A DNA stretch of 64,000 nucleotides, from the NCBI RefSeq assembly GCF_001895145.1, contig NZ_BDIR01000001.1, positions 1-64,000 of the forward strand. Direction: 5' to 3'. Of the stretch, positions 1 to 64,000 are shown piece by piece. Below the pieces are notes generated by a model. The model ran no database searches. It had not been told where the DNA came from and saw nothing but the letters and a program-made list of their open reading frames with translations. Origin of the DNA: Arcobacter sp. LA11 (lineage in GTDB: Bacteria; Campylobacterota; Campylobacteria; Campylobacterales; Arcobacteraceae). Position 1 is the first letter of the stretch. Each line of letters begins with the position of its first letter. The position numbers and the translations under genes were made by a program.

Positions 1-911
1 AAATAAGTCAAGAAAGACTAACGCATTTAAAACAGTTAGAGGCAGAATCAATTCATATTATGAGAGAAGTAATAGCAGAGTTTCAAAACCCAGCTATGCT
101 TTACTCAGTAGGAAAAGATTCTTCAGTAATGCTTCACGTTTTACAAAAAGCTTTCTATCCAGCACCTCCTCCTTTACCACTTGTACATGTTGATACAACG
201 TGGAAGTTTAAAGAGATGATTGAATTTAGAGACAGACGTGCAAAAGAAGTTGGAATGGAACTATTAGTTTATTCTAATCCAAAAGGTGCAGAAATGGATA
301 TATCTCCATTTACACATGGTTCAGCAGTTCATACAGATATTATGAAAACTGAAGGTCTAAAAAATATGCTTAATATTCAAAAATTTGATGCAGTTTTTGG
401 TGGGGCAAGAAGAGATGAAGAGAAATCTAGAGCAAAAGAGAGAATCTACTCTTTTAGAGATGAAAATCATAGATGGGATCCAAAAAACCAAAGACCAGAA
501 CTTTGGAATACTTATAACGGTAGACACACAAAAGGTGAGTCTATTAGAGTTTTTCCTCTATCAAACTGGACAGAACTTGATATTTGGCAATATATCTATT
601 TAGAGCAAATACCTATTCCTGATCTTTATTTCTCTCAAGAAAGAGAAGTAGTTGAATACATGGGTACAAAAATCATGGTTGATGATGAAAGAATGCCAGA
701 AGAGCTTAGAAAGACTGCTAAAAAAGAGAAAGTTAGATTTAGAACATTAGGATGTTATCCATTAACTGGTGCTGTAAATTCAGAAGCAGCAACATTACCT
801 GAGATTATTCAGGAAATGTTAATTAGTACAACTAGTGAAAGACAAGGAAGATTAATAGATAGTGATGGTGAAGCATCAATGGAGAAAAAGAAACAAGAAG
901 GGTATTTCTAA
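1..911 (+). CDS. cysD: Sulfate adenylyltransferase small subunit (5' end missing)
   Basis: With CysN, CysD adenylates sulfate with ATP to APS, the entry step of assimilatory sulfate reduction in the cytoplasm. The frame is open from base 3, and the residues before the first in-window Met (base 60) read like the usual CysD N-terminus ([14 protein letters not shown]), so the true start lies left of the window. A PP-loop-type motif (YSVGKDSS) follows, then the long conserved blocks [30 protein letters not shown] and [17 protein letters not shown]. The C-terminus ends in the family-typical KKKQEGYF. The cysN start codon follows the stop with one base between them, so the two are co-transcribed. 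Family assignment is secure; only the first few residues are unseen. Confidence 0.97.
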
Positions 912-912
912 G

Positions 913-2379
913 ATGGCACATCAATCAGATTTAATAGCAGAAAATATTGAACAATATTTAAAAGAACATGAAAATAAAGAGATATTAAGATTTATAACAT
1001 GTGGTTCAGTTGATGATGGTAAAAGTACTCTTATTGGAAGATTGCTTTATGATTCTAAAATGATTTTTGAAGACCAGTTAGCAAGTATAGAAAAAGATTC
1101 TAAAAAAAGTGGAACTACTGGTGATAAAATTGACTTAGCACTTTTAGTAGATGGACTAGCTAGTGAGAGAGAACAAGGTATTACTATTGATGTTGCTTAT
1201 AGATTCTTTTCAACTGAAAAAAGAAAATTTATTATTGCAGATACTCCTGGGCATGAACAATATACAAGAAATATGGCGACAGGTGCTAGTACAGCAGACT
1301 TAGCAATTATTTTAATAGATGCAAGACAAGGTGTTTTAACACAAACAAAAAGACACTCTTATATAGCTTCACTTCTTGGAATTAAGAATTTAATTGTTGC
1401 AATTAATAAAATGGACTTAGTTGATTTTTCACAAGATAGATTTGAAGAGATAAAAAAAGGTTATCAAGAGATTATTCCTAATCTTCCACATAATGAAGAT
1501 ATCAATTTTGAATATATACCAATCTCTGCTTTAGATGGAGATAATATTATTTCAAATTCACCAAAATGTTCTTGGTATGAAGGTCTTCCATTAATGCAAC
1601 TATTGGATAGTCTTCCAATACATGTAGATGAAAATGACGACTTTAGATTACCAGTTCAATATGTATCTAGACCTCATCTAAATTTTAGAGGGTTCTCAGG
1701 AACTATTGCAAGTGGTTCAATATCAGTAGGAGATGAAATTACAGTTTTACCTTCTAGAAAAACATCAGTTGTAAAATCAATTGTTTCAAATGATATAAAA
1801 GATTTAAGACCAATTGGAAAAGATGAAACAGTAGAGACAATAGAAACAGCATTTGCTCCAATGGCTACAACTATTACATTAAAAGATGAAATAGATATCT
1901 CAAGAGGAGATATGATTGTAAAATCAAGTTCTATTCCTCAAGTTTCAAATAAACTAAGCGTTATGGTCGTTTGGATGGATGAAAAGCCTTTAGAATTAAA
2001 TGGTAATTATATTATTAAAAGAGCTTCATCTGTTATAAATGGTTCATTTAAATCTATAGAGTATAAAAAAGATATTAATACTTTTGATGAAATAAAAGCA
2101 AACCACTTAGAGTTAAATGATATTGCTCAATGTACTTTATCTTTAGATAGACAAATTGCAGTTGATCCATATAATGAAAACAGACATACAGGAAGTTTTA
2201 TTATCATCGATAGATATACAAATACAACAGTAGGTGCAGGTATGATTGTATCTTCAGTTGCAAATGAATCTATAAATGAAGAGGAAAAAATAAGAGAATA
2301 TACAAAAGCAGAAATTGAGCTGAATTCGTATATTAGAAAAAATTTCCCTGAGTGGGAATGTAAAGAAATTTTAGGATAA
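913..2379 (+). CDS. cysN: Sulfate adenylyltransferase large GTPase subunit
   Basis: CysN is the GTP-hydrolysing subunit that drives APS formation by CysD. The start at 913 was chosen because it follows the cysD stop directly and gives the expected N-terminus; the frame extends upstream to 862 but only inside cysD. EF-Tu-type GTPase motifs are visible: GSVDDGKST (residues 31-39), DTPGHEQ and NKMD, followed by the beta-barrel domains. At 488 residues the protein ends after the EF-Tu-like domains, so there is no fused APS kinase (CysC). This fits a route in which APS is reduced directly. Downstream, a short GTCCC/GGGAC hairpin with a T-rich tail (2387-2410) precedes the sulfite reductase gene and may attenuate it. 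Confidence 0.97.
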   Translation: MAHQSDLIAENIEQYLKEHENKEILRFITCGSVDDGKSTLIGRLLYDSKMIFEDQLASIEKDSKKSGTTGDKIDLALLVDGLASEREQGITIDVAYRFFSTEKRKFIIADTPGHEQYTRNMATGASTADLAIILIDARQGVLTQTKRHSYIASLLGIKNLIVAINKMDLVDFSQDRFEEIKKGYQEIIPNLPHNEDINFEYIPISALDGDNIISNSPKCSWYEGLPLMQLLDSLPIHVDENDDFRLPVQYVSRPHLNFRGFSGTIASGSISVGDEITVLPSRKTSVVKSIVSNDIKDLRPIGKDETVETIETAFAPMATTITLKDEIDISRGDMIVKSSSIPQVSNKLSVMVVWMDEKPLELNGNYIIKRASSVINGSFKSIEYKKDINTFDEIKANHLELNDIAQCTLSLDRQIAVDPYNENRHTGSFIIIDRYTNTTVGAGMIVSSVANESINEEEKIREYTKAEIELNSYIRKNFPEWECKEILG

Positions 2380-2424
2380 ATATTTAGTCCCTTAAAAAAT
2401 GGGACATTTTTCAAGGATAAAATA

Positions 2425-3981
2425 ATGGCTAAAGAAACTAAAGCCCAAAGAGTAGAAAGAATAAAGGTAGAAAAAGATGGTCTTGATGTACTTCAAGACA
2501 TCTATCTTTATGCCGTAACAGGGGAAGAAGTTCATCCAGAAGATATAGATAGACTGAAATGGTATGGGCTTTATACACAAAATAGAAATCTTCAAGATGA
2601 AAATGACCCTACTTTATATTTCATGCTTAGAGTAAAACTTGAAGGTGGATTATTAACACTTCCTCAATTAAAAGTAGTAGCCCAAATTTCTGAAAAATAT
2701 GCAAGAGGAACTGCTGATTTTACTACTAGACAAGACATCCAATTTCACTATATCAGAGTTATAGACTTACCAGAGGTTTTTAGACTTCTTGACACTGTAG
2801 GATTATGTACAATCTTTGCAGCAGGTGATGTTCCAAGGAATGTAATTTCATGTCCTGTAAATGGTGTTGACCATGATGAAATTGCAGATGTTAGAGATAT
2901 TGTAGAAAAGTTAAATGCCTTATTTAAAGGAAATAGAAACTTCTCTAACCTTCCAAGAAAATATAAAGTTGGAGTAAATGGTTGTTCTAAAAACTGTACA
3001 AACCATGAAATCCAAGATTTAAGTTTTAATGCAGTTAAACAATCAAATGGAAAGATTCAATACGCGGTTAGTGTAGGTGGTGGATTAGCTTCAAATAAAA
3101 GAATTGCAACTCATATTGGATATGTAACACCTTCACAAGTAGTACCTTTAACTAGAGCTATTACAAAAATCTATAGAGACCATGGACTTAGAGAAAAAAG
3201 AAATAAAGCTAGACTTGGACATTTAGTTGATTTTTGGGGTATTGACAAGTTTATTGAAGTAGTACATTCATCTATTACTTTTAAAATGAAAGAAGCAAAT
3301 GAATTAGAGTATACAAATTCAAAACAAAGAGACCATTTTGGTATTCATGAGAGTAAAGAAAAAGGTAAAAGTTTTATCGGATGTTCTTTAAACTCGGGAC
3401 ATATTGGAGTAGATGGATTAAACAACTTAATCACTCTTTTTGAAAAATACGATACTACAAGTTTAAAAACAACTGTAACTCAAAATATCATAATAATTGA
3501 TGCTCCAACAAAAGATAGTGAAGCCTTTACAAAAGATTTAGAAGAAGTAAATATTTTACCATTTCCTTCAAATTTTAGAGCCAAAACTCAAGCCTGTACT
3601 GGATTAGATTTTTGTAAATTTGCTATTTCTGAAACAAAAGGTGTATCTAAAAGACTTGTTGAACATCTTGAAGACAAGTTTCCAGATTTTAAAGAAAGAG
3701 TTTCAATATCTGTAAATGGTTGTCCAAATTCATGTGCGCATCCACATATTGTAGACTTGGGACTTATGGGTACTAAAGTTAAAAAAGATGGAGCATCTGT
3801 TGTAGGATATGAACTATTAGTTAATGGTTTTTTAGAAGGTGAAAAATCACAATTTGCCCAAAAAACTGGAATTAAATTTGCAGTTGAAGATGTAAATGAA
3901 ACAATTGAAAATATAATTAATGAATATCTTAATTCAAAATCTAAATCATTTCAAGATTTTTTATTAACAAAAGTTGCTTAA
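2425..3981 (+). CDS. Single-subunit sirohaem sulfite/nitrite reductase
   Basis: Predicted to reduce sulfite to sulfide (or nitrite to ammonia) by six electrons, using sirohaem bridged to a 4Fe-4S cluster. The 518-residue protein has the two-fold repeated ferrite-reductase layout. The cluster ligands are visible as Cys391-x5-Cys397 and Cys433-x3-Cys437 (NGCPNSC), and the first half has the related NGCSKNC (Cys187, Cys191). Its position 45 bp after cysDN argues for assimilatory sulfite reduction rather than nitrite assimilation. No CysJ-type flavoprotein is adjacent, so ferredoxin is the likely electron donor; that is inference. The start has a usable AAGGA upstream. A long hairpin follows the stop. 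Confidence 0.88.
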   Translation: MAKETKAQRVERIKVEKDGLDVLQDIYLYAVTGEEVHPEDIDRLKWYGLYTQNRNLQDENDPTLYFMLRVKLEGGLLTLPQLKVVAQISEKYARGTADFTTRQDIQFHYIRVIDLPEVFRLLDTVGLCTIFAAGDVPRNVISCPVNGVDHDEIADVRDIVEKLNALFKGNRNFSNLPRKYKVGVNGCSKNCTNHEIQDLSFNAVKQSNGKIQYAVSVGGGLASNKRIATHIGYVTPSQVVPLTRAITKIYRDHGLREKRNKARLGHLVDFWGIDKFIEVVHSSITFKMKEANELEYTNSKQRDHFGIHESKEKGKSFIGCSLNSGHIGVDGLNNLITLFEKYDTTSLKTTVTQNIIIIDAPTKDSEAFTKDLEEVNILPFPSNFRAKTQACTGLDFCKFAISETKGVSKRLVEHLEDKFPDFKERVSISVNGCPNSCAHPHIVDLGLMGTKVKKDGASVVGYELLVNGFLEGEKSQFAQKTGIKFAVEDVNETIENIINEYLNSKSKSFQDFLLTKVA

Positions 3982-4007
3982 GAAGAAGAGTTTCACCTCT
4001 TCTTCTT
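3980..4007 (+). terminator. Hairpin after sulfite reductase gene
   Basis: An 11-bp perfect stem (AAGAAGAAGAG pairing with CTCTTCTTCTT) with a 6-base loop starts inside the stop codon region of the sulfite reductase gene. There is no long T run after it, so it may act as a weak terminator or an mRNA 3'-end stabiliser. Confidence 0.55.
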
Positions 4008-4052
4008 GAATAATTAATAAAACATATAATTAAAATAAGCTAATATTATAAA

Positions 4053-5354
4053 ATGAAAAAAGACATATTTAGACCATTTTTTAACAAAAATACAAATACC
4101 TTAGATTTTATTAGATATAACACTATTGGAAAGAGTAAAAAAGAGTATTTTGATTATACTGCTTCAGGATTAGGCTTTAGACAAATAGAAAATAGATTAA
4201 GAGATGTATTAGAAACATATGCAAATACACACTCTAAAGAATCAGCTAACGCAGATATAACTAATTCTTACTACGATGAAGCAATAGAAAGCCTTTACCA
4301 ATCACTTGATTTATGTGATAAGTTCTCAATAATCCCTACTGGATGTGGAGCAACAGCTGCAATTAAAAAATTCCAAGAAATTATGGGTCTTTATATACCA
4401 CCTGCAACTAAAAAAAGATATAACATATCTGTGCCAAAAGAAGATATGCCACTAGTTATTGTAGGACCTTATGAACATCACTCAAATGAAGTAAGTTATA
4501 GAGAAGCTTTTTGTGAAATAAAAAGAATATCATTAAAAGATGATGGTCTAGTAAATATAGAAGAACTGGAAGAAGTATTAAAAGAAAATGCCCATAGAGA
4601 AATCATTGGAAGCTTTTGTATCGCATCAAATGTAACAGGAATCATCACATGTTACAAAGAAATATCAGATATTTTACGAAAATATGGAGCAAAAGTATGT
4701 TTTGATGCAGCTGCAAGTTCACCATATATGAATATAGAGTGTAAATATTATGATGCACTTTTTGTTTCTCCTCATAAACTACTTGGAGGTCCAGGTTCTT
4801 GTGGATTACTAATAATTAAAAATGATTTAGTAGATACTGACATTTCACCTACTTTTGCAGGTGGAGGAACAGTTGTTTACGTAAATAATGAAGTTCAAGA
4901 ATATGACAAAAATATTATTGCGAGAGAAACAGCAGGAACACCTGGTATTTTACAACTCATCCGTGCAGCACTTGCTTATCAACTAAGAAATGAAATAGGT
5001 TTTGAATTTATAAAAAAACAAAAAGATGAACTCTTAAAATATTTTTTAAATGAGCTTAATACTTTAAAAGATATAACTATTTATGGAAATCAAACCTCTC
5101 ATAATATAGGTATTGTTTCTTTTAATATTGGAGAACTCAATCCATATGATATATGTGAAAACCTATCTAAAAATGGTGGAATACAAACACGTGCAGGTTG
5201 TTCATGTGCAGGGCCATATGGACATGATTTATTGGGAATAGAAGACAAAGAATCTTTTGAAGATAAACCAGGATGGTTACGTATTTCTATTCATTATTCT
5301 CAAACTATTGAAGATATAAATAATTTACTTAAAGCTTTAAAAAAATCTATCTAA
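4053..5354 (+). CDS. Class V aminotransferase, cysteine-desulfurase-like
   Basis: A PLP enzyme of the NifS/SufS/Csd fold. The PLP lysine is in SPHKLLGGPGS (Lys242), and a probable catalytic cysteine lies in RAGCSCAGPYG (Cys383, with Cys385 next to it). The family removes sulfur or selenium from cysteine or selenocysteine, or performs related beta-eliminations. The 433-residue length and the extended N-terminal region resemble the long class V branch more than housekeeping IscS. The sulfate-assimilation genes upstream suggest a sulfur-handling role, but the hairpin between them suggests a separate transcript. The substrate cannot be settled from sequence. Confidence 0.8.
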   Translation: MKKDIFRPFFNKNTNTLDFIRYNTIGKSKKEYFDYTASGLGFRQIENRLRDVLETYANTHSKESANADITNSYYDEAIESLYQSLDLCDKFSIIPTGCGATAAIKKFQEIMGLYIPPATKKRYNISVPKEDMPLVIVGPYEHHSNEVSYREAFCEIKRISLKDDGLVNIEELEEVLKENAHREIIGSFCIASNVTGIITCYKEISDILRKYGAKVCFDAAASSPYMNIECKYYDALFVSPHKLLGGPGSCGLLIIKNDLVDTDISPTFAGGGTVVYVNNEVQEYDKNIIARETAGTPGILQLIRAALAYQLRNEIGFEFIKKQKDELLKYFLNELNTLKDITIYGNQTSHNIGIVSFNIGELNPYDICENLSKNGGIQTRAGCSCAGPYGHDLLGIEDKESFEDKPGWLRISIHYSQTIEDINNLLKALKKSI

Positions 5355-5408
5355 ATAATTAAAGTTTTTTATTAATTATTCGTTAAAAATAGTTTTGTAT
5401 AATCCCCA

Positions 5409-6524
5409 ATGAGATTTTTAATATTTGCAACAATTTTTTTTACCGTTATGACTTTACTTACACTTCTTATTTCAAGAAGGTTTGTAAGAAAACTACACTT
5501 TTCTAAAAGAACAAAGCTTTTTATAAATATATTTTTAGCTATAAATCTTTTAGGTGTAGCAGGATATATGTTTGTACGATATAATCCAACTATTCCTAAC
5601 TGGGCTTACTTTTTATTATCAATACCAATAGGTGTAATTTTTGTACTTTTTGTAGCCACAATATTTTATGAGCTCTCTTCAAGAATTTTAAATGTTATTC
5701 CTATTAATGAAAAACGAAGAACTTTTTTCAAAAAAACTCTAGATATAAGCTCAATCGCTGTTGCAGGTTCAATTAATGCAAAAGCTATGTACAATGCAAG
5801 ACATATTGAGATTGAAGATGTAGATATAAAAATAAGAAACTTAAAACAATCATATAGTATAGTCCAACTAAGTGATATTCATATTGGAGGGCTTATTGAT
5901 AAAAACTTTATCTCTGATTTAGTAGATCAAGTTAATACTTTAAATCCGGATATTGTTGTTATTACAGGAGATATGGTTGATACTAAATTAGAGTACGCAA
6001 AAGAAGCCCTTGATGAACTAAAAAATCTAAAATCTAAATATGGTAACTATTTTATTGTAGGAAACCATGAATACTTTCACGGTGTTACCTCAATTATAGA
6101 TTATGTAAATACCTTAAACATCAAAACCCTTGAAAATGAAAATGTATATATTGGAGAAGAAGGAGAAGGTTTCTTCCTTGCTGGAGTATATGATGTTATG
6201 GGTTACCGTGTAGAAAGCTATAAACCTGATTTATACAAAGCTCTTATAGGAACAGATGAATATCCTATTGTACTCTTAGCTCACCAACCAAAATTTATAG
6301 AAGAAGTAAAAGATGTTGATTTAGTGCTTTCAGGACATACTCATGGAGGACAAATAGTACCATTTAACCTTTTAGTTAAACTTGCACAACCATATGTAAA
6401 AGGTCTACATCAACATGATGAAAACACTCAAATATATATAAACAAAGGAACAGGATTTTGGGGACCACCTATGAGACTAGGTGCAAGTTCTGAGATTACT
6501 AATATAACTCTTACTCCTATGTGA
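5409..6524 (+). CDS. Membrane-anchored metallophosphoesterase (YkuE/YaeI-like)
   Basis: A calcineurin-like phosphoesterase with a membrane-anchoring N-terminal half. Hydrophobic segments are seen at roughly residues 1-22, 38-58 and 66-92. The binuclear metal site motifs follow in order: LSDIHIGG (about residue 155), GDMVD, GNHEYFHG, LAHQP and SGHTHGGQIVP. YkuE/YaeI-type relatives act on lipid-linked or nucleotide phosphates at the membrane; the substrate here is unknown. The final codon overlaps a TGTGA-N6-TCACA palindrome that belongs to the control region of the next gene. Confidence 0.85.
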   Translation: MRFLIFATIFFTVMTLLTLLISRRFVRKLHFSKRTKLFINIFLAINLLGVAGYMFVRYNPTIPNWAYFLLSIPIGVIFVLFVATIFYELSSRILNVIPINEKRRTFFKKTLDISSIAVAGSINAKAMYNARHIEIEDVDIKIRNLKQSYSIVQLSDIHIGGLIDKNFISDLVDQVNTLNPDIVVITGDMVDTKLEYAKEALDELKNLKSKYGNYFIVGNHEYFHGVTSIIDYVNTLNIKTLENENVYIGEEGEGFFLAGVYDVMGYRVESYKPDLYKALIGTDEYPIVLLAHQPKFIEEVKDVDLVLSGHTHGGQIVPFNLLVKLAQPYVKGLHQHDENTQIYINKGTGFWGPPMRLGASSEITNITLTPM

Positions 6525-6560
6525 TTCCAATCACATTAATTTTTTTATCCTTCTGATAAT
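6519..6560 (+). promoter_or_regulatory. Crp-type palindrome and -10 upstream of DUF4242-like gene
   Basis: TGTGA (6520-6524), six bases, then TCACA (6531-6535), flanked by A and T that extend the symmetry. The left half overlaps the stop codon of the phosphoesterase gene. GATAAT at 6555-6560 is a candidate -10, starting 27.5 bp from the palindrome centre. That is close to, but not identical with, the 29.5 bp seen at the other two palindromes of this island. The gene starts at 6604. Confidence 0.7.
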
Positions 6561-6603
6561 CTCTTTATGATGTTTTCATCGAAACAAAATAAAAGGATTA
6601 AGG

Positions 6604-6894
6604 ATGGGAAAAATGAAATTCTTTATGGATACACATGATTCAAGAACAGGTACCTTTCCAGAGGGAATAAAACAAAATGAATTAGATGAGTTTTATAAAG
6701 CATATGCAAAAGCATGTGAAGAAGAAGGCGTAATTTCTGTAAAAACTCATGTAGGAAACTCTGAAGGCAAAGCTTTCTGTTTTAATATGGCAGAGAGTGA
6801 AGAAGCAGTATTTAGAGTACACGAAAAAGTTGGTTTACCATATGATTCTATTGTTGAAATAGATTCAATATATCCACTTAAAGAAAGCAACTAA
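6604..6894 (+). CDS. Small DUF4242-like (nickel-binding-type) protein
   Basis: A 96-residue cytoplasmic protein with no signal or membrane segment. The pattern of a short helix-rich N-terminus, a central (V)ISVKTHV strand, KAFCFNMAESEEAVFRVHEKVGLPYDSIVEI and an acidic end resembles the DUF4242/SCO4226 ferredoxin-like family, some members of which bind nickel. I recognise this from pattern only. AAAAGGATTAAGG provides a strong ribosome site for the ATG at 6604; a second ATG lies three codons downstream. A Crp-type palindrome sits 76 bp upstream, linking the gene to the peroxidase and sulfide genes that carry the same site. Confidence 0.6.
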   Translation: MGKMKFFMDTHDSRTGTFPEGIKQNELDEFYKAYAKACEEEGVISVKTHVGNSEGKAFCFNMAESEEAVFRVHEKVGLPYDSIVEIDSIYPLKESN

Positions 6895-6899
6895 TAAAA

Positions 6900-6924
6900 A
6901 AGCAATCCTATTTTAGGATTGCTT
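6900..6924. terminator. Bidirectional terminator
   Basis: An 11-bp perfect stem (AAGCAATCCTA/TAGGATTGCTT) with a three-base loop lies between two convergent genes. It has A-rich sequence on the left and T-rich sequence on the right, so it can serve both the DUF4242-like gene and the peroxidase gene. Confidence 0.85.
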
Positions 6925-6927
6925 CTT

Positions 6928-8205
6928 CTAATTATTTATATACTCAACAATTTCACCATTTACAGACTCTAAAAATGCAACTATCTTTTTAATTTCATCA
7001 TCACTTATTTTAGTTCTATGTTGATGTTTTACCATAAGTTTTATAGCATCTTCTAACTCTTCTATTCCACCATTATGAAAATATGGATATGTACTTACTA
7101 CATTTCTAAGTAATGGCACTCTAAAAAATCTATCTGGGTCATCTTTTCCTAAAAAGTTCCCTTTATTTTCAAAAGGGAAAACAATATTTGCTAAAAGCTC
7201 TTTTTTAACACTGTTATTTTTCCCATTATGACATGAATTACAAGAAGTTGTTACTATCTTTTTATATGCTTTTTGTTTTGGGAATAGATGAAAAAAACCT
7301 TCACTTATTGCATCCAAATCTTCTTTTCCTAAACTCTTTTCTAAAAATGACACTAAAGATTTATCACTTTTAAAATCCATATCAAAATACTTTCTATTTT
7401 CTTCAAGCTTTGATAAAAAAGTATTGTATCTTTTCTTTAAATCTTTAACCTCTTCAATACTTTGCATACTCCAAATTCTATGATGAACTAAAGGAAATTT
7501 TCTAAGTTCTTGTCCTCCTAAAGCTATACCATTGTGACAACCTACACAACTTTTTGTTATAAAAAGATGTAAGCCTTCTTTCTCTTTTTTATTTAAAGCA
7601 TTTAAATCACCTTCAAGGAAGTTATCATATCGACCTCTTGTAAGTAAGGTCTTTTCATAAGTTGAAATCGCATTTGCAATTTTCTCAAAAGTAATCTTTT
7701 TATTTCCATAAGCTTTGAGAAATAACTCTTCATAAATTTTATTTTCTTCTATTCTTTGTACTGCAAGTTTTGGAGTAATAGACATCTCAAACTTTGCTTG
7801 TAAAGGACCTTTTGCTTGGTCCTGTAAATCTTTACTTCTTCCATTCCAAAAGTATTGTTTTGAAAATGCTGAGTTTAAAACTGTTGGGGTGTTTAGATGA
7901 AAGGGATTTTCTTGTTTTTTATGTCCCACAGCAGTAGATAATCCATCTGCACCACCTTTTTTAAAACTATGACAAGATGCACAGCTTATATCTTTTCCTA
8001 ATGATAAATTTTTATCAAAAAATAGCTTTTTACCCAAGGCAACTTTTGTATGGGAAAGATCTTCTTCTTTTATATTTAACTCTGTTCTTAATGACTTTAA
8101 GTCTTTTGGTACAGGTTTCAAACCATAATAAAGTGCACTTTGAAGTAACTTCTCATCTGCAAACAACGACCCTACTAACAGTATAATTAAAATTGAATAT
8201 TTCAT
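6928..8205 (-). CDS. Tri-haem di-haem-peroxidase-family cytochrome c
   Basis: An exported peroxidase of the CcpA/MauG family, expected to reduce hydrogen peroxide in the periplasm with electrons from the cytochrome c pool. An N-terminal signal peptide (about residues 1-16, ending SLFA) is followed by three CxxCH sites: Cys75-Cys78-His79, Cys220-Cys223-His224 and Cys322-Cys325-His326. The usual enzyme has two. The third lies in an insert of about 100 residues (about 240-345) before the conserved FRVPLLRNV and PYFHNGG C-terminal blocks. At 425 residues it is longer than typical family members (about 320-350). It has its own promoter with a Crp-type palindrome. Peroxidase activity itself is inferred; MauG-like oxidation is an alternative. 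Confidence 0.85.
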   Translation of the reverse strand: MKYSILIILLVGSLFADEKLLQSALYYGLKPVPKDLKSLRTELNIKEEDLSHTKVALGKKLFFDKNLSLGKDISCASCHSFKKGGADGLSTAVGHKKQENPFHLNTPTVLNSAFSKQYFWNGRSKDLQDQAKGPLQAKFEMSITPKLAVQRIEENKIYEELFLKAYGNKKITFEKIANAISTYEKTLLTRGRYDNFLEGDLNALNKKEKEGLHLFITKSCVGCHNGIALGGQELRKFPLVHHRIWSMQSIEEVKDLKKRYNTFLSKLEENRKYFDMDFKSDKSLVSFLEKSLGKEDLDAISEGFFHLFPKQKAYKKIVTTSCNSCHNGKNNSVKKELLANIVFPFENKGNFLGKDDPDRFFRVPLLRNVVSTYPYFHNGGIEELEDAIKLMVKHQHRTKISDDEIKKIVAFLESVNGEIVEYINN

Positions 8206-8226
8206 TTCTTCTCCTTTTTAAAAATA

Positions 8227-8272
8227 ATTCTAATATTTCAGAAAGTTTTTTTATGTGAGGAGAATCACATAA
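8227..8272 (-). promoter_or_regulatory. Class-II-type Crp-like promoter of the tri-haem peroxidase
   Basis: TGTGA (8254-8258), six bases, TCACA (8265-8269); the arms extend to an 8-bp perfect inverted repeat (8251-8258 with 8265-8272). On the minus strand a TAGAAT -10 box begins at 8232, exactly 29.5 bp from the palindrome centre. This puts the palindrome near -41.5, the classical class II activator position of Crp/Fnr proteins. The left arm includes the stop codon of the small ORF 8251-8463. Confidence 0.8.
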
Positions 8273-8463
8273 GAGCATAAAGCTCTTATATTATGAAGAT
8301 TTTTTTTTTCAATAAAATATAGGCTTAATCTAACAATAGGGATACATCCTATAAACAGTACAATATAATTTAAATTTATCACACCATATAATATAAATAA
8401 AAAAGAGAAAAAGAGTCTTAAAAATATTCCTCTTTTTGTTGGGTTACATTTTATAAGTTTCAT
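8251..8463 (-). CDS. Small two-helix membrane protein, DUF2892-like
   Basis: A 70-residue product with two hydrophobic stretches (about 13-30 and 31-48). The pattern, with KCNPTKRG at the start and a Cys near the end in IRALCSYVIL, resembles DUF2892 inner-membrane proteins often found with rhodanese or sulfide genes. The recognition is tentative. It follows the flavoprotein gene by 24 bp and would be the last gene of the 10149-8251 operon. The start has only a weak AGGG site. Its last codons overlap both a Crp-type palindrome and a small hairpin (8269-8289), which is unusual for a coding region, so a shorter or non-functional frame is possible. Confidence 0.5.
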   Translation of the reverse strand: MKLIKCNPTKRGIFLRLFFSFLFILYGVINLNYIVLFIGCIPIVRLSLYFIEKKNLHNIRALCSYVILLT

Positions 8464-8487
8464 ATAAATACCCTAAATATCTGAACT

Positions 8488-9822
8488 CTATAAGAGTCCA
8501 AATATATCCTTAGTAAAGTTTTTATACCATAATTTTGTTGCTTTTGCTGCATCCTCATTGATAGGTGAAAGATAAGAATTCACCTTGACATTATCCTTAT
8601 ATTTATAAGTGTGTGAAACAAATACTGCATCTTTATTTGTAACCATTGAATAACAAATATTACTAGGCATATTCTTTTTATAGTCAAATGTTTCATTTTT
8701 ATATCTTGCAACAATTTCCTTCGCAACTATATAGGCACAAGAGTTTGCCATATACGCACTTTTAGGATATGGATATTCTCCTTGGGCATCTCCTATTACA
8801 TAAACATCTTCATCACTCGTTGACCTAAATGTTGGCTTTCGAAGTTTTGCCCAAGCATTTTCGTACAACTCTAAATTTGCAATATTCACTAAAGAGTTTG
8901 CTTTATTTGGAGGGATTATTGAAGCCTCCTCATATTTAACTTCTAAGGTTTTATATTTTAATTCTTTTTTATCAAAACTTTCTACAAAAATAGTCTTTTT
9001 ATCAAAATCAATATCTTTAAAATTTGTTAAACTTCTATAGTCTATAAAATCTGAATAATATTTATTAAAAGCTTTTAAGAACTTTGAAGCTTTAGCAGCT
9101 GGTTTCTTTCTAGGGTCTAAAATAACAACTCTTCCATCAATATTATTTTGCTTAAAATAGTTTGCAATCATACAAGCTCTTTCATAAGGAGCAGGAGGAC
9201 ATCTATATGAAGAAGAAGGAATTGAGATAATAAAATCTCCCCCTTTGAAGTTTTTAATCATTCTTTTTAAAGCTAAATGCTCACTTCCAGGTTTTAATCC
9301 AGCAGGAGTCTTTTGTCTTGATTTTTGAGCTTTTGAAATATCACTATCATACAACTTAGTATAATCATAATCAATTCCACAAGCCATAATCATATAATCA
9401 TATTTTACTTTTGTTTTTGTTGTATATATTAATTTTTCATCCCTATTTATCTTAACAATCTTTTCATTTACAAAGGAGTACTTATATTTATTTACAGCAC
9501 CAAAATAGTCAAAATTCAAATCTTCAAAACTAACATAAGGAATTCCTCCAAGCCATAAATTACTATATGGACAAGAAATAAAGTTTTGTTTTTGTTCAAT
9601 AACAGTTACTTCTAACTTTGGATTGAGTTCTTTTAAAAACTTTGCAATACTCAATCCTGCATAACCTCCTCCACAAACAGCTATGTTTGTAGTTTTGTTA
9701 ATCAAATCATTCTCAGGATTATATTGGCATTCAAATTTTCCCTTTGCTACACTATCTGTACTATTTAATAACGCCGCACTTATTGCAGAGTATTTTATAA
9801 ACTCTCTTCTTTTCATTTTCAC
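8488..9822 (-). CDS. Flavocytochrome c sulfide dehydrogenase-type flavoprotein (FccB/SoxF-like)
   Basis: A periplasmic FAD enzyme expected to oxidise sulfide or a polysulfide. A twin-arginine-type leader (KRREFIKYSA) precedes the FAD-binding GGGYAGLS (residues 51-58). Residues around Cys208 (YRCPPAPYERA) and Cys390 (NICYSMV) match the positions of the redox-active disulfide of FccB. VYVIGDAQ (about 340-347) is the second FAD motif. The 444-residue length fits the family. It starts 3 bp after the preceding small exported protein, so the two are co-expressed. In known systems the partner is a haem protein FccA, but here the neighbour has no CxxCH. Direct transfer to a quinone or a separate cytochrome is possible. 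Confidence 0.82.
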   Translation of the reverse strand: MKMKRREFIKYSAISAALLNSTDSVAKGKFECQYNPENDLINKTTNIAVCGGGYAGLSIAKFLKELNPKLEVTVIEQKQNFISCPYSNLWLGGIPYVSFEDLNFDYFGAVNKYKYSFVNEKIVKINRDEKLIYTTKTKVKYDYMIMACGIDYDYTKLYDSDISKAQKSRQKTPAGLKPGSEHLALKRMIKNFKGGDFIISIPSSSYRCPPAPYERACMIANYFKQNNIDGRVVILDPRKKPAAKASKFLKAFNKYYSDFIDYRSLTNFKDIDFDKKTIFVESFDKKELKYKTLEVKYEEASIIPPNKANSLVNIANLELYENAWAKLRKPTFRSTSDEDVYVIGDAQGEYPYPKSAYMANSCAYIVAKEIVARYKNETFDYKKNMPSNICYSMVTNKDAVFVSHTYKYKDNVKVNSYLSPINEDAAKATKLWYKNFTKDIFGLL

Positions 9823-9825
9823 TCC

Positions 9826-10149
9826 TTATTCACAAGTTGGAAAAACTCTTGCATCAACTGCATTAGCTTTTACATATGCTTTTAAAAAAACAAGTGATTC
9901 ATTAAAACTTTTCTCTTTTAATGTCTCCGATAATTCAGAATTTTCTTTTACCAACTCCTGTTTTAAAAGATATCCTTCATCTTTAAACATCTCTTCCCAC
10001 TCTTTTATGGTATGTTTTTTTGCAAAACTTTTTGCATCATACTTTAAACTATCCTCTAGTAAAAATGAGTAATAAGTTTCACCTTTTTGTATATCACCTG
10101 CAAAAAGCGTATATCCAAGACATACTATTATTAGTAATTTCTTTACCAT
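9826..10149 (-). CDS. Exported haem-less protein with cytochrome-c-like pattern
   Basis: A 107-residue protein with a clear signal peptide (about residues 1-17, ending LFA). The mature part begins GDIQKGETYYS, followed by FAKKHTIKEWEEMF and a final FPTCE. This is the layout of short periplasmic cytochrome-like proteins, but there is no CxxCH and the only cysteine in the mature part is near the C-terminus. It precedes the FccB-like gene by 3 bp, where the haem subunit FccA is usually encoded. I read it as a partner subunit that does not bind covalent haem; function unknown. Its TACAAT -10 and the shared palindrome at 10208-10223 define the operon promoter. Confidence 0.6.
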   Translation of the reverse strand: MVKKLLIIVCLGYTLFAGDIQKGETYYSFLLEDSLKYDAKSFAKKHTIKEWEEMFKDEGYLLKQELVKENSELSETLKEKSFNESLVFLKAYVKANAVDARVFPTCE

Positions 10150-10180
10150 TTCTTATCCTTTTTATTAAATTTATAAACAA

Positions 10181-10250
10181 ATTGTAAATAAAAGAAAAAT
10201 AGTTTTATGTGATAGCTATCACAGAAGAAATTTTTTCAATCTCTTATAAT
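10181..10250. promoter_or_regulatory. Divergent class-II-type promoter pair around one Crp-like palindrome
   Basis: A perfect 16-bp palindrome, TGTGATAGCTATCACA (10208-10223), lies midway between two divergent genes. A TATAAT box (10245-10250) for the rightward DsrE gene and a TACAAT box (10186 back to 10181) for the leftward operon both begin 29.5 bp from its centre. A single dimer could therefore sit at -41.5 for both promoters. The start codons (10281 and 10149) are also almost equidistant from it. Confidence 0.85.
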
Positions 10251-10280
10251 TCCCTTGCAATTAACATAAAAGGAGAAAAA

Positions 10281-10712
10281 ATGAAACTAAACAAAAAAAT
10301 TGCAAGTGCGTTTATGATGTTATTCTTAACAGTAGGAGCTTATGCTTCAGAAGGATATAAAAACCTTTTTGTAACAATTACATCAGATAGCCTGAAAGTA
10401 TCAGGTATGGGTGTAGCTGTATCAAATGCTTTTCAAAGTGCAGGTGTAAATACAACAATCCTTATTGGAGCAGAAGCTGCAAAGTTAGCTCTGAAAAAAG
10501 GTAAACAAGAAGCATTTGGACCAACGGGAAAATCAGTTAAAGAGATGTTAGTTGGTTTATCAAAAAAAGGTGGAAAAGTTATGCTTTGTGGTATGTGTGC
10601 AAAATATGGTGAGATTAAACAATCTGATGTAATAGAAGGTGTTAAGATAGTATCTCCTGGTGATGTAGCAGGAGCTTTACTTGCGCCAGCAACACAAACT
10701 TTATCATTTTAA
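10281..10712 (+). CDS. Exported DsrE/DsrF-family protein
   Basis: DsrE-type proteins bind or transfer sulfur through a cysteine. This 143-residue version has a signal peptide (about residues 1-22, ending GAYAS), so it should act in the periplasm, unlike classical cytoplasmic DsrEFH or TusBCD. The body shows the fold pattern NLFVTITSDS, strands around TTILIGAEAAKLALKKG, and VMLCGMCAKYG with two cysteines, one of which is the likely sulfur carrier. The start at 10281 has AAAAGGAG upstream; an in-frame GTG at 10209 lies inside the promoter palindrome and is rejected. It is transcribed divergently from the sulfide-dehydrogenase operon. The Crp-type regulator follows 34 bp downstream. Confidence 0.8.
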   Translation: MKLNKKIASAFMMLFLTVGAYASEGYKNLFVTITSDSLKVSGMGVAVSNAFQSAGVNTTILIGAEAAKLALKKGKQEAFGPTGKSVKEMLVGLSKKGGKVMLCGMCAKYGEIKQSDVIEGVKIVSPGDVAGALLAPATQTLSF

Positions 10713-10717
10713 AGAAC

Positions 10718-10732
10718 GCGGGCTTTGCCCGC
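10718..10732 (+). terminator. GC-rich hairpin between DsrE gene and regulator
   Basis: GCGGGC-TTT-GCCCGC forms a 6-bp all-GC stem with a three-base loop, followed by ACTAAAGG rather than a T run. It probably acts as an attenuator or RNA stabiliser, so the regulator gene could still be read through from the DsrE promoter. Confidence 0.6.
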
Positions 10733-10746
10733 ACTAAAGGAAATTT

Positions 10747-11364
10747 ATGGAACTTTTTGATTATCATTGCTTTAGTAATTTAACTCCTAAAGAAAAAGAA
10801 AAGATTTCTAAAGAGTCTAGAAAAGTTATTCTTCCAAGTGAACAAATATTATATTATGTAGGAGATATCTGTGATGATATCCTTTTTTTAAAAAGTGGTA
10901 GTATAAAAATATATATTCAGCCAAAAGAACTAAGTTCCGAAGAGATGACTTTATATGAATTAAAATCTGGAAGTCAATGTGTTGTAAATCTATTTAGTAC
11001 AATATCTTCTCAACCTGCATTAGCTAATGCAATTACAGTTACGCCAATTGAAGGCTGGTTACTTCCTAGAGAAACACTTCTTTGGCTAATAGAAAACTCT
11101 TCTTCATTTAGAGAATTTAAAATGAATGATGTAAATAAAAGAATAACAGCACTTATAAATCTTCTAACTAATATTAAGTTTTCAAATATAGAACAACAAC
11201 TTTTAAACTGGTTATATGTACAAGGTCTTGATAAAATTAAAATTACTCACGAAAATATAGCTTGTATTATTGGAGTTACTAGAGAAACAGTAAGTAGAAA
11301 CTTAAAAAAATTAGAACAAAAAGGGCATTTAAAACTAGGAAGAGGAATGATCTTTTTAGATTAA
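10747..11364 (+). CDS. Crp/Fnr-family transcription regulator (TGTGA-type recognition helix)
   Basis: A 205-residue regulator: cyclic-nucleotide-binding-like barrel (about 1-115), dimer helix (about 118-145), and C-terminal winged helix with ITHENIACIIGVTRETVSRNLKKL. The recognition helix carries Arg179, Glu180 and Arg184 in the order (RETVSR) that E. coli CRP uses to read TGTGA. This matches the three local TGTGA-N6-TCACA palindromes. No FNR-type N-terminal cysteine cluster is present; cysteines 8, 42 and 78 are scattered and could sense thiol or sulfide, but that is speculation. With the DsrE gene 34 bp upstream it may be under its own control. The terminator at its end is shared with the convergent second regulator. 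Confidence 0.85.
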   Translation: MELFDYHCFSNLTPKEKEKISKESRKVILPSEQILYYVGDICDDILFLKSGSIKIYIQPKELSSEEMTLYELKSGSQCVVNLFSTISSQPALANAITVTPIEGWLLPRETLLWLIENSSSFREFKMNDVNKRITALINLLTNIKFSNIEQQLLNWLYVQGLDKIKITHENIACIIGVTRETVSRNLKKLEQKGHLKLGRGMIFLD

Positions 11365-11373
11365 AAGATCATT
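11346..11373. terminator. Bidirectional terminator between two regulators
   Basis: An 11-bp perfect stem (AATGATCTTTT/AAAAGATCATT) with a six-base loop. It overlaps the end of the rightward regulator and directly abuts the stop codon of the leftward one, with T-rich sequence on both exits. Confidence 0.75.
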
Positions 11374-12009
11374 TTATAAAAATTGATTTAAAAGTTTTTG
11401 ACGATCTACTATTTTAATATTTCTTTTTTCTTTCTCAATTATTCCATCTTTAATAAGCTTTGTAATTTTTCTTGAAAGTGTTTCTTCTCTTATATTTAAA
11501 ATCTCTGCAATTTTTACTTGTTTCAAAGTATTAAGAGATGCTTCATTATCATATATAAACTTTGCAACTTTTGCATTTATATCAATAGTCATATTTGTAT
11601 GAATAAAATTTTCCAAATATTTAATTTTTCTACTAAGTGATTTAATAAAAAGTGTCGAAATTTCTTTTTTATGTAAAAAATTATCTCTGAATTTTTCATA
11701 ATCAATCAAAATAACTTCAGATTCTGTTTCAAAAGAACAATTTGCAGGGAAAGGATTTTCTTCATAATTTGCAATTTCTGCAATAAAAGAAGGTGCATTT
11801 ATATTATGAATAATAATTTCATTGTCCTTATAATCGTGCTTATAAAGCTTAACAACACCACTTACTAATAAATATAAATATTTAGACTCATCGCCTCTAT
11901 AAAAAAGAATCTCATTCTTCGAATATTTTTTTAATATAGATATTTTTTGTAACTCTTCTATTTCATTTTCATCTAGCGTACTAAAAAAATAAAACTCTTT
12001 TAAATTCAT
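11374..12009 (-). CDS. Crp/Fnr-family regulator (NssR/DNR-like)
   Basis: A second Crp/Fnr regulator, 211 residues from the chosen ATG at 12009, which has a GAGAAG site upstream; the frame runs 17 codons further only by using a TTG. It has a sensor barrel (about 1-110), dimer helix (about 118-142) and winged helix ending in LNIREETLSRKITKL. The helix reads EETLSR, without the CRP-type Arg at the first position, so its target should differ from TGTGA and resemble FNR/NssR-type sites. Only one cysteine (PANCSF) is present, so no 4Fe-4S sensor. It is divergent from the YgbA-type gene, which points to nitric-oxide or nitrosative-stress control; this is inference. Confidence 0.8.
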   Translation of the reverse strand: MNLKEFYFFSTLDENEIEELQKISILKKYSKNEILFYRGDESKYLYLLVSGVVKLYKHDYKDNEIIIHNINAPSFIAEIANYEENPFPANCSFETESEVILIDYEKFRDNFLHKKEISTLFIKSLSRKIKYLENFIHTNMTIDINAKVAKFIYDNEASLNTLKQVKIAEILNIREETLSRKITKLIKDGIIEKEKRNIKIVDRQKLLNQFL

Positions 12010-12104
12010 AACTTCTCTTTTCTTGATAAACATCATTGCATTACTAAAAATTTTATACAAAAATGATAAAATAGAATTTAAAATAAAAGAGTAACTTTTT
12101 AATC

Positions 12105-12458
12105 ATGGAAATAGTAAAGTTTAAAGAAGAAATTAATACCTTAAAAAAATTCTTTGAAGTCTATTGTAAAGAAAAAGACGTAGACCAAAAAATTATTACA
12201 AAAACACTAAACTACAAAAATGAAGAAATAAAGATTGAGCTAAATTTATGCCCTGAATGTCTTAGAAAAATAAACTATTCTTTTGATAGATTATTAGAAT
12301 GTCCTCACGATATAAAGCCTAGATGTAGGACTTGTCCTACTCCATGTTATGAAAAAAAACAGTGGAAAGAAGCAGCAAAAATAATGCGTTATAGTGGAAT
12401 GAGGCTAGGGTTACTCTCATTAAATAAAAAAATAAAAAATATTTTTAAAAGAAACTAA
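12105..12458 (+). CDS. YgbA-type nitrous-oxide-stimulated promoter family protein
   Basis: A 117-residue cysteine-rich cytoplasmic protein. Cys49-x2-Cys52, Cys66, Cys74-x2-Cys77 and Cys81 are arranged as LCPEC, ECPH, RCRTCPTPCY, followed by KIMRYSGMRL. This is the signature of the YgbA_NO family, in E. coli controlled by NsrR and linked to recovery from nitric oxide. The six cysteines suggest metal or Fe-S binding. It is divergently transcribed (95 bp apart) from a Crp/Fnr regulator. That neighbour probably controls it, but I could not identify an operator with confidence in the AT-rich gap. Confidence 0.8.
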   Translation: MEIVKFKEEINTLKKFFEVYCKEKDVDQKIITKTLNYKNEEIKIELNLCPECLRKINYSFDRLLECPHDIKPRCRTCPTPCYEKKQWKEAAKIMRYSGMRLGLLSLNKKIKNIFKRN

Positions 12459-12550
12459 TGTGGCATATTAAATAAAACTATTACAATTGAAAATATACAT
12501 ATACCCATAGTTATATGGTGGTCACTACTTCTTTGTTCACTGTTATTCAT
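12455..12550 (-). CDS. 31-residue single-helix membrane ORF
   Basis: A very short frame with an excellent ribosome site (AAAGGAGGTAAGT) before the ATG at 12550. The product begins MNNSEQRSSDHH and continues into one hydrophobic helix (about residues 14-28). It lies downstream of hsp20 behind the hsp20 hairpin, and its stop overlaps the end of the convergent YgbA-type gene. It resembles in layout the 33-residue ORF at 14092-14193 (MNN start, polar head, single C-terminal helix). Function unknown; expression is unproven. Confidence 0.45.
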   Translation of the reverse strand: MNNSEQRSSDHHITMGICIFSIVIVLFNMPH

Positions 12551-12566
12551 TACTTACCTCCTTTTA

Positions 12567-12590
12567 AAGAGGAGTAAAAAAACTCCTCTT
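12567..12590 (-). terminator. Hairpin after hsp20
   Basis: A 9-bp perfect stem (AAGAGGAGT/ACTCCTCTT) whose loop on the minus strand is a T run, directly after the hsp20 stop codon. The strong ribosome site of the 31-residue ORF begins just beyond the stem. Confidence 0.65.
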
Positions 12591-13005
12591 ATTTGATTTC
12601 TATACTTTTTTTGATTTTTTCTTCTGTCAATTTTGGAATAATTACTTCCAAAACACCATTATCTGATCTTGCTTCAATATTCTCAACATCTACATTTTCT
12701 GGTAGATTAAAACTTCTTGAAAACTTCCCAAAAGTAGTTTCCAATTTATAATAATCATCTTCTTTTATCTCATCTTTTGTTTTTCTTTCACCTGAGATAA
12801 TTAAAAGGTCATTATTCATATCAACTTTAATATCTTCTTTTTTAACACCTGGCAAATCTACATCAATATGATATGCTGCTTCACCTTCTCTTGTATTAAC
12901 AACTGGAACAAATCCACTTACAGCTTCATTTGTATTTGGATATGTATAAAAACTTTTTTCTATTTCTCTCATTTGTTTGAAAGGATCAAATCTTGTTACT
13001 AACAT
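12589..13005 (-). CDS. Small heat-shock protein, Hsp20/alpha-crystallin family
   Basis: An ATP-independent holdase chaperone that binds unfolding proteins in the cytoplasm. The 138-residue protein has a short N-terminal arm, an alpha-crystallin domain from about residue 35 (YHIDVDLPGVKKEDIKVDM, DLLIISGER) and the conserved ARSDNGVLEVIIPK near the C-terminus. The final IEIK supplies the IxI-type tail that bridges oligomers. The upstream region carries three CIRCE-like inverted repeats, one of them overlapping the -35 of a good promoter, which predicts HrcA repression. Confidence 0.92.
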   Translation of the reverse strand: MLVTRFDPFKQMREIEKSFYTYPNTNEAVSGFVPVVNTREGEAAYHIDVDLPGVKKEDIKVDMNNDLLIISGERKTKDEIKEDDYYKLETTFGKFSRSFNLPENVDVENIEARSDNGVLEVIIPKLTEEKIKKSIEIK

Positions 13006-13056
13006 TTCATACTCCTTATTTTTAATTTCTTGAACTATCTCTTATCAAGTAATGAA

Positions 13057-13197
13057 ATTATAACACTATTTTTTAGCACTTGTCAATAGTAAGTGCTAAA
13101 TATTTTAGCACTTTATTGGATAATATGCTAATTAGATACCATTAATAGGCTATTATAAAATTTATAAATTTTAGCACTCTCTTAATATTAGTGCTTA
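13057..13197 (-). promoter_or_regulatory. hsp20 promoter with three CIRCE-like operators
   Basis: Minus-strand promoter: TTGACA at 13086-13081 and TATAAT at 13062-13057, 18 bp apart. Operator 1 (13073-13099) is TTAGCACTT-N9-AAGTGCTAA, a perfect inverted repeat differing from the HrcA consensus TTAGCACTC-N9-GAGTGCTAA by one symmetrical change, and it overlaps the -35. Operator 2 (13105-13131) has a perfect left arm and a 7/9 right arm. Operator 3 (13171-13197) is TTAGCACTC-N9-TAGTGCTTA. Centres are 32 and 66 bp apart, near whole helical turns. The divergent gene at 13269 could also be affected. Confidence 0.85.
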
Positions 13198-13268
13198 TTT
13201 TAATACTATTTTATATCTTTTGTTTAAAATTTAAGTCTAATTTTCTTTATATACTATATAATTAAATT

Positions 13269-13904
13269 ATGAAATTTATTCAGAAATTATTACTCCTTTT
13301 AGGATTATCAACATTTTTAAACCTTTTTGCAAACGATATTATAGAACAGAAAAATATTTATAAAGATATTAAAAAAGTACCAAAGAAAAAAGCTGCACTT
13401 CTTCTTGGAACTGCAAAATACGTAAAAAAAGGTAAACAAAACTATTTCTATACATATAGAATAGAAGCAGCTGTAAAACTATGGAAAGCAAATAAAATTG
13501 ATGCAATTGTAGTATCAGGAGATAATGGTACTAAATACTATGATGAAACAACAACTATGTTTAAAGATTTAGTAAAAAAAGGTGTTCCATCTGAATATAT
13601 AGCTAAAGATCATGCAGGATTTAGAACTTTTGATTCAATTGTAAGAGCCAAAGAGATATTTGATTTAGATGATTATATTATAATTTCTCAAGAATTTCAT
13701 CTAAAAAGAGCTCTATATATTGCAAATGAAAAAGGACAAAAAGCCATAGGCTTTGCAGCACGTGATATTAAAGGTACCAATGCTGCAAAAAGAATGGAAG
13801 CTAGAGAATTTCTAGCTGGAATCAAAGCCTTTTTAGATATAAATGTTTTAGATACAAAACCAAAATTTACTGGAAAGAAAATCAAAGTAAACTATAGAAA
13901 ATGA
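13269..13904 (+). CDS. sanA: SanA/YdcF-family (DUF218) envelope protein
   Basis: The 211-residue protein has an N-terminal signal/anchor (about residues 1-21). The DUF218 body closely follows E. coli SanA: AALLLGTAKYV, YRIEAAVKLWKANKIDAIVVSGDNG, AGFRTFDSIVRAKEIF and IIISQEFHLKRALYIA. SanA affects envelope permeability to vancomycin at high temperature and stationary phase; its molecular role is not established. The start at 13269 is the only sensible ATG, with a weak ribosome site. It shares an upstream region with hsp20 and its CIRCE elements, so heat-linked control is possible but unproven. Confidence 0.82.
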   Translation: MKFIQKLLLLLGLSTFLNLFANDIIEQKNIYKDIKKVPKKKAALLLGTAKYVKKGKQNYFYTYRIEAAVKLWKANKIDAIVVSGDNGTKYYDETTTMFKDLVKKGVPSEYIAKDHAGFRTFDSIVRAKEIFDLDDYIIISQEFHLKRALYIANEKGQKAIGFAARDIKGTNAAKRMEAREFLAGIKAFLDINVLDTKPKFTGKKIKVNYRK

Positions 13905-13907
13905 TTT

Positions 13908-13988
13908 TTATTTATTAACTATTAGACCAATCCATGTAAATAGACTTAATAAACTCCATAGGTAAAAACTAATTTCATCTCCTGCCAT
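13908..13988 (-). CDS. 26-residue membrane-type small ORF
   Basis: The product, MAGDEISFYLWSLLSLFTWI and six more residues, is almost entirely one membrane helix with a charged tail (NK). It starts inside the end of the 32-residue ORF (14-base overlap), which would allow translational coupling, but it lacks a clear ribosome site of its own. Function unknown. Confidence 0.35.
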   Translation of the reverse strand: MAGDEISFYLWSLLSLFTWIGLIVNK

Positions 13989-14073
13989 ATGAACATTGAT
14001 TAAATAGAAGTTCTAATTCCAATAGTTCATATTCCATATCTGTAGACTCAAAATTTTTTAAATATGCTTTCAT
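13975..14073 (-). CDS. 32-residue acidic small ORF
   Basis: The product begins MKAYLKNFESTDMEYELLEL and ends in CSYGRR; it is a soluble, Glu/Leu-rich peptide. AGAGG lies about 9 bases before the ATG. It is the middle of three consecutive minus-strand small ORFs. Function unknown; homology in related genomes would decide whether it is real. Confidence 0.4.
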   Translation of the reverse strand: MKAYLKNFESTDMEYELLELELLFNQCSYGRR

Positions 14074-14091
14074 AATTAACCTCTATTCAAA

Positions 14092-14193
14092 TTAGTTTGT
14101 AACTAAAATAAAACTTGTAAATATAATAGTTGCTTGTATTCCTATAACTATTAAATAATCGTTTATATTTGTATTTATATTATTGTTATTCAT
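14092..14193 (-). CDS. 33-residue single-helix membrane ORF
   Basis: A good ribosome site (TAGGAGAAAAAA) precedes the ATG at 14193. The product has an Asn-rich head (MNNNNINTN) and one hydrophobic helix (about residues 13-31). A 14-codon open frame with its own ATG (14231-14187) ends overlapping this start, and an AGGTCC/GGGCCT hairpin lies just before the ribosome site, so a leader-peptide arrangement is conceivable. This is the first of three small ORFs filling an otherwise gene-free 400-bp stretch. Confidence 0.45.
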   Translation of the reverse strand: MNNNNINTNINDYLIVIGIQATIIFTSFILVTN

Positions 14194-14235
14194 TTTTTTC
14201 TCCTAAATAGGCCCTATTAAGGACCTTCATTTTTA

Positions 14236-14268
14236 AATAGGAGAAAATATACCTCCTATTCTTTTTTT
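14236..14268 (+). terminator. Rho-independent terminator-like hairpin
   Basis: AATAGGAG, nine bases, CTCCTATT, then CTTTTTTT on the plus strand. The plus-strand gene it would serve (sanA) ends 330 bp upstream. It might instead block antisense reading into the acetyltransferase gene or be part of the small-ORF leader. Confidence 0.5.
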
Positions 14269-14303
14269 AAATTAAAATTCGTATTAATATTCATTTTCAA
14301 GCC

Positions 14304-14753
14304 TTAAACACTCAAAAAATACGAATAAAACTCCTCATCTTTTACATAGCCCAATTCTTCATATAAAGTTTGTGCTTTTTTATTTTCTAAAGCTGTTTGT
14401 AAAAATATCCCTTTAGAACCACTTTTTATTGCCATTTGTGTTGCTTGATTCATAAGCATTTTTGCTATACCTTTTTGCCTATGATTTTCATCTACAAATA
14501 AATCATTTAATATCCAGGAACTTTTTGCACTTACAGAAGAAAAACTTGGATAGAGTTGGGTAAAACCTAAATATTCCTCTTTTTCGTTCTGGACGTAGAA
14601 AATTACAGATTCATCTTTTTCAACTCTTTCTTTTAAAAATACCTCTGCTAATTCTAAATTACTCTCTTGATTATAGAAAACCCTATAACTATCAAATAAC
14701 TTTGTTAATTTTTTTACATCATTCGCATTTGCTTTTTTTACTATTAAATTCAT
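14304..14753 (-). CDS. GNAT-family N-acetyltransferase
   Basis: A 149-residue acetyl-CoA-dependent acyltransferase. The GNAT core is visible as SSWILNDLFVDENHRQKGIAKMLM (motif A, with the R/Q-x-x-G-x-A acetyl-CoA loop) and ALENKKAQTLYEELGYVKDEEFYSY (motif B). The length is typical. The acceptor substrate (protein, antibiotic, amine or metabolite) cannot be told from sequence. It is a single-gene unit with a ribosome site AAAGGAAAG. Confidence 0.85.
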   Translation of the reverse strand: MNLIVKKANANDVKKLTKLFDSYRVFYNQESNLELAEVFLKERVEKDESVIFYVQNEKEEYLGFTQLYPSFSSVSAKSSWILNDLFVDENHRQKGIAKMLMNQATQMAIKSGSKGIFLQTALENKKAQTLYEELGYVKDEEFYSYFLSV

Positions 14754-14796
14754 TTTCTTTCCTTTTTATTCTTTTATTAATTTTTTTTGCATAAAA

Positions 14797-14828
14797 AAAG
14801 GGGAAGAGCTAAAAAGCTCTTCCCCTTT
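14797..14828 (-). terminator. typA intrinsic terminator
   Basis: A 14-bp perfect stem (AAAGGGGAAGAGCT/AGCTCTTCCCCTTT) with a four-base loop, followed on the minus strand by a run of T. It lies 20 bp after the typA stop. Confidence 0.93.
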
Positions 14829-14847
14829 CAAATAGATAAAATATTTT

Positions 14848-16668
14848 CTATTCGTCTGCGAACTTAGCTTTCTTTGCTGCTCTTTTTCTAACTGTTGGAT
14901 CAAGCTCTCTTTTTCTAACCCTAATCGAAACTGGAGTTACTTCAACAAGCTCATCTTCTTCAATCCACTCTAATGCATTTTCTAAAGACATAACCTTTGG
15001 TGGAACAAGCTTAATAGCTTCATCTGCACCAGAAGATCTTACGTTTGATTGTTGCTTAGCTTTGATTGGGTTTACATCTAAATCATTTGATTTAGCATGT
15101 TGTCCAATTACCATTCCACCATAAACTTTATCTTGAGGCTTAACATACATAATACCTCTATCTTGTAAGTTAAAGATTGAATAAGCAACAGCTTCGCCAC
15201 CCTCCATAGATACTAAAGCTCCATGTTTTCTAGACTCAACAGTTCCAGAATGAGGTCTGAATTCTAAGAATGAGTGGTTCATGACACCCTCACCTTTTGT
15301 TTCAGTTAAGAACTCAGTTCTAATACCAATTAATCCCCTTGCAGGAATTTCAAACTCTAGTCTTGTATAACCAGAACCCATTGGTACCATATTTGTCATG
15401 TTAGCTTTTCTTTTTCCTAACTTTTCAATAATTGCTCCAGAGAAATCATCTGGTGTATCAATTACTAAATGCTCAAATGGTTCCATAGTTACACCATTTT
15501 CTTCTTTTGTAATTACTTCTGGTCTACCAATTGAGAACTCAAAACCTTCTCTTCTCATATTTTCAGCAAGGATACAAATTTGTAATTCACCCCTACCGTT
15601 AACTTTAAATTTACCTTCACCAATTTGCGCATAATTCATAGCAATATTAGTATTCATCTCAGCTTCTAATCTTTCATCAATCTTGTTAGAAGTTACATAC
15701 TTACCTTCAGTACCTGCTAAAGGAGAATCATTAACTGCAAATGTAACAGAAAGTGTAGGCTCTTCAATATGCATAGGATCTAGTGGCATTGGATTTGCAG
15801 GGTCACAAAGTGAATCACCAACATCAATAGTTTCAAAACCAGCAACAGCAACAATATCACCAGTACCAGCAGTTTTGATATCAAATCTATCAACACCTTT
15901 AAATCCAATAAGTTTAGTTACTCTACCTTTGATTTTTTCACCATCAGCTTTAACTAAAGTAACAGTTTCACCCATAGAAATAGTACCATTGAAGATTCTT
16001 GCAATTCCAATTTTTCCAATGAAATTATCATAATCAAGTGTAAATACTTGAAGTTGAAGACCATTTTCATCATCACCTTTTGGTTTTGGAACTTCTGTTA
16101 AAATAGTTTCAAATAATGGAACTAAATCTTTTTTCTCATCTTCTAAAGCAGTCATTGCATAACCATCTCTAGCTGCTGCATAAATAACTGGAAATTCTAA
16201 TTGCTCTTCAGTAGCACCCATTTGGTCAAATAAGTCAAATACTTCATCAACAACTCTATCTGGATCTCCACCTGGTTTATCAATTTTGTTAATAACAACA
16301 ATTGGTCTATGACCTAATTGTAAAGCTTTTTTAACAACAAATTTTGTTTGAGGCATAGTACCTTCTTGCGCATCAACTAGTAATAATACTGAGTCAACCA
16401 TCTTAAGAACCCGCTCAACTTCTCCACCAAAATCTGCATGGCCTGGAGTGTCAATAATATTAATTCTTACATCATTATAATCAATAGCAGTATTCTTAGA
16501 AAGAATTGTAATTCCTCTCTCTTTTTCAATATCATTACTATCCATAACTCTTTCATCTACTTCTTGGTGAGCAGAAAAAGTTCCTGATTGTTTTAATAAT
16601 TCATCTACTAATGTTGTTTTACCGTGGTCAACGTGTGCGATAACGGCAATATTTCTAATATCTCTCAT
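14848..16668 (-). CDS. typA: Ribosome-associated GTPase TypA/BipA
   Basis: A translational GTPase of the EF-G type that assists 50S assembly and growth under stress. The 606-residue length is standard. G motifs: AHVDHGKTT (residues 10-18), DTPGH and NKIDKPGG; these are followed by domain II, EF-G domain III/V-like parts and the BipA-specific C-terminal domain ([29 protein letters not shown]). The C-terminus is rich in Lys/Arg. The gene stands alone with a strong terminator. Confidence 0.97.
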
Positions 16669-16844
16669 AAATTGATTTCACTTTACATTAAATTTTCGCG
16701 ATTATACTAAAACTTTGCTTAATTTAAGGTAATAATAATACTCTAATTACCACTTGATTACATCATTTTTGGCTATTTTTAGATAAAAAACCACTTTTTA
16801 TATCCTTTTATTAGATATACTAAGAAAAAAATTTGAAGTATAAA

Positions 16845-17762
16845 ATGAATTATCAATCTATATTAGCCGAAATACAAAATGAAATTAAACCACTTTTTAA
16901 AGAAGGTAAAGTAGCAAACTATATACCAGCTTTACAAAAAGCAAATCCAAACGATTTTGCGATGAGTATAGTAACTATTGATGGAAATGAATACCATATT
17001 GGTTGTAGTGATAAAAATTTCTCAATACAAAGTATCTCAAAAGTATTTACTTTTACTCTAGCACTTGAAAATTATAGTAAAGAGCTTTATAAAAAAGTTG
17101 GTCATGAACCTTCTGGGGATCCTTTTAACTCTTTAGTTCAATTAGAGTATGAAAATGGAATTCCTAGAAATCCTTTTATAAATGCAGGCGCAATTGTTAC
17201 AACTGATTCTTTAATTTCTAAATACAAAGATGATACATTTAGCCAAGTTTTAAAATTCATAAAAAAAACTTCGAACAATAATACAATCAATTTTGATAAT
17301 GAAATATTTAAGTCAGAATTAGAACATGGGTACAGAAACCTAAGTTTAATTAACTTAATGAAAAGCTTTAAAAATATTGATAATGATACTAAAAAAGTTA
17401 TTGAAACATATTTTCAACAATGTTCAATCATGATGAATACTAAACAGTTAGCCCATTCAATGCTATTTCTAGCAAATCATGGAAGACAGCCAATTACAAA
17501 TGAAATTATAATAAATGAAGCAAAAGCAAAAAGAATAAACTCTTTAATGTTAACTTGTGGACATTATGATGCATCAGGAGACTTTGCATATAAAGTTGGT
17601 CTTCCAGGGAAAAGTGGTGTTGGAGGAGGAATTGTCGCAGTAGTCCCTAAAAAGATGGCTCTTTGTGTATATAGTCCTAAACTAAATAAACAAGGCAATT
17701 CTCTAATAGGAACAAAAGCTTTAGAACTTTTTACTACTAAAACTGGCTTATCTATATTTTGA
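16845..17762 (+). CDS. glsA: Glutaminase
   Basis: Hydrolyses glutamine to glutamate and ammonia. The 305-residue protein is a beta-lactamase-like serine-dependent glutaminase with the SxxK motif at Ser63-Lys66 (QSISK), NAGAIVTTDSL, the tyrosine-containing CGHYDASGDFAYKVGLPGKSGVGGG block and the final GxxxLxxL helix. The start at 16845 (ATG) is preferred over an in-frame TTG four codons earlier, since it gives the usual N-terminus. It is monocistronic. Confidence 0.93.
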   Translation: MNYQSILAEIQNEIKPLFKEGKVANYIPALQKANPNDFAMSIVTIDGNEYHIGCSDKNFSIQSISKVFTFTLALENYSKELYKKVGHEPSGDPFNSLVQLEYENGIPRNPFINAGAIVTTDSLISKYKDDTFSQVLKFIKKTSNNNTINFDNEIFKSELEHGYRNLSLINLMKSFKNIDNDTKKVIETYFQQCSIMMNTKQLAHSMLFLANHGRQPITNEIIINEAKAKRINSLMLTCGHYDASGDFAYKVGLPGKSGVGGGIVAVVPKKMALCVYSPKLNKQGNSLIGTKALELFTTKTGLSIF

Positions 17763-17843
17763 TTTATTTATAGTTTCTTATTTTTTTTTGCTTTTTATAA
17801 TGCTTATTATTATAGACTTTTCTTTTCAATCATAGGATAAGAC

Positions 17844-19799
17844 ATGAAACAAATCTTTTTTTTACTATCTCTTTTTTCAATTTTATATTCAGAGCAAACA
17901 ATTGATCCATATAAAAATATACACTATTATACTCTTGAGAATGGTTTAAAAGTTTACTTACTTAATGATAAAAAAAGCGAAAATACTTCAGTCCACATTA
18001 ATGTTGGAGTTGGCTCAGAAATAGAAAACAAAGAAACTGCTGGAATTGTCCATTTAGTCGAACATCTAGTATTTAGGGACAAAAGAGTACCACACAGAGA
18101 TTTCTATGATTATATGATTGATGAAGGTGCAGATTATGTCAATGGAACAACAAGAAGTCAAACTACAGAATATATAGCAACTATAAATTCAAAAAAAAGT
18201 TATTGGATTGTAGAAACTTTTGCACAAATGTTATTTGATAAAGAAATTGATAGTACCGATTTAAATATAGAAAAAAATGCTTTGCAAACTGAAATTGGCG
18301 AATCAAATTTTATGTCTTATTTAGGTTTATTGCTAAAAAAATTTGATTCTTTATTTCCTGAAAAATATAACTTTTATGAAAATGACTTTAACTTAATAAA
18401 TGAAAAAGATAAAATAGATAAATACTATGAACAAATAAATAATCAAAAATTTACATTAGACGATGTTTTTAAATATTATGATGATTATTACTACCCAAAA
18501 AATATGATTTTAAAAGTAGCTGGTAATTTTGAAATTAACAAAATGAAAAAAGTTATTGCTAATAGTTTTGGAAAAATAAAAAAGAAAGGTTCTTTATCTA
18601 CTTATATTTATAAAAGAGAGGCAAAACTAAATGACAAACCATTTATAAAAATTAATCATGGAGAAAAAAACAAAAACCATGCTTTTATAGGTGCAAAATA
18701 CATTGACCAAGGATATAAACAATTTGTTGTTTTAGATAGCTACATAAACTTTCTTGAAAAAAAGATACAAAGATATCTTAGAAATGATCAAGGGAAAACG
18801 TATTCTGTAAATGATTTTTATTTTAGCAAAAAAGATGCTGCAATTTTTGGTATAGATTTTGATTCTTTACATAATGAATTTGATAAAAATACACTATTTG
18901 TAAAAAATACTCTTTTTAATAGTGAACTTATAACTGATGATGAAATAAAAAAAGCTTTAGATGATTATAAACTGTTATTAACAAATAAAGAGCATGACAG
19001 TCAAACTCTTCAAGATTTGATAGATGATTTAGAATCTATTCACTATATAGATAAAAACTATAATCAAACTCCTTATGAAATTTTTAAATCAATTACAAAA
19101 GATGACTACAAAAAAATTATAGAAAGTACTTTTGTTAAAAAAAATATGTATTTAACTATTTATAAAGACTATCATTTTTTTCCCTATGACAGAACTATTC
19201 TTAGCATAATATATTTTGTACTATTTATAATAATCTATTTAAAATATTCACAGTTTTTATTAAAAAATAAAAACATTTTCTACACACAAAGAGATATATT
19301 GTTTTCAAGACGTGTGGGAAATAGATTTTTATCATTTATAGTATTTTTTTCTTGTTTTATTATTGCTAGTATTATTCAAGACTGGATGATATATTTTTTC
19401 ACAAAGTTTATATTAGCAGATCAAAATTATTTTAATAGATTAGAAGGTATTTCTATTTATATCTATGATTTTATAAACACAATTATATACATATTTATTT
19501 TCTTAGTTATCTTCTCTACATTATTTAAAAGATATGTATCAAAAATAGATATTTTAAGAGATAAAATAAATTTTTTAGGCTCAAGATTTATTAGTTTAAA
19601 AAAAGATGAGATTAAAGAAATTAAAGTAGTAGAATGGGAATTAAAAAATTTCTTCAAAACATATGGATATACAATGCTATTTTTTAAAAAGCTTATACTA
19701 ATAAAAACCATAGAAAATGAAGAGTTTTATATTAAAACAAGTAATTCATATCATTTAGTAGAAGATTTAAATTCATGGCATAGAAAAGTAAATAATTAA
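17844..19799 (+). CDS. M16-family peptidase with C-terminal membrane and cytoplasmic tail
   Basis: A zinc peptidase of the insulinase/pitrilysin family. It has a signal peptide (about 1-16), then the inverted zinc motif HLVEH (His70, Glu73, His74) and a distal Glu block (NALQTEIGESNF, about residue 143). A second M16-type half follows to about residue 440. The last 200 residues are unusual: three hydrophobic helices (about 453-473, 495-520 and 542-562), then a charged cytoplasmic part. That part ends EFYIKTSNSYHLVEDLNSW, with a look of the bacterial PH-like fold. Ordinary M16 proteins of this size have no membrane tail. Substrate unknown; it seems to be a single-gene unit. Confidence 0.75.
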   Translation: MKQIFFLLSLFSILYSEQTIDPYKNIHYYTLENGLKVYLLNDKKSENTSVHINVGVGSEIENKETAGIVHLVEHLVFRDKRVPHRDFYDYMIDEGADYVNGTTRSQTTEYIATINSKKSYWIVETFAQMLFDKEIDSTDLNIEKNALQTEIGESNFMSYLGLLLKKFDSLFPEKYNFYENDFNLINEKDKIDKYYEQINNQKFTLDDVFKYYDDYYYPKNMILKVAGNFEINKMKKVIANSFGKIKKKGSLSTYIYKREAKLNDKPFIKINHGEKNKNHAFIGAKYIDQGYKQFVVLDSYINFLEKKIQRYLRNDQGKTYSVNDFYFSKKDAAIFGIDFDSLHNEFDKNTLFVKNTLFNSELITDDEIKKALDDYKLLLTNKEHDSQTLQDLIDDLESIHYIDKNYNQTPYEIFKSITKDDYKKIIESTFVKKNMYLTIYKDYHFFPYDRTILSIIYFVLFIIIYLKYSQFLLKNKNIFYTQRDILFSRRVGNRFLSFIVFFSCFIIASIIQDWMIYFFTKFILADQNYFNRLEGISIYIYDFINTIIYIFIFLVIFSTLFKRYVSKIDILRDKINFLGSRFISLKKDEIKEIKVVEWELKNFFKTYGYTMLFFKKLILIKTIENEEFYIKTSNSYHLVEDLNSWHRKVNN

Positions 19800-19847
19800 A
19801 GTTTTAGTTACTGTTTCTTAGGGAATAACTACCAAATTTAAAAAAAC

Positions 19848-21404
19848 TTATAAATCTTTAAATTTTTTTCTAATTTGTAAAAATTCATCCAAATTATCAA
19901 AAAAGATATCTACTAGTTTTGGATCAAAGTGTTTACCTCTTTGTTCTTTAAAAAAATTAAATATTCTTTCATCATCCCAAGCTTTTTTATAAACTCTATG
20001 GCTTCCTAATGCATCAAAAACATCTGCTAAAGCTGTTATTCTTCCATATATATGTATATCTTCTTTTGCTTTTCCTACTGGATAACCTGTACCATCCCAT
20101 TTTTCATGATGTTCTTTAGATACTATAGCTGCTGTTTTAAGTAGTGGTTTACTAGATGATTTTAACATCTCATAACCTAATTGAGCATGTGTTTCCATAA
20201 TCTTTCTTTCTTCAGTATCTAATTTTCCAGGTTTATTTAAAATAGAATCAGGAATTGCAACTTTTCCTATATCATGCATAGGTGATGCCTCTTTTATCAT
20301 TTCAGCTTCTTCTTTGTCTAAACCATAATATAAAGCCAAAAGTTTAGAATACTCAGCAACTCTTTTTACATGGTTTCCTGTCTCTTTTGAACGTGTTTCA
20401 CCTATAGCACCCATTGTAAAGACTACTTCTCTTTGAGTGGTCGCAATCTCTTCATTTAGATTTTTAATTTCTCTAAGTCCTTCAGCAATTTTTTCTCTTT
20501 TTTCATCCACTGAAAATGCAACATTTTTATATATTTTAAGTGTAAGGTAAATTGTAAAAAGTATTGTTATCAAAGAGACAATAAATAAAATAGCTCTATT
20601 TTTATTAATAGAATTTTCTAATATCATTTCTGTTTCTATTTCTAACTTATCGATTAACTTGTTATTTTTTCTCAATAATTTCTTAATCAACACACCTAAC
20701 TCTTCTTCTTTTTCTTCAATTTGATTTAATTCAATAGTATGATTTAATAAAGTCTTAATTACTTCTACATATCTTTCAAAATCTTTACTATTCATCTCTT
20801 TTTCTAAAAAATCCAATTCAGAAATCCATAATTCTAAATATTTAATATCATTAAGTTGAGATAAAACCTTATTTCTATGAAAATCTAAGCTTGCAAAGCT
20901 TTTTATCAATTTTAAACTATTTGAATGCCAAATTTTTTCTTGAATTAATATTTGCAATCTTTCTTCATCAGTATAATTTTTAGAATATTTTTTATTTAAA
21001 TTTAATTTTTTTATTTGTAATAAATAACTTTTATTAAAAAATGACTCTATTTTCTTTTCATTTTTATAAACCATTTCCAGTTCATCATTTATATCTTGAC
21101 TATTAAAATTATCACATAAGATTTGTACAGACTCTACTTTTTTATCTTTTATCTCTAAAAATTTCTTTTTTTCTTTAGTAAATTGATTTTGAATATCTTT
21201 AAGAGATGTTATATCTTTCGCAAGCATAGAATCTAAAACTAATTGATTCATATTTTCTTGAATCGAGACTAAACTTATAACATAATCTTCAAAATCATTG
21301 TTATCTTTTATTTTTTCTAACAAACTATGATTTAAATAAGATATAGAAATCATTAAAAAAATAATAAAAATAAAACCAAACTTTATAGCTTTTTTAATAT
21401 CCAT
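19848..21404 (-). CDS. Membrane HD-GYP domain phosphodiesterase with helical sensor
   Basis: HD-GYP proteins hydrolyse cyclic di-GMP. This 518-residue protein has TM helices at about 8-26 and 268-292 enclosing a long helical periplasmic sensor region (30-265, coiled-coil rich). The C-terminal domain carries HVKRVAEYS, the HD pair in SPMHDIGKVAIPD, HHEKWDGTGYP (the GYP signature) and ADVFDAL. All residues expected for activity are visible. No GGDEF or receiver domain is attached. It starts one base after the stop of the upstream exporter gene, so the two are co-transcribed. The sensed signal is unknown. Confidence 0.9.
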   Translation of the reverse strand: MDIKKAIKFGFIFIIFLMISISYLNHSLLEKIKDNNDFEDYVISLVSIQENMNQLVLDSMLAKDITSLKDIQNQFTKEKKKFLEIKDKKVESVQILCDNFNSQDINDELEMVYKNEKKIESFFNKSYLLQIKKLNLNKKYSKNYTDEERLQILIQEKIWHSNSLKLIKSFASLDFHRNKVLSQLNDIKYLELWISELDFLEKEMNSKDFERYVEVIKTLLNHTIELNQIEEKEEELGVLIKKLLRKNNKLIDKLEIETEMILENSINKNRAILFIVSLITILFTIYLTLKIYKNVAFSVDEKREKIAEGLREIKNLNEEIATTQREVVFTMGAIGETRSKETGNHVKRVAEYSKLLALYYGLDKEEAEMIKEASPMHDIGKVAIPDSILNKPGKLDTEERKIMETHAQLGYEMLKSSSKPLLKTAAIVSKEHHEKWDGTGYPVGKAKEDIHIYGRITALADVFDALGSHRVYKKAWDDERIFNFFKEQRGKHFDPKLVDIFFDNLDEFLQIRKKFKDL

Positions 21405-21405
21405 A

Positions 21406-22437
21406 TCAACCTTTCTTATCCAATTTTATTAATAAAACCAATCCTAATATTGTAATAAAAATACCTATAAAACCAATTAAACTAGGCAATGCTACACTTA
21501 AAAATATCATTTCTCCTAAAAGTGCAAAAAATACTTCTCCTGATTGGCTAGCATCTACTATCATCAACTTGCTTGGGGTATTTGCAATGCTCCTTACATA
21601 TAAAAATAATGAAGTTGCTATCACTCCTGAAAGTAAAGCTATTAAAGCAACGCTTAAATATTGACCTTGAGTAGGTACGGTGGCATCTGTAAAAAAATAT
21701 AAAACAATCCATAAAGGAAAACTTCCAAGTGTTAATAAAAACACCTTTACAAAAGCATTATTTATAACTGATATATCTTTTTTTTGCTCTTTTCTTTTTT
21801 TCTTCTCTTCCCAGACGAGCTGATTTCCAAAAGGATATGAAAAAGCTGCAATAAATACAGGTAAAAAACCAAGAAGTAAAGGTTGTAAATTATTTATATC
21901 AAAATGACTAATGTTTACTAAAGTAATCCCTGTAAAAATTATAAAAGTAAAAAACCAAACTCTTTTTGACAATTTTTGTCCAAAAAAAGCCAATACAAAT
22001 AAAGAAGCTAAAATAGTTATCTGCCAAGTAGTTGCAACAACCCAAGCAGGGGAAAAATCTGCTGCATAACATATCAAAGAATAAAAAAACCCAAATCCTA
22101 TAGTTCCTGATATTGTCCAAAATTTAAAATGCTCAAAATACTCTTTTAACACAGCTTTAAAATATGAAAAACCTTTAAAAGTTATAAACCCTAAAGCCAA
22201 AAAAAGTAAAGTATAAAAAAATCTAAGTGTTGCAGACCAATACCAATGTCCACCATCTAATGATATTGCACGATTTATCAAAAATGTAGCAGAAAAAAAT
22301 AGTGCAGCTAATAATCCAATAATAAGTAAATAAGAAGAACTGCTTTCATATTGTTTAATGTAAAGTTTTATTTTATTCAATAATATATCCTGAAGAAGCA
22401 AAATAAAAGTATAGCAGGAAATTTTAAAAAATTTCAT
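21406..22437 (-). CDS. EmrE/DMT-superfamily multidrug-type exporter
   Basis: A ten-helix inner-membrane transporter of the drug/metabolite superfamily. The sequence FFSATFLINRAISLDGGHWYWSATLRFFYT is characteristic of the multidrug-resistance efflux family, and a basic loop (KKKRKEQKKD) splits the two five-helix halves. The true start may be the TTG at 22380, which has an AGGA site eight bases upstream and would remove an atypical 19-residue N-terminus. It leads directly into the HD-GYP gene. The substrate is unknown. Confidence 0.75.
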   Translation of the reverse strand: MKFFKISCYTFILLLQDILLNKIKLYIKQYESSSSYLLIIGLLAALFFSATFLINRAISLDGGHWYWSATLRFFYTLLFLALGFITFKGFSYFKAVLKEYFEHFKFWTISGTIGFGFFYSLICYAADFSPAWVVATTWQITILASLFVLAFFGQKLSKRVWFFTFIIFTGITLVNISHFDINNLQPLLLGFLPVFIAAFSYPFGNQLVWEEKKKRKEQKKDISVINNAFVKVFLLTLGSFPLWIVLYFFTDATVPTQGQYLSVALIALLSGVIATSLFLYVRSIANTPSKLMIVDASQSGEVFFALLGEMIFLSVALPSLIGFIGIFITILGLVLLIKLDKKG

Positions 22438-22517
22438 ATTAATTATAGTAAAATTATTTATCTCTTTTTTAAAAGATTTTGCAGTATAATCACAAAAAAT
22501 ATAGGTTGAAATAATAC

Positions 22518-23129
22518 ATGACTCCTTTAGAAATTGCCGATATTATTGGTATCATATCATTTGCACTTAGTGGATTTTTAATTGCTGTTCACTATAAATT
22601 AGATATTTTAGGAATATTTATATCTTCATTTTTAACTGCACTTGGTGGAGGAATGATAAGAGATGTAATTGCAAATAAAACACCATATGTTTTAACAGAT
22701 AATCTTCCTATAATACTTGTAGCTACTACATTATTTATATCTTTAGCACTAAAACTTCATAAAAAAACAGATTTAGAAGGTAAAACTACTTTTATAATAT
22801 CTGATGCAATAGGTTTAGTCTCTTTTGCAATAACTGGTGCGTTGATTGGTATAGAAGCAGATTTTAATTTTCTTGGTGTCTTGATGTTAGCATTTTTAAC
22901 AGCAGTTGGTGGAGGAACTATTAGAGATATTTTAATAAATAAAGTTCCATCTATTTTAGTATCAGAGTTTTATGGAACTGTAGCAATTATAGTAGGTCTT
23001 GTAACTTATTTTTTACATCTGTTTCATGAAACAAATATTATCAACTTAACTATCTTATTTATTTTTGGTGTAACATTAAGACTTCTAGCATATTATAAAA
23101 ACTGGCATCTTCCAACTTTATCCAAATAA
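22518..23129 (+). CDS. TRIC-type cation channel family protein (YadS/UPF0126)
   Basis: A 203-residue inner-membrane protein of about seven helices made of two repeated halves. Each half carries the family signature GGG-x-I/T-R-D: GGGMIRDVIANKTPYVL and GGGTIRDILINKVPSIL. Bacterial homologues of the trimeric intracellular cation channels conduct potassium; some relatives transport glycine. The function here is by family. Divergent from the exporter gene and a single unit. Confidence 0.88.
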   Translation: MTPLEIADIIGIISFALSGFLIAVHYKLDILGIFISSFLTALGGGMIRDVIANKTPYVLTDNLPIILVATTLFISLALKLHKKTDLEGKTTFIISDAIGLVSFAITGALIGIEADFNFLGVLMLAFLTAVGGGTIRDILINKVPSILVSEFYGTVAIIVGLVTYFLHLFHETNIINLTILFIFGVTLRLLAYYKNWHLPTLSK

Positions 23130-23196
23130 ACTAATCAGTTTATAATTTAATTATTTTTTATATATAATTTACCTAATCTAAAATTAGGAACCAAAT

Positions 23197-24240
23197 ATGT
23201 CTACTACATTAAACCAAGAAGAACAAGACTTAGTTGTAAAATCTTTTGAAGAAGTAAAAGACTTTAGAACATTAGGTGAAAAAATCACTGCTCCAATTGA
23301 TTCAATTATTGATGAAACTACAGTAATCATTGAAAATGATCCTATTATGGATGTATCAAATGAACTAAATGATATGAATAATAAAATGCAAAGTATCTAT
23401 GCGGATATTATTGACAATGACGGCGCTGTAATGAAGTTTTTTAAAGGTTTACCAATTGTTGGAACAATTGCAGAAAAACTAGATGAAAAATGGGATGAGC
23501 AAAACTTTAATATGCAAACTATCAATGGGCAAATCACTACAATTTTTTCAGGTTTTGATCAAGCTTATACTTCATTAAATACATCAATAGATATGCAATA
23601 TAATTTTTTAGAAGGTATTGAAAAAAATCTTGGAAAAGTAATTGATTACAAAGAGTTTCTAGATGAAAAACTTGTAGAATTCAAAACAGGCATTGAAGAA
23701 AAAAAAGAAGATAAAGAGAAACTAAAACTTTTTGTACGAAGTGTAGAATTTTTTCAAACAAATTTAACAGTTCTTATTGGTAACCTTGAAATGGCTAAAA
23801 AAAGATTACTAATCAGACTTGATTCTGCTAGAAAATTGTCTCTTTCAATGAATTCTTCAAAACCAATTTTTAAAACTTTATTATCTACTGCTGTAATTGA
23901 AATCTCTGGACAGAAAGCTATTGATGCATCTATGACTGCAATAAATGCAATGAGTGAAACTATTGATAAGATGTCTACATCTTTAACTGAGGAAGCAATT
24001 GAATCAAATAAAAAAGCCGAAGAGTTATCTTCTAAACCAATTTTATCTTTAAATGTATTTGTAGATAATGTACAAAAACTAAAAAATCATTTTGATGAAA
24101 TTGAAGATTACAGAGAAAAAATTATGATTGATGCAAAAAAAGAGAGAGAAGACTTTGAAAATGCAAGAAAAAATCTTGCAGATATTAAAGTATTATCAAA
24201 ATCTCAAAGTGATGAATTAGAAAAGATTTTAGCAAAGTAA
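23197..24240 (+). CDS. TelA-like (toxic anion resistance family) coiled-coil protein
   Basis: A 347-residue soluble, helix-rich, acidic protein with no signal or TM segment. The region from about 200 (RLDSARKLSLSMNSSKPIFKTLLS, ISGQKAIDASMTAINAMS, LTEEAIESNKKAEELSSKPI) resembles the TelA/KlaA domain pattern, in which helices are followed by QK and an AM..T..L..NA stretch. The match is by eye and moderate. The family is linked to tellurite and envelope-stress resistance in other bacteria. The next gene starts one base after the stop, so the two work together. Confidence 0.55.
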   Translation: MSTTLNQEEQDLVVKSFEEVKDFRTLGEKITAPIDSIIDETTVIIENDPIMDVSNELNDMNNKMQSIYADIIDNDGAVMKFFKGLPIVGTIAEKLDEKWDEQNFNMQTINGQITTIFSGFDQAYTSLNTSIDMQYNFLEGIEKNLGKVIDYKEFLDEKLVEFKTGIEEKKEDKEKLKLFVRSVEFFQTNLTVLIGNLEMAKKRLLIRLDSARKLSLSMNSSKPIFKTLLSTAVIEISGQKAIDASMTAINAMSETIDKMSTSLTEEAIESNKKAEELSSKPILSLNVFVDNVQKLKNHFDEIEDYREKIMIDAKKEREDFENARKNLADIKVLSKSQSDELEKILAK

Positions 24241-24241
24241 T

Positions 24242-25405
24242 ATGTACAAAAATAAATCTTATATAAATAAAAAAACTAGAAAAGAGATAGAAAAAAAAGG
24301 ATTTAGTGTTTATAACTATATATCTTTTAAAGAGTTAATTTCAACTGTAAATAAAGATTATCTACAAACACTAAATACTATAAACATACCTTTTGCAATT
24401 ATTAATGGAATTGTAGGATATATATCTTATGAAGCTAATAATTACAAGTTTTTAATAATGCTTTATATATTTGTTTATTTTTTTGTATTTATATACCTAA
24501 TAATAAAACTTGTCTATAGAACTTACACCTTTTCTATAATTACAAATGTAATATATACAACAAAAGGTTTAGTAATAAATAATGAAATACATCATTATAA
24601 AGAAGATGATAAATTAATGCCTTTACTTGAAAAACTTGAAAATTTATTTGAAGAATATCTTTCTAAACCTTCCAATTTAAAAAGTATAATAGAAAAAGAA
24701 AAAGAAAAACTTTTTAGTAAATTATCAAATAATTTTTCAAGTATAAGTAAACTGGATAGCAGGTCTACAAGTAGAGATAGTGGTAAAGCAATTATGATTG
24801 CTTATGTTGCCTTAATTGCATATTCTATATCTGTTGTATTTTTTTATTTTATAGGAATGTTTTTAGGTTTTATATTTTTCTTAATATTTATCTCATTAAT
24901 CAGTCTATATTTTTCAATTAATAAATCAGATGAATTAAAAATTCAACAAGAAGTGACAAAAATTGATAAAGAGTTTTTAAATTTAGAAGATATTTATTCA
25001 CATCTAAATAAGAAAATTTCTACTTTTTCAGAAGGTGAAATTTTCAATTTATCAAAACATATAGAAAATGAATACAATAGTTTCTATCAGAAAATAAATA
25101 AAATAATTGACCATAAAGATAGATTAAAAAGTATTATCAACAACTCATCTTATAAAGACTTTATTGATTTTGCACTTTTTATGATATACCTAAAAAATCA
25201 ATTTAACAAGCCTCTAAAGAAAATGCTTAACTTATTAAAGAATTATAAACAAAAAGTAGAAAAGGAGTTACTAGAAGCAAAAGAGACTCTTAAAAATATA
25301 GATTCAAATGAAAAGTATCAAATAGAGACTAGAATTATTAATTTAGAGACTATAAATAAAAATATAGATGAACACTTAAAACAATTAGAAATTAGTTTAC
25401 TTTAA
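24242..25405 (+). CDS. Membrane/coiled-coil partner of the TelA-like protein
   Basis: A 387-residue protein I cannot name with certainty. It has two hydrophobic hairpins (about residues 48-95 and 180-226) separated by a cytoplasmic loop with a predicted coil. The C-terminal half (230-387) is highly charged and coiled-coil. The pairing of a TelA-like gene with a membrane plus coiled-coil protein recalls the xpaC-telA gene pairs of other phyla; whether this is an XpaC homologue is only inference. Codon use and Lys/Ile content match the neighbourhood. Confidence 0.55.
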   Translation: MYKNKSYINKKTRKEIEKKGFSVYNYISFKELISTVNKDYLQTLNTINIPFAIINGIVGYISYEANNYKFLIMLYIFVYFFVFIYLIIKLVYRTYTFSIITNVIYTTKGLVINNEIHHYKEDDKLMPLLEKLENLFEEYLSKPSNLKSIIEKEKEKLFSKLSNNFSSISKLDSRSTSRDSGKAIMIAYVALIAYSISVVFFYFIGMFLGFIFFLIFISLISLYFSINKSDELKIQQEVTKIDKEFLNLEDIYSHLNKKISTFSEGEIFNLSKHIENEYNSFYQKINKIIDHKDRLKSIINNSSYKDFIDFALFMIYLKNQFNKPLKKMLNLLKNYKQKVEKELLEAKETLKNIDSNEKYQIETRIINLETINKNIDEHLKQLEISLL

Positions 25406-25490
25406 TTAAAAAGGAAAACTATTATCCTTTATTAATATTTCATTTATATTTAATAAGTAAAATTCTGCAACTTAAAATCTAGGAGAAAAG

Positions 25491-25943
25491 ATGAAAAGAA
25501 TTTTATTTTCAGTTTTATTATTTGTTGCAACTTTTGCTAACGCTTTAAACATTGGTGATGCTACACCAGCTTTTGAAATCAAAGATCAATTTGAAAAAAA
25601 ACATAAAATAGCAAGTGATGCAAAAACTATTCTAGTTGCTGCTGATAAAGGTACTAGTGAAATATTAAGAGATTATTTTTTAGCTAAAGATGCTAAATTT
25701 TTAACTTCTAATAAAGCTTATTACGTTGCAGATATTTCTGGTATGCCAAGTTTAATTGCAAAATTCTTTGCATTACCAAAAATGAAAAAATACCCATTTT
25801 CAGTTCTATTAGTAGATGAAGAACAAACAAAATCGTTTACTAAAAAAGAAGAAAATATTACAATTTATACTGTTAAAAATGGAAAAATATCAGATATTAG
25901 ATATGTTAAAGATGCTGCAGGATTAGACTCAGTATTTAAATAA
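25491..25943 (+). CDS. Exported thioredoxin-fold-like protein without cysteines
   Basis: A 150-residue protein with a clear signal peptide (about 1-18, ending ANA). The mature part begins LNIGDATPAFEIKDQFEKKHKI, the way peroxiredoxin/TlpA-like domains begin, followed by strands (TILVAADKG, YPFSVLLVDEE). No cysteine is present, so classical thiol-disulfide chemistry is excluded. YtfJ-like periplasmic proteins are one possible relative. It has a good ribosome site (TAGGAGAAAAG) and its own terminator. Confidence 0.6.
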   Translation: MKRILFSVLLFVATFANALNIGDATPAFEIKDQFEKKHKIASDAKTILVAADKGTSEILRDYFLAKDAKFLTSNKAYYVADISGMPSLIAKFFALPKMKKYPFSVLLVDEEQTKSFTKKEENITIYTVKNGKISDIRYVKDAAGLDSVFK

Positions 25944-25972
25944 AAAATTACTAGCTTAGGCTAGTAATTTTT
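25943..25972. terminator. Bidirectional terminator
   Basis: A 13-bp stem (AAAAATTACTAGC pairing with GCTAGTAATTTTT) with a TTAG loop lies between convergent genes and includes the last bases of purN. T runs exit on both strands. Confidence 0.88.
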
Positions 25973-26534
25973 CAAACGCTTCAATTATACTTTTACTTTC
26001 TAAATCTTTTATTCTATTTTCTAAACTTTCGACTGTTTCATTTTCATTTAAAACAATCTTATTTTGAAGTATAAATTCACCTTCATCATAATTTTCATTC
26101 ACAAAGTGAATAGTACATCCAGATTCTTTCTCTTTAGCTTCTATTACTGCTTTATGTACATTTATTCCGTACATACCTTTTCCACCAAATTTTGGAAGTA
26201 ATGCAGGATGAGAATTTACAATTTTGTTTTCAAAAGTTCTTACTAAATTTTTTTCTATTTTCTTCATATATCCTGATAAAAATATATAGTCAACTTTAAA
26301 TTCATTCATCATATTAGTGATTTTTTCATCTAAGTTTTCTTCAGGATATTTACTTGTATTGATTACAAAATTTGGGATATCTTTATTCGAAGCTTTTTGC
26401 AGTACTTTTGCCGTTCTATTATTTGATATTACAAGCACTACTTGTGCATCTAAAAGATTTTCTTCACAAGCTTTTTGTATAGTGTCAAATCCACTTCCAT
26501 TGTGTGAAGATAGTATTCCTATTCTTTTCATCAT
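25956..26534 (-). CDS. purN: Phosphoribosylglycinamide formyltransferase
   Basis: Transfers a formyl group from 10-formyltetrahydrofolate to GAR in purine biosynthesis. The 192-residue protein shows the catalytic Asn and His block NSHPALLPKFGGKGMYGINVH and the Asp in NENYDEGEFI, as well as the N-terminal SSHNGSGFDTI phosphate-binding loop. The N-terminus has two consecutive Met codons, either of which could be the start. It stands between convergent and divergent neighbours and is not in a pur operon here. Confidence 0.93.
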   Translation of the reverse strand: MMKRIGILSSHNGSGFDTIQKACEENLLDAQVVLVISNNRTAKVLQKASNKDIPNFVINTSKYPEENLDEKITNMMNEFKVDYIFLSGYMKKIEKNLVRTFENKIVNSHPALLPKFGGKGMYGINVHKAVIEAKEKESGCTIHFVNENYDEGEFILQNKIVLNENETVESLENRIKDLESKSIIEAFEKLLA

Positions 26535-26600
26535 TTTCTATCCTAATTTTTTTAAAGGTCGAAATTATAGTGAATTTTCAAAAAAAATTCAAAAAATGCA

Positions 26601-27068
26601 TTATTTAATTCTCTGAGAATGAGTTAATGCGATAGCAATTGCATCTGTAATATCTAAAGGTTTTATCTCTTTTTTTATTCCAAGTAATCTTTTTACCATG
26701 AAAGCAACTTGAGTTTTATCTGCTTTTCCATTTCCAGTTACTGCTTGTTTTACTTGAAGGGGAGTATATTCTGCAAAATTTCCAAATTCTTGTAACACTT
26801 TTAGTGATATTGCACCTCTAAATTGCGCAAGTTTTATAACAGTTTTTGGGTTAAAAGCATAAAACATATCTTCAATAGAGACTTCATCAATTTTATGATT
26901 TTTAAAAATCATATCAAAACCTTCTGTCATTTCTACTATTTGCTCTTGGAGTACTTTTGTTTTTATTTTTATAAGACCTGCTTCAACTAGTTTTATATCT
27001 CTTCCATTTTTTTCAATAATTGCATATCCACAATTTCTAGTTCCGGGGTCTATTCCTAAAATTTTCAA
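26601..27068 (-). CDS. ruvC: Holliday junction resolvase
   Basis: An RNase-H-fold endonuclease that cuts Holliday junctions with RuvAB. The four acidic residues are in the expected places: Asp7 ([10 protein letters not shown]), Glu66, Asp139 and Asp142 ([13 protein letters not shown]). The length of 155 is standard. Placement beside the origin and divergent from dnaA is a common Campylobacterota arrangement. Confidence 0.96.
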
Positions 27069-27258
27069 CTTTTCACATTTCCTATTTTTTTAGTTTTTCA
27101 CAGTCTAAATTGCCTATATAATGGTCAAATTTAAATAAAATTTCACTTAAAAGAATTTAGTTTTTCACATATTAGTTTTTTTTTATTCACAGGTGAAAAA
27201 CTTTTAATAAAAATTTAGATATAATCTTAACAATTTATATATAAAGAGTACTTATTTA
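27069..27258. other. Origin region, part 1 (ruvC-dnaA gap) with DnaA boxes
   Basis: A gap of 190 very AT-rich bases with a cluster of DnaA-box-like 9-mers in one orientation: CTTTTCACA (27069-27077), TTTTTCACA (27094-27102 and 27161-27169) and TTATTCACA (27183-27191). An opposing GTTTTTCACC is read from 27201 back to 27192. TTATTCACA is the form reported for Campylobacterota DnaA. The sequence after the last box (27192-27258) is AT-rich and may be the unwinding element or the dnaA promoter. oriC function is inferred from this plus the dnaA context. Confidence 0.8.
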
Positions 27259-28566
27259 ATGACAAGCAAAGAGTTTTTATCAATTATTGAAAAAGAAGCT
27301 AATCCAGCAGATTATAAAAAATATTTAAAACAACTATCATACAAAAAAATTTCGTCTGATGATAAACTAGCAGTCTTTGAAGTTTCTAATAAATATATTG
27401 CTTCATGGATAAAAAGTAAATTTACTCCTGTTATTCAGCACTGTTTCGAAGTTTACGACGGAACTAAGCCTGATGTAGAAATAAAAATCACAGGTGAAAA
27501 AAAGAGTAAAAAAGAGATTATCTCTGAAAAAGCAAAAAATGAAACAGCTGAAAGTACTATTTTAAACCCATCTTATACATTTGATTCTTTTGTAGTAGGT
27601 TCTTCAAATCAGATGGCTTATAACGCATCTTTGGCAGTTGCAAGTAAACCAGGTATTCAATACAACCCACTTTTTTTATATGGTGGAACTGGTCTTGGAA
27701 AAACTCACCTTTTACAAGCAATAGGAAATGATGCAATTGAACATGGAAAGACTGTTATATACGTAACAATTGAGCAATTCATGAACGATTTTACATTTTC
27801 AATCAAAAATAAAAATATGGAACATTTTAGAAGTAAATATAGAAAATGTGACGTTTTATTAATCGATGATATTCAATTTTTATCTGGAAAAGAACAAACT
27901 CAAGAAGAGTTTTTTCACACATTTAACGAATTACATAATGCAAAAAAACAAATTGTAATGACTTCTGATAGACTACCTTCTCAAATTGCAGGTTTAGTTG
28001 ACAGATTAAAATCTAGATTTGAGTGGGGATTAACAGCTGATATCCAAATTCCAGGGCTTGAAACAAAAATTGCAATTATTGAAAAAAAATCTGAATTAAA
28101 TGGTATTCACCTTACACGTGAAATTATAAATTATATTGCTACAAACCTTGATAACTCTATTAGAGAAATTGAAGGTGTGCTAATTAGAATCAATGCAAGT
28201 GCCTCTTTACTAAATCAAGAGATTAATTTAGAACTTGCACAAAGTCTTTTAAAAGAACAAATTAAAGAGAAAAAAGAAAATATCAAATTACCTGATATTA
28301 TTTCACTTGTTGCAACTGAATTAAATATCAAACCAAGTGATATAAAATCAAAAAAGAGAACAGCAACTGTTGCAAATGCAAGAAGAGTTGTAATTTACCT
28401 ATCTAGGGAACTTACACATAACTCTATGCCAGATATTGCAAAATTTTTAGGTATGAAAGATCATAGTTCTATTTCAAAAAATATTCAAAAAACAAATGAA
28501 TTGATTGAAACAGATGAAAACTTTAAATTAATCATACAAAATTTAAAAAATAAAATCATAAATTAA
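27259..28566 (+). CDS. dnaA: Chromosomal replication initiator DnaA
   Basis: The 435-residue initiator binds DnaA boxes and opens the origin. It has an N-terminal DnaB/adaptor-contact domain (1-85), a short linker, and the AAA+ domain with Walker A GGTGLGKTH (about 141-149) and Walker B LLIDDIQFL. The initiator-specific helices follow, then the C-terminal box-binding domain with the DnaA signature MKDHSSISKNIQK. The linker is short, as usual for this phylum. No ribosome site of note precedes the ATG. Confidence 0.98.
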   Translation: MTSKEFLSIIEKEANPADYKKYLKQLSYKKISSDDKLAVFEVSNKYIASWIKSKFTPVIQHCFEVYDGTKPDVEIKITGEKKSKKEIISEKAKNETAESTILNPSYTFDSFVVGSSNQMAYNASLAVASKPGIQYNPLFLYGGTGLGKTHLLQAIGNDAIEHGKTVIYVTIEQFMNDFTFSIKNKNMEHFRSKYRKCDVLLIDDIQFLSGKEQTQEEFFHTFNELHNAKKQIVMTSDRLPSQIAGLVDRLKSRFEWGLTADIQIPGLETKIAIIEKKSELNGIHLTREIINYIATNLDNSIREIEGVLIRINASASLLNQEINLELAQSLLKEQIKEKKENIKLPDIISLVATELNIKPSDIKSKKRTATVANARRVVIYLSRELTHNSMPDIAKFLGMKDHSSISKNIQKTNELIETDENFKLIIQNLKNKIIN

Positions 28567-28732
28567 GGAGCTGGAAAAAAAGTTTAAGACAAAAGTGTGA
28601 AAAGGTGTGAACTATTATCTCTGTTTATTCACGTACAAAAAGTACGACTGAATAAGCTTTAGAGTAATATTTTCATCTTTTCACATGGTCTACTACTTCC
28701 ACTACTTAAATATAATATATAGGAGCTAATAA
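28567..28732. other. Origin region, part 2 (dnaA-dnaN gap) with DnaA boxes
   Basis: A second cluster of box-like 9-mers: CTTTTCACA read leftward (28604-28596), TAGTTCACA read leftward (28614-28606), TTATTCACG (28625-28633), CTTATTCAG read leftward (28656-28648) and CTTTTCACA (28677-28685). A two-sided box arrangement around dnaA would be the bipartite origin type described for Helicobacter pylori. The middle pair of boxes is also part of a long hairpin. Confidence 0.7.
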
Positions 28733-29803
28733 ATGAAGTTCATAATAACAAAAAGCATATTTGAGAATATTGTCTCATCAATGCAACCATTTTTAGAAAA
28801 AAAAGATGCAAGTTCAATTACTTCACATATCTATTTAGAAGTAAATGATACAAAGCTTATTCTAAAAGCTACTGATTATGAGATAGGATTAGAATGTCAA
28901 ATTGAATCTATAAGTGAAGCTATTTATGGAAAAGCAACTGTAAATGGTTCAAATTTACTTGGAATTATTAAAAGATTAAAAGATACAGATATTATAATTG
29001 AAACTGCTGATAATAATCTAATTATAAAACAAAACAAGTCTACATTTAAATTACCAATGTATGATGCAGATGAATATCCAAATCTAATTTTAAATGATAA
29101 TTTAAACCATTTAGATATTTCTACTATTAATTTAATTAATTCTATTAGAAAAATTACACCAGCTATTGATAACAATAATCCTAAGTTTGAATTAAATGGT
29201 GCATTAATAGATATTAAAAGTTCTAAAATAAATTTTGTTTCTACAGATACTAGAAGATTAGCTATTTCATATTTACAAAATATATCAAATGCAGAAGCTC
29301 AATTTATTATTCCTAAAAAAGCAATAATTGAAATTCAAAAACTGTTTTTAGATGAAGCTAATATTTCTTATGATGAAAACAATCTAATTGTTTCTAATAA
29401 CAATATGAAATTTTTTACTAAATTAATCAATGGTAAATTTCCAGATTATGAAAGAATTATTCCTGCTAATTTAAAATATAATTTATCAATTCCTAAAAAT
29501 GTATTAGTAGAATCTATTAAATTAGTAACTTCACTATTTTCAAATATTAAAATTACATTTAAACCAAATTCTATAGTATTTGAATCTTTAGATGAAGATA
29601 CAGAATCAAAAACACAAATTGATATTGAGTTAAATATTGATTCTGATTTTTACCTTGCAGTTAATGCAAAATATTTATTAGACTTTTTAAGTCAAACAAA
29701 CAATGAAAATGTAGCTATTGGATTTAACGAATCTAATTTACCATTCTATTTAGAAGATGAAAAATTCTTTACAATCGTAATGCCAATAGTTTTAGAAAAA
29801 TAG
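28733..29803 (+). CDS. dnaN: DNA polymerase III beta sliding clamp
   Basis: The 356-residue ring-forming clamp tethers the replicative polymerase. The three-domain repeated fold is visible, with KFPDYERIIP in the central domain and a short C-terminal FTIVMPIV that forms part of the clamp surface. A good ribosome site (AGGAGCTAATAA) precedes the ATG. It lies in the dnaA-dnaN-gyrB series and 19 bp before gyrB. Confidence 0.96.
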   Translation: MKFIITKSIFENIVSSMQPFLEKKDASSITSHIYLEVNDTKLILKATDYEIGLECQIESISEAIYGKATVNGSNLLGIIKRLKDTDIIIETADNNLIIKQNKSTFKLPMYDADEYPNLILNDNLNHLDISTINLINSIRKITPAIDNNNPKFELNGALIDIKSSKINFVSTDTRRLAISYLQNISNAEAQFIIPKKAIIEIQKLFLDEANISYDENNLIVSNNNMKFFTKLINGKFPDYERIIPANLKYNLSIPKNVLVESIKLVTSLFSNIKITFKPNSIVFESLDEDTESKTQIDIELNIDSDFYLAVNAKYLLDFLSQTNNENVAIGFNESNLPFYLEDEKFFTIVMPIVLEK

Positions 29804-29822
29804 AAGAGAGAAGGAAACCTAA

Positions 29823-32144
<2,322 letters not shown>

Positions 32145-32161
32145 AAGTTCATTTTTTATCC

Positions 32162-32206
32162 TACGTTAGAGGAGTAATTTTACTCCTCACGTACTTTAAT
32201 TTTTTT
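32162..32206 (+). terminator. gyrB terminator
   Basis: GAGGAGTA/TACTCCTC stem with a four-base loop, lengthened by flanking TACGT/ACGTA across a two-base bulge, and followed after a few bases by a T run (TTTAATTTTTTT). Confidence 0.88.
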
Positions 32207-32319
32207 CCCAAAAATCATCTTCTTTTATAATTTTTATATATATAAATAATCTTTTTTGAAATTATTACATTTCTTTGATATAATGAAATACTAATGTATT
32301 TATCCTCAAAGGAATAAAA

Positions 32320-33492
32320 ATGGAAATTTCAAAGTTATCAATATCAAACTCACTAAATAATATATCAAATAAAAAAACTGATACTTCTGAATTTATAAAT
32401 TCAAAACTATTTTCTAATAATCTATTGAATCAAATAAATGAAGATGAAAAAAACGAAAAAATGTCTAATCCAGATCTTTTAGATGGTGTAACTTATAATC
32501 CATATACAGATAAATATACTCTTGTTTTGGATGATTATGGAGTAAATAAAAGTGAAACTAAATCTCTAATAGTATTGGATGGTTCCACTAAAATAATTTC
32601 AGATAAACCAATTACAGAAGAGTATTTACAAGAAAGATATGAAAAAATACAATATTTTTTTAAAACAGAATTTGAAGATTTACATAAACAAGTGGATGCT
32701 GATAATGGAATATTAGATGGTATGGGAATAAGTATGCATGGTTTTAGCCAACGTGATAGTTGGGGAATTGTTAAAATAGATGGTGAATATATTGATATAG
32801 ATGCTGATGAATTCCAAAAACATTATGAAATATATCGAACAAGTATGTATGAAGAAGAGACTCCAGTAGTTGATTCTTATATTTCAGAACTTCATGCTAG
32901 TAAATTATCTTTTGAAAATGCAGAAGAATTTGAATATTATATGAATAAAAAAGAGTGGAATGGTAGCCATAAAAATGAAATATATAGAAAAATTTCACTG
33001 GCAGCTAATTTAGGATTAATAGAAGAAGGAAACCAAACTCATTTTTCAGAATTATATCAAACAAATAAAGCTTCTTATATTTTTAAAAATATAGAAAATG
33101 ATATTTTATCACAAGCAGTTTTAGACAGTATAGGAGAAGAATATAGTGGGACGATGGAAAGTATAATGTATAATGTTTTATTTGGTACAGATGATAAGTA
33201 TTTTCAAAATAAACTTAATGAATTTGCTAAAGAACTAAAGGACAATCCATCTAAATACGACAGTGTAAATAGTGATTTTACTTTTACAGGTAATATTAAT
33301 TTTGATGAAAATTCTACTGAAGAGTATAAAGCTTTTATAACAAATACTTTAATTGATTTTATAGAAAATCAAAAATCTGACTATGTAGATGAAGATTATT
33401 CTGTTGATGATTCATATAGACAGGATTGGTCTTTTGCTTATTCATTTAATGCAATAATTAATAATCTAAAAGATTCTATATCAAGAGCATAA
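32320..33492 (+). CDS. Unknown 390-residue acidic soluble protein
   Basis: I do not recognise this gene. It has no signal peptide, membrane segment or cysteine, a polar low-complexity N-terminus rich in Ser/Asn (SKLSISNSLNNISNKK), and a very acidic body with many Asp/Glu/Tyr. The strings HGFSQRDSWGIVKIDGEYIDID and DADEFQKHYEIYRTSM look folded. There is a good ribosome site (CAAAGGAATAAAA) and spacing typical of an independent gene. The start resembles the N-terminus of flagellar or secreted accessory proteins in style only. It lies between gyrB and an ABC-F gene with no operonic link to either. Confidence 0.75.
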   Translation: MEISKLSISNSLNNISNKKTDTSEFINSKLFSNNLLNQINEDEKNEKMSNPDLLDGVTYNPYTDKYTLVLDDYGVNKSETKSLIVLDGSTKIISDKPITEEYLQERYEKIQYFFKTEFEDLHKQVDADNGILDGMGISMHGFSQRDSWGIVKIDGEYIDIDADEFQKHYEIYRTSMYEEETPVVDSYISELHASKLSFENAEEFEYYMNKKEWNGSHKNEIYRKISLAANLGLIEEGNQTHFSELYQTNKASYIFKNIENDILSQAVLDSIGEEYSGTMESIMYNVLFGTDDKYFQNKLNEFAKELKDNPSKYDSVNSDFTFTGNINFDENSTEEYKAFITNTLIDFIENQKSDYVDEDYSVDDSYRQDWSFAYSFNAIINNLKDSISRA

Positions 33493-33571
33493 ATTTTTTA
33501 GCTTTATAAATATATAACCCTTCATACCGTATAATCCCGAATTCAAAATAAAAACATCAAAAAAGAGAATT

Positions 33572-35308
33572 ATGATAGAACTAATCAATATATCAAAAAG
33601 CTACCCAACAGGTAAACTTTATAGTGAACTAAACTTACGTTTAAACTCAGGGGATAAAGTTGGTCTTGTAGGACGAAATGGTACAGGAAAATCTACACTT
33701 TTTAAACTTATTTTAAGCGAAGAACAGCAAGATTCTGGGGAGATAAAATTTCCAAAAGCTTATAAAATAGGAGCTTTAAAACAGTATTTTGATTTTACAA
33801 AAAAAACTTTGATTGATGAAACGGCATTAGCTTTAAGTGAAGATGACAAATATGATATTTATAAAGCTGAAAAGATATTGTTTGGTCTTGGTTTTACAAT
33901 AGAAGATTTAGAAAAAAATCCTAAATCTTTTTCTGGTGGTTATCAAATTAGAATAAACCTAGCAAAACTACTTCTTACAGAACCAAATATGCTTTTATTA
34001 GATGAGCCTACAAACTACTTAGATATTCTTTCAATTAGATGGTTAAAAGCCTTTTTAAAATCTTTTCAAGGTGAAGTAATACTTATCACTCACGATAGAG
34101 AATTTATGGATAGTGTTTGTACTCATACTTTAGGAATAGTTAGACGAAGTGCATTTATGATTCCAGGTGGGACACGAAAATTCTATGAACAAATATTAGC
34201 AAATGAAGAACACCATGAAAAACAAAAAATTGCACAAGAAAAAAAGATTAAAGACCTTGAAGAGTTTATTGCTAAAAATAAAGCAAGAGCAGCAACAGCA
34301 ACACTAGCACAATCAAAAGTAAAAATCTTAGAAAAAATGGAAATATTAGAAGATATCGATTATGATGCAAATTTAAAATTTGATTTTAATTACAAAGAAA
34401 CAGCAGCAAAATTTTTAGTTGAAGTAAAAGACTTAAGTTTTGGATACACTCCTGAAAATACGCTTTTTAAAAATATAACTTTTGCACTTTCACGTGGTGA
34501 AACTATTGGAATAATAGGTAAAAATGGTAAAGGTAAATCAACTTTATTAAATGCTATTGCAGGAGAATTAGAAGCACAAATTGGAAATGTTGATTTCCAT
34601 CCATCTTGTGTTTTTGGACATTTTGGACAGACAAATATTTCACATCTTAATAAAGACAATACAATCATGGATGAGATTTATAGTGTAAATCATAAACTTC
34701 CAGAAGCGGTGATTAGAAGTATTTGTGGGATTATGATGTTTTCTGGAGATAATGCTAAGAAAAAAATCTCACTTCTTTCAGGTGGAGAAAAATCAAGAGT
34801 AATGCTTGGTAAGATTATTGCACAAGATGTAAATCTTCTTTTCCTTGATGAGCCAACTAACCACTTGGATATTGATTCAATCGATGCACTTACAAATGCA
34901 ATTAAAGCATTTCAAGGTTCTTGTATGATTGTAACACACTCTGAAGAGTTATTAAGAGCTGTGTGTGATAGATTGATTGTATTTACAAATGATGGGGCTG
35001 ATTATTTCAATGGAACTTATGATGAGTTCTTAGAAAAGATTGGTTGGGAAGAAGATGATGGAACTACTAAAAAGAAAGTTGAAAAACCAAAAAGAAACAA
35101 AAAAGAGATTAAAAAACTAAGAGCTGCAATTGTTACCCAAAAAAGTAAAACAACATCTCCAATAAAAAAAGAGATAGAAGAACTTGAAGAATTAATTCCT
35201 ACATTAAGTGGAAAACAAAGATCTCAAAAAAGTACACAACTTTTAGACTTACAAGATAAACTTGAAAAGCTAAATGTAGAGTTTCAGAAAAAATTGGATG
35301 AAGTTTAA
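33572..35308 (+). CDS. ABC-F family ATPase (translation factor type)
   Basis: A soluble protein with two ABC domains joined by a charged linker. Domain 1 has GLVGRNGTGKST, SFSGGYQIR and LLLDEPTNYLD. The linker (about residues 205-270) is rich in Lys/Glu, as in the P-site-contacting arm. Domain 2 has GIIGKNGKGKST, LLSGGEKSR and LFLDEPTNHLD. A C-terminal coiled-coil (about 500-578) resembles Uup/YfmR relatives. The family acts on ribosomes or confers ribosome-targeted antibiotic protection; which of these applies here is unclear. 578 residues. Confidence 0.88.
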   Translation: MIELINISKSYPTGKLYSELNLRLNSGDKVGLVGRNGTGKSTLFKLILSEEQQDSGEIKFPKAYKIGALKQYFDFTKKTLIDETALALSEDDKYDIYKAEKILFGLGFTIEDLEKNPKSFSGGYQIRINLAKLLLTEPNMLLLDEPTNYLDILSIRWLKAFLKSFQGEVILITHDREFMDSVCTHTLGIVRRSAFMIPGGTRKFYEQILANEEHHEKQKIAQEKKIKDLEEFIAKNKARAATATLAQSKVKILEKMEILEDIDYDANLKFDFNYKETAAKFLVEVKDLSFGYTPENTLFKNITFALSRGETIGIIGKNGKGKSTLLNAIAGELEAQIGNVDFHPSCVFGHFGQTNISHLNKDNTIMDEIYSVNHKLPEAVIRSICGIMMFSGDNAKKKISLLSGGEKSRVMLGKIIAQDVNLLFLDEPTNHLDIDSIDALTNAIKAFQGSCMIVTHSEELLRAVCDRLIVFTNDGADYFNGTYDEFLEKIGWEEDDGTTKKKVEKPKRNKKEIKKLRAAIVTQKSKTTSPIKKEIEELEELIPTLSGKQRSQKSTQLLDLQDKLEKLNVEFQKKLDEV

Positions 35309-35394
35309 AATAAAATAGAAAAATTAGTTTATAAGTTTATGTTTTTTTTAAATTTTGCTATAATATTGATATATATCAAGGAAAAGGTTTCAAA

Positions 35395-36276
35395 ATGAAC
35401 TTTATAAAATCTGTTTTATCATTATTATTGATAGCTAATTTTTTATTTGCAGATAGTAATAATATTAAAAATGATGGTATTCCATCAATAGTTTCACTTA
35501 ATTGGGTAAAAAATAATATAAGTAATCCAAATCTAGTAATTGTAGATTTAAGAGAAAAAAAAGAGTATGAAAAAGAGCATATTAAAAATGCAGTGAATAT
35601 TCCGGGATTAAAATCTTTGTTTGATGATAAATTTTTCATGCCAAAGCTCGATTTTTTGAAAGAATTATTTAGTGAAGCAGGTATTGATAGTAATAGTTTG
35701 GTTTTAGCATATGATAATGGTGATTTTATTTGGGCTGCAAGGTTTTATTGGATTTTAGAAACTTTAGGTCATGACCAAGTTGGTATTTTAAAAGTTGGCT
35801 ATAGTGATTGGTTAAAAGAACAATTAGCAACATCTACTGGTGCTTTTAAAGCTAAAAGAAAAGAATTTGTTCCTAGAATTAACAACGAAAAAGTAGAAAC
35901 AAAATTAAGTACACTATTTTCAGTTGGTAAAAAAACTATTATTGATGGAAGAAAAAGTTCTCATTATAAAGGTAAAGAATCAACTGCTAAAAGATTTGGG
36001 CATATTCCAACAGCTAAAAATTATGCCTGTACTCAAAACTATCAAGTTACATCAAATGGTAACAAAATGAAAGATCTAGATGAACTAAAAAATCTTTATA
36101 AAGATATTCCAAAAGATAAAGAGATTATCTTATATTGTGATGGTGGAGCAGAAGCTGCATTAAATTATATAGTTTTACAAGAGTTAGGTTATAAAGCATC
36201 AGTATATGATGGCTCTTGGTTAGAGTGGGGAAATGATTCGGTTGTTCCAATTGAAAATCCATCAGAGAAAAAGTAG
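35395..36276 (+). CDS. Exported two-domain rhodanese (sulfurtransferase)
   Basis: A periplasmic thiosulfate- or mercaptopyruvate-type sulfurtransferase. The signal peptide covers about 1-20 (ending LFADS). Domain 1 (about 30-150) starts VIVDLREKKEYEKEHIKNAVNIPG but has Asp instead of Cys at its loop (LAYDNGDF), as in two-domain family members. Domain 2 (about 175-285) carries the active Cys248 in LYCDGGAEAAL. The next gene, a sensor kinase, begins 15 bp after the stop, so they are probably co-transcribed. Confidence 0.85.
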   Translation: MNFIKSVLSLLLIANFLFADSNNIKNDGIPSIVSLNWVKNNISNPNLVIVDLREKKEYEKEHIKNAVNIPGLKSLFDDKFFMPKLDFLKELFSEAGIDSNSLVLAYDNGDFIWAARFYWILETLGHDQVGILKVGYSDWLKEQLATSTGAFKAKRKEFVPRINNEKVETKLSTLFSVGKKTIIDGRKSSHYKGKESTAKRFGHIPTAKNYACTQNYQVTSNGNKMKDLDELKNLYKDIPKDKEIILYCDGGAEAALNYIVLQELGYKASVYDGSWLEWGNDSVVPIENPSEKK

Positions 36277-36291
36277 TAAAGAATATAATTA

Positions 36292-38094
36292 GTGTATAAA
36301 GGTTCAATCAAAAGAAAGTTAATTACTATAATTATGTCGGTAATACTACTTACTGGTGTGATTGGCTATAGTACATTTGTTTATTGGTATATGAATAACC
36401 AGTATAATAAATCTTTAGACTCAGCAAAAACTGTGGGCTTAGTATTAGCCCAAGACTTTGCAAAACTTGTACTTCTAAACAATGTATCCGCTGCTGCTGA
36501 TATATCTTCTTCTTTGAAATCTTTTTCAAATTTAGATGCTTTAGTATTATATACTTTAGATGGCAAACCTGTATTACAATATAGTATTGACAATGTAAGT
36601 TTTAAACCTAAACCTTTACCTAATAAATCTGAAAGAAAATCAATAATTAATGGAAATAAATTCAAACTATATGTAGATGCTAAATATCAAGGTACTCATC
36701 TAGGATATATGTATTTCAATCTTCACATTGACACAATTTCTGATGTGATAAAAAAGAATATAAATGCCCTTATTTTGATAATAGGTTTTATGTTTATACT
36801 TTCATATTTATTGACAATGTATTTTGCAAAAAAGTTTACTGACCCGATATTAAATTTGGTTTCATTTTTGGAAAAAATTGATTTAGTAGATGGTTTAAAA
36901 AATAGAATTAAAACTGAAGAACAAAATGAATATGGAAAACTTTTTAGTGAAGTAAATACTATGCTTGATAGATTAGAATCATCTCACAATGTTCTAAAAC
37001 TCGCAGCAGTTGCATTTGAAACACAAAATGGTATTACAATTACTGATAAAAATCAAAAAATATTACAAGTAAATAGTGCTTTTACGGATATTACGGGATA
37101 TAGTGCAGAAGAAGTTATTGGGAAAACTCCAAAAATATTACAATCGGGCCTTCATGATGCTGAATTCTATGAACAAATGAGATTTTTTTTAAAAGAGAAT
37201 AATTTCTGGATAGGAGAGATAAATAATAAACATAAAGATGGAAGTATTGTAAATGAACATCTAACTATTCATGTTGTTTTAGATGATGATGGAGAAGTTT
37301 TATACTATGTTGGATCATTTTTAGATATGACTTCACAAAAAAATACAGAGAAAAAATTAAAAGAGAAAGAAAATCTTTTAGTTCAGCAATCAAAAATGGC
37401 AGCTATGGGTGAAATGATTGAAAATATTGCACACCAATGGAAACAACCTTTATCTATAATCTCAGCTGCTTCTACATCAATAATGTTGAAAAAAGATTTA
37501 AAGTTACCTTTTGAAAAAGATGAGGAGATAAAACAACTTACAGTTGTAAATGATACTGTACAATATCTGTCTCATACAATAGATGATTTTAGAGAGTTTT
37601 TTAGACCTGATAAAGCAAAAAGAGTATTCAATTTAAAAAATTGTTATAAAAAAGCATTAAATTTAGTTGAATCAAAACTAAAATCTTTAAGTATCGAGTT
37701 TATTGATAATTTAGATGATATAACTATTTCTAGTTTAGAAAATGAGCTAATACAAGTATTAATAAATTTATTAAACAATGCAAAAGATGTTTTAGAAGAT
37801 AAAAAATCTCAAAGAAGACTTATTTTTACAGATATTTATGTAGAAAATAAAAATGCAATTTTAACTATAAAAGACAATGGTGGGGGAATTCCAGAAAATA
37901 TAATTGAAAATATCTTTGAACCATATTTCACTACTAAAGAATTAAACGGTACTGGTATTGGATTAAATATGTCAAAAGAGATTATAACTGGACATTTAAA
38001 TGGAAAAATAAGCGTAAAGAACAGTACTTATATATATGAAGATGTACAATACACTGGTGCAATTTTTAAAATATCTATTCCTCTTGAAAATTAA
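36292..38094 (+). CDS. Membrane PAS sensor histidine kinase
   Basis: A 600-residue hybrid of sensing and kinase parts: TM1 (about 10-32), a periplasmic CHASE8/cache-like domain (33-150), TM2 (about 155-178), a HAMP-like linker, a PAS domain (about 235-350), a HisKA box with the phosphorylated His in [13 protein letters not shown], and a HATPase domain with [15 protein letters not shown] and TGIGLNMSK. The start is a GTG 15 bp after the rhodanese gene. No response regulator lies next door. The ligand and partner are unknown. Confidence 0.87.
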
Positions 38095-38116
38095 ATAAAA
38101 ATTAGCTAATTTTCAA
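38084..38116. terminator. Hairpin between convergent genes
   Basis: TTGAAAATTA pairs with TAATTTTCAA over a 13-base loop at the junction of the kinase gene and the convergent glycerate kinase gene. The stem is entirely A/T-rich and has no long T run, so the call is tentative. Confidence 0.4.
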
Positions 38117-39232
38117 ACACTTAGCAATATTAAAACTAGTTAATTCCAAGTTTTTTTTAGCATTTTTCTTTATAGTCTCAAAATTATTACTAATAGGTGT
38201 ACAATCAAAGACAGCATCAACTCCATGTTCTAATACAATCTCATAACCTTCATCTAAACAACCCGTAATTGCAATAACTTTTTTATCATATTTTTTTGCT
38301 AGTTTTGCAACTCCAATTGGTGTTTTCCCTTGGATAGATTGTTTGTCCATTTTTCCTTCACCAGTTATTACTAAATCAGCTTTTTGTATTTTCTCTTCTA
38401 GATTTACACTTTGCATGATAAGTTCAATTCCACTTTGTAAATTTGCATTTAAAAATGTAACTAAAGCAAAACCAAGTCCACCAGCTGCACCTGTTCCTTC
38501 TATATTTTTGGTTTTTTTATCAAAAGTTTCTTCACATAGATTAGCAAAATGTAAAAGATAACTATCTAATTGTTTTATCATTTTTTCATCTGCACCTTTT
38601 TGTTTTCCAAATATAAATGAAGCTCCATTTTGTCCACATAAAGGATTGGTAACATCACAGGCAACATTGATTATAATATCTTTAAATTTATTTTCTAAAT
38701 TTGTTATATCAATAGAAGCTATCTGATTTATTTCTTTTGCACCTTTTGATATTTCTTGATTTTTTTTATTATAAAATTTTGCACCTAGTGCTTGAAGCAT
38801 TCCAACTCCTGCATCATTTGTAGCACTTCCTCCAAGTCCTAAGATAAATTCTTTTACACCTTTTTTTAAAGCATGATTTATAAGTTGCCCAAAGCCATAA
38901 GTTGAAGTTTCAAGTGGATTCTTCTCTTCTTCTTTTAAAAGTTCCAAACCTGAAGCCGTTGCCATCTCTATAATTGCTGTTTTTCCATTGTTTATAATTC
39001 CATAATAAGATGAGATAGTTCTTCCTAGTGGATCTTCTACTTGAGTATTTATTAGTTCACCATTATTTGATTCCACTAAGGTTTTAACCGTACCCTCACC
39101 TCCATCTGCTAATGGAATTTTTTCTATATTTGCATTTGGGAAAACTTTTTTAAAACCAATTTCAATCGTAGAGGCTACCTCTTTAGCTTCTAAAGTCTCT
39201 TTGAAAGAATCAGGTGCAATTATAATATTCAT
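38102..39232 (-). CDS. Glycerate kinase
   Basis: Phosphorylates glycerate to 2-phosphoglycerate (GarK/GlxK type I family). Family blocks are clear: APDSFKETLEAKEVASTIEIG at the N-terminus, PLADGGEGTVKTL, FILGLGGSATNDAGVGMLQALGA and GEGKMDKQSIQGKTPIGVAKLAKK. The 376-residue length is typical. The tartronate-semialdehyde-reductase-like gene about 0.5 kb further on would supply its substrate, suggesting a glyoxylate/glycerate salvage route; the two are not in one operon. Confidence 0.93.
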   Translation of the reverse strand: MNIIIAPDSFKETLEAKEVASTIEIGFKKVFPNANIEKIPLADGGEGTVKTLVESNNGELINTQVEDPLGRTISSYYGIINNGKTAIIEMATASGLELLKEEEKNPLETSTYGFGQLINHALKKGVKEFILGLGGSATNDAGVGMLQALGAKFYNKKNQEISKGAKEINQIASIDITNLENKFKDIIINVACDVTNPLCGQNGASFIFGKQKGADEKMIKQLDSYLLHFANLCEETFDKKTKNIEGTGAAGGLGFALVTFLNANLQSGIELIMQSVNLEEKIQKADLVITGEGKMDKQSIQGKTPIGVAKLAKKYDKKVIAITGCLDEGYEIVLEHGVDAVFDCTPISNNFETIKKNAKKNLELTSFNIAKCLKIS

Positions 39233-39361
39233 GAAAAAACCTTTTTTATCTGATTATATTTGAAGAAAGTATTATAACAAAAGAAAAATATATCAATATG
39301 TCATATTTTTTAATCAAAGATTTTTTTTACAATATAATCTAAAAAAATTTGAAGGAATATA

Positions 39362-39757
39362 ATGAAAATATGTGGAATTGAATTAAAATCAAATAATGTA
39401 ATATTAGTTTTAGTAGATGATAAAGAGTTTATAGATTTAAAAATAAAAAAACTAGTACTTGAAGATGATGAGAACCAAGAAGAGATAAGAAAGTTTTGTA
39501 ATGAATTTTTACTTTTTTTAGAACAAAATCAGGTTGAAAAAATAGTTATTAAAAAAAGAGCTAAAAAGGGTAATTTTTCAGGTGGTGCAGTTACTTTTAA
39601 AATAGAAGGATTAATTCAATTAAATCCATTGTGCGAAGTAGATTTGGTATCTCCTCAAAGTATTAGTTCTTTTGAAAAGAAAAATATTATAGAGTTTCCA
39701 AGTTCTTTAAAAAAATATCAAGAGCAAGCATATTTAACTGCTTACTCTCAAAGTTAA
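39362..39757 (+). CDS. DUF3010-like small protein
   Basis: A 131-residue cytoplasmic protein starting MKICGIELKSNNVILVLVDD, a pattern shared with the DUF3010 family (RNase-H-like fold by appearance). A good ribosome site (GAAGGAATATA) is present. It is convergent with the downstream oxidoreductase gene, with four bases between the stops. Function is not known for the family. Confidence 0.7.
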   Translation: MKICGIELKSNNVILVLVDDKEFIDLKIKKLVLEDDENQEEIRKFCNEFLLFLEQNQVEKIVIKKRAKKGNFSGGAVTFKIEGLIQLNPLCEVDLVSPQSISSFEKKNIIEFPSSLKKYQEQAYLTAYSQS

Positions 39758-39761
39758 TAGT

Positions 39762-40613
39762 TTAGTCTTTAAAAAGTTGGTAAATAGAAGAGAAATCTTC
39801 TTCTCCTTTACCATCTTTTTTCATTTTTCCAAATAATTCTTTTGGAACAGTTGCTGTGTAAAGTGGTTGATTTTTACTATATGCTAAATCTTGTAAAGTA
39901 TGTAAATCTTTATAAATTGCATTATTAGAAAAGTGTGCTGAGAAATCTTCTTCTATAAGTTTTTGAGTTTTTGCTTTTAAAACTAGTGATTGTCCACCAC
40001 CAACTCCAAGTATTTCAAGAAGTTTCGCTTTTTCAATATCACAAGCTTCACCTAATGCAGTACATTCTGCTAATGTAGCCATAAATGAACCAAGACATAG
40101 ATTATTGATAAGTTTCATTTTTGAAGCTTGTCCGGCTTCTTTTAAATAAAATATCTCTTTTCCAATTTTTTCTAAAAGTGGTTTGCAAGACTCATATGTC
40201 TCTTTTTTTCCAGAAGTTACGATAGTTACAAGTCCTTGTAGTGCTGGTGCAACACTTCCAAAAACTGGAGACTCTAAATATTCTCCACCTTTTTTATCAA
40301 TTTTTTTATGAAATTTTAATACTGTTTCATAATGATTTGTAGTTAAATCAATAATAGTCTTACCTTCTAAATCAGCTTTTAAAATACCATTTTTCATTTT
40401 AAATATATTTTCAACTGCACTTGATTCAAAAAGGCACATAAAAACAGTGTCACATTGTTCGATTAACTCTTTTGGAGAATCAACTATTTCATACCCTAAG
40501 TGTTCAACTTTTGATTTTGTTCTGTTATAGATTTTAAGTTCTTCACCCATATCAGTTAATCTTTGAGCAATAGCTTGACCTAAATTCCCTAATCCAATAA
40601 ATCCAATAGCCAT
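39762..40613 (-). CDS. NAD(P)-dependent beta-hydroxyacid dehydrogenase (tartronate semialdehyde reductase-like)
   Basis: A 283-residue member of the 3-hydroxyisobutyrate dehydrogenase family. It has the Rossmann motif GFIGLGNLGQAIA (residues 3-15), the substrate loop ESPVFGSVAPALQG and the catalytic lysine in KLINNLCLGS (about residue 170). Substrates of relatives are tartronate semialdehyde, 3-hydroxyisobutyrate, and gamma-hydroxybutyrate. The glycerate kinase nearby favours the first, but this is inference. Confidence 0.82.
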   Translation of the reverse strand: MAIGFIGLGNLGQAIAQRLTDMGEELKIYNRTKSKVEHLGYEIVDSPKELIEQCDTVFMCLFESSAVENIFKMKNGILKADLEGKTIIDLTTNHYETVLKFHKKIDKKGGEYLESPVFGSVAPALQGLVTIVTSGKKETYESCKPLLEKIGKEIFYLKEAGQASKMKLINNLCLGSFMATLAECTALGEACDIEKAKLLEILGVGGGQSLVLKAKTQKLIEEDFSAHFSNNAIYKDLHTLQDLAYSKNQPLYTATVPKELFGKMKKDGKGEEDFSSIYQLFKD

Positions 40614-40656
40614 GATAGTCCTTTTAAATTTTTATATAAAATTATAGTAGAAATTT

Positions 40657-41286
40657 TTATAAAATGTTAAAAATAATAGAACTTCCTATTATAAAAAGTA
40701 CAATTCCAGATATTTTTTCTATGAAATTAGAGTATTTTTCTAAAAATATACGGCTTTTATCATTTGTAACAAGATAAACAATAAATATATCCCAAAATAA
40801 AACGGCTAAGAACATCCATGTTGCATAAAGTGACTGAACGTAAAATGGAGTATCATTTTGAATTGAGATTGAAAACATTGTAAAATAAAATATCGAATTT
40901 TTAGGATTTAATATTGCAGATAAAAATCCTATACTAAAGTATTTGAAGATATCTTTTTTAGTCTCTTTTTTTTCAATTTTTTTACTAAACAGTTTTCTTT
41001 TTTTAGATGATAAAAGTAAATATCCAATATATAACAAATATAAAGAGCCTAGAATTTTTATACTTGTAAATACAACTTCATTATCTTTTATTAATGTGAT
41101 ACCAAAAAGAGCAAGTAAGATATAAAATAGATTTGCAAATGCAATTCCCATAGAAGTTATTATTCCTGCAGTTTTCCCATATTTTGAAGAGTTTGTAAGT
41201 ATTATAAAAAAATCAACACCTGGACTTAATAGTGCCACAAAGTGAGCAAGAGCAAGTGCTAAAAAATCTGTAAAATAAATTTCCAT
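40657..41286 (-). CDS. LysE-family exporter
   Basis: A 209-residue inner-membrane protein with about six helices. The conserved LysE/RhtB N-terminus (ALLSPGVDFFIILTNSSKYGKTAGIITSMGIAFANLFYI) and the NPKNSIFYFTMF block are present. The family exports amino acids and derivatives. It is the first of two LysE-type genes in this window and lies beside an AraC regulator (divergence none; both on the minus strand). Substrate unknown. Confidence 0.87.
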   Translation of the reverse strand: MEIYFTDFLALALAHFVALLSPGVDFFIILTNSSKYGKTAGIITSMGIAFANLFYILLALFGITLIKDNEVVFTSIKILGSLYLLYIGYLLLSSKKRKLFSKKIEKKETKKDIFKYFSIGFLSAILNPKNSIFYFTMFSISIQNDTPFYVQSLYATWMFLAVLFWDIFIVYLVTNDKSRIFLEKYSNFIEKISGIVLFIIGSSIIFNIL

Positions 41287-41346
41287 TTGTTTCCTTTAAA
41301 AAGGAAGTATAGATAAAATAGAAATTTGTTTATTGTATAAAATTGA

Positions 41347-42156
41347 CTAGATAAAATTAAGTTGATATTCTCTAGGAGTTGTTGCAACTATTTTTAAGAA
41401 GTTTCTATGAAAATGGCTTTGATCAGTAAAACCACATTCTAAAGCAGTATTAACTATAGAGAGCCCTTTTTTTAAAAACTCTTTGGCTTTATTTATTTTT
41501 ATATTTAATAAATATGCATGTGGTGTCATATTTATTTTAGATTTAAAAAGTCTAATAATATAGAAAGGATTTAGTTCAAACTCTTTTGATAATTCTTCAA
41601 GTGAGATATTTTCTTTATAGTTTTCTTTTAAATATTCTATGCTTTTTTCAAATATAGGGTCATCTATTTTAGATGTAGATTCTTTTAAAAATGGCCTAAA
41701 AAGTTCTGTGAAAAAGTTTATTAGTTCATTCTCTTTTTCAAAATAGTTGATATCACTAAAAATAGTTTCACAAAGGTCTTTAAATTCATTGTAAAGTTTT
41801 TCATCATATAAAATATCTTTTGGGAAAGCTTTAAAGCTATTTGATTCATCGCAAATTGATTTTTGTATACCATAGCACCACTTTTCATCTAAAAACATCA
41901 TATAGTACAAATTTGGAGTCTCTAAGATGGGATTACAAGAGTGAATTTCATTTGGATTTACAAGAGCAATCATACCTACATCAAAATCATATTTTTTATC
42001 TTTATTTGTATAGATACTTTTGTCTTCAAGATTTATTCCTATAGAAAAAGTTTCATGGATATGTTCTTTGTAGTGTTTTGTATTATTTGAATATCTTAAT
42101 TCTAAAAAAGGCAATTTTTCATCTGTAAATATTTTTGTAAATGTTTTTTGTTTCAT
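41347..42156 (-). CDS. AraC-family transcription regulator
   Basis: A 269-residue regulator with an N-terminal cupin-like ligand domain (about 1-150, including HIHETFSIGI) and C-terminal double helix-turn-helix (ISLEELSKEFELNPFYIIRLFK and VNTALECGFTDQSHFHRNFLK). It probably controls the LysE-type exporter that follows 60 bp downstream. It starts 9 bp after the DNA-repair gene, so may be read from that promoter. Confidence 0.87.
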   Translation of the reverse strand: MKQKTFTKIFTDEKLPFLELRYSNNTKHYKEHIHETFSIGINLEDKSIYTNKDKKYDFDVGMIALVNPNEIHSCNPILETPNLYYMMFLDEKWCYGIQKSICDESNSFKAFPKDILYDEKLYNEFKDLCETIFSDINYFEKENELINFFTELFRPFLKESTSKIDDPIFEKSIEYLKENYKENISLEELSKEFELNPFYIIRLFKSKINMTPHAYLLNIKINKAKEFLKKGLSIVNTALECGFTDQSHFHRNFLKIVATTPREYQLNFI

Positions 42157-42164
42157 ATTATAAT

Positions 42165-42878
42165 TTAAATTTGTCCTTTAAGATATTTTTGTCTTAACTC
42201 TTTAGGAAGTTTTTCTATTGCATACCTTAACATAGTTCGGGGCATAGTTTTATATCTTGGGTTTAGAAAGTTAAACATTGTATCTAAATCTTTTATTCCA
42301 ACATTTCTTATTGCCCATCCTACAGCTTTGTGAATAAGGTCATGCTCATCGTGAAGTAAGATATCTGCAAGTTTTAAAGTATCTTCATACTCTTTATTAT
42401 TTATTAGTGCAAAGGTACTAACTATTGAAATTCTTTTCTTCCACAAATCTTCTGAAAAAGCAAACTCATACAGAATACTTCTATCTTTATCTAGTAAATA
42501 AACTCCAACTATATGTGGTGCTGTAACATCTATTAAATCCCAATTGTTTATTTGTTTAGTATTTTTTATATAAAAATTAAAAATCTCTTCTCTTTGTTCA
42601 TCTGTTGTAAATCTTTTTGTTTTATATTTATAAACTAAAACTAGAAGTGCAAACATTCTATGTTCGTGATATTTTGAGTAAAGGAACTCTTTAATATCAT
42701 CTAAGGATAGTTCTAAAAAGTATTTCTTAACTATATTTCTAATATCTGGTGCTTTTATTCCTAAAAACTCATCACCATATGCATATTCACCTATATTGGT
42801 TTTAAAAAATCTTTTACAATCTAAGGCTCTTTGTTTATCTGAATATGTATCTAATTCTGTATATATCTTTTTAGTCAT
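42165..42878 (-). CDS. DNA alkylation repair protein (AlkD-like HEAT-repeat)
   Basis: The 237-residue protein is built of HEAT-like helices. Signature parts are KAPDIRNIVKKYF, KYHEHRMFALLVLVYKY, NNWDLIDVTAPHIVG and DLIHKAVGWAIRNVG. AlkD glycosylases excise alkylated purines. The ATG at 42878 is chosen because it gives the usual N-terminus. The open frame runs 60 codons further upstream through the promoter region and even overlaps the divergent outer-membrane gene, which is not credible. Confidence 0.83.
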   Translation of the reverse strand: MTKKIYTELDTYSDKQRALDCKRFFKTNIGEYAYGDEFLGIKAPDIRNIVKKYFLELSLDDIKEFLYSKYHEHRMFALLVLVYKYKTKRFTTDEQREEIFNFYIKNTKQINNWDLIDVTAPHIVGVYLLDKDRSILYEFAFSEDLWKKRISIVSTFALINNKEYEDTLKLADILLHDEHDLIHKAVGWAIRNVGIKDLDTMFNFLNPRYKTMPRTMLRYAIEKLPKELRQKYLKGQI

Positions 42879-43006
42879 ACTTATTCCCAATATTTTTTGT
42901 ATATTATAATCAATTTTTAGTGAAATAAATAGATAGTTTATATTTCCCCTTTTTCTCACATAAAATCTTTTTATACTGCAAGTAGATAAAAAACTAAGGA
43001 TAGAAA

Positions 43007-43903
43007 ATGAAAAAAGTATTATTAGCTTCAGTATTAGTCTCATCATTATTATTGGCAAGTGAACAAAATTATATTGAATTTGGAGGAGGAGTTATTAATT
43101 CAAAAGATAATTTCTCAACAGAAAATAAAAACAATAATCCTACATTGAATAATGCAGATAAAGAAAGCATGGGTGTTGCTTATTTAGAATTTTTTTATGG
43201 TTATGATTTGACAGATTCTTTAAATATTTATGCGAAATCAGGAATCGATGGATTTAAAGTAGGGACAAATTATAAAAATTTTGATTTTGGACTAAAAGCT
43301 GATATTTCAGAAGAGTGGGAAAATCCATTTCAAACAGGAACAAAAAGAAAAGAGACTGATGTTTCAGAATTTGGTTTATACGCAGCATATGGATTTTCTG
43401 CGAATACAAATCATAATGGAGCAATTAGATATGAGTTTAGTGGTGTAAATTATGAAAAAGAGACAGTTATCGATGATTTGAAAAGAGAAGGAAATAGACA
43501 TATAGTATCTTTTGAAAACTTATTTAGAAGTAAACTTATTGATAAAGATGTTACTTACTTTACTAATCTTTCATATGAAAAATATGATGCAGATGGAAAG
43601 GCTAGTTCATATGATAGATATGATTTTTTGCTTGGTGCTTCGACTTCTTTAAATGAAAAAATATCGCTTTCATTATTTACAAATGTAGGTAAAAAAGCCT
43701 ATGAAAAGAAAAATATTGAAGTAGATAAAAAAGTGGATGTTGATATTTATGGAGTAAATGCAATTTTAAACTGGGATAAACCATTTAATTATGAAAATAC
43801 TTATGTAAGTTTAAAAACTGGATATGAGAAAGAAGAAGCAAATGCAGACTTTTATGATAAAGAAAATTCATTTGGATTGATTAGTGTAGGATATAAATTC
43901 TAG
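43007..43903 (+). CDS. Predicted outer-membrane beta-barrel protein
   Basis: A 298-residue exported protein: signal peptide about 1-18 (ending LLAS), then alternating amphipathic strands with aromatic girdles (YIEFGGGVIN, LNIYAKSGIDGFKVG, FGLYAAYGF, IRYEFSGVNYE, VSLKTGYEKE). It ends in a C-terminal Phe (LISVGYKF), the BAM recognition signal. No family recognised. It is divergent from the DNA-repair gene and has its own terminator. Confidence 0.8.
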   Translation: MKKVLLASVLVSSLLLASEQNYIEFGGGVINSKDNFSTENKNNNPTLNNADKESMGVAYLEFFYGYDLTDSLNIYAKSGIDGFKVGTNYKNFDFGLKADISEEWENPFQTGTKRKETDVSEFGLYAAYGFSANTNHNGAIRYEFSGVNYEKETVIDDLKREGNRHIVSFENLFRSKLIDKDVTYFTNLSYEKYDADGKASSYDRYDFLLGASTSLNEKISLSLFTNVGKKAYEKKNIEVDKKVDVDIYGVNAILNWDKPFNYENTYVSLKTGYEKEEANADFYDKENSFGLISVGYKF

Positions 43904-43926
43904 AAGCAAATGCTTCTAGAGTTTTT
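43899..43926 (+). terminator. Terminator after outer-membrane gene
   Basis: TCTAGAAGC/GCTTCTAGA 9-bp stem with AAAT loop, followed by GTTTTTT and another T run. Confidence 0.9.
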
Positions 43927-44540
43927 TAATTTTTATAAAGTAAAGCTACTCCAAATCCAATAAAAATACCACCTGTTATCTTATTAAATTGCTTGATAGT
44001 CTTCTCTTTTGTTAAGTATTTAGCAAATTTAAATGCTAATAAAGCATAAATAAGAAGAACGAAAAAAGATATCCCTTCAATAGTTAAAATCAAAGTTGTA
44101 AACTGTAAAAAATATTCCCTAGTAGGGTCAATAAATTGAGGAAAAAGCGCTACAAAAAATACTATTGCTTTTGGATTACTAATTCCAACAAAGAAACCTT
44201 CTTTAAATATTGTTATTAGACCTTTTTCAGCTATTTTTGTAGTTCTTTCTTCATTTTTATATGGTGATGTCCAAACTTTTATTCCTAAATAGACTAAATA
44301 GATACAACCTAAAATTTTCATTGCATAAAAAATTGTTTCAGAGGCTAAGATTATAGCTCCTAAACCAATTGCTGAAATAGAAGCTAATATAATCATTGCT
44401 AAAAAATTCCCAAATATATTTGCCATTGATACTTTATATCCATATTGCAAAGAGTTTTTAATAGTTAAAATTACAGCAGGCCCAGGAACTGCTGTGACTG
44501 TTATTGCTAATATTATGTATGCGAGATAATCATTTATCAT
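43926..44540 (-). CDS. LysE-family exporter (second)
   Basis: A 204-residue membrane protein of the LysE/RhtB family: TAVPGPAVILTIKNSLQYGYKVSMANIFGNFLA at the N-terminus, NPKAIVFFVALFPQF in the centre, six predicted helices. It differs substantially from the exporter at 40657-41286, so it is not a recent duplicate. It is convergent with the outer-membrane gene. Substrate unknown. Confidence 0.87.
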   Translation of the reverse strand: MINDYLAYIILAITVTAVPGPAVILTIKNSLQYGYKVSMANIFGNFLAMIILASISAIGLGAIILASETIFYAMKILGCIYLVYLGIKVWTSPYKNEERTTKIAEKGLITIFKEGFFVGISNPKAIVFFVALFPQFIDPTREYFLQFTTLILTIEGISFFVLLIYALLAFKFAKYLTKEKTIKQFNKITGGIFIGFGVALLYKN

Positions 44541-44579
44541 TTCTAACCTTTGTAAAGATACTATTTTACTGTTTTTATG

Positions 44580-46346
44580 CTAATACTTTTGATTTTTTTG
44601 AGTATTTAAATAGATTGTAAAAAGTGCTCCTTCTTCTATGTTTTCAACTTCTAATTTTCCACCAATGTTTTTTTCAATAATCATTTTACTCATATAAAGC
44701 CCTATTCCTAAGCCTTTGTCTTTAGTTGTAAAATATGGTTCAAAAATCTTTTTAATGATTTTCTCATCAATTCCACCAGCGTTATCTGAAATTTGAATTA
44801 AAATATTATTCTCTTTTTCTAATAATTTTATTGAAAGTTTAGGCTGTCCAATCTCTCTTTTTATAAATTCTTCTTTTGCATTATTAAGAAGGTTAAAAAT
44901 CACTTGTGAAAGTTCACCTTTGTAAGTCTCTATTTTTAAGTCATCTTCATAACTAAATCCAAGTTTTATATTTAAAGATTCAAAACTCTCTTTTAAAAGA
45001 TTTATACTTTCATTTATACTCTCAACTAAACTGAATACTTCTTTTTGTTTTGATACTTTGAAAAAATTTCTAAAGTCTTCAATAGTGTGAGACATAAACT
45101 CTATTTGATTAGTTGCTTCATTTGTTTTCTTTTCTAGATAATCCTTATCAAGTTTATCATTTTCTTGTGCAGCTTTTAAGTTCATAATTATATACGAAAG
45201 ATGTGTTAGTGGTTGTCTCCATTGATGGGCAATATTTCCTACCATTTCACCCATAGATGCTAATTTACTTTGAGTTATTAAAATACCTTCATTTCTCTGT
45301 TTTTCCATCTCTATTTGTTTTATTTTAAATCCAAGTGCAAAAGAGAATAATAAAGATTCTAAAGGAATACCAATATGTAAAAGATAGATATCACTAATAT
45401 CAGAAAGACTTGATTCAAATAGAAAAACAAATATGAATAAACTTAGCCAACCAATTATATAAAATATTGCTGGCTTATAGCCTTTTTTTAGAACAGCAAA
45501 TGCTGAAAACAACAATATAAGTATAATTATATATGAAGGAATATATTCAAATATAGGAGATATTCCTATAGTTAAAAGAGAAATAAAATCTAAAATATGT
45601 AGTAAAAGAAGAAGCCATAAAAACTTATGTATCTTAGGAGTATATTTTTTTGTGTTTAAAAACTCCATATTAAATAAAATAGAGGTTATTAATGCAGTAC
45701 TTATTAGTATAATGATTAAAGACTCTACAATATTTCCATATTGCTCAAATAGATTAAATATCAATAGATTTTTAGAACTTACAATTAATATTGATAAAAA
45801 TGATATCTGTAGAATAGAGTAATAAAGAAATGATTTTTCTCTGTTATACAAAAAGAAAACAAAGTTATATAAAAAAGCACATATAATAATTCCATATGAG
45901 ATACCAAATAAGAGCTTTTCATTATTTATAATATATTTATATTCAAATTCATTAAAAGTATTAATTTCAAAAAAAGGAATACTTTGTTTAAAATCAAAAT
46001 TTATTATTATAGTTTCGTTTATATTTTTATCTATTTTAATCAATGGTAAGTTGTTGTTAAAGGTATATGGAACATTTGAAGAGACAAAGTCTTCTATATT
46101 TGTATCTATTCTAAGATAGAAGGTTTCATCTTTTAAAACCTCTTTATTTATATTAATTTTAAATATAAAATTTGATTGTTTTTTTTTGAAACTGTCAAGT
46201 TCTTTTAGATCTTTTATATCAATAAATGTTTTTCCATCTGTTGAAATAAAAGCTGATGTAAATATATTATCTTTAAGATTTTCTGCATTTAAATTTAGAA
46301 GTAATAAAATATATATGATTAATAATTTGATTTTATAGTTTAACAT
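44580..46346 (-). CDS. 7TM-type sensor histidine kinase
   Basis: A 588-residue kinase with a signal peptide, an N-terminal periplasmic beta-rich domain (about 22-145, 7TMR-DISMED2-like), seven hydrophobic helices (about 150-345), a coiled linker, a HisKA box with HQWRQPLTHLSYI (about residue 376) and a HATPase domain (NNAKEEF, DNAGGID, KGLGIGLYMSK). It overlaps its response regulator by 14 bp, so the two proteins form one two-component system. Confidence 0.9.
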   Translation of the reverse strand: MLNYKIKLLIIYILLLLNLNAENLKDNIFTSAFISTDGKTFIDIKDLKELDSFKKKQSNFIFKININKEVLKDETFYLRIDTNIEDFVSSNVPYTFNNNLPLIKIDKNINETIIINFDFKQSIPFFEINTFNEFEYKYIINNEKLLFGISYGIIICAFLYNFVFFLYNREKSFLYYSILQISFLSILIVSSKNLLIFNLFEQYGNIVESLIIILISTALITSILFNMEFLNTKKYTPKIHKFLWLLLLLHILDFISLLTIGISPIFEYIPSYIIILILLFSAFAVLKKGYKPAIFYIIGWLSLFIFVFLFESSLSDISDIYLLHIGIPLESLLFSFALGFKIKQIEMEKQRNEGILITQSKLASMGEMVGNIAHQWRQPLTHLSYIIMNLKAAQENDKLDKDYLEKKTNEATNQIEFMSHTIEDFRNFFKVSKQKEVFSLVESINESINLLKESFESLNIKLGFSYEDDLKIETYKGELSQVIFNLLNNAKEEFIKREIGQPKLSIKLLEKENNILIQISDNAGGIDEKIIKKIFEPYFTTKDKGLGIGLYMSKMIIEKNIGGKLEVENIEEGALFTIYLNTQKNQKY

Positions 46347-47007
46347 TTACTTGGTAGCCTATTCCAGAGATATTTTTGATAGCTTGTTTTGATATCTTTT
46401 TTCTTAACTCTTTTACAATTGATCTAATTGCATCATCACTCATTTCGCCTTGCCAAACGTAATTATTTAACTCATCATACTTAACAGCTCTTTTATGGTT
46501 TTTTACTAGTAGCTCTAAAAATAGTAGTTCTTTTTTTGTTAAAAAGATTTGCTCTTTATTTTGAAAAAGTGTTGTATTTAAAATATCAAATATAAAACCA
46601 TTATCTAAGTGATAAATACTTTTATCTTCTACTATATCAACTGTGCAAGATTTTAAAACTGGTAAAAGTTTGTCTGCAGTTATTGGTTTTACTAAATACT
46701 TTATAAGTCCTAATTCAACAGCTTGGAGTAAATATGAGGTGTCTAAAAAAGCAGTAGCTAATATTATTTTAGTTTTTGTATCATTCTGTCTTATTTTTTT
46801 TACCATTTCTATGCCATTTAGTTTAGGCATTTTTATATCTGTAATTATAATATCAGGATTATGTTTTTTGTATGTATTAAGTCCATCAATACCATCTTTT
46901 GCTTCATATACATTATCACAATAGAAGCTTAAATATTCAACTGCATTGTTTCTAATATAATCTTCATCATCAATATATAAAATTTTTAAATTCTTTAAGT
47001 TGTTCAT
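46333..47007 (-). CDS. OmpR-type response regulator
   Basis: A 224-residue regulator with a receiver domain (phospho-acceptor Asp57 in DIIITDIKMPKLNG, Lys in LVKPIT) and a C-terminal winged helix (about 140-224: FLTKKELLFLELLVKNHKRAVKYDELNNYVW). It is upstream of and overlaps the 7TM kinase gene. Targets are unknown; no clear direct-repeat operator was seen in its own upstream region. Confidence 0.92.
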   Translation of the reverse strand: MNNLKNLKILYIDDEDYIRNNAVEYLSFYCDNVYEAKDGIDGLNTYKKHNPDIIITDIKMPKLNGIEMVKKIRQNDTKTKIILATAFLDTSYLLQAVELGLIKYLVKPITADKLLPVLKSCTVDIVEDKSIYHLDNGFIFDILNTTLFQNKEQIFLTKKELLFLELLVKNHKRAVKYDELNNYVWQGEMSDDAIRSIVKELRKKISKQAIKNISGIGYQVNVKL

Positions 47008-47129
47008 TTTGACTCCTTTTATATATTGTATTTTAAATTTGTGGTAAGAATATGTGGAAATAATTTAAAATTATACTGATTCTATTATTAATAGATATCT
47101 GAAGAAATGTAAGAGCTTAGGAAATTATT

Positions 47130-47522
47130 TTAAGCAAGTGGATCTTCTCCACTTGACCAACCTGCAAGATATTTTTCAACTAAATGAAAATCTTCACCTG
47201 TATGTTGTGTGAAAGTAATATATTGATTTCTGTTATCTACTTCTAAAACTTCATTTACAATTGCCATATATCTTAAAGCTAGCTCTCTTCTTTGTTGTAT
47301 TGTTCGTCCTTCTCTAATATCAAGGTTCATTAAACAAATATCATCTAGAGGGTTTGCTCTACCTATTGTGAGATTATATTTTTCATATTCTCTAATACTG
47401 ATTGCTATATGGTCAGTTCCTGTGTCCATAATACTTGAAAAAGTTTCTCTTATTTCATTTACAAACTTATCTTTAGTTTCATTATCAACTTTTTTGTTTA
47501 TTTCGAATTGTAAATGAGGCAT
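47130..47522 (-). CDS. Tautomerase-superfamily protein
   Basis: A 130-residue protein that begins Met-Pro (MPHLQFEI). After Met removal the N-terminal Pro would be the catalytic base, as in 4-oxalocrotonate tautomerase and MIF-type enzymes. The length and the body DHIAISIREYEKYNLTIG fit the long single-chain branch (MSAD/MIF-like). Substrate unknown. The ribosome site is AAAAGGA. Confidence 0.75.
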   Translation of the reverse strand: MPHLQFEINKKVDNETKDKFVNEIRETFSSIMDTGTDHIAISIREYEKYNLTIGRANPLDDICLMNLDIREGRTIQQRRELALRYMAIVNEVLEVDNRNQYITFTQHTGEDFHLVEKYLAGWSSGEDPLA

Positions 47523-47714
47523 AAAAAATCCTTTTAGTTTATATTATAAATTATGTGTTTAGATTCTCTTGTATTTATAATTTAATTAAAAAACTTATGT
47601 TTTTTTTAAGAAAATTTATAAATTACTTATTTATTACAAATTAATTACATACTTTTAAGTTGACTTTTAAATCAATGATTTTATAATTATCAATCCTAAC
47701 ACTTGGTTGACAAT

Positions 47715-48038
47715 ATGAATATGAAAGAAAAATCCAAAGAAGAACAGTTAGATTATGCAAAAAATAGTGTATGTGAAAAAGAATTATGGGATTTACATAA
47801 ATCTTCATATATGAATGTAAGACGTGCAGTAGCAAGAAATACTAATATTACACAAAGAATTGCAAATAATTTATCAGTTGATCCCGTATTAAATGTAAGT
47901 TATATGGCACTTAAAAATAGTAAGAGTACTATTTTAAGAGACTTTTCTCATCTAAGTTTATCTCCATGTATTCTTTGTGAAAAAGATGAAAGATACTTAG
48001 ATTGTAATTCTTGTCCAGAAAAAAGAAAATTTAGGTAA
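47715..48038 (+). CDS. LRV-like repeat protein with C-terminal four-cysteine motif
   Basis: A 107-residue protein (ATG at 47715; the frame reaches 47703 only with a TTG). The centre, MNVRRAVARNTNITQRIANNLSVDPVLNVSYMALKNSKS, has the spacing of leucine-rich-variant (LRV) repeats. The end carries Cys85-x2-Cys88 and Cys97-x2-Cys100, fit for zinc or an Fe-S cluster. LRV proteins of nitrogen fixers have an N-terminal cluster, whereas here it is C-terminal. Its stop codon directly abuts the stop of the convergent gene. Function unknown. Confidence 0.6.
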   Translation: MNMKEKSKEEQLDYAKNSVCEKELWDLHKSSYMNVRRAVARNTNITQRIANNLSVDPVLNVSYMALKNSKSTILRDFSHLSLSPCILCEKDERYLDCNSCPEKRKFR

Positions 48039-48818
48039 TTAATTCTTTTTTAGAAACTCTATAATTTTTTCAGTTTTATTTTGTGGATAATTGTTTAGTA
48101 TTTCAATAGACTTATTTATATGTTCTTCTAGTGAAGAGTTATCTATTGAATCAATATGTAATATATCTTCAATACTATCAATTTCAAAAGAACACTTGTC
48201 AAAATATACAATCATGCTATCATCATTGAATTGTAAGTGATTAAATTTTATATTTGATGCAGCAAATTCACATGTTTTTGTCTTTATTCTAATTTTCATT
48301 GCAGATTTTAGTTCAAGCAGTTGAATAATAGTCAATAAAGAATAATGAGCATTTGATTCTACATTAAAAGAAATGAGAATTTTAGAAAGTGTAACTTTTA
48401 TCTCTTCTTTATCAGGATGTGATAAAAATCCTGAGTTTACTAAGTCTACTGCTTCAATAACATCAGCATAATCATCTTTTACTTCATAGGTATCATTTAT
48501 CATCTCTTTGCCTTCATGCATTAAGATGATTCTTTTTGAAAGCTCTTTAAATACTTTTGTATAATTTTCTGTATTAATTTTAATAGTTTCAGGAAGTTTG
48601 TATTTTTCAAAAAAAGTCATGTTATTACTTTCAAGTTGAAGCAATCCTCTTTTTAGTAAGTATTCGCATCCATCGGCAATTTTTTCATTTATATCATAGT
48701 TGTTAAACTCTTTTGTATAAACTACATTTTTAAAATCTTTTTGAGAAAAGCTATCTTGATTATTTTTGATTGCATAAGTTAATATATTTACTATTAATTC
48801 AAAAGTACAACTTTTCAT
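48039..48818 (-). CDS. Unknown 259-residue soluble protein
   Basis: Not recognised. The N-terminal 70 residues (ELIVNILTYAIKN, SQKDFKN, ADGCEYLLKRGLLQLE) look like a winged-helix fold. The middle is helical, and the C-terminal part (about 170-240) has strands and acidic stretches. No signal or TM. It could be a transcription regulator of the helix-turn-helix plus sensor type. It ends with zero bases between its stop and that of the convergent LRV-like gene. Ribosome site AAGGATAAAA. Confidence 0.7.
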   Translation of the reverse strand: MKSCTFELIVNILTYAIKNNQDSFSQKDFKNVVYTKEFNNYDINEKIADGCEYLLKRGLLQLESNNMTFFEKYKLPETIKINTENYTKVFKELSKRIILMHEGKEMINDTYEVKDDYADVIEAVDLVNSGFLSHPDKEEIKVTLSKILISFNVESNAHYSLLTIIQLLELKSAMKIRIKTKTCEFAASNIKFNHLQFNDDSMIVYFDKCSFEIDSIEDILHIDSIDNSSLEEHINKSIEILNNYPQNKTEKIIEFLKKN

Positions 48819-49058
48819 TTTTTATCCTTAAACTTAAAATTATTAATTGATATTCTAATCAAAAATCACTTAATAACTTGTTACATATATAGAATGATTT
48901 TTTATCAACTTGAAATATATTTATAAAAAAACTTGTTTCAGTTTTGAACAAAATCTTAATTTTTTGTGTTATACTACAAAAAAATTAACAATTTTTCTAA
49001 TTATGTAGTACAATCATTTTCAATAAACAGAAGAAAAAAATAAAAAATAGGGAAAAAA

Positions 49059-50201
49059 ATGGAAACTAACTTGAAAAAGAGAGTTATAATCATTGGTGGG
49101 GGATATGCAGGAGTATCACTTTTACATAAATTAAAAAGTAAAAAAAATATAGAACTTATTTTAATTGATAAGTCACAATCTCACTTGTTACAGACACATA
49201 TACATAAATATATCTCAGGATATTATTCTAAAGAAGATATTACTTTTAATCATGAAAAGTACTGTAAAGAAAACTCTATAGAGTTTATTTGTGAAGAAGT
49301 AAGTAATATAAATTATAAAGATAATTATGTGATTACAAGAGAGAATCTTTTATATCATTATGATTATTTAGTTATAGCTACAGGTTCTATATCTATATTT
49401 CCAAGTCAAATTCAAAATGTAATAGAATATACAAAAGATATAAAAAGAATAGACAATTTAGATTACTATAGAAATAAATTTAAAAAGCTTTTAGAATCAA
49501 GTCCCATGAATAGGTCAATAGCTGTAGTTGGTGGAGGAGTTTCTGGTCTTCAAATAGCTTGTGAAATGGCCTATACAATTAAGTCAAAAGGCTTAAATAA
49601 AGAGAATATACAAGTAACTTTAATAGAAGGTATGAATACGATATTACCAGGAATGGATCCTTTTTTAGTAGAAAAATCTATACAAAGATGTAAAGAATTA
49701 GATATCAAAGTTATCAATAATCTTTTTGCTTCGAAGATATTAGAAGATAGTATTATCTTATCAAATGACGATGAAATCTCTTATGATATTCTTATTTTTG
49801 TAATTGGAGCAATAGGAAATAATATATCAAATAGCGATAAAAATATAGAAGAAAACCCTAGAAATCAGCTGGTTGTAGATGATTATTATAAAGTTAAACC
49901 ATATAAAAATGTATTTGCAATTGGAGATATAGTTCAAGCAATTGATAAAAATACAAATGATTTTCAAGCTCCGACTGCACAAGCTTCAAGAATGCAAGCA
50001 GAGCTTACAGGAAAGAATATAACAAAAGATATCAATGGTGATACACTTATTTCAAATAATATATCAAACAAGGGTATTCTTATTGATTTAGGAGGTCCAA
50101 ACTGTGCTATTGGACGATTACTAAACGTCAATTTATCGGGGAAAATAGCACTTTGGATGAAAAAATTAATCTACTCTCTACATACTAAAAAATTCTCTTA
50201 A
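49059..50201 (+). CDS. FAD-dependent NADH dehydrogenase-like oxidoreductase
   Basis: A 380-residue two-dinucleotide-binding flavoprotein: RVIIIGGGYAGVSLLHKL (FAD, residues 8-25), DYLVIATGS, IAVVGGGVSGLQIACEM (NAD) and KNVFAIGDIVQ (second FAD motif). The layout is of the Ndh-2/ferredoxin-reductase/sulfide-quinone reductase superfamily. SQR-type conserved cysteines are not visible, so NADH:quinone oxidoreductase or a relative is more likely than sulfide oxidation. It is single and precedes the liv operon after a hairpin. Confidence 0.8.
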   Translation: METNLKKRVIIIGGGYAGVSLLHKLKSKKNIELILIDKSQSHLLQTHIHKYISGYYSKEDITFNHEKYCKENSIEFICEEVSNINYKDNYVITRENLLYHYDYLVIATGSISIFPSQIQNVIEYTKDIKRIDNLDYYRNKFKKLLESSPMNRSIAVVGGGVSGLQIACEMAYTIKSKGLNKENIQVTLIEGMNTILPGMDPFLVEKSIQRCKELDIKVINNLFASKILEDSIILSNDDEISYDILIFVIGAIGNNISNSDKNIEENPRNQLVVDDYYKVKPYKNVFAIGDIVQAIDKNTNDFQAPTAQASRMQAELTGKNITKDINGDTLISNNISNKGILIDLGGPNCAIGRLLNVNLSGKIALWMKKLIYSLHTKKFS

Positions 50202-50220
50202 TATAATCATTAATTGTAGT

Positions 50221-50244
50221 ATCTAAAAAGCCCTATTTTTAGAT
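50221..50244 (+). terminator. Hairpin after flavoprotein gene
   Basis: ATCTAAAAA/TTTTTAGAT 9-bp AT-only stem with a six-base GCCCTA loop. The 3' arm includes the T run. The rest of the 249-bp gap before livK is AT-rich; no operator was identified. Confidence 0.55.
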
Positions 50245-50450
50245 GCTATTTTAATGCTATTCTTTGTATATTATATCTTTATATTACAACTTAATACAAA
50301 AATGACAAAAAAGTGACACAAATTTCAAACTTTCTATATTTTATACTACTATTTTATGTAAAATTTAAGTTTTCTTGTAATAGAATTTCTTATCTCAGGA
50401 TAGATTAAGCTTTTGTCTTGAATATCAATCTTAGTATAAAGGATGTAAAT

Positions 50451-51596
50451 ATGAAAAAAATGATGCGAATAATTTTAGGACTATTTGTTCTAGGTTTCAC
50501 ATTAAGTGCAAGTGCTAAAGATAGTATCAAAATTGGTGCTTTAGTTGCAGCAACTGGTCCAGCTTCTTTCTTAGGTGACCCAGAGTTAAAAACTCTTGAG
50601 TTATATGTAGAGAAAATAAATGCTGCTGGTGGTGTGTTAGGAAAAAAATTAGAGCTTGTTGCATATGATACAGGTGCTAATCCTAAAAAAGCAACTACAT
50701 TTGTTAAAAGACTTATCAATCAAGATGAAGTTGTAGCAATAATGGGTGGTTCTGCTTCAGGTGAAACAATGGCAATTTTACCATTTATTAAAAAAGCAAA
50801 GATTCCTCTAGTTTCTATGGCTGGATCAATTAAGATTGTTCAACCTGTTAAAAAGTATGTATTTAAAACACCTGCTACAGATAGAATGGCGTGTCAAAAA
50901 ATATTTGCATATTTAAAAAGTAAAGGACAAACTAATATTGCCTTAATCTCTGGAAATGGTGGATTTGGTAAATCTATGAGAGGTCAATGTAAAGATGTTG
51001 CAGGAGATTATGGAATTAAAATTGTTGCAGATGAAACATATGGTCCAAAAGATACTGATATGACTTCTCAATTAACTAAGATTAAATCAATGTCAAATGT
51101 ACAAGCTGTAGTTAACCCTGGTTTTGGTCAAGGTCCTGCAATTGTTACTAAAAACTTTAAACAATTAGGAATGACTCAAGCCTTAGTTCAATCTCATGGA
51201 GTTGCATCTAAAAAGTTTATTGAATTAACAGGTGCTGCTGGTGAAGGCGTTATTGTTGCTTCTCCTCCAGTTGTTGTTGCTTCACTTCTAGAAGATTCAA
51301 ATCCTATTAAAAAGATTGCAATGGATTACATCAAAGAGTATGAAGGTAAATATAATGCTCCTGTATCTACATTTGGTGGATATGCATATGATGCATTAAA
51401 TTTAATTGTTGATGCAATGAAAAAAGCAAATTCAGCTGAACCAAAAGCAATTAGAGATGCTATTGAATCTACAACTGGGTATGTTGGATTAAATGGTATG
51501 TTTAATATGAGTAAGAAAGATCACTTAGGATTAGATATTGATTCTGGTATTAAAATGCTTGAAATCAAAAATGGTGACTGGATATTAGCAAAGTAA
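50451..51596 (+). CDS. livK: Branched-chain-amino-acid-type ABC transporter substrate-binding protein
   Basis: Periplasmic binding protein of the LivJ/LivK family. The ATG at 50451 (ribosome site AAAGGATG) gives a signal peptide MKKMMRIILGLFVLGFTLSASA; the frame extends to 50418 without a good start. The body KIGALVAATGPASFLGDPELKTLELYVEKIN and GGSASGETMAILPFIKKAKIPL are the family's type I periplasmic-binding fold. Many members bind aromatic or other organic acids instead of Leu/Ile/Val. It heads a five-gene transporter operon and the catabolic crotonase, which favours a carboxylic acid substrate; this is inference. Confidence 0.88.
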   Translation: MKKMMRIILGLFVLGFTLSASAKDSIKIGALVAATGPASFLGDPELKTLELYVEKINAAGGVLGKKLELVAYDTGANPKKATTFVKRLINQDEVVAIMGGSASGETMAILPFIKKAKIPLVSMAGSIKIVQPVKKYVFKTPATDRMACQKIFAYLKSKGQTNIALISGNGGFGKSMRGQCKDVAGDYGIKIVADETYGPKDTDMTSQLTKIKSMSNVQAVVNPGFGQGPAIVTKNFKQLGMTQALVQSHGVASKKFIELTGAAGEGVIVASPPVVVASLLEDSNPIKKIAMDYIKEYEGKYNAPVSTFGGYAYDALNLIVDAMKKANSAEPKAIRDAIESTTGYVGLNGMFNMSKKDHLGLDIDSGIKMLEIKNGDWILAK

Positions 51597-51600
51597 GTTC

Positions 51601-52470
51601 ATGGTTGAATTATTACAATACTCATTTGGGGGTTTAACAGTTGGATTCATCTACGCATTAGTAGGTCTTGGATTCACTGTTATTTATAACTCGAGTAAAA
51701 TTATAAACTTCTCGCAAGGGGAGTTTGTAATGATAGGGGGAATGGCAGCTGTATTTTTATCATACGCTAAGTTTCCATTTGTTTTAGCCTTTCCTTTAGC
51801 GATTATTTTATCGGCTTTATTAGGATATATGCTTTTTAAGTTAGTTTCGATGTCAAGTAACTCATCAGTTACATCATTGATTATCTTAACACTAGGTTAC
51901 TCTATTTTTGTAAGAGGCGCGTCGCAAGTAGGATTTGATAAACAAATGCATACATTGCCAGCATTTATAAGTGATACACCAATTTCTATATTTGGTGCAA
52001 CTATAACACCTCAAGCAATTTTAGTAATTGTTGTTTCACTTTGTATTGTTACTGGATTGTATTACCTTTTTAACAAAACAAAAATTGGAAAAGCAATGCT
52101 AGCAACTGCTGATAATAAAGATGCAGCAAAACTAGTTGGTATTTCTGTTAAGAAAATTTTGATTATGAATTTTATGATTAGTGCAGGAATTGCTGCAATT
52201 GGTGGGATTGTTTTAACACCAATTACATCAACTAATTATGAGATTGGAATTATGTTAGGTCTAAAGGGATTTTGTGCGGCTATTATTGGTGGTATTGGTA
52301 ATCCATTTGGTGCAGTATTTGGAGGAGTTGTTCTAGGTATTCTAGAGTCTTTCGTTGCTGGTTATTTAAGTAGTGAATATAAAGATGCTGTTGCATTTAT
52401 TGTATTACTTTTAATTTTATTCTTTTTCCCAGGTGGTTTATTTGGGGCTAAGAAATCAACAAGAGTATAG
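51601..52470 (+). CDS. livH: ABC transporter permease LivH
   Basis: A 289-residue inner-membrane permease (about eight helices) of the LivH family: GGLTVGFIYALVGLGFTVIYNSSKIINFSQGEFVMIGGM at the N-terminus, ATADNKDAAKLVGISVKKI as the cytoplasmic coupling loop and GIGNPFGAVFGGVVLGILE near the end. Starts 4 bp after livK. Confidence 0.92.
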   Translation: MVELLQYSFGGLTVGFIYALVGLGFTVIYNSSKIINFSQGEFVMIGGMAAVFLSYAKFPFVLAFPLAIILSALLGYMLFKLVSMSSNSSVTSLIILTLGYSIFVRGASQVGFDKQMHTLPAFISDTPISIFGATITPQAILVIVVSLCIVTGLYYLFNKTKIGKAMLATADNKDAAKLVGISVKKILIMNFMISAGIAAIGGIVLTPITSTNYEIGIMLGLKGFCAAIIGGIGNPFGAVFGGVVLGILESFVAGYLSSEYKDAVAFIVLLLILFFFPGGLFGAKKSTRV

Positions 52471-52478
52471 GTTGCGTC

Positions 52479-53441
52479 ATGGGAAATAAAGGTGTATTTT
52501 TAGATAGAGGTATTGTAACAACAATCGTAGTGTTATGTTTAATACCTTTTTTATTACAAAATAGTTTTCACTATGAAATTGCAATTATGTGTATGTTAAA
52601 TGCAGTTATTTGTATTGGACTTAATATGTTAGTAGGATATACAGGACAAATTTCATTAGGTCATGGTGCCTTTGCTGGACTTGGTGCTTATGTTGCAGTA
52701 GTTTTATCTACAACATTTGAGTTTGATCCAGTACTTAGTATTATTGTTTCAGTTATAGTATTAGCTGCTTTAGCATTTTTTATCTCTAAACCAGTATTAA
52801 AACTAGAAGGTCATTATTTAGCAATGGCAACATTAGCAGTTGGTATTATCATCTCTATAGTTTTAACAAATGAAGATGAGTTAACTGGCGGACCAGATGG
52901 TATGGGTGTTAGTGAATTTCATATTTTAGGATATGTTTTTGAAAACGATATTCAATGGTATATTTTATCAGCTATATTTTTAGTATTTTCTATTTGGGCT
53001 TTACAAAATGTTGTAAATTCTCCATTTGGAAGAATCTTAAGATGTATTAGAGACTCTGAAACAGCAGCAAAAGCTATTGGTGCAGATGTTCCATATTATA
53101 AAACATATGTATTTGTAATTTCTGTTGTTATTGCAACAATTGCTGGAAGTCTTTATTCTTATTATACAGGATTTATCTCTCCTGAAGAATCAGGATTTAT
53201 GAGAAGTATTGAACTTGTTGTAATGATTGTATTTGGAGGACTTGGAAGAATTTATGGTGCAGTTTTTGGTGCTATTATTATTACAGCCCTTCCTCAGTTT
53301 TTAACTTTCTTACATGATTATGAACACATGGTATTTGGAGCTATTATTATCTTTGTAATGATTTTCATGCCAAAAGGAATAGTTTCACTTTTTGATGTTT
53401 TAAAAGTAGAAAAGAAAGAGCCCAAAAAGGATAATACATGA
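52479..53441 (+). CDS. livM: ABC transporter permease LivM
   Basis: A 320-residue permease of about ten helices with the LivM hallmarks MLVGYTGQISLGHGAFAGLGAY, GPDGM and a coupling loop RCIRDSETAAKAIGADVPYYKTYVF. It pairs with LivH to form the membrane channel. Its last four bases overlap livG (ATGA type), so coupled translation is likely. Confidence 0.92.
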   Translation: MGNKGVFLDRGIVTTIVVLCLIPFLLQNSFHYEIAIMCMLNAVICIGLNMLVGYTGQISLGHGAFAGLGAYVAVVLSTTFEFDPVLSIIVSVIVLAALAFFISKPVLKLEGHYLAMATLAVGIIISIVLTNEDELTGGPDGMGVSEFHILGYVFENDIQWYILSAIFLVFSIWALQNVVNSPFGRILRCIRDSETAAKAIGADVPYYKTYVFVISVVIATIAGSLYSYYTGFISPEESGFMRSIELVVMIVFGGLGRIYGAVFGAIIITALPQFLTFLHDYEHMVFGAIIIFVMIFMPKGIVSLFDVLKVEKKEPKKDNT

Positions 53442-54208
53442 GTCTATTAAAAATTGATGGAATCTCTAAAAGTTTTGGTGGGTTAAAAGCTGTTGATGAT
53501 ATCTCTTTTGAAGTACAAGAGGGAACAATTCATGCCTTAATTGGTCCAAATGGCGCAGGGAAAACAACTTTAGTAAATATGATTTCTGGTATCTATTCAG
53601 TAGATACAGGAGATATTTACTTTAATGATGAAAAGATTACAAATGTTCCTACTCATAAGTTAGTAAATAAACATATTATGAGAACTTTCCAAAATCTTGA
53701 GATTTGTGAAAGTATGACTGTTATGGAAAACGTTCTTTTAGGATTCAATATTAATATGAATAAAAACCTTCTAAAATGTTCATTTCAATTTGAGTCAATT
53801 ATTGATGATGAAGAGAAATTTACTCATATTGCACTTTCACATTTAAAAAGAGTTGGTCTTGAAGGTGTTGCACATAAACTTTGTGGAGATTTATCTTATG
53901 GAGTTCTAAAAAAAGTTGAAATTGTAAGAGCCTTAGCAATTAATCCAAAACTTTTACTTTTAGATGAACCAGTTGCGGGACTAAATGGTACTGAAACTGC
54001 AGAAATTGCACAAATTATTAAAGAGATTGCAAAAGAGGGAGTAACTGTACTTTTAATTGAACATGATATGAAAATGATTATGGGTATCTCGGACAATATC
54101 ACAGTTGTGAATTTTGGAGTTAAATTAGCAGAAGGAACACCAGAAGAAATTTCATCAAATCCTGAAGTTATTAAAGCTTATTTAGGTGAAGGGTCATTAC
54201 ATGCATAA
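53438..54208 (+). CDS. livG: ABC transporter ATPase LivG
   Basis: A 256-residue ABC ATPase with Walker A GPNGAGKTT, the LSYG signature of LivG-type domains (CGDLSYGVLKKVEI), Walker B LLLLDEPVAGLN and the H-loop LIEHDM. The long insert after the Q-loop (NINMNKNLLKCSFQFESI) is typical for LivG. Overlaps livF by 8 bp. Confidence 0.93.
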   Translation: MSLLKIDGISKSFGGLKAVDDISFEVQEGTIHALIGPNGAGKTTLVNMISGIYSVDTGDIYFNDEKITNVPTHKLVNKHIMRTFQNLEICESMTVMENVLLGFNINMNKNLLKCSFQFESIIDDEEKFTHIALSHLKRVGLEGVAHKLCGDLSYGVLKKVEIVRALAINPKLLLLDEPVAGLNGTETAEIAQIIKEIAKEGVTVLLIEHDMKMIMGISDNITVVNFGVKLAEGTPEEISSNPEVIKAYLGEGSLHA

Positions 54209-54926
54209 GTCTGATTTATTATTAAATATAGAAAAGTTAGATTGTCATTATGGACATATCCATGTATTACAAGATATTAATCTTGAAGTACATAAAGGTG
54301 AAATTGTTGCATTGATTGGTGCAAATGGCGCAGGAAAAACAACTTTAATGAGGACAATCTCTGGACTTAAAGAGCAAAATAAAGGTGAAATTACTTTTAA
54401 AGATAATATCAATATTACAGATACTGCTCCTGAAAAAAGAGTAAAACTTGGAATTGCACAAGTTCCAGAAGGAAGAGAACTTTTTAAATCACTAACAGTA
54501 GAAGACAATCTTATGTTAGGTGCATTTACAAGAAATGATAAAGTTGAAATAAAAAAAGATTTAGAGTTTGTATATGAAAAGTTTCCTATTCTTTTAGAAA
54601 AAAAAGATTTAGTTGCAGGTAACCTCTCTGGTGGTCAACAACAAATGTTAGCTATTGGAAGAGCTTTAATGTCCAAGCCTGATTTATTATTAATGGATGA
54701 GCCTTCAATGGGACTTGCTCCTGTAATTGTAGAAGAAATATTTGCATTTATTGAAGAGCTTAAAAAAATCCATATGACTGTATTTTTAGTTGAACAAAAC
54801 TCATACTTTGCACTAACTATTTCTGATCGTGCTTATGTTTTAGAAAATGGGGAAATTGTTTTAAGTGGTAACTCTAAAGATCTAGTAAAAGATCCAAGAG
54901 TTAAAGAAGCATACTTAGGAATGTAA
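54201..54926 (+). CDS. livF: ABC transporter ATPase LivF
   Basis: A 241-residue ABC ATPase from the ATG at 54201: Walker A GANGAGKTT, signature NLSGGQQQMLAIGRALM, Walker B LLLMDEPSMGLAP. A GTG five codons upstream inside livG would extend it but is unlikely. It is the second ATPase of the importer and is followed after 3 bp by the crotonase gene. Confidence 0.93.
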   Translation: MHKSDLLLNIEKLDCHYGHIHVLQDINLEVHKGEIVALIGANGAGKTTLMRTISGLKEQNKGEITFKDNINITDTAPEKRVKLGIAQVPEGRELFKSLTVEDNLMLGAFTRNDKVEIKKDLEFVYEKFPILLEKKDLVAGNLSGGQQQMLAIGRALMSKPDLLLMDEPSMGLAPVIVEEIFAFIEELKKIHMTVFLVEQNSYFALTISDRAYVLENGEIVLSGNSKDLVKDPRVKEAYLGM

Positions 54927-54929
54927 AAA

Positions 54930-55709
54930 ATGGATTATAAATATATAATAGTTGAAAAAAATGAAAATGGTGTAGGTCAAATTACATTAAATAGACCAGA
55001 AGCTTATAATGCATTATGTACTCCTTTATTAGATGAAGTATCAAATGCGATAAAAGATTTTGATTCTGATGATTCAATTGGAGCAGTTGTATTAACTGGT
55101 GGAAATAAAGTTTTTGCAGCAGGAGCTGATATAAAAGAACTTGCAACACTTGATTTTGCAGGAGCATATAATAATGAGTTTGTAAAAAAAGAGTGGATGA
55201 CTTTAGAAAAACATACAAAGCCAATTATTGCAGCAGTAGCTGGATTTGCACTTGGTGGTGGTTGTGAAATGTCTTTATTATGTGATATTACTATTTGTGA
55301 TACAAGTGCAAAATTTGGACAACCTGAAGTTAAGATTGGAACTATGCCAGGAGCTGGTGGTACACAAAGACTAACAAGAGCAGTTGGAAAAGCAAAATCG
55401 ATGCAATTGTGTCTAACTGGTGATATGATTGGTGCTCAAGAAGCAAAAGAGTATGGTTTAGTTGCACAAGTAGTTGAAGAAGGAAAAGTAATTGAAGCTG
55501 CACAAGAGTTGGCTTCTAAAATTGCTTCAATGTCGCAACCTATTGTAAGGCTTATAAAAGAGTCTGTAAATAATGCTTATGAATCTACACTTCAAGCTGG
55601 ACTTGAAAGTGAAAGAAAATCTTTTTATACTACTTTAGCTTTAGATGATAGAATAGAAGGAATGAATGCTTTTGTTGAAAAAAGAAAAGCAAATTTTACA
55701 AATAAATAA
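54930..55709 (+). CDS. Enoyl-CoA hydratase/isomerase (crotonase) family, PaaF/PaaG-like
   Basis: A 259-residue crotonase with the oxyanion-hole and active blocks NKVFAAGADIKELA, AAVAGFALGGGCEMSLLCDI and ARFGQPEV-type AKFGQPEVKIGTMPGAGGTQRL. The two acidic catalytic positions of hydratases appear to be present (Glu in CEMSLL and in FGQPEVKIG), so hydratase activity is likely. It lies directly in the liv operon, so uptake and acyl-CoA degradation are coupled. Members next to paa genes act on phenylacetyl-CoA ring-opening products; the exact substrate is unknown. Confidence 0.87.
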   Translation: MDYKYIIVEKNENGVGQITLNRPEAYNALCTPLLDEVSNAIKDFDSDDSIGAVVLTGGNKVFAAGADIKELATLDFAGAYNNEFVKKEWMTLEKHTKPIIAAVAGFALGGGCEMSLLCDITICDTSAKFGQPEVKIGTMPGAGGTQRLTRAVGKAKSMQLCLTGDMIGAQEAKEYGLVAQVVEEGKVIEAAQELASKIASMSQPIVRLIKESVNNAYESTLQAGLESERKSFYTTLALDDRIEGMNAFVEKRKANFTNK

Positions 55710-56031
55710 AACACCAATTGATATATTACAAAAAAAATAGTTATACAAATATTCTGTATAACTATTTTCACTTTTGAGAAATTTTTTTATCATAAATAAA
55801 TATAAAACTACAATAAAATTAATTAAATCCCATAAAATAGAGCTTTTAAATGCAAATAAATATATTACACTTTATTCTAATTTTTTAATATTTTTGAAAT
55901 ATATGTATTTAAATTAAGTTAGGATTAAAATTTATGTGATACAATTATTTTGAATTAATTCGAAAAAGTGAAGTATATTTAAAATAGATATATTTCACTT
56001 CTATATAAATAAAATTAACTAAGGAGAGAGA
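55710..56031 (+). promoter_or_regulatory. Intergenic control region of the di-iron oxygenase genes
   Basis: 322 bp without a gene. It begins with the terminator of the liv operon (see 55734-55768). Then follow a palindromic GAATTAATTC core (55952-55961, flanked TTTT/AAAA) and a 13-bp inverted repeat (55966-55978 with 55988-56000) that begins AAGTGAA and ends TTCACTT. The repeat overlaps TATATT at 55974-55979, a possible -10. I could not name a repressor site; a PaaX-type, TetR-type or unknown regulator is possible. Confidence 0.45.
55734..55768 (+). terminator. liv operon terminator
   Basis: A 14-bp stem around GTTATACA/TGTATAAC with A-rich left and T-rich right ends and a seven-base loop, 24 bp after the crotonase stop. 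Confidence 0.88.
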
Positions 56032-57057
56032 ATGGCATCTAAAGAAAAATTAGCTGGTACTATGGAATTTCCACCACCAACAGAACAGCCAAATGTTTAT
56101 CCATTAAGTTGGGTTAATACTACAACTAAGTTACAAGAGGTTTGGGAAGCATCTCAAAGAGAATATTGGGATCCTGAAAAATTACCTTGGGATACATTTA
56201 ATGTTGAAAAATTCACTTGGGAGCAAAGAGAATCAATGGCATACTGGTGGACACTTCTTTCAGTATTTGATGCTTCTGCACCACCAGTTTTTGCTTCTGC
56301 ATTTATCAAAACTTATGAAATGCATGAAGAAGATGTTGTAAGAAGATGTTTCTTTTCTGTTACAAGAGATGAAGCAAATCATGAACAAATGTGTGGATTA
56401 GCAATTACAAAACTTTTAGAACATCCAGATCCATTAACATATGAACCAAAAACAGAAATTGGTAGAAAATTACAAAAAAATGCTAAATGGTTATACTTTA
56501 ACGGTGGAAGATATTGGGATGGATTTAAATCAGCAGTTCCAAAATATTCACTTGGTGTTTTATTCTCTTCATTTTTAATGGGAGAAATGGCAGCAGCTAC
56601 GATTTTCCATCAAATGGCAGCAGGCTGTAGCGAGTTAGTATTTAAAGAAGGTTTTGCAAAAATTGGTAAAGATGAAGGTAGACACATGGCTATCGTTCTT
56701 ACTTTAATGGAAAGAGATTATCCAACACTTCCAGAAGAAGAAAAAGAGATAATTACAAAACAAATTAGAGCTGGATACTTATTCCTTTCAGCAGTATTAT
56801 ATGAGCCACCAGCAGACTTCTGGGATATTCCAGATGATTTCATTGAAAATCAAAGAGAAGGTGAAAGATATGCAAGAGAAGCAGGCTTTGCAATTCCTGA
56901 ACTTGAAACTAAAAAAGAGAACTGGAAAAAAGCAATGCTTAATGTAAAAGCAGTACTTGATAAATATGATACAGAATTCCCAGCAATTCCAGAAGTTGGA
57001 ATTACAGGAAAAGAGATTACAGACGTTGATTTAGACGATATTATTCCAGTATTCTAG
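56032..57057 (+). CDS. R2-like di-iron oxygenase candidate (341 residues)
   Basis: A four-helix ferritin-like protein with the di-iron ligand pattern Asp80 (SVFDASAP), Glu114-x2-His117 (RDEANHEQM), Glu185 (FLMGEMAAAT) and Glu215-x2-His218 (KDEGRHMAIV). The spacing of 34 and 30 residues between the ligands resembles ribonucleotide reductase R2 (Asp84, Glu115, His118, Glu204, Glu238, His241 in E. coli). There is no sequence resemblance I can see to PaaA, BoxB or toluene monooxygenase subunits, and no second hydroxylase subunit next to it. Its reductase follows directly, so oxygen activation for hydroxylation or epoxidation is inferred. It has a strong ribosome site (AAGGAGAGAGA). Identity of the substrate is unknown. 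Confidence 0.72.
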   Translation: MASKEKLAGTMEFPPPTEQPNVYPLSWVNTTTKLQEVWEASQREYWDPEKLPWDTFNVEKFTWEQRESMAYWWTLLSVFDASAPPVFASAFIKTYEMHEEDVVRRCFFSVTRDEANHEQMCGLAITKLLEHPDPLTYEPKTEIGRKLQKNAKWLYFNGGRYWDGFKSAVPKYSLGVLFSSFLMGEMAAATIFHQMAAGCSELVFKEGFAKIGKDEGRHMAIVLTLMERDYPTLPEEEKEIITKQIRAGYLFLSAVLYEPPADFWDIPDDFIENQREGERYAREAGFAIPELETKKENWKKAMLNVKAVLDKYDTEFPAIPEVGITGKEITDVDLDDIIPVF

Positions 57058-57096
57058 AAAATACTAAAAATATAAATAAAAGACCAGGAATTAGAT

Positions 57097-58116
57097 ATGA
57101 AAAAAATTATTATGCAACCATCAGGAAAAGAGATAGATTGTCCATCAGGAGAAACTGTTTTATCTGTTCTTGAAAAACAAGGTTATGCTTTACCCAATAA
57201 CTGTAGAGCTGGAGCTTGTGGTGAATGTAAAATAAAAGTTTTAAGTGGTGAATTTGACCAAGGTTTTATTATGGACATGGCCTTATCTCAAGAAGATAGA
57301 GAAAAAGGCTATGGACTTATGTGTATGGCTAAACCAACTTCTGATGTATTAGAAATAGAGTTTGGTACTGAAGATGCACAACCTAAACTATTCCCACCTG
57401 TTGAAAATTCTTGGCATATTGTAACAGACAAAATTCAACGTACTGATAAAATACTTGAGTTAAGACTATCTCCACTTGGACAGCCTATAAGATTTTGGCC
57501 AGGTCAATATGCAATGATAGGTGATGAGGGTTCTGGACATCCTCTAAGACCATATTCTATTGCAAATTCTCCAAGACCTAATGGTGAATTATCTTTTCTT
57601 ATTACAAATGAGCCAGGAGGTAAAACTTCTCCTTGGATTCATGAAGAGGTAAATATTGGTGACAATATTAAGATAAATGCCCCATATGGAACTTTTTTAG
57701 GTGATCCAAGTGTTGATACTCCTATTTTATGTCTTGCATCAGGAAGTGGATTAGCACCTATTTTATCACTTTTAAATGCATACTTAAGTAGAGGCCATAG
57801 AAATCCAGTAACACTGTTATTCTCCGCAAAAACAAAAGCAGATTTACTTGATTTTGGTAAACTTAAATACTTAGAATCTAAATATGTAAACTTTAAATAC
57901 AAATTTACTCTTACTCAAGAGAGTAATAATGTAGGTGGATTAGAAGGAAGAATCGATAAAGTTTTACCGCAGTTACTTTCAGATCTTTCAAATCACTCAG
58001 TTTATATTGCAGGTGGAGTATCATTTGTAGACTCTTGTAAAAAAATCGTTGATAAACTTGGTGCAAAAGAAGAACTTATCCATATGGAAGAGTACTTTGC
58101 ACAACAAGTGCAGTAA
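57097..58116 (+). CDS. Ferredoxin-FAD-NAD(P)H reductase for the di-iron oxygenase
   Basis: A 339-residue electron-transfer protein. The N-terminal plant-type 2Fe-2S ferredoxin has Cys36-x4-Cys41-x2-Cys44 and Cys76 (NNCRAGACGEC, GLMCMAKP). Next comes the FAD domain with RPYSIANSP, and then the NAD domain LCLASGSGLAPILS with the C-terminal EEYFA. Order ferredoxin-FAD-NAD is that of phenol hydroxylase P5, toluene monooxygenase TmoF and methane monooxygenase MmoC, not of PaaE where the ferredoxin is C-terminal. It starts 39 bp after the di-iron gene, with AGGA as its ribosome site. Confidence 0.83.
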   Translation: MKKIIMQPSGKEIDCPSGETVLSVLEKQGYALPNNCRAGACGECKIKVLSGEFDQGFIMDMALSQEDREKGYGLMCMAKPTSDVLEIEFGTEDAQPKLFPPVENSWHIVTDKIQRTDKILELRLSPLGQPIRFWPGQYAMIGDEGSGHPLRPYSIANSPRPNGELSFLITNEPGGKTSPWIHEEVNIGDNIKINAPYGTFLGDPSVDTPILCLASGSGLAPILSLLNAYLSRGHRNPVTLLFSAKTKADLLDFGKLKYLESKYVNFKYKFTLTQESNNVGGLEGRIDKVLPQLLSDLSNHSVYIAGGVSFVDSCKKIVDKLGAKEELIHMEEYFAQQVQ

Positions 58117-58146
58117 AACCCTCCAAAACTATTCAATTAAACTTTA

Positions 58147-58179
58147 CTAGTCGTAGGAATGTTTCCACCTACGATTAGT
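58147..58179 (+). terminator. Terminator after reductase gene
   Basis: ACTAGTCGTAGG pairs with CCTACGATTAGT (one G-T wobble) over a nine-base loop, followed by TTTTTACTTTT. It closes the two-gene di-iron operon. Confidence 0.88.
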
Positions 58180-58211
58180 TTTTACTTTTAATTATATATC
58201 TATTCAAAAAG

Positions 58212-58263
58212 TTTGACTATATTATTATAATATGTTATATTTATCGATTGACTATATAGTCAA
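58212..58263 (+). promoter_or_regulatory. Promoter and TTGACTATATAGTCAA operator for the AEC permease
   Basis: TTGACT (58213-58218) and TATATT (58236-58241), 17 bp apart, form a good promoter. A perfect 16-bp palindrome TTGACTATATAGTCAA (58248-58263) begins right at the expected start site. TTGACTATAT also appears as a half site at 58213-58222. A dimeric repressor at such a site would block transcription. The nearest candidate regulator is the PaaX-type gene at 59237-60166; no link is shown. Confidence 0.6.
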
Positions 58264-58289
58264 ATTATAATCTATATATAGGAACTATT

Positions 58290-59216
58290 ATGTCATTATT
58301 CTTTTTACTATTATTAAAAATATTTCCATTGTATATTAATATTATTTTAGGCTATTTTTCAACAAAACTTTTAGATGTAAAAAGAGAATCAATTGCAAAT
58401 ATTTTGATATATATTTTAGGTCCAATTGTAGTTTTTTCAGCAACACTAAGTGTTAAAATTGATTTATCAATTCTATTTTTACCTATATTTTTCTATGTAT
58501 TTTGTTCTATAATTGCATTTCTTGCTCTATTTGTATTTAGAAACACATGGAATGACCCAACTAGTAATATCTTAGCTTTTAGTGCAGGAACAGGTAATAC
58601 AGGATATTTTGGTATTCCTTTAGCAATTATTTTCTTCCCACCATATTTAGCAGATATTTATATTTTTACAGTTTTAGCTTCTTTGTTATATGAAAGTACT
58701 TCAGGTTTTTATGTAACTGCAAAAGGTAACTTTACAGTAAAAGAATCAATAAATAAAATGTTAAAACTACCAATTTTATATGCATTTATTTTAGGTATTA
58801 TTTTAAATCTTTTAGGAATTAAGATTCCTGATGAAATTAGTGCTTATACTGGTCAGTTTAAAGGTGCCTATGGAATATTAGGTATGATGATGTTAGGAAT
58901 GGGTCTTGTTGGACTTAAAAAAGGTACTGATTTAGATGCAAAATTTATATCTATTACATTTTTCTTAAAATTTATTTTTTGGCCACTGGCAATATTAGGG
59001 GTTATTTATATAGATAGAGAATTTTATATGTTTTTAAATGAAGACTTATATAAAGTAATGTTTCTATTTTCAATCGTTCCACTTGCTGGAAATACAGTGA
59101 CTTTAGCAGTTCTACTAAATGCAAAACCAGAAAAAGCTAGTTTTACAGTATTGTTAAGCACAATAGTTTCTGTTATATATATACCAATTGTATTAGCTTT
59201 ATATGGTGGGTTTTAA
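58290..59216 (+). CDS. AEC-family (auxin efflux carrier type) permease
   Basis: A 308-residue inner-membrane transporter with about ten helices: two repeated five-helix halves, the first with AFSAGTGNTGYFGIPLAI (a conserved N-x-G-Y-x-G-x-P loop), the second with FSIVPLAGNTVTLAVLLNAKPEKASFTVLLST. The bacterial AEC family carries organic acids such as malate or aromatic acids. It is in the middle of the aromatic-type cluster with its own operator. Confidence 0.85.
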   Translation: MSLFFLLLLKIFPLYINIILGYFSTKLLDVKRESIANILIYILGPIVVFSATLSVKIDLSILFLPIFFYVFCSIIAFLALFVFRNTWNDPTSNILAFSAGTGNTGYFGIPLAIIFFPPYLADIYIFTVLASLLYESTSGFYVTAKGNFTVKESINKMLKLPILYAFILGIILNLLGIKIPDEISAYTGQFKGAYGILGMMMLGMGLVGLKKGTDLDAKFISITFFLKFIFWPLAILGVIYIDREFYMFLNEDLYKVMFLFSIVPLAGNTVTLAVLLNAKPEKASFTVLLSTIVSVIYIPIVLALYGGF

Positions 59217-59236
59217 TTTGATAGGGTTAAGATAAT

Positions 59237-60166
59237 TTATCTTATCCCACCAAATCTATTAAAATAGAATTTATCAAGTTTTGGAGTATTTCCTCCAACT
59301 GTTAAAAGGTTTTCTCTCACATAGTTATTTGCTTGGTTATGAATTCCTCCATAAATTGATTCTACAAGTGATGAAGCAGCTTTCCCTAACCAATCTATAG
59401 ATACTAAATCATTTCCAAGTTTTGGATCAAATAATAAAGCTCTTCTGTATTCATGAATAAGCATAATTCTTAACATAAAACATTGTTTATCAGTAAATTG
59501 ATCAATAGGTGTTTTTAATGTAAAAATTCTTCTAAATTTAGTAATAAAATGTTGATATCTTTCTTCAACATCATGTAAATCCCAATAAGTATGAACCATC
59601 TCTTTTATCATCTCTTTGTTCATAGGCATATTTATAGGACCTTTGATTAAAAGTACATCATTTTGGAGTTCATTTTTTATCAAGATATCTTGCATATATT
59701 CCATTTTGTAGTGGGGATGAATATGAACATGTTTCGAGGGATTTGCAAATCCTTCTTTTTTTAATACTTTTGCAAGTTCCTGTTCTTTTGCTGGTTTAAC
59801 ACCATTTGTAAACAGAACTAACCAATCTCTATCTTTCTCTTGTTCATCATAAGCATAAACACTATAGTGAGCTTTAATAAATCTATCTATTGCTAAATCA
59901 CTTAATGAGTAGTAACTTTCTCGTCCAAATTTCTTAGAGCTTAACCATCCTTCTTTTGTAAGTCTAAAGATAGATGTTCTTGTTAGTTTTTCACTAATAT
60001 CAAACTCTTCCATGAACTTAACTAAAGAACCCAACCAAATAGTTCCTCCATATGGAAAAACAGTATCTCCAAAGAATGTGATAATCAAAGATTTTGCTTT
60101 TGGCGATATCTCTTCTAGTATCTCTTTTAAGTATTCATCAACTTCATTATATTCTAACTCACTCAC
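59237..60166 (-). CDS. PaaX-family transcription repressor
   Basis: A 309-residue regulator. The N-terminal winged helix (about 22-95: KAKSLIITFFGDTVFPYGGTIWLGSLVKFMEEF, LTRTSIFRLTKEGWLSSKKFGRESYYSLSD) and the long C-terminal domain (YQHFITKFRRIF, RIMLIHEYRRALLFDPKLG) match PaaX, the phenylacetyl-CoA-responsive repressor. The start is a GTG at 60166 with AAGGAA upstream. It is convergent with the permease gene and is adjacent to the CoA ligase cluster it probably controls. This supports a phenylacetyl-CoA-like effector. Confidence 0.83.
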   Translation of the reverse strand: MSELEYNEVDEYLKEILEEISPKAKSLIITFFGDTVFPYGGTIWLGSLVKFMEEFDISEKLTRTSIFRLTKEGWLSSKKFGRESYYSLSDLAIDRFIKAHYSVYAYDEQEKDRDWLVLFTNGVKPAKEQELAKVLKKEGFANPSKHVHIHPHYKMEYMQDILIKNELQNDVLLIKGPINMPMNKEMIKEMVHTYWDLHDVEERYQHFITKFRRIFTLKTPIDQFTDKQCFMLRIMLIHEYRRALLFDPKLGNDLVSIDWLGKAASSLVESIYGGIHNQANNYVRENLLTVGGNTPKLDKFYFNRFGGIR

Positions 60167-60216
60167 GTTGTTCCTTGTGATTGTATTTTGTTAGATATTG
60201 TATCAAAAATAAAAAA

Positions 60217-60258
60217 AAAGCTTGTTAAAATATATATAGATATTTTATAACAAGCTTT
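60217..60258 (-). terminator. Terminator of the paaK-side operon
   Basis: AAAGCTTGTTA pairs with TAACAAGCTTT around a 20-base AT-rich loop. On the minus strand it is followed by a run of nine T, after the last small gene of the operon. Confidence 0.85.
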
Positions 60259-60316
60259 ATTAGGAGGTTTTAGAAAATATCAAATCTATTACAATTATTT
60301 GAATATATCTTAGATT

Positions 60317-60583
60317 TTAATTAATTACATCAAATTCTGTAATCTCTTCATCGTTAAGAAATTTTTTAATAATAATTCTTTGCATTCCTAATGGAGTTTT
60401 TTCCATATTCTGTTTATTTTTATTATAAAATTCTTTTGCTTTTAAACAAAGAGTTTCAATTTTTTCTTCACTTAATCCAGCTTCAACTTCAGTTTCATAT
60501 CTTTCAATACCAAAACCTACAACAACAACGTACTCTTCTCCAATTGTGTCTAATACAATTTCATTTACGCCTTTTTCTCTCAT
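60317..60583 (-). CDS. Unknown 88-residue protein
   Basis: Not recognised. An acidic soluble protein with strands in the first third (EIVLDTIGEEYVVVVGFGIERYE) and helices after (EEKIETLCLKAKEFYNKNKQ). No signal or TM. It is the last gene of the minus-strand operon from thiolase to here, 14 bp after the 196-residue gene, with an AAAAGG ribosome site. It may be a small accessory protein of the pathway. Confidence 0.65.
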   Translation of the reverse strand: MREKGVNEIVLDTIGEEYVVVVGFGIERYETEVEAGLSEEKIETLCLKAKEFYNKNKQNMEKTPLGMQRIIIKKFLNDEEITEFDVIN

Positions 60584-60597
60584 GACTAATGCCTTTT

Positions 60598-61188
60598 CTA
60601 ATTAAATTCTTTTGCTTTTTCTTTTGGAATATATGAGTGAATATCTTTTACAAACTCTTTTAGAATTTTATAACCCTCTTTTTTATCCCATACACAGCTT
60701 TGAGTTATAAATTCTGAACTAGGTTCATTGTAACGTTTGGTATAGTTAATGATATTAAGTAATGGTTCATTAATCGTATCAGATTTTGTTACTACATTTA
60801 AACCTTCAAAATGCAAAATATTATGATATTCCATACAGTAATCAAATGTATCTATCCCTTCATAAATTAAAGCTTTATCCCAAAAATATAAAGTATCATC
60901 GAAAATTTTTAACTCAATATATCCATGAGTTAGAATATGCTTATCTAATAAGTTCACTTTTTTAGCTAATATTTCAAGTTCATCTAAAGAAAACTCTTTC
61001 TTTAGTCCATATCCTTTTGTAGAAGGATTAAATTTAAAGCCAAGTTTTTGTAGCTCTTCATGGTTAAATGAATTTCTTTGTATTTTATAACCTAAGGTCT
61101 CTTGTGCTTTTATAACATTGGAAATAAAATTTGTAGTATCTACTTCTTCTTGCTCTTCTTCTTTAAATTTAACCTCTAAATAGTTCAT
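60598..61188 (-). CDS. Unknown 196-residue soluble protein
   Basis: Not recognised. No signal or TM; Asp/Glu/Lys-rich. Parts that look structured are KKEFSLDELEILAKKVNLLDKH and IKFDDT-like strands (YIELKIFDDTLYFW). Two cysteines (DYCMEY, SCVWDK). It lies 9 bp from the oxidoreductase gene and 14 bp from the 88-residue gene, so it belongs to the operon. The ribosome site is weak, consistent with translational coupling. Confidence 0.65.
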   Translation of the reverse strand: MNYLEVKFKEEEQEEVDTTNFISNVIKAQETLGYKIQRNSFNHEELQKLGFKFNPSTKGYGLKKEFSLDELEILAKKVNLLDKHILTHGYIELKIFDDTLYFWDKALIYEGIDTFDYCMEYHNILHFEGLNVVTKSDTINEPLLNIINYTKRYNEPSSEFITQSCVWDKKEGYKILKEFVKDIHSYIPKEKAKEFN

Positions 61189-61197
61189 AGTTCTACT

Positions 61198-61731
61198 TTA
61201 CTTTAAAATTGCATCTTTATATTGTGGTGCCAATTCTTCAAGTTTCTCATCACTTAAATTTTGCATCGCTCTATATGTATAAAATGGCTCAACTACTCTC
61301 ATACCACAAAATTTTGCAGTATAAATATATGGAGTCAAACACTCATCTACACTTTTATATTCACCATCATAAGCTGCTTCATGTCCACCCATAGAAACTG
61401 CGAGCATAAATTCTCTTCCATCTAGTTCTCTTCTTTGGTAACCATCTTTCGTAACATCAAAAGCAAAACCTAAAGAGTAGACTTTATCCATCCACTCTTT
61501 TAAAATTGAGGGTGCATTAAACCAGAACATTGGAAATTGAAATACTACTTTGTTAGCATTTCTAATAGCTTCTTGTTCAGCTTCTATATTGATTTTATAA
61601 TCAGGATATAATGCTTTTAAATCTCTTATTTCAACATTTTCACAAGATTCTAATTCTTTTATGAAACGTTTGTTTACTCTTGATATTTTCATATCATCAT
61701 GGGCTAAAATCACTAATATTTTTTTAGACAT
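61198..61731 (-). CDS. NAD(P)H:quinone-type flavin oxidoreductase
   Basis: A 177-residue flavodoxin-fold oxidoreductase of the KefF/MdaB/NQO-like family: VILAHDDMKISRVNKRFIKELESC, FQFPMFWFNAPSILKEWMDKVYSLGFAF and SMGGHEAAYD. Relatives reduce quinones with two electrons. Its location between the CoA ligase and unknown genes suggests a reductive step on an aromatic intermediate or protection from quinones; inference. Ribosome site AGGAG. Confidence 0.83.
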   Translation of the reverse strand: MSKKILVILAHDDMKISRVNKRFIKELESCENVEIRDLKALYPDYKINIEAEQEAIRNANKVVFQFPMFWFNAPSILKEWMDKVYSLGFAFDVTKDGYQRRELDGREFMLAVSMGGHEAAYDGEYKSVDECLTPYIYTAKFCGMRVVEPFYTYRAMQNLSDEKLEELAPQYKDAILK

Positions 61732-61739
61732 TACAACTC

Positions 61740-63047
61740 CTATAAGTTTCTTTTATCTACAACTCTTTGGGCTTTACCTTGACTTCTCGGTACTTCTCCA
61801 TGGTTTTTTATGTTAACTTTTACAGAAACACCAATACCTGATTTAACTTTGTGAACTAAAGTTTTAATAGCTTCTTGAACTTCTTGTGTGGAAGCTGTAA
61901 GTTCAGGTTCAACATCAATAGCTAAATCATCCATGTTCCCTTCTCTTGAGATGATTAATTGATAATATGGAGAGAAAGCCTCAATTTTTAATAAAACTTC
62001 TTCAATTTGAGACGGGAATACATTTACTCCTCTAATAATCATCATATCATCAGTTCTAGCTTTAATTCTTTTCATTTTTCTCATATTTAGAAGGTCACCT
62101 TCATATAGAGTTGATAAATCTTTTGTTCTATATCTAATAATAGGTAGAGCTTCTTTAGTAAGAGTAGTTAAAACTAATTCACCCTCTTCTCCATCAGGGA
62201 TTGGATCAAATGTATCTCTATCTACAATTTCAGGATAGAAATGATCTTCCCAAACGTATAAATCTCCCCTATCTTCAAGAACCTCACAAGCAACACCAGG
62301 TCCCATCATTTCAGAAAGTCCATAAATATCAAGAGCCGCAATTCCTACTTTTTCTTCGATATTTCTTTTCATCTCCATTGACCAAGGCTCTGCTCCAAAA
62401 ATACCAACTTTAAGTGCAGTCTCTTTTGGGTCAATACCTCTATTCTCCATCTCTTCAATAATATTTAACATATATGAAGGGGTAACCATTATTACATTTG
62501 CTTTGAAGTCATTTATCAAGGTAACCTGTTTATCTGTAAATCCTCCAGAAGCAGGAACAACAGTACATCCAAGTTTTTCAGCTCCATAATGTGCACCTAA
62601 ACCACCAGTAAATAATCCATATCCATAAGAAACATGAACAATATCACCTTTCCCTCCACCTGCAAGTCTAATAGACCTAGCAACTAAATCAGACCAAGTA
62701 TCAATATCTTTCCTTGTATATCCTACAACTGTGGGTTTTCCAGTAGTCCCAGATGATGCATGTAGTCTTACTATATCACTCATAGGATTTGCAAACATTC
62801 CAAATGGATAGTTTAATCTTAAATCCTCTTTTGTAGTAAAAGGAAACTTTTTAATATCCTCTAAAAAAGTAAAATCATCAGGGTGAACACCGTGGTCATC
62901 CCATTTCTTTTTATAATATGGTACAAAAGAGTATGCTCTTAGAAGAGTATGTTTCATTCTTCTTGTTTGTAGTGCAGTTAATTCATCTTTTGAAACTAAA
63001 ACTTTAGGGTAATAACTAACTGTTTTTCTATTTTTTGTATCTGCCAT
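61740..63047 (-). CDS. paaK: Phenylacetate-CoA ligase
   Basis: The enzyme activates phenylacetate (or a related aromatic acid) to its CoA ester using ATP. The 435-residue length and motifs are typical for PaaK: HASSGTTGKPTVVGYTRKD (AMP-binding P loop), IFGAEPWSMEMKRNIEEK, DIYGLSEMMGPG and TDDMMIIRGVNVFPSQIEE. The C-terminal domain ends EVPRSQGKAQRVVDKR. Starts 9 bp after the thiolase gene. The ligase plus PaaX strongly suggests aerobic aryl-acetate catabolism. Benzoate-type substrates cannot be excluded. Confidence 0.9.
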   Translation of the reverse strand: MADTKNRKTVSYYPKVLVSKDELTALQTRRMKHTLLRAYSFVPYYKKKWDDHGVHPDDFTFLEDIKKFPFTTKEDLRLNYPFGMFANPMSDIVRLHASSGTTGKPTVVGYTRKDIDTWSDLVARSIRLAGGGKGDIVHVSYGYGLFTGGLGAHYGAEKLGCTVVPASGGFTDKQVTLINDFKANVIMVTPSYMLNIIEEMENRGIDPKETALKVGIFGAEPWSMEMKRNIEEKVGIAALDIYGLSEMMGPGVACEVLEDRGDLYVWEDHFYPEIVDRDTFDPIPDGEEGELVLTTLTKEALPIIRYRTKDLSTLYEGDLLNMRKMKRIKARTDDMMIIRGVNVFPSQIEEVLLKIEAFSPYYQLIISREGNMDDLAIDVEPELTASTQEVQEAIKTLVHKVKSGIGVSVKVNIKNHGEVPRSQGKAQRVVDKRNL

Positions 63048-63056
63048 CTTACTTCC

Positions 63057-64000
63057 TTAGTCTTCTTGTAAATTTTCAATAATCATAGATATACCTTGTC
63101 CCACTCCAATACACATTGTACAAAGACCATATCTTCCATTTGTTTGCTCTAATTGATTTAGTGCTGTCATAACTAATCTTGCACCACTCATACCTAAAGG
63201 ATGTCCAATAGATATAGCTCCTCCATTTGGATTTACTTTAGGCTCATCATCTGCTAGCCCTAGTCCTCTAAGAGTTGCAAGTCCTTGAGAGGCAAAAGCC
63301 TCATTTAGCTCAATTACATCCATATCTTCAGTTGTAAGACCAGTTTTTTCTAATATTTTTTTAGATGAATAAAGTGGTCCAATTCCCATGATTCTAGGAG
63401 GAACACCTGCAACTGTCATCATCACAATTTTAGCTTTTGGTTTTAAATTATATTTTTCTATAGCTTCTTTTGAAGCTATAATCATAGCTCCCGCACCATC
63501 ATTTACTCCAGAAGCATTTCCAGCAGTTACTGTTCCACCCTCTTTTTTAAAAGGAGTTCTAAGAGTTGAAAGTTTTTCCAAAGTTGTATTTGGTTTTGGA
63601 TGTTCGTCAGAATCAACTATTAAATCATCTTGTTTTCTTCTTTTAACAGTTACTGGTGTAATCTCTTTTTTAAAGAATCCAGCTTCTGTAGCAGCTTTAC
63701 ATTTTTGTTGAGAGTTAAAAGCAAACTTATCTTGATCTTCTCTACTTATTTGAAACTCTTCTGCAACATTTTCACCAGTTTCAGGCATAGAGTCTGTTCC
63801 AAACATCTCATGCATCTTTGGATTTGTAAAACGCCAGCCAATAGTTGTATCATATACATTGTTTGCTCTTGTAAAAGCAGTATCCGCTTTAGGCATAACA
63901 AAAGGAGCTCTTGACATAGATTCAACTCCACCTGCAATGATTAAGTCACATTCTCCAGCTTTGATACTTCTTGCTGCCATTCCAATAGCATCCATTCCTG
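63057..64000 (-). CDS. Acetyl-CoA C-acyltransferase (thiolase), start outside window
   Basis: The first part of the gene lies beyond the right edge; the frame is open through 64000 (DAIGMAARSIKAGECDLIIAGGVESMSRAP). The thiolase fold is clear: ELNEAFASQGLATLRGLG, NPNGGAISIGHPLGMSGARL (catalytic His) and CTMCIGVGQGISMI (second catalytic Cys). The nucleophilic Cys of the first half is not in the window. The DEHPKPNTTLEKLSTLRTPF block resembles beta-ketoadipyl-CoA thiolase (PaaJ/PcaF). It heads the minus-strand operon with paaK. Confidence 0.88.
   Translation of the reverse strand, partial: GMDAIGMAARSIKAGECDLIIAGGVESMSRAPFVMPKADTAFTRANNVYDTTIGWRFTNPKMHEMFGTDSMPETGENVAEEFQISREDQDKFAFNSQQKCKAATEAGFFKKEITPVTVKRRKQDDLIVDSDEHPKPNTTLEKLSTLRTPFKKEGGTVTAGNASGVNDGAGAMIIASKEAIEKYNLKPKAKIVMMTVAGVPPRIMGIGPLYSSKKILEKTGLTTEDMDVIELNEAFASQGLATLRGLGLADDEPKVNPNGGAISIGHPLGMSGARLVMTALNQLEQTNGRYGLCTMCIGVGQGISMIIENLQED

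Follow-up and report, generated by a model that had tools for sequence, protein, structure and literature searches.

Three TGTGA-N6-TCACA palindromes in the window, i.e. the whole 64 kb stretch of DNA analysed, are very probably the operators of a local class II CRP-type regulator encoded at 10747-11364, which would activate the genes for a tri-haem peroxidase, a DUF4242 protein and a DsrE-family protein together with its own gene, as well as an FccB operon. In the proposed mechanism, a dimer of the regulator would bind TGTGA-N6-TCACA centred near -41.5, stand in for the -35 element and activate RNA polymerase in class II fashion, a mode of action well established for CRP-type proteins. The predicted targets, read as genes of periplasmic peroxide/sulfur redox chemistry, are the tri-haem peroxidase, the DUF4242 protein and DsrE plus the regulator gene; a joint DsrE-regulator transcript would exert positive feedback on the regulator, which is thus probably self-activating. 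In this genome, the FccB-like sulfide-dehydrogenase operon would be driven from palindrome 3 in reverse. The reading offers a concrete activator, DNA site, promoter geometry and set of targets in several families of the order, and can be tested directly.

Palindromes and promoter geometry

All three palindromes postulated by the earlier note are exact and lie where it had placed them (Table 1). Within the 64 kb, the exact motif occurs 3 times against 0.09 expected, and at least three copies were present in 0/100 shuffled sequences. A pattern search of all 53 contigs of the genome (3.10 Mb) likewise yielded three copies, all inside 6520-10223, and three random points would fall within 3.7 kb with a probability of p ~4e-6. 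The genome-wide total is unremarkable by itself, as the reversed control pattern is also found three times in the genome; the clustering of the three palindromes is remarkable. A genome-wide CRP regulon was rejected, since there is no fourth exact copy of the motif in the genome. Palindrome 1 shares bases with the stop codon of the phosphoesterase gene preceding it, and palindrome 2 with the 3' end of the small ORF 8251-8463 (-). No Rfam families were found in 6400-10800.

Table 1. Positions of palindromes, promoter elements and genes in the window.
Feature	Position	Strand	Details
Palindrome 1	6520..6535	.	TGTGATTCCAATCACA; 5' of DUF4242 gene
Probable -10 TAATCT, DUF4242 gene	6557..6562	+	29.5 bp from palindrome 1 centre
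Alternative -10 GATAAT, DUF4242 gene	6555-6560		27.5 bp from palindrome 1 centre
DUF4242 / SCO4226-like protein, 96 aa	6604..6894	+	Pfam PF14026, E 3.8e-15
Tri-haem cytochrome c peroxidase/MauG-type, 425 aa	6928..8205	-	Pfam PF03150, E 1.6e-52
-10 TAGAAT, peroxidase gene	8227..8232	-	29.5 bp from palindrome 2 centre
Small membrane ORF, 70 aa, last gene of FccB operon	8251..8463	-	ORF list
Palindrome 2	8254..8269	.	TGTGAGGAGAATCACA; 5' of peroxidase gene
FccB-like flavoprotein (flavocytochrome c sulfide dehydrogenase)	8488..9816	-	PF21706 1e-26, PF09242 6.7e-10
Apparently exported 107 aa protein, first gene of FccB operon	9826..10149	-	
-10 TACAAT, FccB operon	10181..10186	-	29.5 bp from palindrome 3 centre
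Palindrome 3	10208..10223	.	TGTGATAGCTATCACA; used in both directions (FccB operon, DsrE)
-10 TATAAT, DsrE	10245..10250	+	29.5 bp from palindrome 3 centre
Apparently exported DsrE-family protein, 143 aa	10281..10712	+	Pfam PF02635, E 6.8e-9
Crp/Fnr-type regulator, 205 aa, proposed palindrome reader	10747..11364	+	PF13545 1.3e-10, PF00027 2e-8

The boxes TAGAAT, TACAAT and TATAAT each start 29.5 bp from the palindrome centre, confirming the spacing proposed for these three promoters. For the DUF4242 gene, a -10 box at 27.5 bp had been suggested; GATAAT is indeed present there, but TAATCT at 29.5 bp is the likelier box, albeit a weak one (3/6). As the DUF4242 promoters of all relatives contain TACAAT at 29.5 bp, the promoter in the window is probably no exception to this register.

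The earlier note had made its reading depend on the conservation of site and spacing in related genomes, and both are conserved: in promoters chosen by palindrome and gene direction alone, TAnnnT starts exactly 29.5 bp from the centre in 19/19 palindrome-defined promoters from six genomes, with at least a 4/6 match to TATAAT in 18/19. Among 5000 shuffles, the maximum at any offset was 7, compared to the 19 observed at 29.5 bp. These 19 promoters are not independent: being orthologous to one another, they represent about seven gene classes (peroxidase, two-haem cytochrome c, DsrE, DUF4242, FccB operon, monooxygenase and the regulator itself) and count as closer to seven separate cases than to 19. 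Seven directions without a known target start lack the 29.5 bp box, except for one TAATCT behind palindrome 1. That the palindromes represent chance occurrences or other structures, such as terminator stems or repeats, with a merely coincidental spacing, therefore has a negligible probability: their genome-wide number equals that of the reversed control, but this reading is opposed by the clustering, by the 19/19 spacing at 29.5 bp and by the co-localisation of palindromes and regulator in other genomes and families.

In the promoter set as a group, no -35 element above chance was detected (best match 2.69 versus 2.63 in shuffled sequences), and the -10 mean over the same set is 4.97 of 6; the 16 later promoters included in this -35 test were partly found via their -10 and are excluded from the spacing evidence. 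Thus, both the 29.5 bp spacing to the -10 and the missing -35 expected of class II promoters are seen. These features also bear on the alternative that the same regulator acts as a repressor, blocking the -35 region from its position near -41.5 until an inducer releases it. Some Crp/Fnr proteins do repress, and the palindromes overlap the expected -35 position. However, spacing exact to the base pair across about seven gene classes fits class II activation and is not needed by a repressor, and likewise the missing -35 hexamer is expected under class II activation and not required for repression. We therefore regard repression as unlikely and favour activation by the 10747-11364 protein.

A CRP-like regulator encoded beside DsrE

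The regulator gene is located directly 3' of DsrE, separated by a gap of 34 bp. A hairpin between the two genes (GCGGGC-UUU-GCCCGC, z -1.6) was considered as a terminator and rejected, as it lacks a U-tract. The protein belongs to the Crp/Fnr superfamily, combining a cNMP-binding-type domain with a Crp-type HTH, and its structure model (pLDDT 87) shows the CRP fold according to Foldseek. E. coli CRP contacts TGTGA through R180, E181 and R185. The same combination of three residues and TGTGA half-site is found for the regulator studied here, whose recognition helix reads TRETVSR as compared to SRETVGR in E. coli CRP (sequence from NC_000913.3). The likeness to E. coli CRP class II promoters comprises the TGTGA half-site, the N6 spacing, the R-E-x-x-x-R helix and the CRP fold, and extends to the centre lying 29.5 bp from the start of the -10, as for a CRP site centred at -41.5. 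In contrast to CRP, with which it shares ~22% identity, the regulator has lost the cAMP contacts, E72, R82 and S83 being replaced by L, L and A, contains an invariant Cys78 and serves a local rather than a global regulon. Orthology to E. coli CRP, the cAMP receptor, was rejected on the basis of the replaced cAMP residues and of the CRP equivalog profile, whose cut-off of 266 bits far exceeds the regulator's score of 35.

Cys78 is invariant in 40/40 family regulators, embedded in the motif G-(E/S)-Q-C-x-(V/I)-N, and in the model it precedes immediately the helix that replaces CRP's cAMP loop; Cys42 is kept in 32/40. Since the cAMP contacts are replaced and Cys78 is invariant at the position of CRP's cAMP-binding loop, thiol sensing is a plausible signal and our leading guess, and an oxidant or sulfane sulfur is tentatively favoured because the predicted targets are an apparently exported DsrE protein, an FccB-like protein and a haem peroxidase. 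The closest solved relative by sequence, the uncharacterised Crp/Fnr protein of Eubacterium rectale in PDB 3dv8 (family profile E 1.6e-38), also has a Cys at the Cys78 position; the kinship is only distant, and the title of the entry gives neither function nor site.

Alternatively, the palindromes might be read by a second Crp/Fnr protein encoded nearby (11374-12009, -), which also contains a Crp/Fnr HTH, or by a global CRP. However, the helix of the former, IREETLSR, has a Glu in place of CRP Arg180, and a TTGAT-N4-ATCAT box precedes its own gene; this different helix and TTGAT-type box render it an unlikely reader. Moreover, this protein was not recognised in the clusters of relatives, where the orthologue of the 10747 gene always was, and the second Crp/Fnr as reader was rejected on these three grounds. 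A global CRP in turn would need sites elsewhere, and the genome holds no further exact copy. Taken together, it is very unlikely that either of them reads the palindromes, and we retain the regulator beside DsrE as the reader. The region 11374-12458 is probably a separate nitrosative switch: it comprises the second Crp/Fnr gene, with an FNR-like helix and its TTGATAAACATCAT box (12023-12036), and a YgbA-type (nitrous oxide-stimulated) gene transcribed divergently from it.

Conservation of the cluster in Arcobacteraceae

In a sample of 104 Arcobacteraceae genomes, orthologues of the regulator with 68-72% identity are present in five more genomes. The six regulator-bearing genomes span four genera, and each orthologue is accompanied by 1-3 TGTGA-N6-TCACA palindromes within a few kb. 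When the 104 genomes were searched with a composite motif consisting of the palindrome, 21 bp and TAnnnT, the matches were mostly located beside the regulator or its relatives. The three matches inspected in genomes without the regulator (L119, L120 and L121) all lie in coding sequence and were discarded as chance. In one genome (G007), the regulator gene itself lies behind a palindrome, and two DUF4242 genes on a separate contig retain both site and spacing, indicating that the pairing of site and gene is more than a by-product of neighbourhood. In another (G100, L073:8593-8979), the conserved site and spacing are found 5' of an antibiotic-monooxygenase-like gene with an FAD monooxygenase gene behind it, possibly an extra member of the regulon. 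The end of the contig at L072:13100-17889 resembles a long CRISPR array, with FNTSYVLVR / ISIHHMFWFE recurring in its spurious ORFs.

The full-length tri-haem peroxidase is present in exactly the six regulator-bearing genomes of the 104, the others encoding the ordinary di-haem enzyme only; random placement would give this six/six match with a probability of 6.6e-10 if relatedness is ignored. The third CxxCH is located within an insertion in domain 2, as judged by PDB alignment. This insertion of ~100 residues separates the second haem site from the FRVPLLRNV...PYFHNG motif and is missing from the best PDB match. Close DUF4242 homologues occur in 4/104 genomes and close DsrE homologues in three genomes, in both cases all among the six with the regulator. 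A palindrome site also stands 5' of DUF4242 in G002, G084 and G007, and at L118:6965-7783 DUF4242 genes are arranged in tandem; the second has an apparent Tat signal, suggesting that an exported form exists as well. DsrE homologues with 67-71% identity adjoin the regulator in G072 and G100, and homologues with 42-53% identity do so in other families.

By sequence comparison, the conserved core consists of the tri-haem peroxidase, a two-haem cytochrome c, DsrE and the regulator; the two-haem cytochrome c is missing from the locus in the window. FccB was rejected as a core member. Its homologues are common in the family (62/104 genomes; this genome has additional copies), none was found within the regulator clusters of relatives, the close ones being located elsewhere, and an FccB promoter with a palindrome is seen in this genome only. 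Here, the FccB operon was apparently placed beside the DsrE palindrome, using palindrome 3 in reverse. Its FccB-like protein has an RR (Tat-like) signal, the 107 aa protein gave no family match, and the 70 aa ORF gave no Pfam match and has a 49%-identical counterpart in the cluster of a relative (L070). The activator-controlled module described by the earlier note is hence supported, with the qualifications that the FccB operon falls outside its conserved core and that the regulator within the cluster had not been named; its proposed role in peroxide and sulfur redox chemistry is a prediction from annotation only.

Residue 181 and half-site across the order

In other families of the order (G107, G349, G369, G258, G167, G346 and G344), regulators with 42-54% identity adjoin DsrE, the tri-haem peroxidase or the two-haem cytochrome, and sites are present in most cases; near three regulators with 45-47% identity (L188, L192 and L193), the site is degenerate or missing. 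Order-wide, i.e. in 399 genomes, a family regulator is found no more than 5 kb away from 13 of the 33 site loci (0.02 expected). In an open scan fixing only TGT...ACA, the pairing of the arms and the -10 register, loci with a match always combined Glu181 with TGTGA and Val181 with TGTAAC, and Pro181 was found with TGTATA (n=2). Composite sites with TGTAAC have a family regulator within 5 kb in 12/21 cases (0.016 expected), and those examined are located 5' of small YgaP-like membrane genes or DsrE. This code agrees with the correlation between residues 180/181 and half-site bases described by Rodionov et al. 2005 (PMC1274295). A subfamily associated with YHS proteins has Glu and hybrid sites of the type TGTAAC-N5-TCACA, which are not fully explained by a simple residue-181 code; at L077:7670, L079:5437 and L081:7738, the halves are TGTAA or TGTAT / TGTGA in the same -10 register. 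In the regulator tree, Glu181 occurs in two or more distinct clades, indicating that residue 181 and half-site changed together more than once. The family thus provides a natural series, in which one helix residue and one site base vary together, for the study of regulator rewiring.

Local regulons are found in many bacteria for HcpR, in which residues 180/181 likewise track half-site bases. However, HcpR controls hcp/frdX, and the targets here are the peroxidase, DsrE and DUF4242; identity with HcpR was rejected, as the cluster contains no hcp and the genome has no exact copy of the motif outside the cluster. Other Crp/Fnr regulators of Campylobacterota include NssR of Campylobacter jejuni and NssA/B/C of Wolinella. 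NssR combines A180/Q181 with TTAAC-N4-GTTAA, and the consensus used for the Wolinella type is TTGA-N6-TCAA, in contrast to R/E with TGTGA-N6-TCACA here, and identity with NssR was rejected on these residues and sites. According to a 2019 review (PMC6682613), Campylobacterota have no FNR, ArcA or NarP orthologue and A. butzleri no CRP/FNR-family homologue, and we found no description of the regulator, of its site in this order or of the module in open-licence papers. Tentatively, these proteins may form an undescribed CRP-like family of Campylobacterota, in which the invariant cysteine in the former cAMP loop senses an oxidant or sulfane sulfur, and whose subfamilies changed the half-site via residue 181 and kept the -41.5 geometry, each with a small local periplasmic redox regulon; as a whole, we consider this possible rather than probable.

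More distant Glu-181 regulators are likewise accompanied by TGTGA sites in the same register (L115:7173, L116:4780, L117:6463 and L195:5327), with a thioredoxin-like operon downstream or, in a different family, a molybdopterin oxidoreductase gene.
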